Assembly (NCBI GenBank): GCA_027596075.1
Contig: JADGJC010000174.1
Coordinates: forward strand, 1,263 to 65,262
From: Rhizophlyctis rosea
Lineage: Eukaryota; Chytridiomycota; Chytridiomycetes; Rhizophlyctidales; Rhizophlyctidaceae
DNA length: 64,000 nt
Direction of reading: 5' to 3'
The position numbers and the translations under genes are program-made. How positions within the stretch are numbered: position 1 is the stretch's first letter; every line of letters starts with the position of its first letter. Positions 1 to 64,000 of the stretch are shown here, piece by piece. The notes under the pieces are model-generated. The model saw only the letters and a program-made list of their open reading frames with translations, was not told the origin of the DNA and made no database searches.

Positions 1-360
1 ATAGGTTTTGACGACTGAGTTTTGCATTTAGTAAGTTTCATGTACATAGTCCTTGTAGCAGTGCTGTTGTAAAGAATGCAGAAAATCCAAACGCTAAGGT
101 CACCATCGCACGAAAGGGAACTTTAAACTTTGAACTCAATCAGCGTGATACGCTCCAACCAAATTACGCGTTTCATTGAAAAACAGTGAGAACCCTAAAT
201 ACATCTAGTATCGCGCAAAATACAAATACATACCCGACCAAACTCCAACCCCACGCACACCTTCCTACTTACAAATTGTCTTCCCCAACCGTCACTCCAC
301 CCCACCCACCATCACCAAAAAAACAACAGAGAGTACCCCCCTCTCACACCCACACCCCCA
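1..360. other. Intergenic, nothing recognised
   Basis: No supported gene. The stretch lies downstream of the minus-strand MgtE-type gene and is C-rich and low-complexity from about 240 to 370, which fits a 3' flank. I see no RNA gene or repeat in it. Confidence 0.5.
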
Positions 361-1782
361 TCACCCCAGAAACTTCGCCGCCATCCCCAAATATATAGAA
401 ATCGCAATGATATCCTGCACAGCCGTCTCAAAAGGCCCCGCCGTCAATGCCGGATCAATCCCAAAGAACTTGACGCAGATGGGTGATAGAGTCCCTATCA
501 GTCCTCCTGTTATCGAACTTGCGAGAATACTGAATGGGGAAAGGGGACGGAGGTTGGCATGAGAAAACATGTCGAAAAAGCAAGTTGTGTCCCGTTAAGA
601 CGTTTATTCATTTCCCCCATTACGTACTGGGCAGGAATGAGATGGGAACACCACATGTTTTGATCCCCGTCACAAAACGAAATAGCGATGACTGAAACAT
701 ACCTAAAGCCCGTCACGGCTGCAAATGTCCAACTATTGGACCATATTCCGCTGATTATGGACAGTATGACGAAGGAAGCGAACCCTATTACGGCGGCGGA
801 GGCGCATTCTTTTGCGATGACGCGGAGGAGGGAGTTGATGTCGGATTTAGAGGCGTGGCCGGTTGCGAGGGCGCGGAGGGTTGTTGTTGAGGCTTGGAGG
901 CCGATGTTGCCTGTGCGATAGGTATATGACGGTGTTGTGTGAGTATCAATACGCGAATTTAACGCAAGAGTTTTGTTGGATTGAGGTGCTGTGAGAGACG
1001 GGAGTACATACCGGACATTGAGGAAAGAATGGGGAAGAAGGATGATAGGAGGATGTGTTTTTCGATTATTGGGTTGTATGCTGCGATGATCCCACCCACG
1101 AACATCTCGAAGGTCAGGGTTGCGATGATGGCGGGGCTTCGCCATATGGAGATTTTCCAGAATGGCATCCTGTGCAAGCACGCCAGGTGCATATGACACC
1201 ATAAAGCATTTAGTCATGCACTTCCCAAGCGCGAAGACACGCTGGGCAAAAAACAGACAAAGAATCAAAAGGAGGCATACCTCACCTCTGTATCTGCGCA
1301 GCATCATCATGCGATCTCAGATAATCCACCCGTCTCCTCACCAAATCCTGCACCTCCTCCGCCCCACTATGCATCAAAAGATTCATAAACTCCATCTCCG
1401 GTAACGCCTCCGCCGCAGCCGCATCATCCAAATCATCCTCCTCCTCCTCATCTCCACCTCCACCACCACTCCCACCCCCGCCACCACGCTTCGAATGCCC
1501 CAAAAGCGACACAACAGTCTCCGACAACTCCGTCTTGCCGTGCGGCGTGGTGGGAGACTTAGTTGCTTCGCGGTCGTTGGTGTCGGGGTAGGATGTGGAG
1601 AGGGTTAGGGAGGGTCGGTAGTGTGGTGGAGCGGTGGGACGGACGGTGTTGAGTTCTAGGCTTTCGTCTGTGAGGAGGGCGTCTGTGGAGCGTTGGTAGT
1701 CGTCTCCGGCGAATGCAGTTTCGAGGTCGTCGCCTACGGAGAAGAGGACGTCCCTGTCGCGTGATGGTCGCGGTGCTGGCAT
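361..1782 (-). CDS. MgtE/SLC41-type magnesium transporter, membrane domain only
   Basis: Predicted divalent-cation (Mg2+) channel or transporter of a membrane. Four exons join in frame: 1782-1286, 1169-1012, 910-703 and 529-361, giving 343 aa; every junction has GT..AG ends and the codon phases match. Residues 1-160 are disordered and include Gly-rich and Asp/Glu runs. The rest is the MgtE membrane domain: RMPFWKISIWRSPAIIATL, then SSMSGNIGLQAST (the family's MxGNxGxQ motif), and the ending GIDPALTAGPFETAVQDI, which matches the bacterial GIDPALASGPFVTTVTD motif. The N-terminal MgtE domain and CBS pair of bacterial MgtE are absent, as in eukaryotic SLC41 half-units. Only one copy of the domain is present, so a dimer is expected (inference). 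The ATG at 1782 is the first in the exon. The family call is firm; substrate and membrane are inferred. Confidence 0.85.
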
Positions 1783-2472
1783 ATCGGGTTTATTGGTTCA
1801 AGGAGACGTCGGTGAATAGAGGGATTTCAATGCTTAGTGTGCGATGTGTGGCGTCAGGGGTCGGCGAGCAGCAATGAGTATTTTAATATTATCCTTCGTG
1901 GGTTGTGACGAGACGCAGTCAGTAAAGGACGCAAGCGTAGGACCTTTCGCGCTGGTTGCTATGTTGCCAGTGATACGACTGATAACTTGAGTTATATGAA
2001 GATGAGTGTGGGAGTGTGAAAGAGAAACAGAAACGCCCCATTGAATGCTGTGTGCGTTGATTCCATTGAATGCTGTGTGCGTTGATTCCATTGAATGCCT
2101 GGCATTGGCAATGCTGTTTGGCTCCATCCGGATTGCAAGCCGTGCCCAATCGCCCCTTGTGGAAAACCTTCTTTCAGAGGAAGAAGTAAGCAGGGGGAGA
2201 AGTACAACCCCCGCGTAGGTGTTGAGTTCGGCTACAGCGACTGCGTAGCATTGTCATTACATCTGTGCGCTGGTTTTGAGCCCTTGGTAATAAAGTTTCA
2301 TTATGCGAAAGGTCTCAAAATCATGCGTCAAAGGCAATCAGCATGTGAAAAGTGAACAAAGTGAATCTGCGTACGCAGGTGGATTCGGCTCACGGCAGGC
2401 TTCGCATGACGTAGATTGCATCATGGTATATCTTACAGACTTAGAGTACAAAATTCTACATAAAAGTGCACA
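1783..2472. other. Intergenic, with a short tandem repeat
   Basis: Lies between the start of the MgtE-type gene and the 3' end of the Sel1 gene, so it holds the transporter's promoter. Open frames here are short, overlap on both strands and match nothing I know. The only structure seen is the 25-bp tandem repeat at 2041-2100. Confidence 0.5.
2041..2100. repeat. 25-bp tandem repeat, 2.4 copies
   Basis: The unit TTGAATGCTGTGTGCGTTGA followed by TTCCA occurs perfectly at 2041-2065 and 2066-2090, and a third partial unit starts at 2091. It sits in non-coding DNA upstream of the transporter gene. It looks like a small minisatellite; no function is visible. Confidence 0.85.
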
Positions 2473-3440
2473 TCACCAGCGTAACCCTTGATCCTTCAAA
2501 TGCTTCTGCGCGAGTTCCATTCCTTGCGCAGCTGCTTTGCGGAATAATTCTACTGCCCGTTCCCTATCTCTCGAAACCCCAAAACCAGACTCGTAACACC
2601 TTGCGAGATTGTACTGTCCATATTCGTTCCCCCCATCCGCAGAGCGTTGATATAACGCAACAGCCTTTGTCCAATCTTGTGCTACACCCATCCCACGCTC
2701 GTAACAGTACCCCAAGCCGCATTGACCCCACACCGATTCCTGGTCAGCGGATTTTTGATACCATCGACAGCTTTCTTGGCGTCCTTTCCGATCCCAATCC
2801 CCTCATCATAATAGTAGCCCACGCAATGTTGAGCTATACCATGTCCTTTCTCAGCCGCTTTGAGTACCCACCGAAAACCTTCCGACTCGTCCCGATTAAC
2901 TCCTAAACCCTTCTCATAGCAAAACCCAACACCATAAATACCACCGGTGTTTCCTTGCGCTGCCGCTTTCTGAAACCACTCAAATGCCAATTTTCGGTCA
3001 CCGTCCACTCCCCATTCATACAGATAACACCGTGCCAGCTGAAGTTGCGCATCCGGATAACCCTGCTCTGCTGACAACTTGTATAATCGAAACGCCTTAG
3101 TCAAGTCCTTCTTCACCCCAGTCCCATCTCGGTAGCGATTCGCCAGATTGTACTGTTCGTACATGTCCATTTGCTTGTTTACATCGCTGGTTGGGTCGTA
3201 GATAGAAAGTTCGAGATACATCGTCTCACGGGGTTCAGTGGTTGGTTCTTGCAAAGTTCCCGAGGCTGAAGGTGTGAGCTTCTGTGCTTTCTGGGTTGGG
3301 TGTGTAAAGTAAGCAAATGCTCCCGGATTGAACTGCGGCCAGAGGGAAGTATTACCCTTGTTTGGTTTTTGGAACACACGCCTGATGTTCGCTACGAGAC
3401 CATTGTTTTCTTTCCCTCTATAACATTCGGTTAAAGGCAT
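2473..3440 (-). pseudogene. Sel1-like repeat protein with an apparent 1-base frameshift
   Basis: Sel1 repeats are helical pairs that act as adaptor scaffolds, for example in ER-associated degradation or chitin synthase activation. At least six repeats are visible, with unit cores such as YNLANRYRDGTGVKKDL, LARCYLYEWGV, GFCYEKGLGVNRD, GYYYDEGIGIGKD, GYCYERGMGVAQD and NLARCYESGFGVSRD, each about 36 aa. The reading frame breaks near 2767: KDAKKAV is followed in the next frame by RWYQKSADQE, exactly as the repeat predicts, so one base (a C) is missing. No GT..AG intron explains it. It is either a sequencing indel or a decayed gene. The first in-frame ATG is at 3440; an unrecognised upstream exon is possible because sequence upstream to 3506 also stays open. 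Partner and pathway are unknown. Confidence 0.78.
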
Positions 3441-4245
3441 TAGGGACACATATAATGGGACCGGTAGATCCTTCCATTCATTCTCACCGTCCCATGATGC
3501 TGTCAATTTTCAACAATCTTCACCCTACAGAATACTCGGGACATTGGAGAATTAATTAAACCGAGAGGACGGACGCAAGTTGGGGAAACTCTTAGTCTCG
3601 CTAAGACGAGGAATGGGGATGGTCTATTTCGAAGACTATGATTCCGTTGGCATTCGCATTCTACACTTTCTACTTGACTCCTCTCTTATCACCTTCGGTC
3701 GGCGTTCTGAGTGTTTGAGAAGGAGACTATCTCAATTACCCCCCTTTTAGCAATATGGATAGTAGTAAACGAGATGCGATGCATTCGCTTCCTATGTCCT
3801 GCCTATGTCCGGTGGCTCTGGTGACAGGCGAAACACCTGCAATTGGTGTCGTGACACAAATTGAACGCAGGTGGTGCCGCGAATTCCGCAGCACCACAAA
3901 CGCGTTGATTGAGGTCACGGTGGGCTGGTCCCCTCCACGAGACCCCCCAAAGCGTCGCCAAGTCAGGGATTTCCTCCGCCAAGGCACACATTGGCAAGTT
4001 GTTTCGAAGAATAAAAGGGCCAAAGCAGAAATTCCACCCTTCCGCACATAGCTCTCTATAATAGTATCTTTCGGAACGAAGAAAGTTCCCCGCGTTCTAT
4101 AGCGCAAAAATCCGAACGTTCGACCATCTTTTGCCTTCCGTTCTCTCCGAGCTTGAGCACCCTTAACGCGTTCCAGACTCTCCAAGTTGACTCTGCAGCT
4201 GCCCATAAGGGCTGAAGCTTTCTCCATCAAGTTACCGTTTCCAGC
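3441..4245. other. Divergent intergenic region
   Basis: Separates the minus-strand Sel1 gene from the plus-strand GRDP gene and probably holds both promoters. A minus-strand frame over 3736-4284 and a plus-strand frame over 3755-4051 are open, but they overlap each other and neither resembles a known protein, so I do not call them. Confidence 0.5.
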
Positions 4246-6826
4246 ATGGACAGTAAACATGCTGAGGCGTTCGGAACAGGCCAAACGTTGCTGAGTATTC
4301 CATCGACGTCCGAAAAGACTCGAGCAAGCTTCAGCGGCGAAAGGGTATGTCTGAATGCTACCTTATCCGTTATCAAACGGCAACCGGCGGTCTGACTCAC
4401 CTCCCTTCTCGAAATCATCGCCAGACCGTCATCCCACCCTCCTTCGACTCCTTTAAAACCCAATATGCAACCACAGAACAAGACACCCCAGCAGCAGTGG
4501 TCATCGATTACTGCGTACACATGGGATCCGGCGAAGCTCATCTGGGACTTCTGGCTCGTTTCTCCGCCTTGGAATCTCCCAACCAAACAGATGACTTCCA
4601 ATTTCTGTGCCAAGCCGAGATTCGATATATTTCATGGCTGACATATCTCAAGGACAAGCGACCGGACCCTGACAACATTCCGCTTCCTCCATTGGGTATG
4701 CGCGCAATCCTTTGTCCACTCCATACATGCCACAAAATATTGACTGTGTTGGACAGATGTTGCATACATGTGGCATGCGCACATGTTGAACCCTCTCCGT
4801 TACTATGAGGATACATACCATTTGTTCGGGATGGCAGATGTCCCTTATTACATGCCTCTAGAACGGTAAGCCGACTCGAGGCCCAAAGTACCCTCACAAA
4901 TCAAATCTCATCAACTCATACCCACCACCAGCATGCACTCCCTCCCAGGCATCGGATATCACCCGGATGCAGACTCTATCAAAGCATGGGAATCATACAG
5001 CTCCCAGCCCTTCACCATCAACCCCACAACAGATGTGCCAGTCACCTGCCTCTGGTGCACTGTTACGATATCGGTCCCCATTACGCAATATATGGAATTC
5101 AGAATGAAGGAAGGCACTCTGAACTGTACTTGCTGCGATCAGACGTTCTCTGCTGCCACCTCTTCGCTGAAACGATTGATCACGGACCTGACGTCTTTTC
5201 AAAACCAACATTCGATCTTTGCAAAGCACAAATTGCCGTATCCAAAGTGTGTATTAAGTCGCAAGCCTGCCGATTCCGCATGCTTGACATTCACAACCTT
5301 TGATTTTCATCTTACTGATTGCCCCACCATCTTATTTCAGGGGCTCCATCCTGGACGAGCGCACCGGCACCATCAACACCGCAAAAGCTAAATTAGATAT
5401 TGAATCCGTGTTCTGCTCCACGGATCCGAGAGCATCGGCACATTATGCAACGCTGCTTGCAGATCCCACCACGGCTGACTCGGATGTGTGGAAGACTTTT
5501 GAGAAAAATTTGAAGGCCTTGATGATCAAGCTTAGGGTAGCAAACGGTGTTAGCAGGGTGCGGAAGTCTACGTTAAGCAAGGTATGTACTGTGATGCATG
5601 ATTGGGCAGTGTGCCTTTGGTTATTAGGTTTACTACAACGCGAATTCCACAAAAGGTCGGACGAGCCTACCGCGACCTGGTCACGCCCTTGACGATTGAC
5701 CTTGTTGCAGGTGCGTGTACAAGTGACGAGCAAATACGCTATTTCATTTTTCTTGCATGCTGAACGAAATGCTAACCATCTCCTATCACACACTTGCAAA
5801 CCCAAAACAGCTGTCATCCGCCAACGCAATTTCACAACTAAAATGATCAGCGGAGTAGTGCCTTGGACCGATCGAGCTGTCCTAGCCCGTTCCACAATCC
5901 GTTACCGCCAATTCCTCCTCCTGATGGACAGGCACAAGGCCAATTTCCTCGTGCCTACGCTTGGTAAGTGATTATTTATTCCCAACTTGATGCTCAATGC
6001 ACACACCATCCTAATACCGTCGCAAAATGCAGACATCGACTTAATGTGGCACACCCACCAACTACACCCGCTACGATACCAACAATACGGCATCAAACAC
6101 TTTGCACGCATCATCGACCATGACGACGCAGTAGGGGAATCCAAATTGAATGATGCGTTCTTCAAGACTTGTTTGCTGTGGAAGAAGGAGTTCAGAGGTC
6201 AGTACATTTGTCCTTAGTCTGAAAAATTCCAACCAAACCCACCTTCAAGCGCTCGAACAACTTCCCGCCCACCAAACGTGTCCCAGAACCCTACTCAGTA
6301 ACCAACGCTGGCAAGAAATATATGTCACAAGGCCGAGTCGTGGGCTCTGTAATCTTTCCACTGTATGCGGTGTACTCCATCACACAGTTCGCAAGGCTCA
6401 AAAAGGCTTCCAATGGCGAGAGCGGGTGCGTTACGCATGATGCATCACTGCCGCCGGTTAATAGGAGGAATAAGGGCGGGTATGTGATGTTCCTATGCTT
6501 GTTCTATGCAACGGTTTGGGCTTGAGTAATGTGCGCTTTGACAATAACGCATTTTTGATGACTTTTACGTGTTGCCGTTTAGATGCGCCTCCTGCACGGG
6601 CTACTTCCTTGCCTGTGGTTACTACATGGGCTTCGGTCTCGGATATGGAATGGTTGCTAGCTGTGGAAGTATCGGTTCTGCTTGTGGGTCCATGGCTCCC
6701 TGTGGGACTGGCGGTTGTGGTGGGGCTGGTTGCGGAGGAGCTGGATGTGGAGGAGGGAGTAGCAGTAGCGGTTGCGGTGGAGGCGGATGTGGTGGTGGGT
6801 GTGGCGGTGGTGGGTGCGGTGGTTAA
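4246..6826 (+). CDS. GRDP-like (DUF1399) protein with Cys/Gly-rich tail; apparent frameshift
   Basis: Glycine-rich-domain-containing protein family, known in plants from stress and development; molecular role unclear. About 11 exons, including 4246-4344, ...-4695, 4757-4865, 4932-5246, 5341-5581, 5656-5710, 5811-5963, 6033-6197, 6287-6479 and 6583-6826, all with GT..AG ends and matching phases. Two family motifs are clear: DVAYMWHAHMLNPLRYYEDT and DIDLMWHTHQLHPLRYQQY. The C-terminus is a Cys/Gly-rich run of GCGGAGCGG type. In exon 2 the frame changes between WDPAKLIWDF and LARFSALE at about 4550; one missing C in the 'acttctgg' stretch explains it, so this is a probable indel or a recent lesion. 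The start ATG at 4246 gives a plausible 33-residue first exon that splices in phase. Confidence 0.83.
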
Positions 6827-7182
6827 TGGTCTTTGGAAGGCTCCACTATGTGGGATCTTTAATGAGCAAATTTGGGTGCAAGTTAGTGATGAAGACTATA
6901 CCAGCGCGCGCTTTAAATTTTTTTTTTGTTATTATTCGCTGTGAATTGGGGAATTTGAATGTGACGGTAATTCAAAGTTCTTCACATTGAAAATGAAAAT
7001 CGATCTTACGACTCGATGGCTACTAGGTGCAGGATTATCTGGATAATGATGATGGAGGTCAGACGAGCAGACGGCCGCAGTGAAGTGTCACGTTGGTGGC
7101 GAAGCCAGATGTCAGTGGCACAGCAATCCAAGTTGTGTGCCACCAGAGACCAGACAGAACAGACCCTTCTTCAGCCCCACAA
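6827..7182. other. Intergenic, nothing recognised
   Basis: The 3' flank of the GRDP gene and the 5' flank of the tRNA at 7183. A run of nine T's near 6920 lies shortly after the GRDP stop. I see no coding or structural signal beyond that. Confidence 0.5.
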
Positions 7183-7284
7183 GGCCTGATAGTATACTTG
7201 GTTTACTACATTGCATATTCAATCATAGGCACTCGTCGGCTCTTTGATCGCAATTTGTTCCCGGTTCGACTCCGGGTCAGGCCA
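7183..7284 (+). tRNA. tRNA gene with a probable intron, anticodon unresolved
   Basis: The acceptor stem GGCCTGA (7183-7189) pairs perfectly with TCAGGCC (7277-7283). The T-arm CCCGG-TTCGACT-CCGGG lies at 7260-7276. Box A TAGTATACTTGG (7190-7201) and box B GGTTCGACTCC match the Pol III consensus. An anticodon stem ATTGC/GCAAT (7210-7214 with 7250-7254) encloses 35 nt, so an intron of about 27 nt in the loop is inferred. Read literally the loop gives ATT, which is not a standard nuclear anticodon, so identity is left open. A T-run about 25 nt downstream could terminate Pol III. Confidence 0.65.
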
Positions 7285-7753
7285 TATATCTCTCATTATA
7301 TATATTTTTTGCACATAATCATAGACTCCTCCAGTCAGTCACGAACCGTTGACCTCCGTCGATTGTCGAAAACTCTGACCGTTGGAGTGGGATATACTGA
7401 AACCAAAAGGCGACCAGTCATGCCCAAGTTCCATGTTTCAGGAAAGCAGTTTTCAATATCTCCCGCGATCGTGTGGATGTGCCTGATTGTTACAGAGAAC
7501 ATGGAGCGCGTCAGATGAGGGCGCGACATGACATGACTCGTACCGGACAGGTCTCACATCCATTCTCACATGGCGATGCAACCAATGTGATTGTTCCGCA
7601 CATTGTCAATGTCGGTTGTCTCACTGATTGACTGAAATATAAAAAGGAATGAATCCTCGCTCTCCTCAGGCATTCGACCGGTCACTTGTTACTTCCACAT
7701 AACTCTTGGAAACATCGAACCCTCTTCGTGTTCAGCCTAAACTCAATCTGCAA
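7285..7753. other. Intergenic, nothing recognised
   Basis: Lies between the tRNA and the small Myb-like gene. It begins AT-rich with a T-run (Pol III terminator candidate). The rest presumably carries the promoter of the gene at 7754. No other structure seen. Confidence 0.5.
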
Positions 7754-8264
7754 ATGTCTATCCCAAGCAATCGAACCTCAATGTCGACTCCCAAAGAACC
7801 CACCACCACCGACGACTTCACCATCAGCGACCGCCCCCCATCACCCAAAACTCCACCCCACCCACCCGCCAAACGCAAGCCTAGTACAACTCAACCAACC
7901 ACGCCCACCCGAACCAAAAAGCCAAAGACTGACGTCGCTGTAAGTATCAGACAAAAAAGAGAGTGGCCTGCACGTGAACGTCTGGGACCCCCTTACGACA
8001 AAGTCACGCACTCACACATCCCTTTCCCTCTTACAGTCCACTTCCCACACCCTAACACCCACCGACATCCAAATCATCGCCTCCTACACCCAATCCGACA
8101 CAACCAGCTGGCCCGAAGACAAGTCTCGCCTCGTCGAAGCCCTCGCGCACAAGCACAACAACAACGCCAAGGAGATCCATAGGGAGTACAACGATTTGAC
8201 GGGCATGAGCTTGAAGCAGATTACGAATAAGTTGACGGTGTTGAAGAGGCAGGGGAAGGTTTGA
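7754..8264 (+). CDS. Small basic protein with Myb/SANT-like C-terminal helix domain
   Basis: Two exons, 7754-7939 and 8037-8264, join in phase to encode 137 aa. Residues 1-62 are rich in Pro, Thr and Ser and contain basic clusters PPAKRKP and TRTKKPK, which fit a nuclear localisation signal. Residues 63-137 form a compact domain beginning LTPTDIQIIASYTQ with W, E/D and helix-turn-helix spacing (SWPEDKSRLVEALAHKH ... MSLKQITNKLTVLKRQGKV), similar in pattern to Myb/SANT DNA-binding repeats. DNA binding is inferred from pattern only. ATG 7754 is used because the open frame upstream has no better ATG start; 7784 is an alternative. It converges on the minus-strand frame at 8467-8796. Confidence 0.65.
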
Positions 8265-8466
8265 GGGGAGGTAGGGTTTAGATGAGGGTGTTTTGGGGAG
8301 GGAGGGAGGAGCGTGGAATGGAAGGGTTTTGAGTGGGGGAAGCGGGAATAGGTAGTATTCCAGCACTGATGCGGTGTCAGCTGTTTTGGGGGATCAGAGA
8401 TGTAAGATAGTTTCACAAATAGGGAAAATATCACGACTTTCAAGATGAGCGAAAAAAGTGAAGTTC

Positions 8467-8796
8467 TCATGTCCCCAATCTACGCTGTCTATGGACCTTA
8501 TAATTTGAATTTGACATGAGAACTAGTGATGTTTTATCAATACGGGTATCTCTACACAACAGGCGGGATGAGACATTCCATCCATCCGAGATCCAGATAC
8601 ATATCGTGACAACAGCGCGGTCATCACAACCGTCGTAAATGACTTGACCCCCACTGGTAGCGAGGACTTGCTGCAGGTCTTGAAGGAAGGCAGCTGGATC
8701 ACGGCGAAGGGTGCCTCTCATAATGATGGGTTTGGTTTCTGCGTTGAGGTTGACGATGATGAGGTCTTTTTCGGGTTGGATGGGTTGGGATGTCAT
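8467..8796 (-). CDS. Hypothetical small protein
   Basis: An ATG frame of 109 codons. The first 60 residues look like real protein (EKDLIIVNLNAETKPIIMRG, then DPAAFLQDLQQVLATSGGQ) with an alternating hydrophobic pattern. The C-terminal part is less convincing and may be intron read-through. I recognise no family. It could be the first exon of a longer gene whose remaining exons I cannot see. Confidence 0.35.
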   Translation of the reverse strand: MTSQPIQPEKDLIIVNLNAETKPIIMRGTLRRDPAAFLQDLQQVLATSGGQVIYDGCDDRAVVTICIWISDGWNVSSRLLCRDTRIDKTSLVLMSNSNYKVHRQRRLGT

Positions 8797-11700
8797 GGTG
8801 ATCGTTCGCTAAGGAGTTGGTGTGTGCTTTTGAGATCTTCTTGTAGTGTTATGTTGATAGATTCGATACGAAATTAACGGCAACTTCCAGCTGGGGATGA
8901 AGGTCATGGAACAGTACGTGAGGAGAATTTGTGGAACAGTATGGACTATACTTATGGACTTCTAGCAGAACTGAGCCCGTTTTCATATGCTGTGGAAGGT
9001 AACAAAGGGAAAGGAATACTAATCCTCCACCATTGACGAAAAGAATCAGCACTTTCCAAACATATCTATTCGTAGGTCACACAATGATGACTGGAAGTAT
9101 CGCCCAGTTGCGTTTTCCGTCTGATGAAGGCAAGCCACAAGAGCCTTCATTGAAATATTGTTTGTACATCATTTTCAGATTTGTTGACCACTTTGACTGG
9201 CGAGTCCCTTTCCCTATGTGTTGGTTGCTTTTGTTCCATATGTTGGGAATGGTTTCGGATTGATGAGGACGGAGGGAGAAATATCAAGGATTTGTTATAC
9301 GTGCGCAAAATCCCTCAGCAATCGCAGTGTAGATGTTGCTGAATACCAGTTAAAGTCAACCCTATGAAGCAAATGACATTTGTCGACCACCTTGTATTTC
9401 GATGTATGATATGATAGAGGGAAATGTGGTATCAAATAAGGGAAGAGAGGGGGCAATAGGGGGGAAATAAAAAAGCGGGCACTAGCTGCCAAAAAAGCAG
9501 GACAGTCCCGTTTACGAGAGCCCCAGAATCATTGAAGCCAAGATGGCCATTGCCCCTGGGTCCGGGTCAATAAGCAAAACGGATGTGGTCAGAGAGCCCA
9601 GCAAGCCTACACATCCGTGCAGCCGAGCACGCGTGAATGCAATCCCGAAGGATCAGACCTTTGCGAACTGGCGTCTTGTAACAAAGCCGATGCCTTGAGC
9701 TTGTATTTTGGGATGCGTAAGGATATGTCGAATCGGTCTGTGCTTCTTGAGATCAATTTGATGCCTGGTGGTCGCCGATCTCACCTCCCACCTCCCACTT
9801 CGCCAACTCCACTCAGGTCAAACAAAACAAAACAAAACAAGAACTTGCTCCCTTTAATGGAAGCCACCGGCTTTCACGGTCGTTTTGGCTTGACTTCCAC
9901 GCGGATGCTTGCCTTCGATTGCTTCAAGATGGTTGCTTGCTGCATAATGCTTTAGAGTGGAAGTTCCAAAGAAAAGGAAGGAAAGTGGACTTTACCTGAT
10001 TGGCACATTATCCGCATCGCTAAAGCTGTCAAAACGACTATGTTTTTCGGTGTCCCAGTTACATCAAAACTGGAGCTACAGTCGGAAGTCAAGAAGATTA
10101 GTCCCTGTGCAGCACAAGAGTCAACATACCACCACCAACTCACCTAAACGGCCACAAGACCATACCATCTGCCTCCTCCAAGCAGATGCTCCAGCCTTGA
10201 CGGTACCCCACACATGCCCTTGTGGGTTGCCGAGACAAAGAAGTCACCGGCCCTCAACCTGTCTAGCTGAGGTTATGCATTCCTTTCATCGAAGTACTCT
10301 CGCCGACCGACAAGACCCCCTCCGAGAATACACCCACTGCTGACGCCCCATGTGGGGTGGTGCAGAACGCCAGCCTGTCCCTTGGATCTTGATCTGAAAA
10401 GCAAAAACATTACACGCATACGGCGAAGTGAAGGAAGTTTCAGCAAGCGATGCACTTATCTTGCCTAACACCTGCAAAAGAAAACACCCTGAATAGACAA
10501 AAGCGTAAACCCACACAACTACAACACCTACAAGAACACCAAGTGGAACATGCAGCTGCGCCAGACTGTCTGAGGCATCTATCACGGAGGCAGAAGCGGT
10601 CAACCACACTTAAGCGGCAGCGAATCTCATTGGTCGGTGGTAAGCCGGGGGCCAATGAATCTCGAAGCCAAAAAGGCACCGGTCGTACCGGCGCGCGTCC
10701 GCCCTTGCACAGTCCAGCAAACGGGCATTGCATGCCCTCTATCTCACCCGAAAGCCCCTCGTCCCAAAATATCGTCTCCCTGCTACACACATGCAAGGCT
10801 GCCTGGGCGTCACAGCGCTTTTGAGAATTGGGAGGGATGTGTGTGGTGTTTAGTTATGAGTTGGATGGAAGGTGAGATAGCCACGATGTATGTGGGTAGG
10901 TAGGGTAGTAGTTGTGTGATAGAAAGAAAATGCCATTGCAAGTAACAACGTTGGGTAAAAAAACGAAGTCTTCTAAGAAGATACAACTTACCAGTGCGTG
11001 TTCCCGACCACCGCGCGAGCAACCAAGACGCAGAAACAGATCACACACCAAGAAAAACCTGATTGGATAAAGAAGGAAAGAGTAAGCGGATTGTGTGAAG
11101 GGTTGGCAAGAAAAACAATGGTTTGTGAGGAAAGGTCGTTACCCACCCTATAGGTGATGGTCCGACGAAGCCATGTTGTTCGTGCGGGTCAACAACAATA
11201 GAAAACAACAGCCTACTTTGGGAAGAAAAGATACTGTGAGCGAGCATCGTTGAGAGCAACGAGTGGTTAACAATATACATCACAAAGCAGAAGCTTGCCA
11301 CTCACCTCGGAGGTAAGGAAAGGATGGCAAGAAGGCGTCACTGGTTGATGTTTTTGAAAGACGGCGTGGATTGGGTGGTTGGGATGGTGGAACGGAAACT
11401 ACTTGTCTGATTTAAACATAATTTGCTGGCGGCGTACGTGGTCTTATAACGCGGCTATGGGCGCTGCACTGACTAAGGGCAGCGACGATGAAAGGTTTTG
11501 GCATGTACTGAGAATACAATGGCTTAAGTCAGGCATATCAACAATGATGGATCAACAACGGATGACCTACCTCCAAAACCTAAACCCTAGTCGTACCAAC
11601 CCCCTAATCTATACATATACCAACCCGCTATTCTATACATGTATCCATACATCCCAACAAACTGGGGCCTTGGCTTGAAAAGATCCCTTCAACAAAGTGG

Positions 11701-14504
11701 AGGTCCTTGTACTCAGGGACACATCCCAGCGACCCCTTCAAAAGGGTTTACGCCGCCTTCTTGTTGGACGCCTGGATGGAGGCCACAGTACTCCTGATGC
11801 ACATCCCTGCACTGTTGCACAATTGCTGGTCGTTCGACCAACTTTGAACTCTGACGTCAAAAAGACCCGCGCATTCCGGCCACGGGGTTTCTTGATCTTT
11901 GTCGTCCGCAATTCACCGGGGGCCACACGGTCATTTGCGAACCCACCAGGTGGAGTCTTGGTCTTGCATGAGGATAGGTTGCGGGGAGAAGGGAAGGGTC
12001 GTGCGAAACGAACAAGTACGTAGGAGCGAAAAAGACGGCGTGGATTAAGGGCATGCCGTAGTATGAAGGTGAGGAGGAGGTGAGAAGTTTTCTCGAGGTT
12101 GCGTGGTTTGTGACGGAACGACGGCAACGTAAAGCCGGCGAGAGGAAGAGAGACAATCGTACGAGGTATAGAGTCGGTCAAAACGCTTCCTAGAGCGAGG
12201 AAGCACGACGTGAACCTACCCAGTGGCCTGCTCAACTCAGTGGCCAAGTATGATGTGGCCGAAGATGGCATCGAAGCGTAACGGCCTAATTCAACGCAAG
12301 CTGTCAGTATCATGTCGCGAAGAGGTATACACAATGATATGCAGACGCGGAAGATGGAAGTAAACATATACCTTAGATTGCTTGAGGTGGATTGGAACGA
12401 GGGAACTTGGTTCGCTCTGTCTTTACAGGGGCTTGCCACCCTCATGACAAGAACGTCATGGCGACATTACAGCCTTCCCCAGCACCTGAGCTATCCTTGT
12501 CGTAACGTGAAGTGCCAGAAGGGAACCGGTGACTTCTCTAAGCTTATCGCGCTCGTAGGACTTGACTTGTCAGAAGGTTGGCTTGCCAAAGGTCTTGAGG
12601 TGAACTGTCCACCACCCTGGTTCTTGCAGTGGGGCACAACCTTCGATCGGCCTAACTCCCTTTGGAGTCTCCCTCCATTCCTCACGGCTCTTGGTGGGGC
12701 CAGACAGCGAAGGAGCCTCAACCCTCCTGCGGCATGTGGCAAAGCAAAAAGCTTGCACGCCCGACGGCCCTGGCAACCACGCAAGTGGTCCCCTCGCAGC
12801 CGCCGGAACACCTAGTCTTGGAAAGCATATACATGGAGAAGGCCAATCTATTTTCTATCTATACAAGAGAATGTCGCCACTGGGTAACCAGTGTTCTATG
12901 ATATTTACGATCCCGTTAAGGACCGGGGAATGGCGCACCCGGGGGTCGAACCCGATAAGGACCATGTCCAGTGCACCGTATGTGAAGATATGTGGTTAAA
13001 TGGCGGACGAGGAAGTCGATGTCTTGAATCTTGGCGGTAGTGTTGTCGAACTTCCCATTCGAAACGAGCAAGTTCCCGCCCGAGGGAAGCGAGCTCCTCC
13101 CCCAAGGTCAGAGCTGTAATTGCTGAACGCTTGACTCCGATAAGGAATCAACACCAAGTTCCCCGGAGGGTTGATGGGAGAAGACTTGAGATATTGAGTG
13201 GACCGCCGAAATAGATCGACCAGAGAGGACGAGGTGCGAGAACGGATAAAAACTCCTCAATCCCACCAGACCATCGGCAATACGAACACCAACTGGCCGC
13301 CCGGCTTCAACGGAGCACGCCCAGCCCATTCCGAAACGTGCTCCTGGCACCGAGCGGATTGTAGCGATGGTAACGACGTACGACGTACTCAAGGTCTGTA
13401 GCATGGGTCTGGAATTGAGTGGTAAGTGCAACTTGCAAATCAAACCAACTCGACCCAATGCGCGCATTGAGCGGCAACTGGCGGTGATAGTGAGGGAGAC
13501 CCACCAAACCTCATTTTGGTTATGTACAAACTATATACAATATATACAAGGGAAGGGGGGATACTATCTACTCTATCTATCTTGTTGCGACCCGTCGTTC
13601 CTCGTGTTAATGGGGAAGAGACGGAAGCGTTAGTAAAAGTTGAAGAATGGGGGGACTGATATCATTCCAACCCGGTAATGAGAGCCTTTGCTATACGGCG
13701 ACACATTGTCCCGGACCTTCTTTCGCCAGAGAAATACAGCATAGGTCAACCACTCCCCGCAAAGAGTGGTGCAAGCGGTTCCACCCACCCAATATCAACA
13801 ACTCGGATGGTGCACTTGCAATTTACGGTTCCGGATCGAATGGCCAGCATCCCACACCCCGCTTGAATTCACAGCCGAGACACCCATACTTACAGAGGAA
13901 CTTCTTGATTGAGGCAGATTGTATCGATGAGAGGTGGACGACCTGTGGTAGAAGCACATGATGGTTGGGTGGGTAGATCAGAAATGGGGACTTCCTCCGA
14001 GCATGTGCCGGAACGAGAGCACCTCTCGGGGGGTGTGACAGGTCTATGGTCAAAACGCACCGAGATCCCGTTATGCAGTGAGCCTAAGGAATGGCAGAAA
14101 GGACGAGGCGAAGGAGAAGGAAACGGAGAAAGGAATGGTTCAACCCATTCTGCCGGTATTGTGCCGTTGTTGTGGGTGATTGTGGCCACGAACGATGTGC
14201 TCATTGTGAGTCCGTTGTGCTTCAAGCGCGCGGGTCCTTTGATGCTCTTTCCCTGCCAGTGGCCACACTTGCCTACTTGCCCCTCAAGTGCCACACCGTG
14301 ACACACTGACACACTGACACCCAGTCATTATTTGGAGCACCAAAAATGTCTCGGGACAAAGGGACAAACCCAGGACATCTTGAGTTTCTCCCCACGGTTT
14401 TTGCCACAATGACACCCGGCCCAAGTGGACAAAAAAGGAGAGGGCACCAAGTGTTCCTCACGGAAATCCACTCTTTAGCTGCTTTGGAAGACTAGATCTC
14501 CAAT
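8797..14504. other. Gene-poor region of 5.7 kb
   Basis: No frame here reads as a recognisable protein on either strand. The longest (minus 11738-12445, 235 codons) is rich in Ser, Arg and Pro with no domain pattern. The only structured item I can support is the tRNA-like minihelix at 12932-12977. GT/AG-rich stretches occur, but no exon series could be assembled. It may contain decayed mobile-element DNA; I found no terminal repeats or reverse-transcriptase motifs. Confidence 0.5.
12932..12977 (-). ncRNA. tRNA-like acceptor/T-arm minihelix
   Basis: On the minus strand GGTGCAC (12977-12971) pairs with GTGCGCC (12938-12932) as a 7-bp acceptor with one G-T pair. Directly inside lies a T-arm TCGGG-TTCGACC-CCCGG containing a full box B (GGTTCGACCCC). 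Only 15 nt, holding a small GGAC-ATG-GTCC hairpin, replace the usual D and anticodon arms. It may be a deleted tRNA gene or a member of the tRNA-ended elements seen elsewhere in the window. A retroelement primer-binding site was considered and does not fit. Confidence 0.45.
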
Positions 14505-16226
14505 ATGGCTGACATTATCCGTCACACCATCTACGTCCAAACCGACGACTGGAACGATCCCGACTGGGGCCATGTCCAGTCCCTCGTCCAGTCTGCGGAA
14601 ACCATCAGTATAGACTTTGAATGGGACCCAGACCAACGAGGTTGTAGCAACCCCATTTCTGTGATGCAGATAGGTGTTCCCGACCCTTCAAACAGCTTCA
14701 CATACTATGGGGTAGACTATGATAATACCTACACCGCTATCATAATATCCGTGGTGCCTGGACACGAACTGTTGCAGAAGTGGCTCTGGAAAGTGCTGGA
14801 AGACGAGGATGTTGTCAAAGTTTTGGCGTGCAATGATATGCATCCAAACAATGGGGACTTCCGCAAGTTCCGAGAAACATTTGGCTATTGTATTGCTCGT
14901 AATTGTGGAGTTATTTCTCTTGGTGTGATGGCACGGGAGCGGGGATTTAATAGGGTAAGAATCATACATACTGTTGAGTTTGGACAATAGGAGCACTTGG
15001 GCGGCGATATTCGACCGCGCAAATAGTGCACAATGCACCGACGCAATTGCTTCTGTCCTTTCACCAATCATGCAACTCGATTGACGGCGTTTTTTTCCCA
15101 GGTGGCACTAAAGACACTGGCTCAACATTTCCAATTTCCTGGTCCACCCGAAAACTATGCAAGGTCGGAGTGGAGCTCCTCCTACTCGCATTGGGGCCGG
15201 CAACAACAGCGATACGCAGCATTGGATGCTGTCCTTCCATTGGCTGTCTACTACGAGCTAAGGAAGGACCCTTGCATTAAGAGCAATGCATCCAGGGCAA
15301 CCTATAACCCAAATGATATCTGCTCCGAAGGAGCCCACCGCTATGTTCACCTGGGAAAATATACAGAGGGGCCACGCCGTGGCGACCCTTGTGTCCACAA
15401 GGTCTTCAAGTCCGGTGCTGTGTATGAGGACAGCAAATTTGAAAGTGACCACATAGCAATATCTCATATGAGGTTGTTGTTTTGGAACACATCGAGTCAT
15501 ACGCATTGACCATTTGACAGACATTGAATGCCACAATAGACATTCTGAAGGCCTTCAACGCCTTGAACTTGTCCAATTTCCAGATCTTTGTCGTCAAGGG
15601 GTCCGTATGGATCAATGATGGCCCAGAGGAGAAAGTTTGGGTTGAGCCATTCATGGAAAATTTTGAGAAGGTGAGGGGTCTCTCACTTGAGGACTCGTAC
15701 CCCACTGCTGTCCATAATACCTAATTATCTGCCATGATAGTTCAACAGTAACACTGGGGCCGACTCGGGCCACGACCTCCTCAGCGCCCTCTCCCACTTC
15801 TCCTATCACCACAGCAGCGGCCAACTCCTCCTATGTGACCTGCAGGGATCACAAGGCCAAAAAGCCTACACCTTGACCGATCCAGTCATCATGTCGCGCA
15901 ATGCTGGCACTTATGGACCCGCGGATTTGGGTATCAGGGGCGGGCTGAACTTCTTCTATCATCATTCTTGCGGGCGGTTTTGCCAAAGAAGTTGGGAATC
16001 ACCACCGAATGCTCGGTATCATTTTGAGGCGAGGATGGGTACGTCGCTTTTGGATCTTTAACATGTGCGGTAGCCTGCTGTTGGGTACACTTTTTTGATA
16101 GGTATTAGAGGGTTAGTGGAAGAGCAACCCGATCAGTTTAATGTGCATGCACTGTTTACGAGAAGGAAAAGGCTAAACGCATCTTGTTTGCAAAATAAGA
16201 CCCCCTCTTTTTTTGACTGGAAATGA
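14505..16226 (+). CDS. RNase D/WRN-like 3'-5' exonuclease fused to an alpha-kinase
   Basis: Five exons (14505-14954, 15102-15455, 15521-15670, 15741-16038, 16102-16226) give 458 aa. Residues 30-205 form a DEDD 3'-5' exonuclease domain: motif I SIDFEW (D37, E39), motif II CNDMHPNNGDF (N110-D118) and motif III RYAALDA (Y188, D192). Residues 229-405 form an atypical alpha-kinase (eEF2K/MHCK type): KYTEGPRRGDPCVHKVFKSG (ATP-binding lysine region), VWVEPFMENFEKFNSNTG, SHFSYHHSSGQLLLCDLQG (D351, Q353), LTDPVI and the zinc-binding FFYHHSCGRFC. The 15455 junction needs a GC donor (ATA|GCAATA), which preserves an otherwise exact family alignment. Both active sites look intact. Nucleic-acid processing linked to protein phosphorylation is inference. 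The ARF-like gene follows 240 bp downstream. Confidence 0.85.
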
Positions 16227-16465
16227 TTTTGGAGCCACCTTTAAGAGTGTCCGTGCACCCCACTTGATGGCGAAATTCACCGCCACCCACCATCCGGGCC
16301 TGGTGGCACAGTCATTCCCTTTCCAATTCAAAAAGCTAAAAACTCAACCACCTCCCATCCTCCATCCAGCAACATTCAAACGCAACGGCCTTTTTCAACT
16401 CTACATAAATCATAACCAGTACCTCCATCACTCTCTACCAAAATCACCGCCCTTTCCGAAACCAA

Positions 16466-17231
16466 ATGGGAATGTTCTGCACAACCCCACCGCGGATGTT
16501 GATGCTCGGTCTTGACAGTGCAGGCAAAACCACAATCTTATATCACATGAAAACGGGTAGATACCGACAGACAATACCTACAATTGGTAATACACTGAAG
16601 GAACCTCGCAGGGGGATTGTGCTGTAAGGTTACCAACAAACCAACACCAACAGGTTTCAACATCGAGGCGGTTCAACATCAAGACATGGTATTTGATCTG
16701 TGGGACATTGGCGGACAGGAGAATGTTAGAGCGGTATGGAGGAATTGTGCGTATCTCATAATCGGCATGACTCTCCCATTCGTTTCCGGGAGTCGATATG
16801 CTGATCTGTTGTTATCTGTCTGCTCAACTCATTTCTCGGCACCGCCTTCAACCACATCCGCAGATCTCAAAAATACAGCAGGTATGTTGTTCACCAACCT
16901 GCTTCGACTACAACCGACCTCACGACTCATCTAACCCTCTCCAGCTTTAATCTTCGTCATAGACGCCTCCACAATCCCCCGCATCTTCGAAGCAAGGACA
17001 GAACTTCACTCCCTCCTCCGAGAACGGGACCTCGCACATTCCTCCCTCTTGGTGCTAGCTAACCAACAAGACGTGCCGGGCGCATTGACAGTCGATGAGA
17101 TAATAGATAAGCTGGAACTTGTCATGATGTGTGAGGGGAGGAGGTGGGCAGTGTTGGGATGTAGTGCGCTGATGGGTGAGGGGGTTGGACAGGCGTTGGA
17201 GTGGTTGGCACGTAAGGAGAACATACCATGA
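16466..17231 (+). CDS. Divergent ARF-like small GTPase
   Basis: Membrane-traffic-type GTPase of the ARF/ARL family, 172 aa. Exons 16466-16586, 16654-16746, a micro-exon 16864-16881 (18 nt) and 16945-17231 join in phase. It starts MG, so N-myristoylation is possible. The P-loop is GLDSAGKTT, switch I ends PTIGFNIE, switch II is WDIGGQE, followed by [18 protein letters not shown] as in ARFs. The G4 motif reads NQQD instead of the usual NKQD and G5 is CSAL. The usual N-terminal amphipathic helix is very short. Which ARL subgroup it belongs to cannot be told by eye. Confidence 0.88.
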
Positions 17232-17683
17232 ATGCGCACAGAAGCAAGAAAGGAAATAGATTCGTACTGGTACTTCACTCTCACAACTCCAGCAAAAGGT
17301 TGCTCATGAAAAGCCTCCATGCCCTGTGGTCTTTTATGCAATAATCAAAATATGACCTAAGTGGTCACGCTTCTCGCACTACTTTCTTTCCCCCCTCCTC
17401 CCCCAAATGCCCACAAACCAAAAGGAAACGAATAAGAACGTTGACACTTCCAAAAAAGTTTACGCGAAGACATACTATTTATACTATCATAAACCTACCC
17501 TGTTCCCCACTTCATTACCACAACTGTCCCTCACAATACCAGCGACATTACGGTTCCATACAGCACGGAAAAAAAAAACTACACTATATACAGGATATCA
17601 CATCATCTAATCCATCTCTACGGATTGTAACCCACCATCTACGCATTACCCTACCGCCTATCACTTAAAAAACCACGACCCTC
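17232..17683. other. Convergent 3' flanks, nothing recognised
   Basis: Lies between the ends of the plus-strand ARF-like gene and the minus-strand membrane-protein gene. It is A- and C-rich with homopolymer runs, consistent with untranslated 3' regions. No gene or repeat seen. Confidence 0.5.
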
Positions 17684-19739
17684 CTACATATAATCCTCCC
17701 GCTCCACCCTCCCCAAACTCGAATTCTGACTCCCATTCAAGCTCATGTTCTGACTCCCATTCAAACTCATACCCTGACTCCCTTGTCCTCTAGTCGGACT
17801 CCCCCTACTACTCTTACTACTCTTCGCCGTATAATACGGCCCACTAGCTGCCGAACTTGGCGTCGTTGCTGATTGCTGTTGCTGTTTAGGTGACCGGAAC
17901 GATGCTGCTGCGTATGATGGTGGTGGTGTGGTTGGTCTCCCTGTATCTATTGGTGGTGCCCCACGGGACCGGGAGGGTGTTTTTCTTCGTGAGTTGCTGT
18001 TGTGGCGGTCTGATGTGCTTCGGTCTGTTGTGCTACGGTCTGTTGTGCTGCGGTCTGATGTGTTGTGGCGGTCTGAGGTGTTGTGCCGGTCGGCTGTGTG
18101 CAGTCGACTTCGGTCGCTGTTGACGGGTAGGTTGCCTAGTTGTATTGCGGAGGGAGAGTGTATGGGACCGGAGGTTGCAGCACCGAGTGCTGATGATGAT
18201 GTTGAGTGGTCGGAATTTGACGGGCCGGATACGGGGATGTGCATTGGTGCTGCGCTTGATGCGTTGCTCCCTCTTCGATGTAGTTGCGGTTGTGGCATGT
18301 TGGGACTTGGTGGCATCCCAGTCGACCAAGTAGCAAACAACTGTCCCCTACCCTGATCCGCACCCCAAAACCCACCACCACCCCATTCCCATCCGTTCCC
18401 CATTGGCTGCCCAATCCTATCCGCTGGCCCCAACAACTCCTCCTCACTCCCTCCCCGACTCATCGTAGCAGGTGTTACATTCCCACTGTCAGCCATCAAC
18501 CTGGTACTCGAATTCGGTGTCCCAGGATTCGAATTCCGTTCAATGTCCCTTGTAGGCATAGGTGGGGGATGATAATCCCTTCCAACAGCATGATTCCCCA
18601 AAACACTCATACCCCCCAACCGACTCCACCTCCCATTCGAATGTTCCGACAACGTCAGGGGTGGCACGCTCCCTGTCCCATTACTGTCCGTAAGTCCACC
18701 CCAGTGATTTCTCAACAACCCCGTCCCACTAGAATTTCCACCACCACCACCTCTCCCTCCCCTTCCGTCATCATGTCCCACCGCATTCGACATCTTCCCA
18801 CTCCTCGGCATCTTCTTGTCCCCGATTGCCAACTCGTACTTTAGCATCAGCAGGTCGAACATGGTGAAAAGGTTGACGGCTGCGGTGAAGGAGAAGACCC
18901 ATTGCATGCGTGGATCTTCGATGTTTGGGAATTTGAACTGATATGTTATTCTGATAATATATATGGTGTTAGTTCACAAGGAATTTTCTCCTTCGCGTTT
19001 CCAAATATAGATAAAATGCGTAAATCCAAGCATACCTTATCAACAAAGGAATAGTAATAAAGAAGAACCTCGCCCCAGCACTCCTTAACAAAGTCCACAT
19101 CAAATGACTTCGACTAACATCCTTCAACGCCAACACGCTCATGAAATACCGAACCTGCAACGCAAATTCACACGCAAACAAGAACGTAAAATAAATGGGC
19201 TCAATCACCCATCCTTCCGTAGAATGCGTTTGGCCATTCTTCACGGCAAAGCCGACGTCGGTTAACCGTGCTATGATGGCACAGGTGAAGGAGCCGAAGA
19301 AGTAGATCATGAAGGGGAGTTCCATGGGGCTGGCTTTAACGATTTTGTAGCGGATGAAGAAGAGGAGGACGTCCCCGCATTCTGCTAGGGACCAGAGGGA
19401 GAGGGTGAGGGGGGCGGATATTCTGTAGACGGTTGGGGTGTAGGGTAGGGCGGCGCAAATAGCATTTATCTCTGGAAAAAGATCAATCAAAAAAGTGAGT
19501 TGTTAGATTTCCAGGAGGTTGAACTGCAGGCAATGTGAACCCAACATACGGTAGGCTAGATAGGAGACTATGCAGTTGAAGAACAACCATTTCCATACAG
19601 TGTTCATTCGGAAGTAGGCGAATAGGTATGTTGAGAATAGGGCACAAATGACTGAATTGGCATATCCGTACTCGTGGAATCCACAAGCTATGGCATCAGC
19701 CATAGACAAACCACCGCCATAGCAATTTACTAAACTCAT
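17684..19739 (-). CDS. Multi-pass membrane protein with long Ser/Asn-rich tail
   Basis: Three exons (19739-19550, 19471-19036, 18950-17684) join in phase to give 630 aa. Residues 1-245 hold about seven hydrophobic segments, e.g. SVICALFSTYLFAYF, WLFFNCIVSYLAY, LPFMIYFFGSFTCAIIA, IYFTFLFACEFALQV, FFFITIPLLI and WVFSFTAAVNLFTMFDLL. The count suggests a 7TM receptor-like fold, but I recognise no family motif. The remaining 380 residues are disordered: Gly-, Ser- and Asn-rich, with a DRHNTSDR/DRSTTDRSTTDR repeat block (about 17950-18110) and three SLNGSQN-type repeats at the end. The tail is probably cytosolic and a phosphorylation platform (inference). ATG 19739 begins the first hydrophobic exon. 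Confidence 0.75.
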
Positions 19740-20527
19740 GTCGGCAGCTGAACTTGGAAGCGGGAGATTTGGGGGGCTCTTCAGGAATTAAGGTTTTGCG
19801 GGCAGGGAGGAAAAAACTGACACTCGGACTCCACTGCTTCTTTGCTATGCCATACAGGTGTCGACACTCTGAAATTGCTGGTGGGGCAGTGGGCAGAATC
19901 TTCAGTTCGTACGATGAACGATGAAAAGGAGTCCTCATGGAACGGTTCCACCACACCAAGCTTTCTTCAGAAATTACGGATTGTCGATGTAAATCGTCCA
20001 GCTAGTGTGGGAAATCGACTATTCCTTCAGCACATTGACCTCCCAGTGCTCCCACCAAACCAAGCTGCCACAGCACTCAAGAACAATGAAGTGAGCAAGA
20101 GCTTGTTGTGGCTGTTCCTTCACGGAGGATCATGTGCAACCCCTCATTGCGGTGGTGTTTTCTCCTTCCCTCCTTCTGCTCAACCCAAGAATTTCGGGGT
20201 CCCTGTATCACTGCGCCCCGATTCAATGCCCATACGGAACTCTCGGAAAACATAGTCATCATGACTCATTCAGTTTACACTCTTTTCCAACTCTACGGTT
20301 TCGGAGGTGCACATACCAAATATAGTTAAATCAACCACAACATTTCGGGCACGCGTGCCATTGACCCCCACACTCCGACTGGAAAAGTGCAGTAGGTTGA
20401 AACCGACACTACGGAAATCGCAAGCGCAGCCCGTGCAACCTTCCTGAAAAGTGGAGTTTGGCGCCCGATTACTTGCTTACTAAGCGCTACTGTGGGAGCC
20501 TATTTTCACGTGAGCTTACTCAATGTC
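19740..20527. other. Divergent intergenic region
   Basis: Lies between two divergently transcribed genes and must hold both promoters. Short overlapping frames occur on both strands, none recognisable. No repeats or RNA genes seen. Confidence 0.5.
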
Positions 20528-22110
20528 ATGCGCGTTTGCAATTTGTCCGCTTCATCCCCTTCTCCTTTCGCGTCCTCTCTCCCCTCCTACTCCACCTTAG
20601 CTCTAAGTCTCAAAGCACAGAACCCGAAGCTTCGATTTACCTATCCAAGAAACCAAGTAATGCCATACGCGGACGTATCTGCGGGCCGAGGAAAGGGGCC
20701 GTTTAAGCTGTACTATGATATCAAAGGCACTGGGAAGCACAAGGTTCTCCTCATGTGAGTCCTCAAGGCAGTGGCCCTTTATTTGAATAAGCAGGATTGA
20801 AAACTGACTTTTCATATCCAGTATGGGTATGTAGCATCAGAATTCGATTGACCTTCCTCTCATTTACGCCAATGATTGATTCAAAAAGGCCTGAACATGA
20901 CACATTGGAGTTGGGACCATCAGGTACTGGCACTTCTTCCACGTAAACAAACCTAGGTTTACTCATGAGCGCTTTCATGACCTGCACAGTTTGAGTACTT
21001 TGGTGAACATCCGGACTTCCAGTGTCTAGTCTTCGATAATCGGGGAGTTGGTCTGTCGGACTGTCCACAAGAGAGATACACGTATGTCAAATCGTTGCCT
21101 ATCTATCTGTCAAACCCAACTTTTATAGTGCCTGACGGTTCATCATTCAGCACCTCTGAGATGGCAAGAGACACATACGATCTTCTGGAGTGTGTTGGAT
21201 GGAAGGAAGATATCCATGTGGTTGGTGTCTCGATGGGAGGAATGGTAAGTGAGCCGTCGTCCCAGTCTACATAAACAGCAGCCCGACCTCATGCAATTCT
21301 ACCCATTTTCAAGCACAGATCGCGCAAGAACTATGTCTCTTGATACCCGATAGAGTAATATCGTTATGTTTAACGTCAACTACACCGGGCCGCAGCATCC
21401 CACCCGTAAGCTTCGCATGCGACTCTTCACTGATCATACAGCAAAGCTGATCCAGAACACAGGGCGCAGCCATCACAAATCTCCCGCGAACCCTAATGAT
21501 CCGAGACGCAGAAACCCGCGTCCATTCAGTCATCGACATGGTATTCCCACCGGTACGTCTCCCCCTCCCCATCTCCCCTCCCCTCACACCCCATCGCTCA
21601 ACCCTTCCACCCCACCAGACATTCCTCTCCCAACCCTCCACCGAACTCGACCCAACAGGCATTCCATACCCAACCAACCGCGAAGCCCTCGTAGCCCGCT
21701 TAATGAAACGCATGGCCGCCACGCGTCCACAACCACCGTTCGGCGCAATGGCGCAGCTTGGTGCTTGTATAACGCATTATGTTTCTGATGAGCGGTTGCG
21801 GAGTTTGAAGGGCAAATTACCTATTCTGATCGTGACGGGTACTTGGGATAATGTGAGTTTTCCAATATGAAAGTTGGGTAGCGTTGTTGGGATGACATGC
21901 ATAGACTACAAAGTCATGACTGAGACCAATCCCTCCCCGTAAACACAGCTAATCCGCCCCGTAAACTCCCACCGCCTCGCCTCCATCCTCGACGCACGGC
22001 TGGAAATCTTTGACGGGTGTGGGCACGCACTTGTTTCCGAGCAACCGAAACGGTATAATGCGTTGTTGGAAGAGCATTTTAGAGGTGCGCAGTGTGTGAA
22101 GGGCAGTTGA
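20528..22110 (+). CDS. Alpha/beta hydrolase with a 5-nt micro-exon
   Basis: Serine hydrolase of the alpha/beta fold, substrate unknown. About nine exons, including 20528-20754, 20822-20826, 20889-20923 and 20990 onward, ending at 22110. The oxyanion region reads VLLIMGLNMTHWSWDHQ, and its IMGL part is assembled only if the 5-nt exon TATGG is included. Next come VFDNRGVGLSD, the nucleophile elbow GVSMGGM, the acid in VTGTWDN and the histidine in FDGCGHALVSEQP, so the catalytic triad is complete. The ATG at 20528 gives a Ser/Leu-rich N-terminus that could be a targeting peptide. The ATG at 20661 (MPYADVSAGRG) would start directly at the conserved domain. Confidence 0.85.
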
Positions 22111-24185
22111 CTCGTAGCCAAACTTTGAGGAGAATGTTATTGGACCTTTTTAGTTTGTGTTGTTTGAGGTGTTTTGTCTGTAGTTTTCAATTCATGTGAA
22201 TGAATGAGGCCTCATATCATGAAATATGTTTAACTTTGGAAGGTGATATGGAGCTGTGGCACTTGGGAGCTTTGTGGTGGTCGGGGCCCCAGCGAGCGGA
22301 CTGGTCTTTTGATGTACTATAGCCGTGACGGGTAGAGGTATCTTGGTAGGACTGCAAAGCTGGCGGCGTCCTCATGTAAGCTTGCTCTTCGCTCTTAGAA
22401 AAACTCATGGCTACAACACATTTCGATGAACGAATTTGTCGATGGCGAGTTGATATATTGGTGACGAACCATAAGAACTACAAAGCTGTTGTACTCCATG
22501 CCTTTGGATTCCAAAAGCACTTTTCCCGATCCAAAATCCTGATCAATGCTGAAGAGCCGTGATGTGCGGACGGACACATCAGGAACTCTTGCACGGGGCA
22601 ACCCCTCGACCGCAACGTATCCCTAGCACTCTAAGCAACACTCCCCAGTCTGATCATTACTGTTCCTTCCCCCAAATAGGGAGCTTGATGGAGTGCGGCC
22701 GGTCGGTTGCCCAACACATCAACCAGGCATGAATCCAGCTCTTATGCTAGCGCATTCGCACAATATGAGGCACCCCAGATCTCTGAGCATACCTACCGCA
22801 CTGAGATCAAGCTGCGAGGCTCAACCTCCATCCAACTGAAGGAACGTGGGGTCATTGCCACGAATCCGCCGACACGTTCGAGTTTGTTGTTCCCTCCAAA
22901 TACATCTATCTAATGCTACAGATTTCGAGGAATATTGAACCTTATCCTCGGCTTCTTGTGTGTTCTTGAGAGAGGGTGGAGATGGAGGCAACGCTCTCGT
23001 AGTCTATGCGATTTGGTGAATCCGCGACCGCCGACCGACTGGTAGATGCTGGAATTCGAGTTAGCCGTGACAGACTACACTCCCAGCGGATGCTTTTTTG
23101 GGTCAAAAACTGACTCTGGTTGATGTGAGGCTCTTAACCGACACATCGCACTTGACTGGTGACGATGATATAAAGTCGTGCGAGTTGAAGTCACCGAGGC
23201 GAAAGCGGAAAGTCGACCAGAGGGTAGATTCTGAGATTCGATTTGGCCATGACAGACCACACTCCCAGCGGATGCTTTTTTGAGCAAAAAAATGGCTCTG
23301 GTTGATGTGGGCCCTTAAACATTCACATCCATCTTGAGCCCACGAAAGGCTTGTGTCACCGGCTATCACGGTTACTCTTGGCAAGTAGCGACGGATTGCA
23401 CGCCAGCGCTCGAGCGCTTTCGCTGCTTCTGCTTGCTTTTGCGGCCGGTGCCGCGGAAGGGTATGAAGAGAGAGAAACTGATCACTGATCCATACAGTCA
23501 ACCAAAAAGCAAACAAATGACACCACTCACCCAGAAATTTCCGTAACGATTCCCCCGTCCAACCAATCCGACAGGAGAGTTTACTGGTTAACCAGATGAG
23601 AAGCAGCGACCCAAAAAGGATCCGGAACTGGCCGCAATCGCGGGAGTCGACTAACCCTCGTGGGAACTTGCAAGTCGCTGCGGCGTTCAACTGCCAGGGC
23701 GCTGATGACCATAAAGACCACCCAGCGTTCCTGGCAGCCTGAGACATGAGACTTCGGTAAGTCCCGATGACCTCACACCAATCCACTGCTGCTTCACCAC
23801 CCAGTACCCCAGTCCAGTCTTGAACCCCGATGGATGTGGAAGGACGGTGAAGGAGAAAGGATGGTTATGGGAGATGGGCGATCAATTTGAGTGGTGTTTG
23901 AGGTCCTGGCGGTGAGTCACAGTGATGCAAGTGAGCTCTGACCAAATAGGGGCAAAGCAATTTGACCTGTTTGTGGCTGGTCTATTGTTGGGCTCTCACA
24001 CTCTCACGCTCGTGTCAACCTCGCAGCTCCTTGAACTTTCGCTCCATCTCCACAAGTGCGCATATCTTGCTACACCCACTTGTCCCTTCATAACATAATA
24101 TCAGTCTTGCCACCAGTAACCTAGTGCGCTCAGACATGTCAGGCATAGCCCTGGTACAAATATAACCGAAGAACACACACTCAAT
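22111..24185. other. Gene-poor region with a direct repeat
   Basis: No recognisable protein. A 227-codon minus-strand frame (23103-23786) has no domain pattern and covers the two repeat copies, so it is not called. The end of the region carries the promoter of the MIOS gene. Confidence 0.5.
23042..23328. repeat. Imperfect direct repeat of about 100 bp
   Basis: Copies at about 23042-23145 and 23224-23328 share GTAGAT, the block ACTCCCAGCGGATGCTTTTT and CTCTGGTTGATGTG in the same order and spacing, 182 bp apart. The central block is identical while the flanks have diverged. Origin unknown. Confidence 0.8.
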
Positions 24186-27100
24186 ATGGCCACTGTGGGA
24201 AGTAAACAAAACAGGTACGGACACGCGACGATGACCAGTCAGAGTGTGCGCCTGAGACTGACGGCTTCGCAACATAGGATAATATGTTCTCCTCGGAAAG
24301 ACCGGCGGTTCTTAACGGGAGGAACGGACCTGAAACTGTACGAATGGAGTGCGGTGGGTCACTATGATGCTGTCGCTCACTGCGCGAAACCAACCTGAGA
24401 CTGTTGTCAACCAGGCACCCGATGGGACCTTTTCAGTTCAGTTGATAGCTGTAAACTCGGATATGGCACATATGAAGTGCTTCGCATGGTGAACAACTTC
24501 GAACTTCGCGGCTCGTGCTCAACTTCTTGCTGACATACTGCTGCAGGAGCCCACATATGTCAGGCGACCTTGTAGCAGTCGGCTATACAACAGGCCGAAC
24601 TGTCGTGACCAGCATACACGGTTTCACTTACCTAAACAGCAACTCACAACACATCTCCATGACACGATCCGCATCAGCTTCATCCCTGCTAGGCAGTTCC
24701 TCCAATTCCCAACAAAGCTCAAAAGTCCTTGGCGAATACATGCCTCGCCACACCCGCGCGTGCAACGTCGTATCATTTTGCCCGACAGAGCCGCGGCTGC
24801 TTGCTGCTGGGCTTGATAAAGTTCGTAACGACTATGGGCTTCTAGTTTGGGATACGGAGGGGGCGGCGCGGAATGGGTTTGCGGGGGGAGCGGGTGGAGG
24901 TGTGGATTTGGAGGGTGACACTGCGGCTGTGGACGTACGGCCTGGTGGGCACCCGGAGCGGGGTGGGTCGGGAGGGAGTGAACCGATCAGAGGATTGAAC
25001 TATGGATATTCTGTCTCCGATTTGGAAACGGCTTTAGGTAACTTTCATGGTTGAGTCTTCTTTACTGGGAGTTGAATCTCATGTGGCATGGGATCCGCCA
25101 GATGCACGCTTGACACGGGGATTCATGTCGTCGACATCAACTGTTACCGACCCATCATCGGCGCGTCAAGGTCCTCTGCCAAGCAGGTACGGCTTTTGTT
25201 TTCAAACCTTCCGGGTCTTTTTATGACTGGTGATACGATAGCATGCACACCTAGCACGGTCACTCAGAATAAGCCAGTTGCGCAATTTGGATCATCCGAA
25301 GGTGTCTCCTCTGCAGCTTGGTTCCACCACTCATCGCCACGGCTGGTGGCCGGTATGGGGATCAAGTGGATTCGCATGTTTGATCTTCGATGTAGGTGAT
25401 ATGGATGCGAGCACGAACGTGGAAAGCTTGCTGATGTATGCTCATTCAGTGGAGGCCTCAAGTCCAAGCATGATCATCCCAACCAAAGCCATAAGCGGCA
25501 TCGCCACAGATCCCTTCCATCCATACCGCTTCGCATCGTTTGCAGATGATTCCATCATCCGGATATGGGATGCGAGGAATGCGTCCGAACCTGCCTTAAC
25601 GCTAAACTCGGAATACCGTAATGGAATATCTCAGCTCGAGTGGTCTCCATTGCGGTCTGGTCTTCTTGCATCTGTAGGGAGGGAGTCTTCTGTACTGAAG
25701 ATCTGGGATATTCAGGAGGGGACGACTAAGGAGTTTTTCACGTCGACCGTGTACCGATCTTCACCTTCGCAGACTGCTCATAGTAATCTTCCTGGAACGT
25801 CGCCTGGCGCGGCGGCGTTGGGTACGTCTCCCGGCCAGGCATTTGCGGGCGGCGACGGTGGGCATGATGGCGTTCCGGGTGCATCGACTCTTGTAGCGCC
25901 GTCTGGAGCTCTACTGCCTACGGGCGGCGGAACCGGATCGCCCGGGATAGTTGAGGGGCCGCGAGGGGATAGTGCGGCAGAAGAATGGGGTACAGTTCCA
26001 GTTTTGTGGAAGACTCGTCAAGGTAAGGCCTTGGTTGAACCAAGCTCGAAGGCCCATGACTCAAACATGACTTGCGGCATGCATTAGTGAAACGGACATC
26101 ACCCATAAGCGGCTTCGCATGGATGCCCATCGCGCGACCGGGCGACTTCTCCCACAACATCATCACCGCCCACCACCGCGACCCAGAATACGTCATCACA
26201 AACCTGCCCGTAACCTATAAGATGGAGTTCTCGCCGGACGGCGGTCTAGCGGTAACTGGAGGTAAAGCCGTCATGATGGTACCGCCTCACGTGACGGCTA
26301 CGCCAACGGACCGCTTGAGCGTCTCCGGCGGGGACGATATGTTCACGCCACTGAGGGGTGGGGAGAAGTTGTTTGGAACGCCGGGGAGACCGTCTTTGGT
26401 TAGCGTTACGGGAGTTGCATCCGTGAAGAGGGATTCGTTGGTGGAGTTGGGAGGGGAAATTACGTCGAGTTTTAGGCCGATTAACACGCTTATTATGACG
26501 CATTCTTCGGAGTTGGCGACGGATATGTCGGTTGTGATGGAGGAGAGGGTTTTGAGGGGGTATTCGATGGATGTAGGTTTTGCGGGGTTGCTTGAAAGAT
26601 TTTTCAAGCGGTTGACTGAAAGTCTATATCATTGCAGCCGGATAAAAATCAGGAGATTTTGACGCAAGTCGACGGCGGGTTGAGAGAGCTTTGGAGATGG
26701 ATAGAGCGTACGTGATTGAGCATGCATGATAGTCTGCACAAACATTGTCTGACCCCCATCCGCAGAGGTCAAAAGTCTCTCTTCAAAAGGACGAATGCGT
26801 GTACATAATAAAGATTATTCCGCGCAAGGCATCCATGCTGTGATCCAAGAGATGACGACCTCCCCAGGTAATGGTCCTTGTGATTGAACACCCTCGATAG
26901 AATTGGAACTAACCTCCACGTCAGCGCTTGCCAAAACACCCTACACAATACCCGGCACACCACGCGACGGAAGTTCCAGTCCCGCCGCGGGTTCATCGGC
27001 CGCATCGAGCCCACAACGCAAACAGGAGGCTTCGTTGCCGTTCGTGACGTATACCAATTACTATCGACAGTTGGCGCTACTGATTTGTGGATGGGATTTC

Positions 27101-28798
27101 CATGGAGGGGATAAGAATAGTGAGCGGAATCTGGAGCAGGTTTTGAGTAGGTGAGGTGGTGGAAGTTGATTTGCGAAATGTGCAGTTTGTGGTGCTGAGA
27201 TGTTGACATTTTGCATCGTGCGTTTTTTTTCTTTGTGTAGCATGGAAGCCAGTGGGGAGTTTGAGAAAGCGGCTGGGTGGGCCTTATTCCATTCGTCGAG
27301 TTTGAGTCGGGCGATTCAGGCGTTGAATAAGAGCAATAGTGAGTACAAATCTCCCTCTTCATAACCCCACCATCCCTTTTCTCACTGCGCATCCCTCTTC
27401 CACAGATGAACGTCTCAAACTAGTCGCCACGACATTAGCCGGATATGCCAGCATTTCCACTGGGAGTTCCGCGTCAACGCTATGGCAGGATATGTGTCGG
27501 TCATTGAGCACAGAACTACAAGATCCATATTTGAGGTCGATGTTTGCGTTGATTGCGTCGAATGGGGATTGGAGTGTTGTGTTGAAGGAGGAAGGGTTGT
27601 CGATTCGGGATAGGATTGGGATTGCGTTGAGGTTTTTGGATGATGAGGCCGTAAGTCTCTTCCTCCTTTTTGATCATGGCTCCGAGAACTCTGCATTCTC
27701 TGACTATCACACTGTTTCCCGACCCCGCAGCTTTTGACGTATATCAATCAACTTACGTCCAGCATGGTATCGGAAGGGAATGTAGCTGGATTACCGTTGA
27801 CGGGGTTGACGCCTATGGGTGTGGAGTTGTTTGACCGTTATGTGGATCGGACGGGGGACGTGCAGACTGCGTCGTTGATTTTGAGTATGGTTTCGCCGCG
27901 GAGATTTACGGATTCGAGGGTTGAGGATTGGGTGGAGAAGTAAGTATTGAGAAACAATCCTTCATCTCGTAACAAAATCATTTGGACAGCATCTGACTGA
28001 GTTATCTTTGCGCAATGGCATAGTTACCGCTTCCTCCTCGACCGCTGGCAACTCTACCACGCACGAGCACAGTTCGATATCGCGAGGAGGAAATTCGTCG
28101 CGGGGGATCCGTTTTTGAACCAGCCGCCGCCGGCTAATGCGGCGTATAATGCGAATGTGCCGCCGCAGGTTTATGTTAGGTGTAATTTTTGTAACCAGCC
28201 GGTGGTCAATGGGCTGTTTCAGGCGGCGGTTAAGAAGGGCGGGGCGGGTGGTGGGGTGGTGGTGCCTGGGACGGGACCGGGACAGGGTCCTGGACCGAAT
28301 ACGGCGGCTTTGGTGTTGGGGCATGGGAAGCATAAGGTGGGTGGTTTGGGTTGTGATGGTTGGGTTTGGGTCAAAAGCACGCACTGATGACGGTTATTGA
28401 TCTTGTTCTTGGAAACCCAGATCACCAGTTGTCCCAATTGTCGGAAGCCACTACCACGCTGCGCATTATGTTTATTGCATTTGGGAACACCAGCGGAGAA
28501 CCTACAATTCTTTTCGCGGAGACCTACCACACCTGCTGGCGAACAACCGCCTTCTGCTGGAACGGGTGGTGACAGTATGTGTTCTTCTCACGTTCGATTC
28601 CCAGTCCAGGCTTTCTTCATGAATATTGACATGGATCTTCTAATTTTTGCAGAATCCAACCCATCCGGCTTCGACCTATGGTTCACCTGGTGCCAAACCT
28701 GTCGACACGGCGGGCACGCGATTCACATATTGCAATGGTTTGAAAAGCATGTGGAGTGTCCCGTATCTGATTGTAAATGCCGGTGTCGGCAGATTTGA
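24186..28798 (+). CDS. MIOS: MIOS/SEA4 homologue, GATOR2 (SEACAT) subunit
   Basis: WD40 protein of the GATOR2/SEACAT complex on the vacuole, which relays amino-acid signals to TORC1. The gene has many short introns. The start reads MATVGSKQN then RIICSPRKDRRFLTGGTDL with KLYEWSA, typical of the first propeller blade. Further blades include KCFAWSPHMSGDLVAVGYTT, WFHHSSPRLVAGMGIKWI, DPFHPYRFASFADDS with RIWDAR, and LEWSPLRSGLLASVGRESS. A helical middle follows. The C-terminus is the conserved zinc domain: RCNFCNQPVVNG, SCPNCRKPLPRCALC, LWFTWCQTCRHGGHA and CPVSDCKCRCRQ. The first intron (about 24215-24277) is 63 nt and lacks a stop, so a non-spliced reading is possible. Gly/Pro-rich insertions lie near 25780-26000 and 28230-28310. 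The order of motifs makes the family call firm. Confidence 0.9.
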
Positions 28799-29074
28799 TC
28801 GGAGAAGGAGTTTGATTTGTTCTTTTCTGTGAATACATGTAGATAGTTTCATTCGCTTGGATTATGTGGGAGTTTTGATGGGATGGAAGTTGTTTGGTTG
28901 TCCGATGGTATTCCGGGTTTTCTCTTTTGCCCCAGTTTGGGGAAAGAGTGGTATGATTGGGAGATGTGGTATACAGAATTTGTGGGGTTTGTGGCATACT
29001 TATCGTGTTTCGAAGGATCGCTCGCGTTGGATTACTGCCATTGTGGTGTAACTCGTCAGTTTCCCCGGCTTTCG

Positions 29075-30046
29075 TCATACAGAACCCAGATTATCAACCT
29101 GCCAAACACCCCAAAACTCACCAGACTTGTCAAACTTTATCAGTAATGTGGTTCTTACAGGAAATTGCTCATTACCTGTTGCGTGGGCTGTAACTCTTGA
29201 AGGCTGTCCGATGAGGGAATGAGCCGTTGTTAGAAACGCATTATCAAGGCGAAAGCGGATTTTGAACTTACGAATTGACACCCGTCTAGAATAGCCTCTA
29301 CTATTCCTGCGGTGAACGCTCCAGCACTTAGTTGTGATAGGTCTTTTGGTACTGAGATAAATTTGGAGATATTTGGTTCGTTGTCGGATATCATATCTGA
29401 TGTGGGTCCAGACATGATGAGCATAACTTTCTCTCCGGATGACCGCTCCAGCGAGACCATGGCGAAACTGGAGAAGAAAGGCACCCATTCCCAAACTCCC
29501 TTACATTCATCATCGTTCTCTGTTCCTTTTTCCAGTGAGTCCGCAGGTTTGCCGAAGAGGGTTTTCCATACTGTTGTGTGGATGAAGGAGAGGACGTTGA
29601 GGACGCGGGTGTCGCGTCTGCTGTTTCGTTCGCGGAAGACGGTGAGTTCTAGCATGCGGATGCCGACGCGGTAGCCGAAGTCGCTTAGTCTGTAAATAGA
29701 GGAAGGTGGTGGGCGCGGTGAGGTACGGTTGAGGGTTAGCGGTGTTTGGAGCGACACGATCTAGGCGCGTGACGGTTGCGGAAGTGAATAGTACCTTTTC
29801 TCTAGGTCTTGGATGCCGTTGGCGCGTTTTTGTGCGTATTGGAACATCTCGGAGAAGAGGAATGAGAAGGCGGATAGACTGACCTTTGGAGTGTAAAGAA
29901 GTCAGGCAGGAACATGGCTTCAAGTCCAACATTCACCTTGCAAAGCCTGTGTTGCGTACCTCGTTCGTCTTACTTTTGTTCAAGTTTCGGTCCAGGATGT
30001 TCTGCTTTCGTACCGCTGGGGCGGACCGTGCTTGGCTTTGAGACAT
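29075..30046 (-). CDS. TRAPPC5: TRAPP complex subunit 5 (Trs31/TRAPPC5)
   Basis: Core subunit of the TRAPP tethering complexes, the GEF for Ypt1/Rab1 at ER-Golgi. Five exons starting at 30046-29960 join in phase to about 190 aa. Diagnostic stretches: FSEMFQYAQKRANGIQDLE, LSDFGYRVGIRMLELTVFRE, RVLNVLSFIHTTVWKTLFGK, MISDNEPNISKFISVPKDLS, GAFTAGIVEAIL and the ending RTTLLIKFD. These follow the order of human TRAPPC5. The start is divergent from TAN1, with less than 200 bp between the two ATGs, so they probably share a promoter. Confidence 0.92.
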
Positions 30047-30234
30047 CTTGTTCGGATGTGATAGTTCTTTAGTGAATGGGAGTATGTACGAAGAGATGGA
30101 GGGGTCTGAAGGCGGGATGGCCCAGCTGGGGGCCAGTCCAACGCGGTTGTGAGGCTGAGTCAACTCTCCCCTCTTCAAAACGCGTTCCAAGTTTTCCCTT
30201 CCTCAAATTTCCCACGGATCTATTTTTATGCACC

Positions 30235-31567
30235 ATGGCCGACAGCCCCAATCGATCAGAATCGCAACAAAAACGTGCGCGCCCCATCACAAAGGACGCT
30301 ATTGACGAAGATGGCCCTCCCTCAAAAGTAATAAAGTCAGAAACCGGGGAAGATGTCACACAGTCAAAACCCAAAAAACCGTCCACCCACACCATCCCCA
30401 TAACGCGCGGAAAGTTTAAGAACCGTTATTTACGGAAACACGCAAGCCTGTTACATAGGTCGGACCCAGCGGTGGGACTTATTATTACTACTGGGGTTGG
30501 AAACGAGACAAGGGCACTGGTAGGGCCGTGTCTTTACGTCTTGCAGCCTCTTGCGCAATTTGACGGTGGCCACGTTTCGATAGGGTCAAGCAAGGACATT
30601 CTTAGATACCCAGATGCCAGCACTATTTCCGGACCATAAAACAGTTTGGGCGGCTCCTGCTGCAAAGCTCGATATAGACTTAGACATCGTGAAGGACTTT
30701 ACTGGTGCCGCCGGTGCGGCTAATGCGGAGGACGGAGCTAAGAGCGAGACAAAACAGGAGGAAAGCACTTCTGATGATGACGTAGAAATTGGAGATCATG
30801 AAGCAAGTGGTGATGCGGAAGGCGGTGTGGAGGGTACCAAAGCAGATCGAAGATTCCAAGCGGTGGACGCTGCATGTGCTGGATTATTGTTTATACGTTT
30901 TCGAGTGGACGTATCACCTGTAGATTTTGTGTTGAAGATGTTTGGTATGACCAGCAGCCATGTGAATCAAGGACTGCTTCATCGAGTATCTCACTCCAAA
31001 TCATTAGACCATGTGCAGTCTCTACCACCGAAAGAACAGAAAAAGTTTGCGCATCCCGTTCAGCATTGTTTCGTAAGATTCAAGGCAAAAGCAATGTTGG
31101 ATTGTGTGAATATGCCTAATCAGCGAAGTACATCTAGAGATTCCTCCCCATCACCCATGTCTGTCCCGCAACACTCCAAGACATAAAAGATACCCTCACT
31201 CCCGTCGTCCAATCCGCACTCTCCCAACCTAGCGACCTTTCAACGTCCGTTGCCGTCATTGCTGAAGTTAGAAACAACCTCAGCGTAACGCGCGACCTAG
31301 CCATCGAGACAGTTGCAAAGATGATACCTAATAACTGCACGTAAGTCGCAATCCGTTCGCCCCATGCAGTCATGTTCTTGTCCCGATGACTTTTTGTACC
31401 AAAACTACCAATGCAGGATCAACCTAAAGAACCCGTCCAAAGTCCTATTCATTTCGATTTTCAAGAGTGTTTGCGGGTTTGCTATCTTGCCAAGATATTA
31501 TGAGTTGAAGAAGTACAATTTGCATTCCGTTGTACAGGCGGCTTCCGAAAAGGGAGGTAGCATATGA
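30235..31567 (+). CDS. TAN1: TAN1/THUMPD1, adaptor for tRNA cytidine acetylation
   Basis: THUMP-domain protein that brings tRNA(Ser/Leu) to the NAT10/Kre33 acetyltransferase for ac4C at position 12. Several exons from ATG 30235: a basic, disordered N-terminus; GLIITTGVGNETRAL; an acidic linker; RRFQAVDAACAGLLFIRFR; KMFDHVQSLPPKEQKK (the aspartate is assembled across an intron ending at the AG before position 31009); RFLPITHVCPATLQDIKDTL; VIAEVRNNLSVTRDLAIETV; and TINLKNPSKVLFISIFKSVC with YYELKKYNLHSVV at the end. Introns were placed by phase and family alignment. The order matches THUMPD1 throughout. Confidence 0.92.
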
Positions 31568-31740
31568 TCTTGGTTATTTATATTCACAAGCTACTAAACT
31601 GTATATACACAATATACCAAGATGTTGGTATGTGATTGATCGCTCTTGCAAGCTCTACGCTATCTATATACAATTTGGCTTGTGCTAAGTTGATTTGGTT
31701 CCTGGCATCAGCTTCGGACAATTACAGTGAAAGCCGTAAC

Positions 31741-32787
31741 CTAGCCTACGCGGTTTCCTCCGAACACCGACCTCCACAGACGCTTGGCACCCCGGTAGCA
31801 AACGAATCCCCCACCAATCAGATGGCCAAAGACGGAGGGAACACCATACTGGAACCAAGAGAGAGGTGACAAGATCCGTGTCCCAGGCACTACAATCTTC
31901 CTCAGATCGGCCGGGGCTTGTGCAATGGCCTGTCCCCAGGTTGTGCAAGCCTTGACAGCATCCACCGCCTCCAGAATAATCCCAACAACCTCATTCGGCT
32001 GACTAATGAAGGGTGAATGACTAGTCCATAATTCCCTCCAAGTAACCGTAGCACCTTGAGCCCTGACCATAGGAACTTGCATCCGTTGCACGAGGATGGG
32101 TAGACCGTGATCCTCAATAGTTCCTATGTACCATGTTGGCACATCCCGCCACCCAGCGTAGACGTACTCACCATCCTCAAACAGAGCCTTGAGGGATTGA
32201 GGGGCAAGTTGGGCAACGTGGTGGTCACTTTCGGATTTGGCAACGTCATGGTAGAACAGGTCGTGTGGGTTTGAGATGAGTTCTGCCATGCCGGTTTGGT
32301 CGTTTCTGCGCCAGTAGGGTGGAGGCTTGTTGCCGAGGGGCGCCATGAAGGCCACGCCGGTGATGGAAAAGCCTGACGCGATGAGGATGAGAGCTACGAC
32401 GTATCCTTTGCCGTGGGTGGAGGATGCTGGGGCATTCTTTGGGCGGGCAAGGCCTTTGATGACGCTGTTGCCGACCATTCCGCCGTAGGAGTGGGCGATG
32501 ACGATGACGTTGTGGCCTTGGGTAGTTTCTGAGGTGATTATGGCGCGGGCGGCGTCGACGTCGGCTTTGAGACCTAAGTTTCTGTCGCCGGTGGTGGAGG
32601 GGAGGGTGACGGTTAGGCACTTGATGCCGCGGTCTTGAAGGGGTTTGATGGTTTTGTCGTAGCAGGAGGGCTTGTGCCAGGAGCCTGGGATGAACACGAG
32701 CGTTGGGGTTTCCATGTTGCCGGCCATTGCGGTGAGTGGTGGTGAGGTTGAAGGAGAAAGGTGAGGTAAATGTCTAAAATGCCCCAT
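31741..32787 (-). CDS. Alpha/beta hydrolase (Abhydrolase_6 type)
   Basis: Single exon, 348 codons. The core starts ETPTLVFIPGSWHKPSCYD, followed by the nucleophile elbow VIAHSYGGMVGNS (Ser in AHSYGG). A cap region is rich in aromatic residues (PPPYWRRNDQ), then comes WYIGTIEDHGLPILVQRMQ, where the acid is expected, and LWTSHSPFISQPNEV, which supplies the histidine. This layout is that of small esterases/lyases such as the plant methylesterase-like group. Substrate unknown. Translation may start at 32787 or at the internal MAGNMETP. The last 70 residues extend beyond the usual domain and include a hydrophobic stretch (VPSVFGHLIGGGFVCY). Confidence 0.88.
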   Translation of the reverse strand: MGHFRHLPHLSPSTSPPLTAMAGNMETPTLVFIPGSWHKPSCYDKTIKPLQDRGIKCLTVTLPSTTGDRNLGLKADVDAARAIITSETTQGHNVIVIAHSYGGMVGNSVIKGLARPKNAPASSTHGKGYVVALILIASGFSITGVAFMAPLGNKPPPYWRRNDQTGMAELISNPHDLFYHDVAKSESDHHVAQLAPQSLKALFEDGEYVYAGWRDVPTWYIGTIEDHGLPILVQRMQVPMVRAQGATVTWRELWTSHSPFISQPNEVVGIILEAVDAVKACTTWGQAIAQAPADLRKIVVPGTRILSPLSWFQYGVPSVFGHLIGGGFVCYRGAKRLWRSVFGGNRVG

Positions 32788-33037
32788 CTGCTTTTATCCT
32801 TTTCACAAATTGTTCGACAACTTGCTGAAGTCAGCAATCTGGCATCTTCTCCGATTCTGGGGCCGCCAGGAAATTTGGGAAGGCGAGCAAAACTAAAGGA
32901 CCCTAGTGCAGGACCCTGACTCACTCACAGATCATGTCACGTGGCCTTCGGTGGCTTGGAGTCTTGGACTTTCCCCAAACAATTTTCCCACCTTTTCATT
33001 CTCTTTTTCCCGCTCCTTAGCTCGTCGTCCGTTCAAG

Positions 33038-33643
33038 ATGATTTCCATTTCCTGGAAGGGGTCCCTGAGACTCCTACAACGTACACGCAATACTGTAACA
33101 GCGAGTCGGCCTTTGTCCTGTCGGCAACCTCCACGTAGGACCCTCTCCTCCCGCCCCATCCAGTCCAACACCCACACCACAACTCGCTCCCGCCTCCCCT
33201 ACGCCGCAATCCCCCTCTCCCTCCTCCTCCTCCACATAACAACCTCCTCCCCGCTAGAATGCTCCCCAAAATTCAACGGCGTCCCCGTAGCAGCAACATT
33301 CCTAATGCACCAAACCCTCCCCTACTTCGAAAAACAATTCCCCGGCCTAGAACTCTCCGCCGTGTACGACTCCAACCGTCCCGAAGAATACTCCTACGAA
33401 GAGGAAGGCTTGCTAGCCGCACTGTTTCCCCAGGCTGCTGTCGCTGTCGTACCGGTGTTTGAGAAATTGAGCCAGGAGGAGGAGATGAAGTTGGGGTCGT
33501 CGGGGATTCGGAAGAAACCGGTTGGGAAGGTGTGGATGAGGGGGGCGTGTAGTTATGGGTGTGCGACGGTGGAGTTGGTGGAGTTTAGGGTTTTGAAACT
33601 TAATGGGGATGTGGTGTGGGAATGGAAGAAAGACAAGAAATAG
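33038..33643 (+). CDS. Hypothetical protein, probable mitochondrial targeting
   Basis: Single exon, 201 aa, divergent from the hydrolase gene. The N-terminus is Arg/Ser/Thr-rich without acidic residues up to about residue 55, as in mitochondrial presequences, then a hydrophobic segment LPYAAIPLSLLLLHI. The rest contains LECSPKFNGVPVAATFLMHQ and a Cys-containing motif MRGACSYGCATVELVEF. I recognise no family. The membrane topology (one anchor, C-terminal soluble domain) is inferred. Confidence 0.72.
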   Translation: MISISWKGSLRLLQRTRNTVTASRPLSCRQPPRRTLSSRPIQSNTHTTTRSRLPYAAIPLSLLLLHITTSSPLECSPKFNGVPVAATFLMHQTLPYFEKQFPGLELSAVYDSNRPEEYSYEEEGLLAALFPQAAVAVVPVFEKLSQEEEMKLGSSGIRKKPVGKVWMRGACSYGCATVELVEFRVLKLNGDVVWEWKKDKK

Positions 33644-34004
33644 ATGGTGGTGGTGGATGCTGTGTCGCAGTGCGCGCACAGTATCCTTCCTCAACTGAAT
33701 GCTGTTCAGTCAACCTGTTTGAGAGAGTTGCTTTGGTGATGGTTGTGATCATGTTTGTTGTAGCAGAGGTGGACGTCCCCGTAAGCTCTGGCTACGTGAC
33801 AGACTTCAATGCAGCAACAAACAGAATGACCAGACCGAAAAGAGCCGTTTGAAACCCCACAGAAGATGGGCAAATGAGTTATCCTGATCAATAAAGTTAG
33901 CAGCCTATTCACATTATAAGTATTACAAAGTTGCGGATCTTCGACAGTTCCGTCTATGATAGCTCCGCCCGCCACCAACGGCATTTCCCGAAATTTGGCG
34001 AAGC
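33644..34004. other. Convergent 3' flanks, nothing recognised
   Basis: Lies between the stops of the hypothetical plus-strand gene and the minus-strand PPR gene. No open frame of interest and no repeats seen. Confidence 0.5.
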
Positions 34005-35861
34005 TTATGGTGTAGGTTGTTCTGCCACCGGCTCCTTCACCGCCGCCCGCTCCTCCAAACCCAACCCCGTCATCCAAGCGTCCGGGCCCAAAATCTTCTC
34101 CGCAGCCGCAAAAACGGACGGTGTACTATCCTTACTAGGAACTACTCCACTCTCCACCAACTGCCTCACAACCTTCTCCACACCCGCCTCATCCCCCTTC
34201 CCCTGCAACGCCCGCACAACAACCTCATAATCCCCACCCTTCCCAACCCACCCACTCCCCTTCGCCTCCTCCAAACTAGCTAACATAGCCTCCACATCCC
34301 CCGCATTAGCATACGCCTGAACAAGGTAAGAATAATGCCCACCCAACTTCGCCGCAAGGTATTTCGACTTTGCTTTGTCGAAAGCGGTCTTAGCTTGTGC
34401 GGCGTCGTTCTTCAACGCGTATGCGTGGATCAAGGTGGCGCTTGCGTCGATCGCGTGGGATTCGGGGAGGATGTCGGTGGGGATGGCGGTGAGGAAGGTG
34501 ATGGCGAAATCGGGTGATGAGGGTTTGGAGAGGAGGTATGTGGCAGCTAACCGTGCTTGGAGGATTGCAGCGTCCACTTCTGTCAACTCGGTCAACTTGA
34601 GCATACCCTTGAAGTAGTCGAGCCGCCCAGCACAATCCAACGCCAAGGGAAGGAGGAACTTGTGATCAAACTCTAATCCATCCTCCTTCACGCCGGTCAA
34701 CAAGGTCCATGCTAGGGCGTTTTCCTTTACTCGCAGGTGCGCGTTCACAACCGCGGTATACATCTCTATGCTGCGGGGTTGAGTTTCCCTCAACTCATTC
34801 TTATGGAGGAATCGTCGTGCCGACGTGGCGTCCTGAGCCTTCCCAAACGCCTCGATCATCAACGCAACACACTCAGGAGACACCCGTACCCGAGCCGCAC
34901 ACATCTCCTTATACACCTCCACCGCCCGACCCTTATCGCCCTGCGCCCGAATCAACGCCGTCCATGCCGCCGTGTCCGCCTTCATTCCCCGCTTCTCGAT
35001 CTCGTAGAAGTACTTGGTAGCTTGAGACACTTTGCCCTGCAGCGCGAAAGTGTTAACTAGGGCAGTGTAGTTCCCTACAGTTGGTTCGATCCCTTGTGAT
35101 ATCATGCGCTTATGCGCCGCCACCGCGTCCCCATCCCGACCGATTGATCCTAATCCGCCAACTAAGTACTCGTACGTCTTCGCGGTTGGTTTGTTCCCAA
35201 CTTTGATCATTCGTTCGATGAAGGCAACCACTTCGTGGTGCTTCCCGGCTTTTGAGAGTGATTCCAAGAGTGTGTGGTACAATTCTAGCGAAGGGGTAAA
35301 GAGCTCTGGCTTATTTGCTTGTAGTGCTCGCAAATACCGGATTGCTAGTCCGCTTCCCTCCTCCTGCCTCAACGCCGCGACCAACGATACCTCCGTCTCT
35401 AAACTTGGTTGGTACCCAGCAGCAATCATATCCTCCCGAACCCGCAATGCCTCCTCCGCCGAGCCCTGCTTTCCCGCCAAGTGACGACTAATCACCTCTG
35501 TAAACTCCTCCGCGGTCAATCCCGACAGGGCTCCCCGAGCCCGGAACCGTTGGTAGTACGCAGGGAGTTTCTCGTATAGCTTTAGTCGCAGGCAGTTCCG
35601 GACGAGGATTGCCGGGTCGGCTTCGTCACTTTCCCATGTTGGTGGGATTTGGAAGGGCTGTGGTTTGCGGGTTTTGCGGTTGACGGTGTTGTAGATTTCT
35701 ATTGTTTCGGGCGGGCTGAGGTTGAGGAAGGTTGGGATGAAGGTGGAGTTGTTGCGGATTGAAGGTGTGAGTGGGGTGGTGGTACGGCATTGGATGAGTG
35801 GTGATCTTGAGGCGAGTGTGACGGTACACCGCCATGAGAGGTGCGTTCCTGTTCGTATCAT
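34005..35861 (-). CDS. Mitochondrial pentatricopeptide-repeat (PPR) protein
   Basis: Single exon, 618 aa. PPR proteins bind mitochondrial RNA and act in processing, stability or translation. The N-terminus (MIRTGTHLSWRCTVTLASRS) is Arg/Ser/Thr-rich without acidic residues, fitting a presequence. Several 35-aa repeats are clear between about residues 190 and 360: LYHTLLESLSKAGKHHEVVA, KTYEYLVGGLGSIGRDGDAV, VGNYTALVNTFALQGKVSQA and AAWTALIRAQGDKGRAVEVY. A later helical region includes HYSYLVQAYANAGDVEAMLA. The C-terminal 40 residues are Ala/Pro/Val-rich. The RNA target cannot be read from the sequence. ATG 35861 starts the presequence. Confidence 0.88.
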   Translation of the reverse strand: MIRTGTHLSWRCTVTLASRSPLIQCRTTTPLTPSIRNNSTFIPTFLNLSPPETIEIYNTVNRKTRKPQPFQIPPTWESDEADPAILVRNCLRLKLYEKLPAYYQRFRARGALSGLTAEEFTEVISRHLAGKQGSAEEALRVREDMIAAGYQPSLETEVSLVAALRQEEGSGLAIRYLRALQANKPELFTPSLELYHTLLESLSKAGKHHEVVAFIERMIKVGNKPTAKTYEYLVGGLGSIGRDGDAVAAHKRMISQGIEPTVGNYTALVNTFALQGKVSQATKYFYEIEKRGMKADTAAWTALIRAQGDKGRAVEVYKEMCAARVRVSPECVALMIEAFGKAQDATSARRFLHKNELRETQPRSIEMYTAVVNAHLRVKENALAWTLLTGVKEDGLEFDHKFLLPLALDCAGRLDYFKGMLKLTELTEVDAAILQARLAATYLLSKPSSPDFAITFLTAIPTDILPESHAIDASATLIHAYALKNDAAQAKTAFDKAKSKYLAAKLGGHYSYLVQAYANAGDVEAMLASLEEAKGSGWVGKGGDYEVVVRALQGKGDEAGVEKVVRQLVESGVVPSKDSTPSVFAAAEKILGPDAWMTGLGLEERAAVKEPVAEQPTP

Positions 35862-36188
35862 TTTTGTGGGTAATGGATGTCAAAAATAGACGATTCAAGA
35901 TCTCTTGGTCAAACCCGTTTTGGTGGGTGCTCAGTAAAGTGGCTTTTGGTGGCTTGGAAGTATGTACAAATTGTCACATAGTGATCTATCCGTTTTGGGT
36001 TATACCAGTGGGGCAGTATATCGGCTCTGCCATCATGGCTCCTCCATCAGCCTTCTTGCAACCGTTCCAAGCGTGGGAAATCTCCATCTCTGCTTCCCAA
36101 CTTTTGACATCCCACTTTGTAACGAAGTAGAGGTTACCTCGGTAGGCGCTTTGCTGTAAATATCATAGGCTCCCTCATATTGGTACCG
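35862..36188. other. Divergent intergenic region
   Basis: Promoter region between the PPR gene (-) and PCH2 (+). Plus-strand frames here (from 35962 and 36033) end before the first PCH2 exon and do not splice to it in phase. Nothing else seen. Confidence 0.5.
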
Positions 36189-38401
36189 ATGACGGTGGGG
36201 ATACCTTTGGGAGTGGTGCACGGTACGACCTCCTGCTAGGGTTTCGCACCCTACCAATGTTTACTAACAATATATTCCAGTCGAAGTATGCCTGAACTCA
36301 AACTCAACGGCGCGCTATGACGCCGCCCGCACGCATGTCGAAGAATACCTGCGTAACACAGTCCAGTCTCGCAAAGTCCGTCGCACTTTTGCTGGCGAAG
36401 ACTTTCGCGATACGCCTTGGTTGAGGAGCAACGTGGAGTTCATTCAGCTGTGCGAAGTGCGAGGTAAGTTGAGCTGCCAATTCGGTGCCCGTACGACTCC
36501 AACCTTACTCTCTTATAATGTTCCACGCGTTGGTGTTGCTTTCCTAGGACATGATATCAACAGTTGGTCGCGGCCATTTGAACAACTTGCGATGAACATT
36601 CATGTATATCAATTGGTACATCTCAATGATGACTCGACCATTCCTGCAAAACTTCCTTCAATAATTATAACAGAGCGAACAAGAGCGCTCAGAAGAAATC
36701 AACGAGGAAGAAAAAATCATGACGTTCAATCATTGGCTTCTCCCATCCCGCGAGCTTCATGGGCTTTGGGACAGGTAAGTGATACGGCAGCGGCGTGAAC
36801 TCAATCAATTCTACGCTCATGATGGATGGACTGCAGTTTGGTCTTCGAAGAAGAAATCCAGTCAAGATTGCTCGATTACGTGTACACGTCCATGATATTT
36901 GCGGATAAAGGAATTGATTCGAATATCATCAGCGTCAACAGAGTGGCATTGTTCCACGGCCCACCCGGTACGGTCTAACATGTTGTTGTGTTAGTCATCC
37001 ATTAAAGTACCCGCTTACATGAGGTCCTCGCAGGTACCGGCAAGACTTCGCTTTGTCGGGCTCTGGCACAAGTAAGGAGACAGTCTTCCCAAATTTTGGC
37101 TGGCTGAAGACTCAACCACAGAAACAGAAACTGTCAATACGGCTTGCCAACCGCTACGCATATGGAAAGCTGGTGGAGATAAACAGCCATAGGTTGTTTT
37201 GACGGGAAACCATCACTAGCAAACCTTCGCATACTAATGCGACATCCTGTGCTCAGCTTATTTTCCAAATTTTTTTCAGAGAGCGGAAAGCTCGTGATGA
37301 AGATGTTCCAAAAGATTCACAGCCTGGCGGAAGACGAGGAATCGTTTGTGTGTGTGCTCATCGGTAAGATGTTACCCATCAACACCAATGCAATCTACGC
37401 CATCTCAAACTGCCCTACATCAGACGAAGTGGAAAGTCTGACCGCCGCTCGAAAGGCGTCGATTTCTGGGCTGGAACCTAGCGACTCCGTGCGGGTAGTG
37501 AATGCGCTTTTGACGCAAATTGATCAGTTGAGAAGGAAGAAGAACGTTAGTCCTAAACCATGTATTCTGCCTTTCCGCAGTTATCTGATCATGTTTTCAG
37601 GTGCTCATTTTGACGACGTCCAATGTCACGGAAGCAATAGACGCGGCATTCATTGATCGAGCTGACATCAAGGTAAGCTCCATTATTTCATTGCACTCGG
37701 ACACCAATTCATAAGGGATACTCAAGTATTATTTTCAGCAATACATAGGTAAGACTGGAATCTATACATCATGAGCGATGCCGTCCCCAAACTTCGCCGG
37801 CATTGACGAGATTACTGCATACAGGCAATCCAACGCAAAAAGCCATTTACGCCATCTTGGAGAGCTGTCTGCAAGAATTGATGCGATGCGGTTTGATCAC
37901 TCCACCTGTACGTGAAACCAGATGTGTCTTCATTGCATAGCGGCTGAATGCACTCAATGTGGTGATCTTAGCAAGCCTTGCGCGACTGGAGGGAAGTTGA
38001 ACTCTTCGCAAGAATCAGCAAGGATGAAACTCCGAGTGGGCGATTATTCGCCACGGCCGCTGCGTGTTTTGTAAGTCCGCGATTTACGCGTGCGTGTCGC
38101 ATTCTGCTCATTCGTTGCCATTTGCTCAGCGAGAAGGGTTTAGCGGAAGGACATTGCGAAAGCTTCCTTTCGTGGCTCATGCGTTCTTCCTTTCGGTGAG
38201 ATTGGTGCATCATTGCAGGAGCTTGTGCGGTATTTGCGACATTTGTGCCTGACATCCAATTGATCCACTCGTTTGTAGCAATCCGTGACTAGCACATTGG
38301 AGGAGTATCTTGCGGCGCTCCAAGCGGCGGTGGAGAACGAAAAGAGCAATCGGGAGTTGATGGAAGGCGTGGTGCCTCAAATGAACAATATGGCCTTGTG
38401 A
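36189..38401 (+). CDS. PCH2: PCH2/TRIP13 AAA+ ATPase
   Basis: AAA+ remodeller of HORMA proteins (Hop1, Mad2) in meiotic checkpoint and spindle checkpoint silencing. Exon 1 (36189-36222) starts [11 protein letters not shown] and joins in phase to [18 protein letters not shown], the family N-domain. Further exons give [20 protein letters not shown], the Walker [37 protein letters not shown], Walker [35 protein letters not shown], a 10-nt micro-exon for QYIG (37739-37748), and [17 protein letters not shown] (sensor II region). All motifs follow human TRIP13 order. The stop is at 38399-38401. About 13 introns were placed by phase. Confidence 0.94.
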
Positions 38402-40783
38402 AAACGTCAGTGATGTTGGACATTCTGTGTTTGAAGTTGCTATATGTGGGTAGTAGGAACACCTTCCCAGTTTAAGCTGACATAATGCTGCGGCCGAAGC
38501 CTTCATTGAAGTGCTGTTGGATCTCGATCCCTCTGCCAATCCCTCTCCATCGTGGACACTGCCCCTCTTTCTTTTCTCCCTCACTGCCACATCTCCAGCA
38601 TCCCATGTCTCCAACCCCACTTCCAAATGAGCAGGAATGGGGCACGACGGGAGACGACACCCCTCGCAATGCATGACTCTCCCACCCCAACTTTTTTTCA
38701 ACTTCATTCATTTCTCTGCAGTCTAATTTCTTGCATTTGTCATTTTGTTGCCCATTGTTCCGTTGTCGCCCTGTGCCTCCTTTTCGACGTTTTCGTCTTA
38801 TAGGACCCAACAGCGGTTTGGTGACCGCGTTCAGCTGCTGCCGGCAGGACCTGGAACCCGGGCTTTTCCTCAGGTTCTGGATGGTCTGGGGTGCTTCCTC
38901 TTCCGATGCATTGGAGAGTTGCAAAGTGACGAGGCATTGCACTAAGTGAGCCGAGTTGCTATTGCCAACTGTTCACAGTCTCTCAGTGAATGCGCCGTCT
39001 CCCTATCACGGCCCACCAGTGCATTCTTCTTCCACGCCGTCTCCTTGCTACATCATTACCACCGGTCCACGCCTTTACTCTCCTTCAGCCAAAAGTCCTG
39101 CACACCTGAACGGTATCAACCACAAGAGACCCAACGCGTATCAAGAACCCTGTGCTTACGTAAACGAGGATCCGGAGGCAAAGCACGCGTGGCGACAAGC
39201 CCAGGAGCACCGACAGCTTGGCACTAAGCGTCTTATCATTGTGGCGTGATAAGACGCGTTTTTGGGCTGAAATGATAAGGCCAAGGGTGTTCCGGTGTTC
39301 TTGAGGAGCTTTTGGCTTATCAAATTGGCTGTATGATGAGGGCTTCTTGGCTGGTCTATTTTACAAAAAGTAATATTGCTCTGACCTAGTGTGTGCTATG
39401 GTCCAGCATTGACTATTAGGAATTCATTTCATGTGTTCCTTGGCAAAAGGTCAATAGTTCACCTTGGTCGGTCGAGTTGCCTATTCATTCTGGGCATCAG
39501 ACCGGAGTCGGAGGATTGCGTTCACATTTTTGATACACGCACAGTCGACACCGTAGCACAGGTGGAACCGTACTAGTTTCTTATCAGACTATCTACAGTC
39601 GGGCCCTCAATTGAGTCAGGCCGATTTTTTGGGGGGTCAAGCGCGTCCCTCAAACGAGGGGATTCCATAGTGGAAGTTCTATATTCCAGGGGGGTTGCAA
39701 GGTGAAGACGCAAGATAAGGAATCAAGACTGTCACCCAGCAGCATCACATGTATTGGGCCCCAAAAAACACCTTGCAACCAACGTCTTTCTCCCACAAAC
39801 CATTCCTTTGGCTCTCTCTTCCTATCCTTCAATCAGACAAACCCCACTCCCTCCGTCCTGCTTCAACTGCACCCTATCCCCCATACTCAACCACATGTGG
39901 ATGTGAGTCTGCCACTCACTGCCTCATGCCAAACCAATTGTCATAACTCAACCCGTTTGTCGGTACATGCAGACTGTCTCCCATACGCTGCTGCTACTTC
40001 ATCGACACGGGTCCTCCAGATTGTTGTTCATCGTCATCAATAAGTCAATACCCTCACATACTCAATCAACACCCACTTTGGCACCCCTGGCCATCTCGGA
40101 TCGACTAGGCACAAAGACCCGAAGACATCTTCTAGCTCCTTTGGCGTCGGTACCAACATCATCAACTGAAAGCCCGCACCGCCTGCCTGCTGGGAAACAC
40201 ATCAACATTCCTCAATCGAAAGGGCTTGGCCACTCTCCGGAACGTCAACCACAACAACGGCGGGTCACAAACAACATTCTTATAACTCACAGCCCGTCCC
40301 CTGGCACCCCGCAATTTTGACTCCCGCTGAAACACTCTGTCCAGGTGGGTAGCGTCTCAATAAAGCAGGGCTTTCCCGGTGGGCGGCAGAAGAGAGCACA
40401 CCACATAATAAGCGGGAAACAGACGGCAGTCTCCATTTCATGTCTTGACGGGTCTTGCTGTCACCCATAACGGCATACCAGAGAAACTTACCTTTCATTA
40501 CAAACAATTCTCCTCCTCCAGCCCTGCAGTACGTCTTCCTCGAGTCTTCGTAACTGCACAGGACAAGCAGAGCAACACACGTACGAGAAGGGTTCCCTTT
40601 CCTTCCGCGCGCTTGCACGCGGGCCGCTTCCGCGTTGCATAGAAACACACGGGCGTAGCAAACAAACGCCCGCCGCACGGCGTTAGTCATTAGTGGAACC
40701 ACCTACCTTCACACAGCAAACCCTCCGGTCTGCAACGAGGGCTATCGACGTCTACCACATAAAACCAAAAACACCAATCAGAA
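38402..40783. other. Intergenic region of 2.4 kb
   Basis: No gene I can support. A frame at 38956-39249 ends in protein-like sequence (NEDPEAKHAWRQAQEHRQL), but no start or splice partner in phase was found. A strong palindromic hairpin lies at 39228-39257. The 3' part probably contains the long leader/promoter of the HTH gene at 40784. Confidence 0.45.
39228..39257. repeat. Perfect 11-bp inverted repeat with GATAAG core
   Basis: GCGTCTTATCA (39228-39238) and TGATAAGACGC (39247-39257) are exact reverse complements around an 8-nt loop. Each arm contains TGATAAG, the WGATAR site of fungal GATA factors, in opposite orientation; another TGATAAG lies just downstream at about 39272. It could be a paired GATA site or an RNA hairpin. 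Confidence 0.8.
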
Positions 40784-42859
40784 ATGGACACCAAACTGAA
40801 GGCGGAGGAACAGCGCATCGACCTGAAGGTGCTCCATCACTTGAATCGCGATGACCATCGGAAGAAGCTCAAGCGGTTCCGGAGGACGGTGTCGGCTGTC
40901 AGTGCGATTGTCAGCAACAAGCTTTATAGGAGCAAGGCCAGTTCGTTAGAGGCGTACTTCCGTGAAGCATGGAAGATCAGTCGGGCGCAGGTGTATCGGT
41001 TCTTGGATTGTGCTTGGGTCTTGAAGGTATGTGGGGAGGTTAGGCATTGAGTGATAGCTCGATACTGACCAACTAATGTTGCTCATGTCTTCTCATAACA
41101 GCACTTGGAAGGTTTCCCTTCACAACCGTGTCGCGAACGTCTTTGCCGCTCCCTCAAACGTCTTGCCAAAAACCGCAGCGACATCCGCAAACTCTGGGAA
41201 AGTGTCCTCGAAAAAGTCGACAACGATCATGAAGCCGTCACCAGTACCATTATCGCGACCATTTGGGCTGAGTTGTTGGAACAGGGACTCGTGACTGGAA
41301 AGCCGGATCCTGCTGGCGATGAGGCGGCGGAGTTGTTGAGCGACCGGGACAGGAACGAACTCGACCAGGATGATAGCGATTCTGAGATGGATGGTGGGAA
41401 TGATGGTGGGGCGGAGAAGGGTTTGGATGCTCAGGGATCGGACTTGACGACGGGGACGTCCTCCAACACGTTGGGAAACAAGGAGTCGGCTCCGTTGACT
41501 TTGGAACCGGCTCTCGACCGCACGCCATCCGACCATACGGCATCCCTTCTCGGCTCCACACATTCGCAGACGCCAAAGGCATACCAAAATGCCAGGACCT
41601 ACCAACAACCGAACTCCACATTCTCGGATCGCACTCTCCCAATGCCGTCAACGCTCAACGACGTTCAAACCAACAACGCAACCGGTCTCTCATGGCGCAA
41701 CACCACGCTCGCACCAACATCTTTGGATCCAGCCGTTCCGGCACCATTGACACGAGGCTTCAGCCTTCCAATGCTTCGTGATCTACCCCGCGCAGCGCCC
41801 GCACGTCCAACCTGGTCGAACGTCCCTACACCCACCACGCAAAGTCACGACCCTCTGAACCCAGCGTCAATCCCTACGTCCAACCACATGGTCATTCCGC
41901 ACACCAGACCGTTGTGGACTACCGCCACGGTAGCTTCAGCAAATGCCAACAGCAACGGAACAGCAGCCGCACCGTCCATCACACCCGCAGTCCCCATGCA
42001 ACACGCCGAAATCCCAACATCAGATGTCAACACCTGCGCCGACCTCCTCGACTCCTTCTCTCGCAAAGGTTACGCCCTTCAGCCTTACGTGCACGGACGC
42101 TGGATTGAGGAACCGGCCAGCCAGTGGCGGATCGCACCTATTGATCCTCGGTTCCGCCGCATCCCTTTGCTCTACGTACCCAACATGTCGGCAGCACCCC
42201 CGTCCAACGCCGTCGGAAACTTGCTGATGAGGAACGACATCAGCAACCTCGGCGGCAAGGAGAGCGTGCCGTCCGCACAGCACCAAACAACCCGCAGCCC
42301 AACGGACCCTCAGATCCCCCCACCTCCCACGCAGTACGTCTACATCACCGCATCACCCAACTCCGTCACGCCCTTCATCACTCAGCAGTCACCTCCTCTT
42401 TACGGTGCGACACCTCCACCGCAATACAGCCCGCAGTACGAGTACGAGAGGTTCCTTGCATTGCAGGGTCGGTACGCTGGGGCGCAAACAGGGATGAGCG
42501 GCGTTAGCAGTGGCGGGAACACGGGTGTGTATACGGTCCGGAGTCTCCCGTCTCAGACATCTGGACAAGGGTTGGAACGGGAGCACGCAGCGCCCGTTCT
42601 TCCCCTCATGCAGACGTCGCCGGTCATGAGCGCGACGAGCACGCACCAAATGCCGTCTTGGATGGGATCTACTAATCCTGTTGCTGCTGCTGCAGGAGCG
42701 GCGGGTACTGGAACGGGAGACCATGGTCATCGGTCTTATGCTGGCTTGCCGATGCATGTTGCGCCGCAAGCGCAGCAGCAGGGGCAGGAGCATGATGCCG
42801 GGGCTGCGGGGTATGGGGCGGAGTTGGGGAATGGTGCGAGTGCGGGGACGGCGTGGTGA
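40784..42859 (+). CDS. Disordered protein with bacterial/phage-like HTH head domain
   Basis: Two exons (40784-41026 and 41102-42859), 666 aa. Residues 1-165 form an all-helical domain: SRAQVYRFLDCAWVLKHLEG, PCRERLCRSLKRLAKN, LWESVLEKVDNDHEAVTSTI and ATIWAELLEQG. The pattern (S-R-x-Q-x-Y-R, then E-R-x-C-R-x-L, then V-T-x-x-x-I) resembles a helix-turn-helix domain in bacterial and phage ParB/repressor-like proteins, as I recall it. Residues 166-666 are disordered, rich in Pro, Ser, Thr, Gln and Gly, with an acidic block (LDQDDSDSEMDGG). A DNA-binding regulator is inferred. Start ATG 40784 is preceded by an A-rich context. Confidence 0.82.
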
Positions 42860-45800
42860 TGTGGGAGGGTGGGAAGAGGAAGGGATTTAGTGGTGAATCT
42901 TTTGCTGTAGGCATTTTTCTGCATTTTGTAATATTATGTTTCAAGCTAATGTGCATATGGAAAAGCTTTGCTGTTGAAGGCCCTTTAGTTTTTTTTTGCG
43001 AGATTTGTGTGAGGATGTGTGAGGATTGGAGGGATGTAACTTACTGCTGAGCTTCTGGCGCCAAGGTTTGGGTCTGGCAGTACTCGGGCAGGCATCTCTC
43101 AACCGCGGAATCTTCTTTTTAACGACCAGCAGTCTTCTTCCTTCCATCTATACTTGTTACAAACAGAGCTGGAAAGCAATTCGATGGTATCAACGAGAAG
43201 TATTGAGGGTTGCTATTCAAGAATTTTTGCTCATTGTGTTTTTGGGTCAGGTTTGGGGTTTTGGCTTTTTGGAGAAGGAAGGTGTGGCGGTGGGGTGTGG
43301 TGGCACAATCACGCCGTTGTGTGCAGCTTGTGGCTTGATGATGGATTTTCTGGTTTCTGATTGCGCCTTCCTTCTCTGTCTGCTCCATTCCACATTTCTT
43401 TTCAACTTCCAACCTTGCTTCATCGTCACGCTCGTGTGATTACAACTCACATAATGCAAGGGACATCCGGCACGCATCGTCTCTGCTCTTCGCCACCCGC
43501 AAGACGCTGCGGCGACACATACATTCGTCATTCTCAAAATGGTGCGGTATCAAGTTCAATTCACATTTCCCACTACGCAATGATCATGTATCAGGAGGTT
43601 GGACCACCCCGCGGACGGGGCCAATGGCGGAACAGCACACTACGCCAACTACCTTATTACACCGTCAGCACACCTCATACTCCAAATAATCCTTGGGCAG
43701 CATCGTAGATGGCGTGTATACGACAGCCTCGCTTGAGAGCCTGTTAGGAATTTGCCCTTTTTGGACTAAACGGTGCTGACTACTGTGTCTGTTTCGTCGA
43801 GAGCTGGCCCCGGAAGATGGGGGGATGAGTGGCGGGTTGGGTGGGGATGGATGGGATGTGCGGGTCTCACTATTTGTGGGAGTTGGCAAGATGCTGGCTC
43901 TCACTCCTCTATTCACCATACTAACCGCTCCTCTCTTTTCTTCCTGTATGGGTGCTTCGGCACCACGGCGGACGGAAAGTCAGCAACGGGTCACCAGTAC
44001 TCGCTCCCTCATCCGGTGCAAGTCCTACTGAAATTATCCAATATTCTTGTTGGGTCAGCAGCAACAACACCACTGAAAGCTGGTGGGCATCGGTATCAAC
44101 TACCAAATTCACTTCCAATTCACTACATTATCAACTTCCATTCCCTCTCCTCGTCTTCATGCTTCATCACGACAGTCATTGGCCACCCAGACAACCCAGG
44201 CTACCATCCATCACACTCTGTGTGATGTTTCAGTGGTCTTGTTTGTCGGGACGCCCAACGACGTCGCCTTCCTCCGACCGCATGCTCCCATTTCCTTCGC
44301 TAGTCCGAGCAAGAAGGATGTGGTGGTTGCATCCATCAGCGTACACTGATGGCTCTTCCTGCTAGGCTAGCCTGAGCTGATATAGGAAGGTATGGGTCGG
44401 TGATGGTATCCGACCGTGCATGCTCAGCAATTCGAGGGCTGCGCTGTGGAGTTGTGGAGGGAGAACAGCTCAGCAAACTCGAGGGCTGTCAAATCTTCTA
44501 ATCCATCAATAATAGATCGCCTAGTTCTTCAACCTTCCGAATTGCGCTTCAACTTGGTTAGCCCGAGTCAAGTGGTTGCGCAATGCACTTTTCCTCAAGT
44601 CTAGTCCGAGTCTTGAGGAGTCTTGGTTGGTGACTTCGCTCAACACTGCTTCGACGACAAATACAGTTGCATCTGCCCCGCGATTGAATCAATAGGTTCT
44701 AACGCGAAAAGCTCCGCATGTCTTTGTATACCGTCGGTTGGGGTCCTCTGAACCTGGCCGACTACGGTCCCTGCATTGGTCAATGAGAGATGATAGCACG
44801 TTTTGTCGCTCGCCTGCTATGAGGCCTTTCTTTGGCCGAACACTCAAGTCTCTCTTCGCTTCCGGGAGAGCATGCTCTTGCATTCAGGGGATACAAAAGT
44901 TTGGCCGTTGTTGATCGGTGGTCCTCCGTCTTTGGTTTCGAGACGACACTTTCTTTTTTTTAGTCTCTGCTGTGCAGGCAAACAAAGCGTTTCGGCGCCT
45001 TTGTTTGTGCAGGTTCAACTCCTGCCAGAGACATATCATTACAACAATGCTACATCTGGGTGTGTATACATGTACGTATATACAGGAGCAACGAAGCAAT
45101 GCGAACTCCGTCAATTCGAAGCCTGATCACATTCACCACCGCATTGGGGACAACTTAAGTTCTTTAGTGCTATTACGTGATCGCACCCATATCCATCCCT
45201 ACCAATCATTACTTCGTTATTGTCAGGATGGTGCACCTACTCAATCCAATACCAATTCAGTCCACTGAACACTCGCACTGCACAGAGACTCCCTGATGTT
45301 CAGGTTGACTGTTCAAGTGTAAGGGCCAATGGCGTGTCGGTGCAACTTGATCCTGATTCAGAGCATCATCGCCATTGTCGGGACATCATTGGGATCATAT
45401 TCCATTGCCAGTTGAGTTCCATGCCTAGTTTCCCCTTCCTCTGTTGCTGTGCGCCCTCCTGCGATGGTTTTTGGGACGGGGAGTAAGGGGCCTACAATAG
45501 CTTAGAACTGCAAGAGCGACCATTGAACTTGGTGGCTGTGGGCAATGAAACTGGGCTCACGCTGCGTGTGTATGTCTCCGTGTACGTCACCGTCACCCAA
45601 TTTTCATCCATGGTGAAGAGACTTTGACGGTGCTTCTGACTTCGACTTGCTGAGTGATTAAGGTCGCATTTCCATATCATGTCATTCCCATGGTTTTACT
45701 CACTAACCAGCTGGATTCCAGTCAGAGTGTACGCGGAAGTATCGCCCGGTCTTCCTCCCTATTCTGATAACGATGACAGAATGGCCATCAGCGTGACCCG

Positions 45801-46093
45801 CGGCTTTTCCCCGCCAACATATTGTTACAACTGAGGCCATGAAATCGGCCGGTGCAATGCTCTATCAGCGCCTCATCTTTGCCAATTTTCTTAAACTTCA
45901 CCTTTGCAGAATTTCAATGGGAAGGCCAATGGGGAACAAAGAGCGGCTTACGTAATCCCGATTCATCACTGTCCAGTGATGTCACCGAATGCCGCCCCAT
46001 AAATACTCTCCATGGAAAGAAACCCCTCCTTCAAACATCTTGCACATGATCAAAATTACCGAGTAAATCATAGCGAACTCCCAAAATCAAGCC
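42860..46093. other. Region of 3.2 kb without protein genes
   Basis: No frame reads as a recognisable protein on either strand; the open frames overlap and are low-complexity or hydrophobic by chance. The one structured item is the tRNA-like hairpin at 44963-45032. The last few hundred bases hold the promoter of the SDR gene. Confidence 0.5.
44963..45032 (+). ncRNA. D-armless tRNA-like element with extended hairpin
   Basis: Acceptor strands GTCTCTG (44963-44969) and CAGAGAC (45026-45032) pair perfectly. The T-arm GCAGG-TTCAACT-CCTGC (45009-45025) abuts the 3' acceptor strand exactly as in a tRNA and contains a box B (GGTTCAACTCC). The total of 70 nt is tRNA-like, but no D-arm or box A is visible. 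Instead CAAACAAAG pairs with CTTTGTTTG as a 9-bp hairpin in the anticodon position. It could be a degenerate tRNA, a tRNA-derived short element or a functional tRNA-like RNA. Confidence 0.5.
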
Positions 46094-46921
46094 ATGTCAC
46101 TATCTAACAAGATCGTTCTCATCACCGGTGCTTCAATGGGCATCGGTGCAGCAATAGCTCATCGTCTTGCCCGCGAATCTGCGACCCTGATCCTTCTTTC
46201 ACGCTCCCAAGAGAAACTGGATACACTCGCATCCTCCCTCCGGTCGCTTCCCAATGCCGGCCCCATACACACCATTGCAATCGACGTCCGTCAGCACGCC
46301 AAATTCGCAACAGCCATCAGCACCCTCCTTTCCCAACACTTTCAAAACAAACCCATCGACATCCTCATCAACAACGCTGGCCTCGCCCTCGGTGCTCCCG
46401 CCTTATTCTCCCAGCAGCGCATCGAAGACATCGACACCATGACAGCCACAAATATCAACGGCGTGATGTACGCCGCGCACGTCGTCCTAAACCAAGGCCA
46501 GATGCTCCAAGCCGGTCATGGCACAATCTTGAACATCACATCAACAACTGGTCTCGAAGTACCTCCATTCCCAGGAGAAGCAGTCTACCATTCCAGCAAA
46601 GCCGCACAAGAAGCCTTCACAAACGTCCTTCGAACCGAGCTCCAAGACACCAACATCAAAGTCCTTGCGGTACGGCCTGGAGTCGTGGCAACGAACTTCC
46701 ATGAACAAAGAGTGGGGTACGATAAAGGGTTGTATGCGGATTTTATGGAAGGATTTGAGCTATTGGTTGCAGAGGATGTGGCAGAGACTGTTATATGGAT
46801 GTTGGAGAGGCCGGAGAGGGTTTCGGTCAAGGCGGTGGATGTCGTGCCTACTGCTCAAAGGAGTTTGCAGGTGTTTGATAGAAAGTGGAACGAGAGGAAT
46901 GGGAAGGATGCGTCCAAGTAG
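46094..46921 (+). CDS. Short-chain dehydrogenase/reductase (classical SDR)
   Basis: Single exon, 275 aa. NAD(P)H-dependent oxidoreductase. The cofactor motif is TGASMGIG (residues 11-18), followed by the structural motif NNAG, N117-type asparagine in TNINGVMYAA, catalytic Ser in NITSTTG, and the YHSSK pair (Tyr and Lys). VRPGVVATNF follows as usual. The basic residue after the glycine motif (LLSRSQEK) suggests NADP(H). The overall pattern is closest to YdfG-like 3-hydroxy acid dehydrogenases, so a hydroxy acid such as serine is a possible substrate (inference). No intron, unlike most neighbours. Confidence 0.94.
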   Translation: MSLSNKIVLITGASMGIGAAIAHRLARESATLILLSRSQEKLDTLASSLRSLPNAGPIHTIAIDVRQHAKFATAISTLLSQHFQNKPIDILINNAGLALGAPALFSQQRIEDIDTMTATNINGVMYAAHVVLNQGQMLQAGHGTILNITSTTGLEVPPFPGEAVYHSSKAAQEAFTNVLRTELQDTNIKVLAVRPGVVATNFHEQRVGYDKGLYADFMEGFELLVAEDVAETVIWMLERPERVSVKAVDVVPTAQRSLQVFDRKWNERNGKDASK

Positions 46922-47268
46922 GGGTCAGCCTGCAGATATGTTCAATATAGACGAACAATGGCGAACGTGACTTCCATGTGCGTCTTTGTTATGGTTTTTG
47001 GTGATTGGAGATGGGCAATGTACGAGCACAAATGAGGAGAAAATGTCTGTCAGGATCAACCTGATTTTCAAACAACTTTTACTTATACTGGACGGATACA
47101 AACTTCGGCGTAAGGCATTACACACATCTTTATGACTATAGCAAGGCTCCGAATGATCAACATTCGGAACTCTAACATATATTTACTACCTAATCACAAG
47201 GCTAGCAAGGTGGAAACTATGGCCCCGATAGAGGGACATCACTAAACTGACACCCCTCGCAGGCATGC
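46922..47268. other. Convergent 3' flanks, nothing recognised
   Basis: Lies between the SDR stop and the stop of the minus-strand DJ-1/PfpI gene. AT-rich toward the middle; no gene or repeat seen. Confidence 0.5.
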
Positions 47269-48333
47269 TCAACGCGGCCTGCACTCGCTATAGTTGTCGG
47301 TGTACTGAACGCATTTCAGACCCGCAGCACAGCACCTAGCACCCTTGAACGCCTGCCCACCACACTGAGCTCCCTTCCTTCCACACGCAGGATAAGCCGT
47401 GGGCGTCACGGGGCAGCTACTGACAGTAACGGTAACAGGAGTAGGGGTCGGAATCACGGTAGTCGTCGTCTTGGTACTGGTAGAATTGGCCAACCCATAA
47501 TACTCAGCAAACGGATCCCAGTTCGGGTCAGTATGCGGCTCATACTCCATCCCAAGCGCAATCGAATCCGCCAACGCCTTCCCCCAAATCTTCGTAACAA
47601 AGTAATGCGCCATGTCCATCCCAGCTTGAACACCCGACGACGTAATGTACTTCCCATCCTCGACCCAACGCGCATGCGGGATCCAGTTCACAGCACCGGG
47701 CTCAGAAACGTTGCGGGAGGTGACGTAGTACCATCCGGCTTTGTTGGAGGTTGCTTTACGACCGTTCAAGAGCCCCGCTCTGGCGGCGAGGGTGGACCCG
47801 GTGCAGACGGTGAGGAAGTACTCGACTTCGGCGGCTTTTTTGCGGAGGAAGTTGAGGAGTTTGTTGTTGGTGATTTCGATGTTGCCACCCATGCCGCCCG
47901 GGACGAGGATGTAATCGAGCTTGGGCGCATTTGCGTAAGAATAGTTGGCGGACCAAGTTTGACCCTGCATTCCGAGGGCTTCCATGTCCATTTGGGTGGT
48001 GGTCCCATCGGGAAGGAGGAGGGGGTGGCGGGCGACATAGGTTCCGATGGGGCCGCCGGTTTCGGAGATTGTGACGATCTTGAGAGGGGCTTGGAAGGAG
48101 ACGGTGTTGAAGTATTCGAGGGGCCCTGATTGAAAGAAGGATTTGATTGATTAGACCACTACTTGATTGATTGATGATAGAGTAAGCTTACCGGCGAGAT
48201 CGATCAACTCAAACCCGGTGTACATAACCACACCCAGAGTTTTGGGCTTCGTCTGAGCAGTTTGCCCAATCGCAATTTGGGCCGCCGAGAGGAGCGCCAA
48301 CCCCTTTAGGAGCATATGCTTCAAGCTGAGCAT
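47269..48333 (-). CDS. Secreted DJ-1/PfpI-family protein with C-terminal CBM1
   Basis: Two exons (48333-48192 and 48125-47269), 332 aa. A signal peptide is predicted at residues 1-23 (hydrophobic GLALLSAAQIAIG). The DJ-1/PfpI (class I GATase-like) domain follows: TLGVVMYTGFELIDLAGP with the conserved glutamate, LDYILVPGGMGGN, and the nucleophile elbow FLTVCTGSTLAARAGLL (C155), then the ARWVEDGKYITSSGVQAGMD stretch. A Thr/Pro-rich linker (TKTTTTVIPTPTPVTVTV) leads to a fungal cellulose-binding module CBM1 (about 294-332) with the cysteine pattern GAQCGGQ...CC...C...C. Possible N-glycosylation sites are present. The protein would work outside the cell on plant cell wall material; the reaction (amidase, hydratase or hydrolase) is unknown. 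Confidence 0.88.
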
Positions 48334-49658
48334 GGTAAGCCGGTCGTACTAGTAGTTGAACCAAATGGTTGTTGGTTCGGAAGCAACAAGTACTGCCTGT
48401 TAGTTCAGCGAGGGATTTTTGCCCTGCTTTTATATCAGCCAAAAACCCTCATTCGTCGAGTATCGGGTACCGTGTGCTGCGCAAATTCCGAAGATTATCC
48501 TGACGGGTCTGGTGATGGTCAATTTCGAACTCCTCAAAGAACATGTCAAACTCCCCCACGGGTTTCTCGTTTCGATATTTCAAATGTTCCCCCACATCAT
48601 CCCGCATGAGTAGTCATTCGGTCGCAAAGTCCGTGTGTGCGCAGCGCGGGATCTCCTAGTACTTGGTCTTTCCTCCCCTTTCTACGTGTGTTCTGATTGG
48701 CTGAAAACACGCTCGTGTCTGGTGGCACAGCCATCCAACCTCCTACACCCCCATCAACGGGCTTCCCAATCCGCCAGGCCACTCTCTTTCCAGCGTCCCA
48801 TCATGCCCGGCTCTGGAGCTTATGCGGAGCTCGTTTGGTGCATGGCTTAGAAGTCTACAACGGTAGCCCGGAGCATCCGATGGAGCACCAACCATACACA
48901 AAAAGCTTGCAGGTCCAGCTTCTCGGAGCTCAACAGTCATCTGTATTCTGCCCAATTGGTATGCAGAACACACAAACTAGCTTTTGACTAAGAGCTGGAT
49001 CTGTTGGATGAAGGCCATGTTTTGTTATTACCAACCTGCCGGCCAGCAGCTGCCCATATGACCCTTTCCAACCCGTTCAGAAAGTACTTCAGACACGGAA
49101 TGAATCCGCGCCATGACACATCCGGGGACACCGGCCCTTCATGTTCTATGCTTCAATAAGGCGCGTGATGAAATTCACAGGCTCAGGTGACGGTCACATT
49201 GCCTTCGCACAAGTATTCGGCGACGAGAAAGGAAGGGAGAATGTTTGTTTATACGGAATGCAGCCTTCAGGCCTTCCGCTCCTTCTGGCTGGTTTCCGAG
49301 CCCAGACGCGTTATCTCAGGACAAGGACCGTCGTTCATGCTTCCAGTCAGGGTCCATTCAGTTGAACAAACTTTTTGAGAGCGCTGTATCGTATCAGAAC
49401 AAGAACTCTTACAGTCCATATATATATCCTGGGACGGGAAAAGCAGCTTGATGGAATGGTTTTTGACAGCCATGAACTGCACCGACTGCCAAAACCACGA
49501 ACAACCGTCACCCAACCGGCGAATCTGCCAAAACTATAAAATGCTTTCCTTCACCAAAATACATTACAAGAAAAACCAAGACCAACGCAAAGAATAATCA
49601 GCAGAAAAGTCGCCTCCGGGGTATCGTCCCTCTCGTCTCTCATCATGATCCAGCTACC
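48334..49658. other. Intergenic region of 1.3 kb
   Basis: Upstream of the DJ-1/PfpI gene and downstream of GDH2. Frames are short and overlapping; no recognisable product. Nothing else seen. Confidence 0.5.
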
Positions 49659-52600
49659 CTATGACGCAATCTTTTGGAAGTACGGCGCCATGTACTCAAA
49701 GAAGGCGAATTGACCGGGCTCCGTGCCGTACTTGTAAACTGTGTGCGATGGGAAATAGAGGAATATGTCAATGATATGGTCCATAAACCAACAACCACGT
49801 CACAAAAAAACCAAGACACAAATCATAACAAAAACCTACCAAACCGACTCGCCAAATAACTCCCAAAAATAGCTTTAACATACGTCTCCGGAACCCTCTT
49901 CAAAAGCGTCTCCAACCCCAACTTATCCAACAAAATATTCGGGAACGCCTCCGTCAACACCACCAACCGCAACGGCACATTCTCCCAAAGCGTCGTATGC
50001 TGCAAATCAGCATTCAACTTAATAATCGCAAAGCTCAACTCATCACTAACAATAGCCTTCGGCTTCTTCGTCCTATTGCTCTCCCTCCAAATAGCTTCAA
50101 ACTCCAACTCCGCGTTCTTCTCAATGATACCGTGCACGGCTTTAATGTAGTCTGCGTAAAACGCGGGCGTGACGCCGTTTTTGACTTGCATGTGTTCGGA
50201 AAACTCGTCGTCGGTGAAGGAGAGGGCCGCGAGGACTTCGAGGGAGGAGGAGGTGACGCCGCCTTTGTTTGCGGAGGCGTCTTTGAAGATTATGACGCCG
50301 GCTTTTTCGAGGCGGAGGCGGGCTTCCTGTTGACTCATGAGCATTAGTGTCTGTTTACAAGGGCATGAGTTTGATGTGGATGAAGGATGAACACCCACCT
50401 GAGTGAAGAACAAGTTCGCCCCTTCCACAATGTACTTGAATCTAGGCGTCCCGTCCTCCTTGAACAACTGATTGACGTTGCCAACATCCACCGCCTCGGG
50501 TCTTCCTCCGCACGGCACGAAAAGCTCAGCGGACGCCAACGGATTTAGGTGGAAATCGTTACGGAACTTGACACCGCTATCAACAATCGTTCCGTCTGCA
50601 CATGACTGTCGTTAGCGCAAGCCAAAAGCGCGTAGCTCCCCAAAATTGAAGGTCCGCAATGCAAAGACACTTACTTGGCAACCGAACTCCCGTCTCATCC
50701 ACAAGCACGCGGAACCCATCCGGCCCGATCTTGGACATGTCAAAGTTGCTGATCATTTGACGGGCGTTGGCCAGCCGGGTCAACTCTGGCCGATTGATGC
50801 CTGCAGGATCGTACAGGACACCACTACCGTCGACCACGCCTGAGGAGATGGATCTCAATGGAACGTGCCGATAAAGGAAGAAACAACAACCTCATTTACG
50901 TACCAATCGTCATATCCTTCGAAATCTTGATTTCATTGGACCCAAGATCACCGTCCGGTCCACCGGTCTGCAGCTTCCTGATTGTTTCCTCCTGTATATC
51001 GAAATACATGAGCTAACGCTCTCACAACAATGACAATCAAACCTATTTGCCCACCTGAATACCCAATTTCCGAAGGATGCCGAGAACATATTGGTGAACG
51101 GAGCGTGTAGTCATTCCGAACGTGTCGTGCGGGATGCCACCTGCGATAAGTCACTATGTCAGCATTGTTGCAAACTCCAAAGCAAATTCACCTTCCTTCA
51201 TGAACACATACCAAGAGATTGACTCTTTCCCGTCGTGAAGGCCTTCCAGAACTTCGCTCCCCTAAATACCAGTCCGAGTCAGCACTCCCACCAGCACTCC
51301 ATCAAAACTCCCAACTTCACATACCGATTCCTAGCATGCTGGCTAGCCCAATCCATAAACTCCGCCGTCCCCTCATCAGGCCCAAAGAACAAAATCTCGG
51401 GCTTCTTGTAAAGATCCACAATCTTCTCCTTGATCCCGGGCGTCTCGCCAACAATCAGCAAGTCCAAAATCGCGTCCACGTATTTCTCGAAGGCAACGCG
51501 GGGTTTGTCTTGTTGAGTGGAGTCGAGGAGGATGGTACCCTTCGAGCCTCCTTCGGGAATGTCCTTAATTGGGGAATCAGATTTGAGTTCCCGTCTTAAG
51601 ACGCTGAATGTACAGCAAGCATACCTTGTTCTTCCTTTGCTGAGTCGCAGCAAGGTTGAAGTTCTCGTCCATCAAACTACGGAGGTTGATACTGTACGCT
51701 TCCTTATTTCTCGAACGAACAATGCGTATACCTGAATGCTGCATAAGAATCTACCACACGCACTGCACCAACAGCACACGTCCATACCTCCACGAGCAAT
51801 ATCCTGGAACCGCAAATGGAAGCCTCGGAACTCGCTTCCGATCACCAAGAACATTCCGAATAAGCGGTTGGGGTATTCGATTTCCGGAAGGAAGGAGGGA
51901 TCTAGCCTGAATGAAAGAGCGACCTTCGTCGGTTGGTAGAAGTTGGTCTTCAGGACATGCTTGTTGAATGTGACGTAGGACTCGAAGATCTGATCATCAT
52001 TTGTTTATTAGCCCGTTGGATGACAATGCTCCGAATGGTGAGGTGCCTTACCATCAGCTCGTGGTTATTCTGCACGGTCCGGCGAATCTTCTCCAACAAC
52101 TCGCTATGTTCTAGAACGGGAGTAGTTTGCAACCGTTGGAATGACAACGAAGGTCTGTATTCAGAAAGTTAGTGCGCAATGAGACGCTGATGCTTTTCCC
52201 AAGGGTCGAACATACGTGACTTGATCCCGCACAGAACTAATATAATGCTCCATGGCGAAGTTGGTATAGCAGAGCTTGATAAGATCCGGGTACAGCTTGA
52301 TGATATCCAAGATGTACTCTCGCGTGAAAGTGTCAGACCGCAGCCGCTTCTTAATTTTGCTCAAAGTTTCGACGTGGATCGTGTTGTTTTGGTCGAGGAT
52401 TGTTGATAGCGTTGCGTATTCCGGACCCAGGCGGTTGAGGAAGTGTTGAGCGAAGATCCAGCCCACGTAGCCGTAAATGGATTCCTGGACTGTAGTAACC
52501 GGTCAGCAAATGATGGGAAAACTCTCAGTCAATGTCGTTGATCACGTACCGCTCAGCTTTCCGGATTGGAAGAAGTTTTGCAAAGGTGTGACGGGCAAAG

Positions 52601-53793
52601 CGTGAATCAAACTTGCTTCCTTCATGACTTGATAGATGGTGTGTTCAATTGGAGGACCCTTCGATCCAGGTGTCTGATTCAGGTAGAGGCATAAGATGGT
52701 GATCCCGTTTGAAAAGTGCTCTGCATCCAACTCGCTGTTAGCGATAACTCAAACACACGAATTGATGGCATGAGCACTCACCAACATATTTGCGTGTCGA
52801 ATAGAGTTCATAAAAGTGGTATAGATCTGACATTGCTGATATGAAGGATTGTGTGGTTCGTTGTCTTCATGGAAGATGAATTTAGCAATACGTAGCAGAT
52901 ATCCTTTTGTAAAATGCAACTTACTTGTACGCAACCACCAGTCGCTTCTCCCGGGTATTCGGCAAGTCATACACCTCTATCACAGGCCCCGTCCTAGCAA
53001 GCGCCTCCTTCATGAGTTTACTATAGATGTCCAAAGTATTCTCGGTGGCCTTCTCCAAAAAGCTACGATCGGATACGGCACGGATGTCGGACGTTTCGGC
53101 TGCTGTGGGATTTTCGTTTACGAAGTTGCACTTCCGTACGAAGTAGCATCGCAGCTGTGTGGATAGGGCTGCAGAAACGGTTCCGGAAGAGCGATAACTT
53201 TCCATGCGGAATGCCAAAGCTTTTGTGCTCCGATCTACGTATCGTTCGTCGATCCTGGGTTTACTCGTTAGCCCATACCCCATTCGTCCCACGATGTCTT
53301 TACACATACCTCTTCTCATGCTGAGGTCCATTTAGAGCTGACACACCAGGTCGTGATGTATTGATGTATACAGCTCCTTCATCGGTCTCACGCTCGAGAT
53401 TGATATCCAGCACATTCTCATTCCTCGTATACGCCAAAATCTTGGCGCCATATAGAGCCATAATATGTTGTGCGATTGTTTCTACACTCTCGAGCTGGAA
53501 GTACATGTCATCGATGCCGAGATTTCTATTTCACACGCATTGCAAGTTAGACATATTCGTAGGAAGAATTATTGACACCAAGTAGGAGCTTCGTACCCGT
53601 AAAACCATGACACCTCATTGAAGACAAGCTCCTTCGGGATAAAACCCTTCTCCTCCACATAGGCGCAGACTTTTGCAAGCTGCTCCTGCTTTCCAGCAAA
53701 GACGTTGCTGGTGTAGCCGTCCGCTACCAAAGCGGACACCGGCACACCGCCTTTGCCGGACGACGTCACTGAACCCGGCACGGAAAGGGACAT
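49659..53793 (-). CDS. GDH2: NAD-dependent glutamate dehydrogenase, large type (GDH2)
   Basis: Mitochondrial or cytosolic NAD-GDH of the yeast Gdh2 class (about 115 kDa), which oxidises glutamate to 2-oxoglutarate and ammonium. About 15 short introns. The start is MSLSVPGSVTSSGKGG at 53793. Landmarks in order: VSWFYGNLGIDDMYFQLES, LRCYFVRKCNF, HFYELYSTRKY, YGYVGWIFAQHFLNR, the catalytic half with SFRLDPSFLP, PEILFFGPDEGT, GIPHDTFGMTTRSVHQYV, IKISKDMTIG, FNDFHLNP-like RNDFHLNPLASAELFVPCGG, RFKYIVEGANLFFTQEARL, GVIIFKDASANKGGVTSSS and the end FAFFEYMAPYF. These are the dinucleotide- and substrate-binding motifs of the family, so it looks intact. Confidence 0.95.
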
Positions 53794-54380
53794 CGTGTGG
53801 TATGTACTGTTATCGTTGGTCTGCAAAGTGACGGGAGTCTAGTCAGGGTCCACTCTGAATGTATAAAAGTGCGACGCGCTCATCGCGAACCACCCACCTT
53901 GCAGTACGACCAACGGTTTTCGAAATGTCAAAATTACTTATTATATGTTAGGGTGGGAAAGCACAAGGTGATTGCAGAAGTTGTTATGTGGGAAGGGTCG
54001 TGTTGGGAGCAAGTTGTCTTTATCTTTTGTAAGAGGTGGCGGTGCACGCGATATTACGAGGTTGTGAAGCAAATGAACCCTGTCCTTTTGCCTTTTACCA
54101 GAATCTTCAATTGAAGAGACTCGGTTCTTTGACAAGGGCAGCGTGTTGTTTGTGGCGTTGTCAGGTGGCAAAGCCATGGGGTCCGATGGTCCGGAGATGA
54201 ATTGAGGGGGGCTTGCTGGGGCCCAGGGCCAGGCTGGCCAGGGTATCAACTATATCATACGCATCACGTCACATGATCAGATCATCGATCACACTCGGTC
54301 CAGGCGGTGGTGGTGGCGTGTGGTCATGCCATGCACAGCCATGGTGTCTGATGGCACGGTGACCTTCCACAGGCATCAGC
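53794..54380. other. Divergent intergenic region
   Basis: Holds the GDH2 promoter. Frames on both strands are short. No repeats or RNA genes seen. Confidence 0.5.
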
Positions 54381-54797
54381 ATGCCTGACGCACAGTCTTC
54401 TGACCTTCCTGCTGACCTAGCTTCAAACACCCACGTTTTCACATTGAAATTGAAAGGAAGATTAATCTTCCATTGGGTCACTCCCATCAGCGTCTTTTCT
54501 GGGAATTTTCCCACACTGAAACTGACAGGGTGGAAAGTGTGGAACAAGACTTACGCAGTGATACGCACCAATGCTGATGAGAGAAAACAGTTGTTCAGTG
54601 GCTCTGGATATGTGCTGGAAGCTGGGTGTGTACATTGGGAACTTTACCGTAAATTAGGATATTTCGAGAGGAATGCGTGTGCGCCGCATCATGCGACGGT
54701 GAAGGACTTGGTATGGGGATATGTGAATTTCTTCTTTCAAAAACATCATGCATCAACGAAGGCAGCAAATGCAGACATTGTGTCGTGCAGCCACTAA
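54381..54797 (+). CDS. Hypothetical small protein
   Basis: ATG frame of 138 codons. The middle part (NTHVFTLKLKGRLIFHWVTP, then SGNFPTLKLTGWKVWNKTYA) shows an alternating beta-like pattern and reads like real protein. No family recognised. The last 20 residues (FFFQKHHASTKAANADIVSC) may be intron read-through. It may be a single-exon gene or a fragment. Confidence 0.4.
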   Translation: MPDAQSSDLPADLASNTHVFTLKLKGRLIFHWVTPISVFSGNFPTLKLTGWKVWNKTYAVIRTNADERKQLFSGSGYVLEAGCVHWELYRKLGYFERNACAPHHATVKDLVWGYVNFFFQKHHASTKAANADIVSCSH

Positions 54798-55001
54798 AGC
54801 CCAATTAGGTTACATTTCGTTGGGGAAACACCGCGGCTGGGTTCATTTGCAAGTTGACAACGATGAGGGTTGCCGGCCTTCGGCAACCGAAATCAATCAT
54901 TCTGGTTTCCAAGGTGGAGTCTTCCGTAGGTCTGTGCAATACATAGGTCCGGGCTGTGCTATCTTCAACGCAAATGCTGCCAGCAACTTCCATTTGCAAC
55001 T

Positions 55002-56540
55002 ATGTGTGATCTTCCGCTTGAACTCATTCCACCAATTCTCCTCTACCTCCCTCCCGAACAATGCTTCAAAGTTGGTGTAATTTTCCATATTCTCACCGGT
55101 GACCATTCCGTCCGTGACCATGCCATTCCTCTCCTGCCAAACGCCTCCATCGATAAAGCCTCCGGCAAAGCCAAATAGAACTCTTAGAGTGGTGGGTGGA
55201 GTGGAAACGTCAAAAGAAGGGAAGAGTTTTGTCGTACACAAGGGAAAGCATGGATGCAGCCAGTATTAAAGGCCATGTGGAGGTGTTGGAGTGGTGGGGA
55301 CGGAGCGGTCTCAGGATGCGGTACACTTCAAAGGCTATGGATGAGACGATGCACATTGATGTATTAAATTGGTGGAAGACAGGAAGTGGGTTGAAATTGA
55401 CACGACTGAAATGGACCAAAGAGTGTTCCTGGCACGGATATCCCACGTAAGAAGGAGCAATGTTGGTTCTGAATGGCCTCAGTCGTATTCTTCTCTGACG
55501 TTTCAATTTCAGGACCGCCATAGATAGAGCTAGCAGCCTGGGCCATGTTGCCGTTCTAAAATGGTGGAAACGAAGTGGGCTGACTTTTGCATGGTCAGTG
55601 GAGGCTATGACACACGCGTGCATCGGCGGACATGTGGACGTGCTAGACTGGTGGAAAGGAAGTGGTCTTGAGATGAAGTGGTCAGATAAGGCGATCAACT
55701 GGGCTAGCTGGGCCGGGAAGGATGCGCTTCAAGTACTGGACTGGTGGAAATCCAGCGGGTTAGAGATGAAGTGGAGCGCACTAGCAATGGATGGGGCCAG
55801 CGACAAAGGAAGGATAGATGTTCTGGAGTGGTGGAAGGCCAGTGGATTGGAGTTGAAGTGGTCAACATGCGCAATCGATGATGCCTGCAAGAAAGGACAC
55901 ATTGCAGTATTGAATTGGTGGAAGGACAGCAACCTATCTTTAAAGTGGACTTCTGCTGCTCTGGACGACGCTTCCTGGTTCGGCCACCTCCGCGTCTTCG
56001 AATGGTTCCCTCAAACCGGCCTCGAACTCCGCTACACCTCCAATGCTCTTGATTATGCCAGCCTCCAAGGTCACCTTCACGTCCTAGATTGGTGGAAGAA
56101 TGATAGTGGGGTCGAACTCCTTTACACGCCCGATGCCCTGTACTGGGCCAGCTACCGCAAACAACTTGCCGTTTTGGAGTGGTGGAAAGCCTCTGGACTA
56201 CAGATGAAGGGTTGGGCCCACGTAATTTTTCGGGAAGACGCCGCTAATGCGGAGGAGCTACAGTCACATACCAGTCATTCTCTAAGATATATGAAATACC
56301 GGGGCGAGTTTTTGGTGCGGGGGTGGAGTGATGAAATTGTCAATTGGTGGGTGGAAAACTACTCGAACATACAATTTGGTAAGACGTTTTTTAGCTGTTT
56401 CTTGCATCACATATATCCCTTGCTCAACGGTTTTAAATTCTCTTTTCTTTTCAGAACCTCGCGGTCGTCGGAAGACCGCACGCTCGCCTTACGGCTGTCG
56501 ACTTTGCCATTTGGTTGGTCACATTACTTGTCGCTGGTAA
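55002..56540 (+). pseudogene. WW-ankyrin-like repeat protein with zinc knuckle; apparent frameshift
   Basis: The protein starts MCDLPLELIPPILLYLPPEQ, an F-box-like head, followed by about ten 32-aa ankyrin-like units such as GHVDVLDWWKGSGLEMKWSD and GRIDVLEWWKASGLELKWST. The frame breaks near 55175 (ASGKAK, then IELLEWW one frame away); one missing A in the AAA run would restore it, as alignment with the paralogue at 61976-63469 shows. An intron (about 55455-55511) and a second one (about 56381-56454) splice in phase. The last exon ends RSPYGCRLCHLVGHITCRW, a zinc-knuckle-like motif, and stops at 56540. Without that splice the frame runs on to 56587. Protein-binding role inferred from ankyrin-type repeats. 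Confidence 0.72.
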
Positions 56541-57137
56541 TTCTTGCTGTAGCAAAACAAGGAGCGGGGGCTGAGACCCATCAATAGCTTAATCCGTGAT
56601 ACCAACTGTTATGCCACAAAGCAGAAGGGATCTCAATGTCCATTCTCATTGAATCACTGGATGATCAAAATATTGAATGGAGATGGGTAGCACCAGACTT
56701 TCTCCCAGTGACTTGGGGTTGTTGGTAGACCTCTTTGAGGGACAGGACGCTCTTTGGGATTCTATCGAATTTGCTAGGCGAGCGAAAGGCGTCGCGTGCA
56801 TCATTTGAGTCTGCATTATGCGACTGATGACCGCATCGGATACATACACGGATATTCATTTGAAGATTGACAAGTTCGACAATTACACCTGGGGCCTCTG
56901 GACCGGCAAGTTTGAACCCTCGCGACTTGGTGGCCTGTGGCTTGCTATGGCTACAAGGTGGCTTGATTTCCCAGCCACAGATCGCCGGATGGGACGCGCC
57001 ATAACCCTCAGTCGGATCCTGGCTTGCTCTCCATTCTCTCTTTCGTCCCACTCATTTCATCTTTTCGGCCAATTCACATTTTCCCATCCCATTCTCACCA
57101 TCCATCAAGACCATCATTACACATCAACCACAAACAA
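56541..57137. other. Intergenic, upstream of the structured RNA
   Basis: No recognisable gene. The last 60 bases are C/A-rich, and the final AACAAGTCCATGTC is shared with the sequence at the start of the second RNA element. Confidence 0.5.
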
Positions 57138-57486
57138 GTCCATGTCACGGATAGAGTGTTCCCTCTATGTACCGATCCCCCGTCTGATCCGGACCTTGTA
57201 CACGAAGGGTGAGTTACCCGTACTTGGAACGGTGGCCAGGTTATATTACTAGCCTAAGCTACATGGTATCAGACGGAAAGGTGAAGTGCAGTAAGGCACC
57301 TAGGTGTCTTCCCGCTACACTGTCAGGATAAGTTTTGATCCGAACTGGGTACACAAGGGTGAGTTACCCGTACTCAGGGAGGTGGCCAGGTTATATTACT
57401 AGGCCGAAGCCCTTTCGGGGGTATCAAAATGGAAATGACGGGCGGTGAGGGTATCATCTCTAGTGGGTTCGACTCCCACCATGGAC
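57138..57486 (+). ncRNA. tRNA-ended structured RNA element, copy I
   Basis: GTCCATG (57138-57144) pairs with CATGGAC (57480-57486) as an acceptor stem. The T-arm GTGGG-TTCGACT-CCCAC (57463-57479) lies directly inside it, with a perfect box B. Between them are a hairpin ATAGAG/CTCTAT (57151-57168), domain A closed by CCGTCTGAT/ATCAGACGG (57180-57188 with 57268-57276), a central hairpin AAGGCAC-CTAG-GTGTCTT, and domain B closed by TTTTGAT/ATCAAAA (57333-57339 with 57423-57429). Both domains contain a GTAC/GTAC stem, an inner GGGT/ACCC hairpin and GGTGGCCAGG. No protein frame fits. It belongs with the copy at 57751; no known RNA family matches by eye. Confidence 0.6.
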
Positions 57487-57491
57487 CATTC

Positions 57492-57518
57492 GACACAACA
57501 CACGTTGTGTGTTGTGTC
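57492..57518 (+). terminator. 12-bp perfect hairpin just after the RNA element
   Basis: GACACAACACAC and GTGTGTTGTGTC are exact reverse complements around a 3-nt loop, starting 5 nt after copy I. Copy II is followed by a related half (CGTTGTGTGTTGT) without the partner arm. It could stabilise or end a transcript, but no T-run of four or more follows, so a Pol III terminator is not supported. Confidence 0.4.
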
Positions 57519-57622
57519 TTGGTTGTCTTGTGGAGGTGGTGGATGCTCGACTGTCACTTCGTCGATACTGCATGGTGAGTTGACTGTTTGTCACAGAAGG
57601 CGTTTCGTGATGCGCTCTAACC

Positions 57623-57720
57623 TTCATCCATCCTCAATGATACAAGCACCCATCCATCCTCAAGATACGAGCAAGCTCCATCAACATCCATCCATCCATT
57701 CATCCTCAAGATACAAGCAA
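57623..57720. repeat. Short degenerate tandem repeat (CATCCATCCTCAA type)
   Basis: Three units of CATCCATCCTCAAGATACAA type with small variations (57624, 57650 and 57696 onward) lie between the two RNA copies. Simple minisatellite; no function visible. Confidence 0.7.
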
Positions 57721-57750
57721 CTCGCAGCAACACACTCCAACCTCAAACAA

Positions 57751-58111
57751 GTCCATGTCGGATAGGATGCAACCTCTATGCACTGATCCGACGTCTGGTC
57801 TGGAACGAGTACATTAAGGGAAAGCTTGCCCGTACTCAGGAAGGTGGCCTGGACAGATTGTCGGGCCGAGCCCGCAAGGGTACTAGATGGAGGTGAAAGG
57901 CAGCAAGGAAATGGTCCTTCTCGCCACACTGTCATGGAAATCTGGTCTGGACTGGGTACATTAAAGGGAAAGCTTGCCCGTACCCAGGAAAGTGGCCTGG
58001 ACAGATTGTCGGGCTGAGCCCGCAAGGTTATCAGATGGAAGTGATTGGCGGTGAGGGTGCATTCTAGGCCGATGCGCTTCGGCGCGAGTGGGTTCGACTC
58101 CCACCATGGGC
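57751..58111 (+). ncRNA. tRNA-ended structured RNA element, copy II
   Basis: Same architecture as copy I: GTCCATG (57751-57757) with CATGGGC (58105-58111), T-arm GTGGG-TTCGACT-CCCAC (58088-58104). Domain A is closed by CGTCTGGT/ACTAGATG (57792-57799 with 57882-57889) and domain B by ATCTGGT/ATCAGAT (57940-57946 with 58030-58036). Stem GAGTAC/GTACTC in A and CTGGGTAC/GTACCCAG in B, the hairpin CGGGC/GCCCG in both, and AAGGA/TCCTT between the domains are all preserved despite sequence change. A GCGC-TTCG-GCGC hairpin sits where a long variable arm would be. Conservation of pairing rather than sequence supports a functional RNA. Confidence 0.6.
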
Positions 58112-58508
58112 CATAAATCGTTGTGTGTTGTTTGCGAGTGTATGTAGTTGTGCGTGATGGATATCTGATAAAGTTTTGTAATAAATGAGTGTGCACAATA
58201 CTATACTGGTGCGTTGCGTCTGTGCCGTGAACATTATTACACTCATATCGAATTTCAAAATCTGTTATATCAAACGACGATGCGTATCCTGCTTCATAGG
58301 TCTACATCTTAACCCCTCCTTCCTTCCGGGTATCCCTTGTTCCTTTGTCAACTTCACACACACATACATCCCTGCGTCAATCATGCAGCTGGCCACGCAT
58401 GATTATGTTTTGAATGTTTATAAATTCGAATATCTACAGCCAACCGGTATATACAACGCATGAACAGCATGCGTAAGTCGCCCGCCTAGAAAGCGGAACT
58501 GAAGCACT
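58112..58508. other. Intergenic, nothing recognised
   Basis: Lies between RNA copy II and the 3' end of the F-box/ankyrin gene. AT-rich; no gene or repeat seen apart from the short GTTGTGTGTTG match to the flank of copy I. Confidence 0.5.
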
Positions 58509-60560
58509 TCAGGGCCCCTCAGAAACCGCAACAGACACATTCCCATGCCCGTGACTACTCCCACTCCCACCAAACATCCTAAACTCGCTCCCAACACCCG
58601 CAGAACCCCCAACACCACCCCCTTCCTGTCCCTTCCCAACCCACGCCCCACAAATCGCATCCATCGTCCTCCTACTAACCCCCAAAACCCTACACACATC
58701 CGCCCCATACCTAACCAAACACTCCACAACCCCTTTACACCCCCTGCCAACCGCAACCCTCAAAGGCGTCTCATCCAAACACCCAACCTCAACCCCAAAC
58801 CGACACAAAACCTCCACAACATCCACCCACCCCCCACGAACAGCACTACAAAGCGCATCAACGCCCGCAGCACCCTTCACGTCCGCCCCGTACTCGCAAA
58901 GCAACTTCACAAGTGGGGCGTTACCCCTCTGTGCCGCGTCACGGAGGAGGACATCGCCTGCGGTGCGGGCGTCGGCGCCGTGGGAAAGGAGGAGGGATAC
59001 GCAGTTTAGGGATGAGTCCGTGCATGCTAGGCGGAGGGGCCAGTGGGTTGTTGTGTCGGGTGAGACGGGGAAGCCGAGGGAGAGGAGGAAGCGGAGGAGG
59101 TTGTGGTAGTCGCGGGTTAGGATTAGTTCGTAGATGTCGTATGTTAGGAATGGGTCGTGGAGGGATGCGCGGCGGTGGAGGGGTTGGGGTTTTGAGGGGT
59201 GAGAGGGGGAGGGATCTAGGATGGTACGGATGAAGAAGAATAGTTGGGGTTCGGAAAAGGCCGCGTAGTCTATCTTTAGATCGCTTAAAGCCGCGTTACG
59301 ATGACGGAGAAGGAAAGAAAGGATGTCGATAGACTCTTGACTAGGTTCAAACACATCCCCAACCTTCTCAAACCGCGTTTGCAACGCCGCTACGATCTGA
59401 TTGATATCGATATTATACTTATAAGAGTCCGTCCACATCGCTCGACGGCCCGTGCCATACAGGAATGGTGAAGAGAGCGGTAAAGGAATGGCGGAAATGA
59501 CGGCCCATTCGATGGATTTGTCGAGGAGTTGGTCTCGCCGGTCGGACGGGATCATTCCTACGCCGCGTTTGAGGACTGGGAGGGACATGGATTGGGTTAT
59601 GCTGTGATATAGCACGTCGTCGACAACTTGGGAGGTGTCGGCGCTTAGTGGGAGGAGACGATCGATGACATCCGGATGGCCTGACCAGGCGGCGAAGGCG
59701 ACGAGCACGCCGAGCTCGTCTGGAGCGATGCGGATGGTTGGGGAAGGTGAGGTGAGGCAGGCGATGAAGAGGGAGAGGCACGATTCGAGGCGTTTGGTGC
59801 AGATTAGACGGAGGAGGAGACGGATGGATCTAGCGGGTTCTGACATGCCGGTGCTGGTAACGATTATGGCGGTGGACCGTCTCGCAAGATGCGGGATGGA
59901 GTTACCAGAAGGGGTACGTTTCGTGGTCGGACGAACAGGCATGACAATCGGGATGCTCTCAATTGCCGAATCTCCCACATCCCCAACGACATTCCTCCCA
60001 CCCTTCAAAACTCCCCACTCCTCCAACATCCTCACCAAAACCTCATCCCCCATCAACCCAACCGGACACCCACTCAGCGCAGCACCAAAACCCGGCGCCG
60101 CATACCCCATCACATCATCCAAAAACTCAAACTCCCCACACTTCCCAACCTCCGGCAGGCGAGGGAACTGGGCACGCAGCCATGCGCGCCGCGTGGTGTT
60201 GGATTGACTCAACGCATGGAACGCCCGGCAGCTTTTCGTGAATGCCGCGGGGTGAGAGACGAAGACGAAGATGGATATTAGGAGTTCGGGTGAGAGACTT
60301 AGGAGAGATTGGAAGGGTTGTGCCGTTCCGGGTGGTGTAGATGGACCTAGTGTCGATGACAATGGGTTCATGGTTGGAACTATTGCCAAGTCGTTGGCAT
60401 AATCGGTTTGCGGTGTTGGGTGAAAAGTAAAGCGAGGTAAGAAAGACGTGCTGGTGCCGGTACTTGTACTAGATGGTGGACCGGGGATGGAATCATGGAG
60501 CATCTCTTGAAGCAGGAAATCGTTCGGGCAATAGTGGGGAAAGTTGGGTTGCGAAGACAT
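58509..60560 (-). CDS. F-box-like protein with C-terminal ankyrin repeats
   Basis: Single exon, 683 aa. After a disordered N-terminus, residues 85-130 read LSLSPELLISIFVFVSHPAA and FTKSCRAFHALSQS, the pattern of an F-box, so an SCF ubiquitin-ligase substrate receptor is a possibility. The C-terminal 250 residues contain ankyrin repeats: HWPLRLACTDSSLNCVSLLL, GDVLLRDAAQRGNAPLVKLL, DALCSAVRGGWVDVVEVLCR and ETPLRVAVGRGCKGVVECLV. The extreme C-terminus is Gly-rich. GC skew and codon style match the neighbours. Target unknown. Confidence 0.85.
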   Translation of the reverse strand: MSSQPNFPHYCPNDFLLQEMLHDSIPGPPSSTSTGTSTSFLPRFTFHPTPQTDYANDLAIVPTMNPLSSTLGPSTPPGTAQPFQSLLSLSPELLISIFVFVSHPAAFTKSCRAFHALSQSNTTRRAWLRAQFPRLPEVGKCGEFEFLDDVMGYAAPGFGAALSGCPVGLMGDEVLVRMLEEWGVLKGGRNVVGDVGDSAIESIPIVMPVRPTTKRTPSGNSIPHLARRSTAIIVTSTGMSEPARSIRLLLRLICTKRLESCLSLFIACLTSPSPTIRIAPDELGVLVAFAAWSGHPDVIDRLLPLSADTSQVVDDVLYHSITQSMSLPVLKRGVGMIPSDRRDQLLDKSIEWAVISAIPLPLSSPFLYGTGRRAMWTDSYKYNIDINQIVAALQTRFEKVGDVFEPSQESIDILSFLLRHRNAALSDLKIDYAAFSEPQLFFFIRTILDPSPSHPSKPQPLHRRASLHDPFLTYDIYELILTRDYHNLLRFLLSLGFPVSPDTTTHWPLRLACTDSSLNCVSLLLSHGADARTAGDVLLRDAAQRGNAPLVKLLCEYGADVKGAAGVDALCSAVRGGWVDVVEVLCRFGVEVGCLDETPLRVAVGRGCKGVVECLVRYGADVCRVLGVSRRTMDAICGAWVGKGQEGGGVGGSAGVGSEFRMFGGSGSSHGHGNVSVAVSEGP

Positions 60561-61975
60561 CTCTTCTTGTCTTCGTTTTCGTTTCCTAAGGGTGCTTCAC
60601 AGTGTTAAAAACGGTTGGTAATAACATTCGCTACGTGGTCCTTAGTTCCGACGTGATGGACTTGGAGTGTGTATTGACGATGAAACCCTTTTTCCCACCT
60701 GTGAATGGATAAACCACAAATATATAACTGAAGTTGCTCCCCGTGCCACTTCCTTTAGCACATCGATGCATTTCCATGCAGGACTTGTTGTTTCCACGAA
60801 ATCGATGTTTCAACCTGCCGATGTTGCCGCGTCCACTTGCATCGGGTTTGGGAAACAGTCCATGTCCCAGCCATCGGCTTCCTGTTGAACCATCGACGAT
60901 CATGGGTTTCGATCGTCCCTAACATCCAATTACACGCATTTTTGGGACTTGTATGATTGAGTCATGCAAAGAGAAAGAGTTGGATGTGAGTAATTATTCT
61001 CGATCAGCATGCGCACTGCTGAAAACGCAAACTCCTCTTCTAGGGAAGACCCTGCACCCACCGGCACTGTACAATTTACACTTTTTCCGACACGATGTTT
61101 CAGCACACCAGCAAAATGCAGCGATTGGGCCGATCTGGTGGTCTAAATCCTCCAGGTATCCTCCGTGTGGCGTGGTGGCGCGTCATAAAATGTCCCGTCG
61201 CGTTTGGAGCTTGGTACGACCTCCGTCAGCATGGTGGCTCTGCCAGCGGATTTGGGTTGCCGGGATCTCGGAACTGGACAGGATCGGCGATGAGAATTCA
61301 GTCCCCGATTGCTAGTTGAGGGCTTCGGGGATCTGACCATCGGGATTGGTCGATTTGCGATGTCCTTTTGGCCCCATGAAACTCCGCGAGTACCGTAGAA
61401 ACGTAGCAGAATCCTTACCAGTAGAATAAAATTGCATACCGTTGGTATATATAGGTATGTTGAGGTGAACTGTACATCATTCAACACCTAATGCTGGAAT
61501 GGAAATTAGGAATTGAAGAGGTACTTAAGTTGTCGAATTTAGTTTGGCGAAATTGCTAGCGACAGTTGGCGATTTACTAAGTGCAGGTTATGGAGGTGCG
61601 GACATTGAATATCCAGGTTCACACAAGGCGAAAGTAGAGAGATGTCGATGCTTAACTGATATGATGTGCATCCACAAAAACTATGGAATAACCAAGCAGA
61701 AGACGACACATCCGTAATGGTTTTTGGCGCCACAGTGTATTCGATGCGTTGATAAAACAACTTGAAATATATTTTGAAGTCTTAATTACCGAACACTCTA
61801 CATTATGTTTTATACTACAATCGTAAACATCTGATTACATGCCTTCACCGGCGACCAACCCCTTTCTGCATGGTCACTGCCGCAGTCGATATGCACCACT
61901 CATGGCCTGCCCAAATGATGTCTTCGCCCATGTTTCTTCCGGCACATGATATTCTGTGTCCACCAGTAGACTACC
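60561..61975. other. Intergenic region of 1.4 kb
   Basis: Separates the F-box/ankyrin gene and the WW-ankyrin gene. Frames are short and overlapping; no recognised product, repeat or RNA. Confidence 0.5.
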
Positions 61976-63469
61976 TTATTCCTCCTCCTCTGCTTCTTGA
62001 ATCCTCTTCAACCCAGTACCTGCCTTTCCCTTCCACCAGCGCGAACTCCCTAACCCACTGGATTTCCACCATTTGACCACCTCAACTTGACCATTCTCCT
62101 CCGCCACACGCAATGCAGCATCCGTAAACTTCATCTCTAACATGTTCCTCCGCCACCACAAATTCCATAGACCGTATCCGCCCTCTGGCCCCCTAATCGC
62201 TGCCTCCCTCCACCATTCCAAAACATCCACACGGCCGTCCCTGCTCGCAAGATACATCGCCCAGTGTGTATATTTCAGCTTCAATCCACTGGCCCACCAC
62301 CATTCCAACACATCCACATGTCCTTTCCCACTCGCGAAATCAAGAGCATCCGCCGAATACTTCAATTCCAAGCCACTACTCTTCCACCATTCTAACACCG
62401 CAATATGGCCGTTCTCACTTGCACCGTCAATCGCGTCCTTCGTGTATTTCAGTTCGAGCCCGCTCCGTTTCCACCACTCCAGCGCGCCAACATGCCCGTG
62501 CGCGCTCGCGCCGTTAATCGCCCAATGCGTATAATTTAGATCCTTCCCCCAACGCTTCCACCAATCTAAAATGTGAACGTGCCCCTGTTTACTCGCCCCG
62601 TCCAAGGCCCATCCCTCCCACCCAGCAGCTACTGACTGTCGATGGTTGTCGTACCGCATCACCAACCCGCTCTTAGCCCACCATTCCAACACATCCAAAT
62701 GACCGTTTAGGCTAGCCCAACTCAATGATCCTGAGGTATACACTAGGGGCAGGCCGCTATCTTTCCACCATTGTAAGACGGATACATGCCCATGTCTAGA
62801 AGCTTCATCCATGGCGTTTGAAGGGGAGAGGTACTTCAAGGTCAATCCGCTCGATTCCCACCATTGAAGGACCCGAAGGTGACCATTCATACTTGCTTCT
62901 CTCAGAGAATCACGGGAATAGAAAATCTTCATCCCACTGTTCTTCCACCACTCCAACACCTCATGAAAGCCCTTGCTGCTGGCGGCATCCATGACATCTT
63001 CATAGTATAGGCGGTAAGGAACTTTGAGCGGGAGGTTGGAGGACTTCCACCAGTTGAGGACGGTGATGTGGTTGTTGTCGCACGCCTGTTGGATTGCCGC
63101 CCCTGTATACTTCAACTCAAGACCACTGGATAACCACCAGTCTAGGACGGGAATGTGCTGGTTTTTGCTTGCGAGGTCCATTGCGTCTGATGAGTATGTG
63201 AGGAGGGGTGCCTTTCCGTGACCATTCGAGGCAGTCCTTTGATTTTTCCTTCTAGTGGCAACATGTGTCCACCAAGTAAGTAAGTCGACTTGTCCTTTCC
63301 GGGAAGCATCATCTAAGCTGGTGTAGGGAAGGATCGGAAGGACGCTGTCTCGGAGGTGGGGGTACCCATAACAAACTGCAAGGATAACACCGATTCGAAA
63401 GGAGGTCAAACGGGGGACGACGTCGTGAATGAGGATCAGGTGGAGGAGTTCAACGGGCAGCTGGAGCAT
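61976..63469 (-). CDS. WW-ankyrin-like repeat protein
   Basis: Single exon, 497 aa. The head is MLQLPVELLHLILIHDVVPR, F-box-like, followed by a spacer and about 12 units of 32-33 aa whose core is HVDVLEWWKSSGLELKYTxx with AIDxAS. The two tryptophans and the LKYT turn are kept in nearly every unit. These units resemble divergent ankyrin repeats and probably form a binding solenoid. The C-terminus is acidic (QEAEEEE). It is the intact paralogue of the gene at 55002-56540 and lacks that gene's zinc knuckle. Function unknown. Confidence 0.87.
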   Translation of the reverse strand: MLQLPVELLHLILIHDVVPRLTSFRIGVILAVCYGYPHLRDSVLPILPYTSLDDASRKGQVDLLTWWTHVATRRKNQRTASNGHGKAPLLTYSSDAMDLASKNQHIPVLDWWLSSGLELKYTGAAIQQACDNNHITVLNWWKSSNLPLKVPYRLYYEDVMDAASSKGFHEVLEWWKNSGMKIFYSRDSLREASMNGHLRVLQWWESSGLTLKYLSPSNAMDEASRHGHVSVLQWWKDSGLPLVYTSGSLSWASLNGHLDVLEWWAKSGLVMRYDNHRQSVAAGWEGWALDGASKQGHVHILDWWKRWGKDLNYTHWAINGASAHGHVGALEWWKRSGLELKYTKDAIDGASENGHIAVLEWWKSSGLELKYSADALDFASGKGHVDVLEWWWASGLKLKYTHWAMYLASRDGRVDVLEWWREAAIRGPEGGYGLWNLWWRRNMLEMKFTDAALRVAEENGQVEVVKWWKSSGLGSSRWWKGKAGTGLKRIQEAEEEE

Positions 63470-64000
63470 ACCGAGCGTAGCAAATGGGTGCTAAATGGGA
63501 AATTGCCGAGTGGTTGTGCGCTGACTGGGTAAGTGCTTTTCGACCCGGTTTCGTGAAATCTTGCTTTTGATGTTAGTGTTCTCAGTCACTTGGTGGTCTG
63601 CATTTTGAATGAGAAGACCTCTTGGACCAGCTGGAAATCCTCTGTGACACGAACATCTGTGGCCCGGATCCGACACGACGGTCATTTTCGCGTGTCCTGA
63701 TAAAAGGACTGAGCCCACATTTTACGAGCTGGAGGACCATTGCGACAAGACTAAGCGTTGAAATTCGGCATATGTATTGGGGAACCACCGCCCATACTGG
63801 GCGTAACAATATCAAGTTTCTACATCAAAAATGTAGGCCCGCAGGGACTTGAGAGTGATTGACATGTGATGTGGTGTAGTTGGTGTGAGTCACACGAACT
63901 TGCAAGGACCCTCGCGAAACAAGCCCGTATTGTGATGGCATTCTTAAGCGCGGTCTTGTGCTTGAAGGCGGCCTCGGTAGGGAAAATGGGAGTTCTCGGT
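63470..64000. other. Right-hand edge, nothing recognised
   Basis: Promoter side of the WW-ankyrin gene and the end of the window. Frames are short; no repeat or RNA seen. Confidence 0.5.

Follow-up and report, generated by a model that had tools for sequence, protein, structure and literature searches.

Two stretches of DNA in the chytrid Rhizophlyctis rosea, hereafter W1 and W2, begin and end as a tRNA does and hold something else in between, which raises the question of what kind of RNA, if any, they encode. Both lie in the window, i.e., the whole 64,000-nt stretch of DNA that was analysed. tRNA-like ends on other RNAs are known mainly from bacterial tmRNA, from viral 3' ends and from the vertebrate MALAT1/NEAT1 pair; to our knowledge, early-diverging fungi have been little explored for non-coding RNA.

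Architecture of the paired elements

The first-pass annotation had described two loci at 57138-57486 and 57751-58111, each closed by a 7-bp acceptor-like stem with a T-arm (GTGGG-TTCGACT-CCCAC) inside its 3' strand. These coordinates are right (W1, 349 nt; W2, 361 nt; 264 nt between them), stems and T-arm are as described in both loci, and the four domain-closing stems, the GTAC stems and the linker hairpins that it listed are present. Judged by their sequences, W1 and W2 are real paralogues. Against dinucleotide shuffles their folding z-scores were -3.25 and -3.23, respectively, with 0/100 shuffles as stable for each, and enforcing the proposed pairs gave structures 8.6 (W1) and 12.3 (W2) kcal/mol above the unconstrained minimum free energy (MFE). 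The parts are as follows.

57138..57486, +: copy W1, tRNA-framed RNA element with two internal domains, 349 nt (multicopy alignment A1)
57138..57144, +: W1 acceptor-like stem, 5' strand GTCCATG, partner 57480-57486 (22-element acceptor table)
57152..57158, +: W1 helix H2, 5' strand TAGAGTG, partner 57456-57462 (11-copy H2 table)
57182..57274, +: W1 domain a; P1 57182-57188/57268-57274; P2 57194-57201/57220-57227, two U-U mismatches; P2b 57207-57210/57216-57219; P3 57234-57237/57252-57255, one mismatch; P4 weak in W1
57293..57310, +: W1 linker hairpin AAGGCAC/GTGTCTT
57318..57324, +: W1 linker helix CACTGTC closing domain b, partner GGCGGTG 57441-57447
57333..57429, +: W1 domain b; P1 57333-57339/57423-57429; P2 57345-57352/57370-57377; P2b 57357-57360/57366-57369; P3 57384-57387/57402-57405
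57456..57462, +: W1 helix H2, 3' strand ATCTCTA (11-copy H2 table)
57463..57479, +: W1 T-arm GTGGG TTCGACT CCCAC
57480..57486, +: W1 acceptor-like stem, 3' strand CATGGAC (22-element acceptor table)
57751..58111, +: copy W2, tRNA-framed RNA element with two internal domains, 361 nt
57751..57757, +: W2 acceptor-like stem, 5' strand GTCCATG, partner CATGGGC 58105-58111 (22-element acceptor table)
57758..57769, +: W2 helix H2, 5' strand; TCGG 57758-57761 with CCGA 58069-58072, TAGGATG 57763-57769 with CATTCTA 58060-58066
57793..57888, +: W2 domain a; P1 57793-57799/57882-57888; P2 57805-57812/57832-57839, inner part pairs; P3 57846-57849/57864-57867; P4 57870-57873/57878-57881
57905..57919, +: W2 linker hairpin AAGGA/TCCTT
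57927..57933, +: W2 linker helix CACTGTC, partner GGCGGTG 58047-58053
57940..58036, +: W2 domain b; P1 57940-57946/58030-58036; P2 57952-57959/57980-57987; P3 57994-57997/58012-58015; P4 58018-58021/58026-58029, C-U mismatch
58060..58072, +: W2 helix H2, 3' strand (11-copy H2 table; W2 MFE)
58074..58085, +: W2 variable-arm-like hairpin with TTCG loop; W1 has none
58088..58104, +: W2 T-arm GTGGG TTCGACT CCCAC
58105..58111, +: W2 acceptor-like stem, 3' strand CATGGGC (22-element acceptor table)

The acceptor was canonical in 152 of 154 cells across 22 elements of three families, with 11 cells changed on both sides and 0/1000 shuffles doing as well; most of these double changes trace to a single A-U/U-A swap that separates families, and there are none within the 11 copies of the W1/W2 family. 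Inside it, the copies combine a 5-bp T-arm with a 7-nt TTCRANN loop, of which two copies (C20 and C431b) carry variants. The frame that the first-pass annotation had proposed, a tRNA with most of its inner half replaced, is supported.

A long-range helix, H2, which that annotation did not list, joins the segment after the acceptor to a segment before the T-arm or the variable arm (TAGAGTG/CACTCTA, TAGGGTG/CACCCTA, TAGGATG/CATTCTA and TAGAGCG/TGCTTTA among its variants). When extracted by anchoring on the T-arm or on GGCCG, H2 was canonical in 74 of 77 cells in the 11 copies, with five double-changed cells at three positions and 0/2000 shuffles reaching this, the shuffles not preserving the relatedness of the copies. 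H2 is part of the unconstrained MFE fold in W1 as well as in W2; in W2 it includes a 9-bp run (TAGGATGCA/TGCATTCTA) and in W1, the weakest copy, it has five contiguous pairs and two more past a one-base bulge in the MFE. Against H2, in all 11 copies its 5' segment can alternatively form a local hairpin with CTCTAT (65/66 cells canonical, no double change), and RNAalifold on alignment A1 gave this local hairpin instead of H2; the hairpin may form on the way to the final fold or have a conserved role of its own.

In W2 and three more of the 11 copies there is also a variable-arm segment, 19 to 127 nt long. The order is thus acceptor, H2, insert, variable arm and T-arm, the same as in tmRNA or in a class II tRNA whose anticodon loop has been replaced. 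The predicted layout, in which acceptor, anticodon-stem-like H2, sometimes a variable arm, and T-arm enclose the domains, is tmRNA-like.

A gene-like family and the support for its fold

Homologues were sought by DNA search in a single genome, the chytrid's own (44.1 Mb, 634 contigs). The search returned 14 matching stretches, which on reading gave 11 intact copies of 201-381 nt, W1 and W2 among them; the first-pass annotation, which had proposed a search for homologues, knew of only the two. A domain model run on 30 loci added one degenerate copy, C57 (L046; 31.3 bits), kept out of the 11-copy tables, and found a weak similarity in another locus, L029 (29.1 bits). Eight intact copies have two domains and three have one (C431b, C20 and C460). 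Clustering sets first domains apart from second domains in W1, C431a and C124, and groups those of the other copies mostly by copy, which suggests an old two-domain form followed by homogenisation or repeated duplication. Ten neighbouring ORFs at five loci were mixed in kind: eight had Pfam matches (cyclin, SF3A2, two ankyrin, ThrE, thioredoxin-like, RanBP-type zinc finger and exportin), the ankyrin neighbours lying at both W1/W2 and C442b. Of the named matches to a WWK-type ankyrin protein encoded in the window, most are chytrid proteins.

The fold of the domains was scored on a MAFFT alignment (A2) of 19 domains from the 11 genomic copies, with 27 pairs in stems P1, P2, P2b, P3 and P4. Canonical pairs filled 91.4% of 510 cells, falling to 30-41% when the partners were slid, and both sides had changed in 27 cells and in nine pairs. 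Letter shuffles gave on average 8.4 double-changed cells (0/500 reached 27) and 5.8 double-changed pairs (23/500 reached nine); further pair types were not above these shuffles (30 versus 31.4). A tree-aware null, which preserves the tree and the changes per column and retains the commonest base of a column where possible, gave 8.1 double-changed cells (0/500 reached 27), 4.1 pairs (2/500 reached nine) and 86.3% canonical cells (2/500 reached 91.4%).

The first-pass annotation had taken pairing that persists while sequence differs as the signature of selected RNA structure, and the double-changed cells agree with it. Covariation above phylogenetic expectation stands on the pooled measures; singly, it was found in only 2 of the 27 pairs (one each in P1 and P2; E<0.05) by an APC-corrected G-test with the tree null, a home-made approximation of R-scape. 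An all-against-all G-test on the same 19 domains gave no significant pair. On these figures the fold is supported as a whole and less so pair by pair. Several stems are invariant across copies, and the linker helix CACTGTC/GGCGGTG, canonical in 56/56 cells of the eight two-domain copies, is a case of conservation only, since none of its pairs changed on both sides.

Probable transcription and processing, and copying

W1 and W2 are best read as gene-like, their RNAs being probably made by Pol II and brought to maturity by RNase P and tRNase Z. The full reading that we prefer, at a probability of about 0.68, is that they are two tandem members of a multicopy gene family for structured non-coding RNAs, made and matured in this way, whose domains act as binding modules. 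A pyrimidine-rich promoter would drive Pol II transcription of a precursor whose leader is CA-rich and whose trailer is GU-rich; cuts by nuclear RNase P before G1 (57138 and 57751) and by tRNase Z after the acceptor would leave a stable RNA with ends protected as in tRNA. The anticodon-loop position holds one or two roughly 100-nt, four-stem domains, which would serve as a module, single or doubled, for binding a protein or ligand. The polymerase, the processing enzymes, CCA addition and the ligands of the domains are our inference, as is all else beyond a genome-encoded conserved fold.

A model for such processing is the maturation of mascRNA and menRNA by RNase P and RNase Z, as presented in two publications (PMC12941219; PMC4919922). 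The former, a 2025 paper, names MALAT1 and NEAT1 as the sole lncRNAs that use tRNA maturation, and the latter, a review, lists other RNase P substrates, e.g., yeast HRA1.

The flanks contain the following.

57023..57137, +: W1 upstream region; pyrimidine-rich stretch, then CA-rich, G-poor leader ending ACAAACAA; homology with C431a back to -115
57487..57552, +: W1 trailer; CAT, then GU-rich; homology with C431a to +66; free of T4 for 100 nt
57716..57750, +: W2 CA-rich leader
58112..58156, +: W2 trailer; CATAAA, then GU-rich; first T4 run at 62 nt

These features recur. In the 22 elements a pyrimidine-rich stretch comes before the leader, whose composition is 40% A, 35% C and 6% G, and the trailers are GU-rich, some after CATAAA; the 60 nt downstream contain GTGTGT in 10 of 17 representatives (0.33 expected). 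A 35-nt direct repeat (57112-57146 and 57725-57759, 83% identity) comprises 26 nt of each leader and the first 9 nt of each element. Leader-trailer duplexes exceeded 95% of mononucleotide shuffles in only 6/11 copies of the W1/W2 family, and in 2/9 and 0/2 loci of two other groups, F2 and F4 (described below).

That these are tRNA-derived regulatory RNAs transcribed by Pol III, with the T-arm serving as B box, an unusual internal A box and unusual termination signals, is unlikely. A B-box-like T-arm (GGTTCGACTCC) is indeed found in most copies, and internal T runs never exceed four in the 11 copies of the family; a T4 run within 45 nt downstream, however, was present in all 18 tRNAs sampled from the 63 listed in the same genome and in none of the 11 copies (2 of the 22 elements have one, both F2). 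The absence of this tRNA-type terminator points away from Pol III, as do internal T4 runs in four of the 11 copies (W1, C431a, C124 and C135), T5 runs in 2/9 F2 loci, T5 hairpin loops in another group, longer T tracts inside group F3, and the lack of a clear A box by eye.

How the copies arose bears on a second alternative, namely that they are tRNA-derived, SINE-like retroposons whose RNA structure was selected for retrotransposition. The scattering of many copies, their tRNA-like end and the doubling of the inner domain would fit this, and some copying may be fairly recent, given 93.7% identity over 207 nt (89.6% over 259 nt) in the closest pair, C431b/C46. In the best pairs of copies, however, homology extends to between -110 and -145 upstream and +62 to +99 downstream, so that at least some duplications took the promoter side and the trailer along, which RNA copying of the element alone would not do; in many other pairs it ends within a few to about 35 nt of the element. 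Best matches outside the locus, moreover, reach only 83-86% for W1 and 74-82% for W2, no poly(A) tail was seen by eye, and the T-arm is at the 3' end of the element, whereas typical tRNA-SINEs carry their tRNA part at the 5' end. We regard a retroposon origin as improbable. From sequence alone, then, our preferred reading of tandem Pol II genes can draw on the family itself, its frame and H2, the pooled support for the domain fold, duplication that carried flanks, and missing tRNA-type terminators.

Known RNA classes and other tRNA-framed loci

At gathering thresholds, the Rfam scan gave no match in W1 or W2; there were six sub-threshold matches, none credible. Group I/II introns, RNase P and SRP, which the first-pass annotation had dismissed by eye, were absent both at these thresholds and among the six, and no known intron or tRNA-SINE family was matched. 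Its description of a tmRNA-like shape lacking a tmRNA sequence likewise agrees with H2 closing the interior and with the Rfam result. The family thus resembles no RNA family with which it was compared closely enough to be a match, and among the matches listed in open-licence PubMed Central papers there was no chytrid report of tRNA-framed RNAs.

The closest likeness is to tmRNA (SsrA, RF00023), with its acceptor and T-arm, a long helix replacing the anticodon stem, a large multi-domain insert and a length of ~350 nt. The layout of tmRNA includes pseudoknots, instead of which W1/W2 have homologous four-stem domains and, in some copies, a variable arm; unlike tmRNA, they lie as divergent paralogues in a nuclear eukaryotic genome and lack a common mRNA-like frame, an SmpB match and a sequence match. 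An 18-nt T-arm match to tmRNA was seen in a different group (L049), at 18.5 bits versus the 47 needed. SmpB (PF01668) had no match in the genome, in a search that was positive in 10 of 14 control genomes and could miss a highly divergent, intron-split or organelle-encoded protein. As for a tmRNA-like reading frame, 226 of 266 pairwise gaps were not multiples of 3, a measure that very short frames may escape. We set aside a protein-coding reading as well: W1, C431b, C442b and C46 have in common an ORF start, MSRIECSLY, which continues for 36, 57, 41 and 99 codons, and there is no family-wide frame. A eukaryotic RNA that enters ribosomes and works as tmRNA does would have the same topology (acceptor, T-arm, no true D stem, long helix at the anticodon position, structured insert), but the missing family-wide frame, SmpB and tmRNA match make it very improbable.

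Two other RNA types carry tRNA-like modules. In mascRNA and menRNA (the 3' ends of MALAT1 and NEAT1, RF01684), a non-tRNA RNA bears a small 3' appendix that is cut off, whereas in W1/W2 the frame surrounds the RNA, the 5' acceptor strand lying 325 nt (W1) and 337 nt (W2) before the T-arm, far from a small 3' module; a sub-threshold match over the W2 T-arm scored 15.7 bits against 42.5 needed. Bacterial Y RNAs (YrlA and Deinococcus Y RNA) likewise have a tRNA-like end on a regulatory RNA and differ in size and interior, a sub-threshold match over the W1 T-arm reaching 16.8 bits against a gathering score of 80. The genome had no match to Ro60/TROVE (PF05731), for which one of the 14 control genomes was positive (Deinobacterium chartae), which makes a Ro-bound Y RNA unlikely. 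Major vault protein (PF01505), looked for with vault RNA in mind, had no match in the genome, yet none in the control genomes either.

Class II tRNAs (Ser/Leu) have the order acceptor, variable arm and T-arm of the W2-type copies; W1/W2 lack the D-arm, anticodon loop and terminator and have about 290 nt of other structure, and neither a D-arm nor an anticodon arm with a 7-nt loop was seen in them. ARAGORN, run with the bacterial code and perhaps not allowing for introns, called no tRNA in the window, and at 19 other loci with a similar T-arm its sole call, at L030, is doubtful and has no determined anticodon. Elsewhere in the window, 7184-7283 may be a candidate intron-bearing tRNA-like gene. 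A GT..AG intron was rejected for the elements themselves, which end in ..GGAC or ..GGGC and not in AG. Very long introns in real tRNA genes, to which the tRNA frame, the insert at the anticodon position and the candidate at 7184-7283 would lend some colour, are scarcely credible, given that the insert follows directly on H2, where neither a 5-bp stem nor a 7-nt loop can be recognised, that ARAGORN and the missing Pol III terminator speak against a tRNA, and that the structure of the insert is conserved.

W1/W2 are, besides, part of a larger set with tRNA-like ends, beyond what the first-pass annotation had seen. A T-arm plus acceptor pattern with up to three mismatches occurred 38 times in the genome and 0 times in the reversed control; an exact-pattern search gave no match in viral contigs or in prokaryotic genome contigs. 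Mechanically, 47 loci were framed in the W1/W2 family and four other groups, a rough figure, since only top candidates were scored in the genome searches and chance may account for some of the D-arm calls; it includes 12 W1/W2-family loci with C57 and leaves F2-like matches on C23 and C112 uncounted. In a set of 37 pattern matches, 11 carry GCGTTGGGC, nine of them inside listed tRNA genes, so not every pattern match is a group member.

The groups have a tRNA-like frame in common, and what we claim for them is this frame, not a common descent of their interiors. There could be a whole class of eukaryotic nuclear RNAs, large in number, made by Pol II and framed as in tmRNA, an idea we hold to be rather doubtful. 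Families with very different interiors in one chytrid would then use the tRNA-processing machinery as a general route for forming and stabilising the ends of structured RNAs. In the W1/W2 family the post-acceptor segment has two possible partners, a local one and the T-arm side, so closure of the frame might have to await completion of the 3' end; if true, this would be a built-in check of completeness. Dozens of tRNA-framed, structurally conserved RNAs in a fungal genome would point to a recurring route to stable RNAs, and their varied frames and inserts could be used to learn which features RNase P, tRNase Z and export factors really recognise.

One group apparently also has a D-arm with GG in its loop. 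It comprises 10 of 21 script-run loci, chosen for showing a D-arm of 4-5 bp; seven of the ten have two adjacent mismatches in the acceptor. At the same loci a loose hairpin rule was satisfied at 35.0% of positions and at 10.2% with GG in the loop, the latter rule also at 9/57 decoy starts; a strict form (5 bp, near the acceptor, GG) occurred at 3.6% of positions and in 9/10 of the D-arm loci. F2 has nine loci; besides the acceptor, they show a TCGG..AGTG/CACT..CCGG helix that encloses one domain and a further arm that encloses another, the first domain being absent from one locus (C149). F4 has two loci. F3 has 14 loci, including one in the window at about 44720-45032, of which the script framed 10 and missed four with shorter hairpins by eye (L063, L064, L065 and L067). 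In F3, a compact tRNA-like module after a pyrimidine tract ends a longer conserved sequence, a layout closer to that of mascRNA than the layout of W1/W2 is.

The F3 family and its copy in the window

A second multicopy family, F3, which shares the predicted tRNA-like end of the W1/W2 family and is distinct from it, has a member in the window:
44720-45032, F3 member, with its tRNA-like module at about 44963-45032.

As read from the sequence, this module is compact and tRNA-like (GTCTCTG..GCAGG-TTCAACT-CCTGC-CAGAGAC), is preceded by a long pyrimidine tract, and lies at the 3' terminus of a longer, hairpin-containing conserved sequence, a layout reminiscent of MALAT1-mascRNA. A pattern search returned 18 matches across the genome, and 14 loci were read; among the 10 that could be framed for the acceptor count, 69/70 cells (base-pair positions x copies) of the mini acceptor were canonical, and four were double-changed, both partners being substituted with pairing kept. 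A hairpin unit like ACTCAAGTCTCTCTTCGTTCCGAGAGAGCA is single in most other F3 members, whereas the copies L065 and L069 carry several imperfect tandem repeats of it within the predicted RNA.

Other groups and a local cluster

Two adjacent pyrimidine mismatches lie mid-stem in the acceptors of seven loci (L031, L043, L049, L053, L092, L093, and L096), in which GTCCTTG, GTCCTCG or GTTCTTG faces CTTGGAC or CTTGAAC. CTTTTTG recurs in L042-L045, L049, L051, and L053, mostly as a hairpin loop. On contig C431 of the same genome (75-142 kb), eight T-arm sites, belonging to the W1/W2 family, F2, and F4, plus one further site, form a local cluster within about 66 kb. The same contig holds:
G000:C431 about 132390, T-arm site L022, next to F2-like sequence repeated in tandem (GGATGCTAAGAACAA), the array being interrupted by a run of N.

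Other genes and a candidate tRNA gene in the window

7184-7283, candidate intron-bearing tRNA gene
55598-56587, ankyrin-repeat gene flanking W1/W2
58509-60560, ankyrin-repeat gene flanking W1/W2
61976-63469, ankyrin-repeat gene flanking W1/W2

The first is possibly an intron-bearing tRNA gene, with an acceptor (GGCCTGA/TCAGGCC), an A-box-like stretch (TAGTATACTTGG), a T-arm (CCCGG-TTCGACT-CCGGG), and a T6 run downstream; ARAGORN, run with the bacterial code, called no tRNA there. Ankyrins similar to those flanking W1/W2 are present in chytrids and giant viruses.
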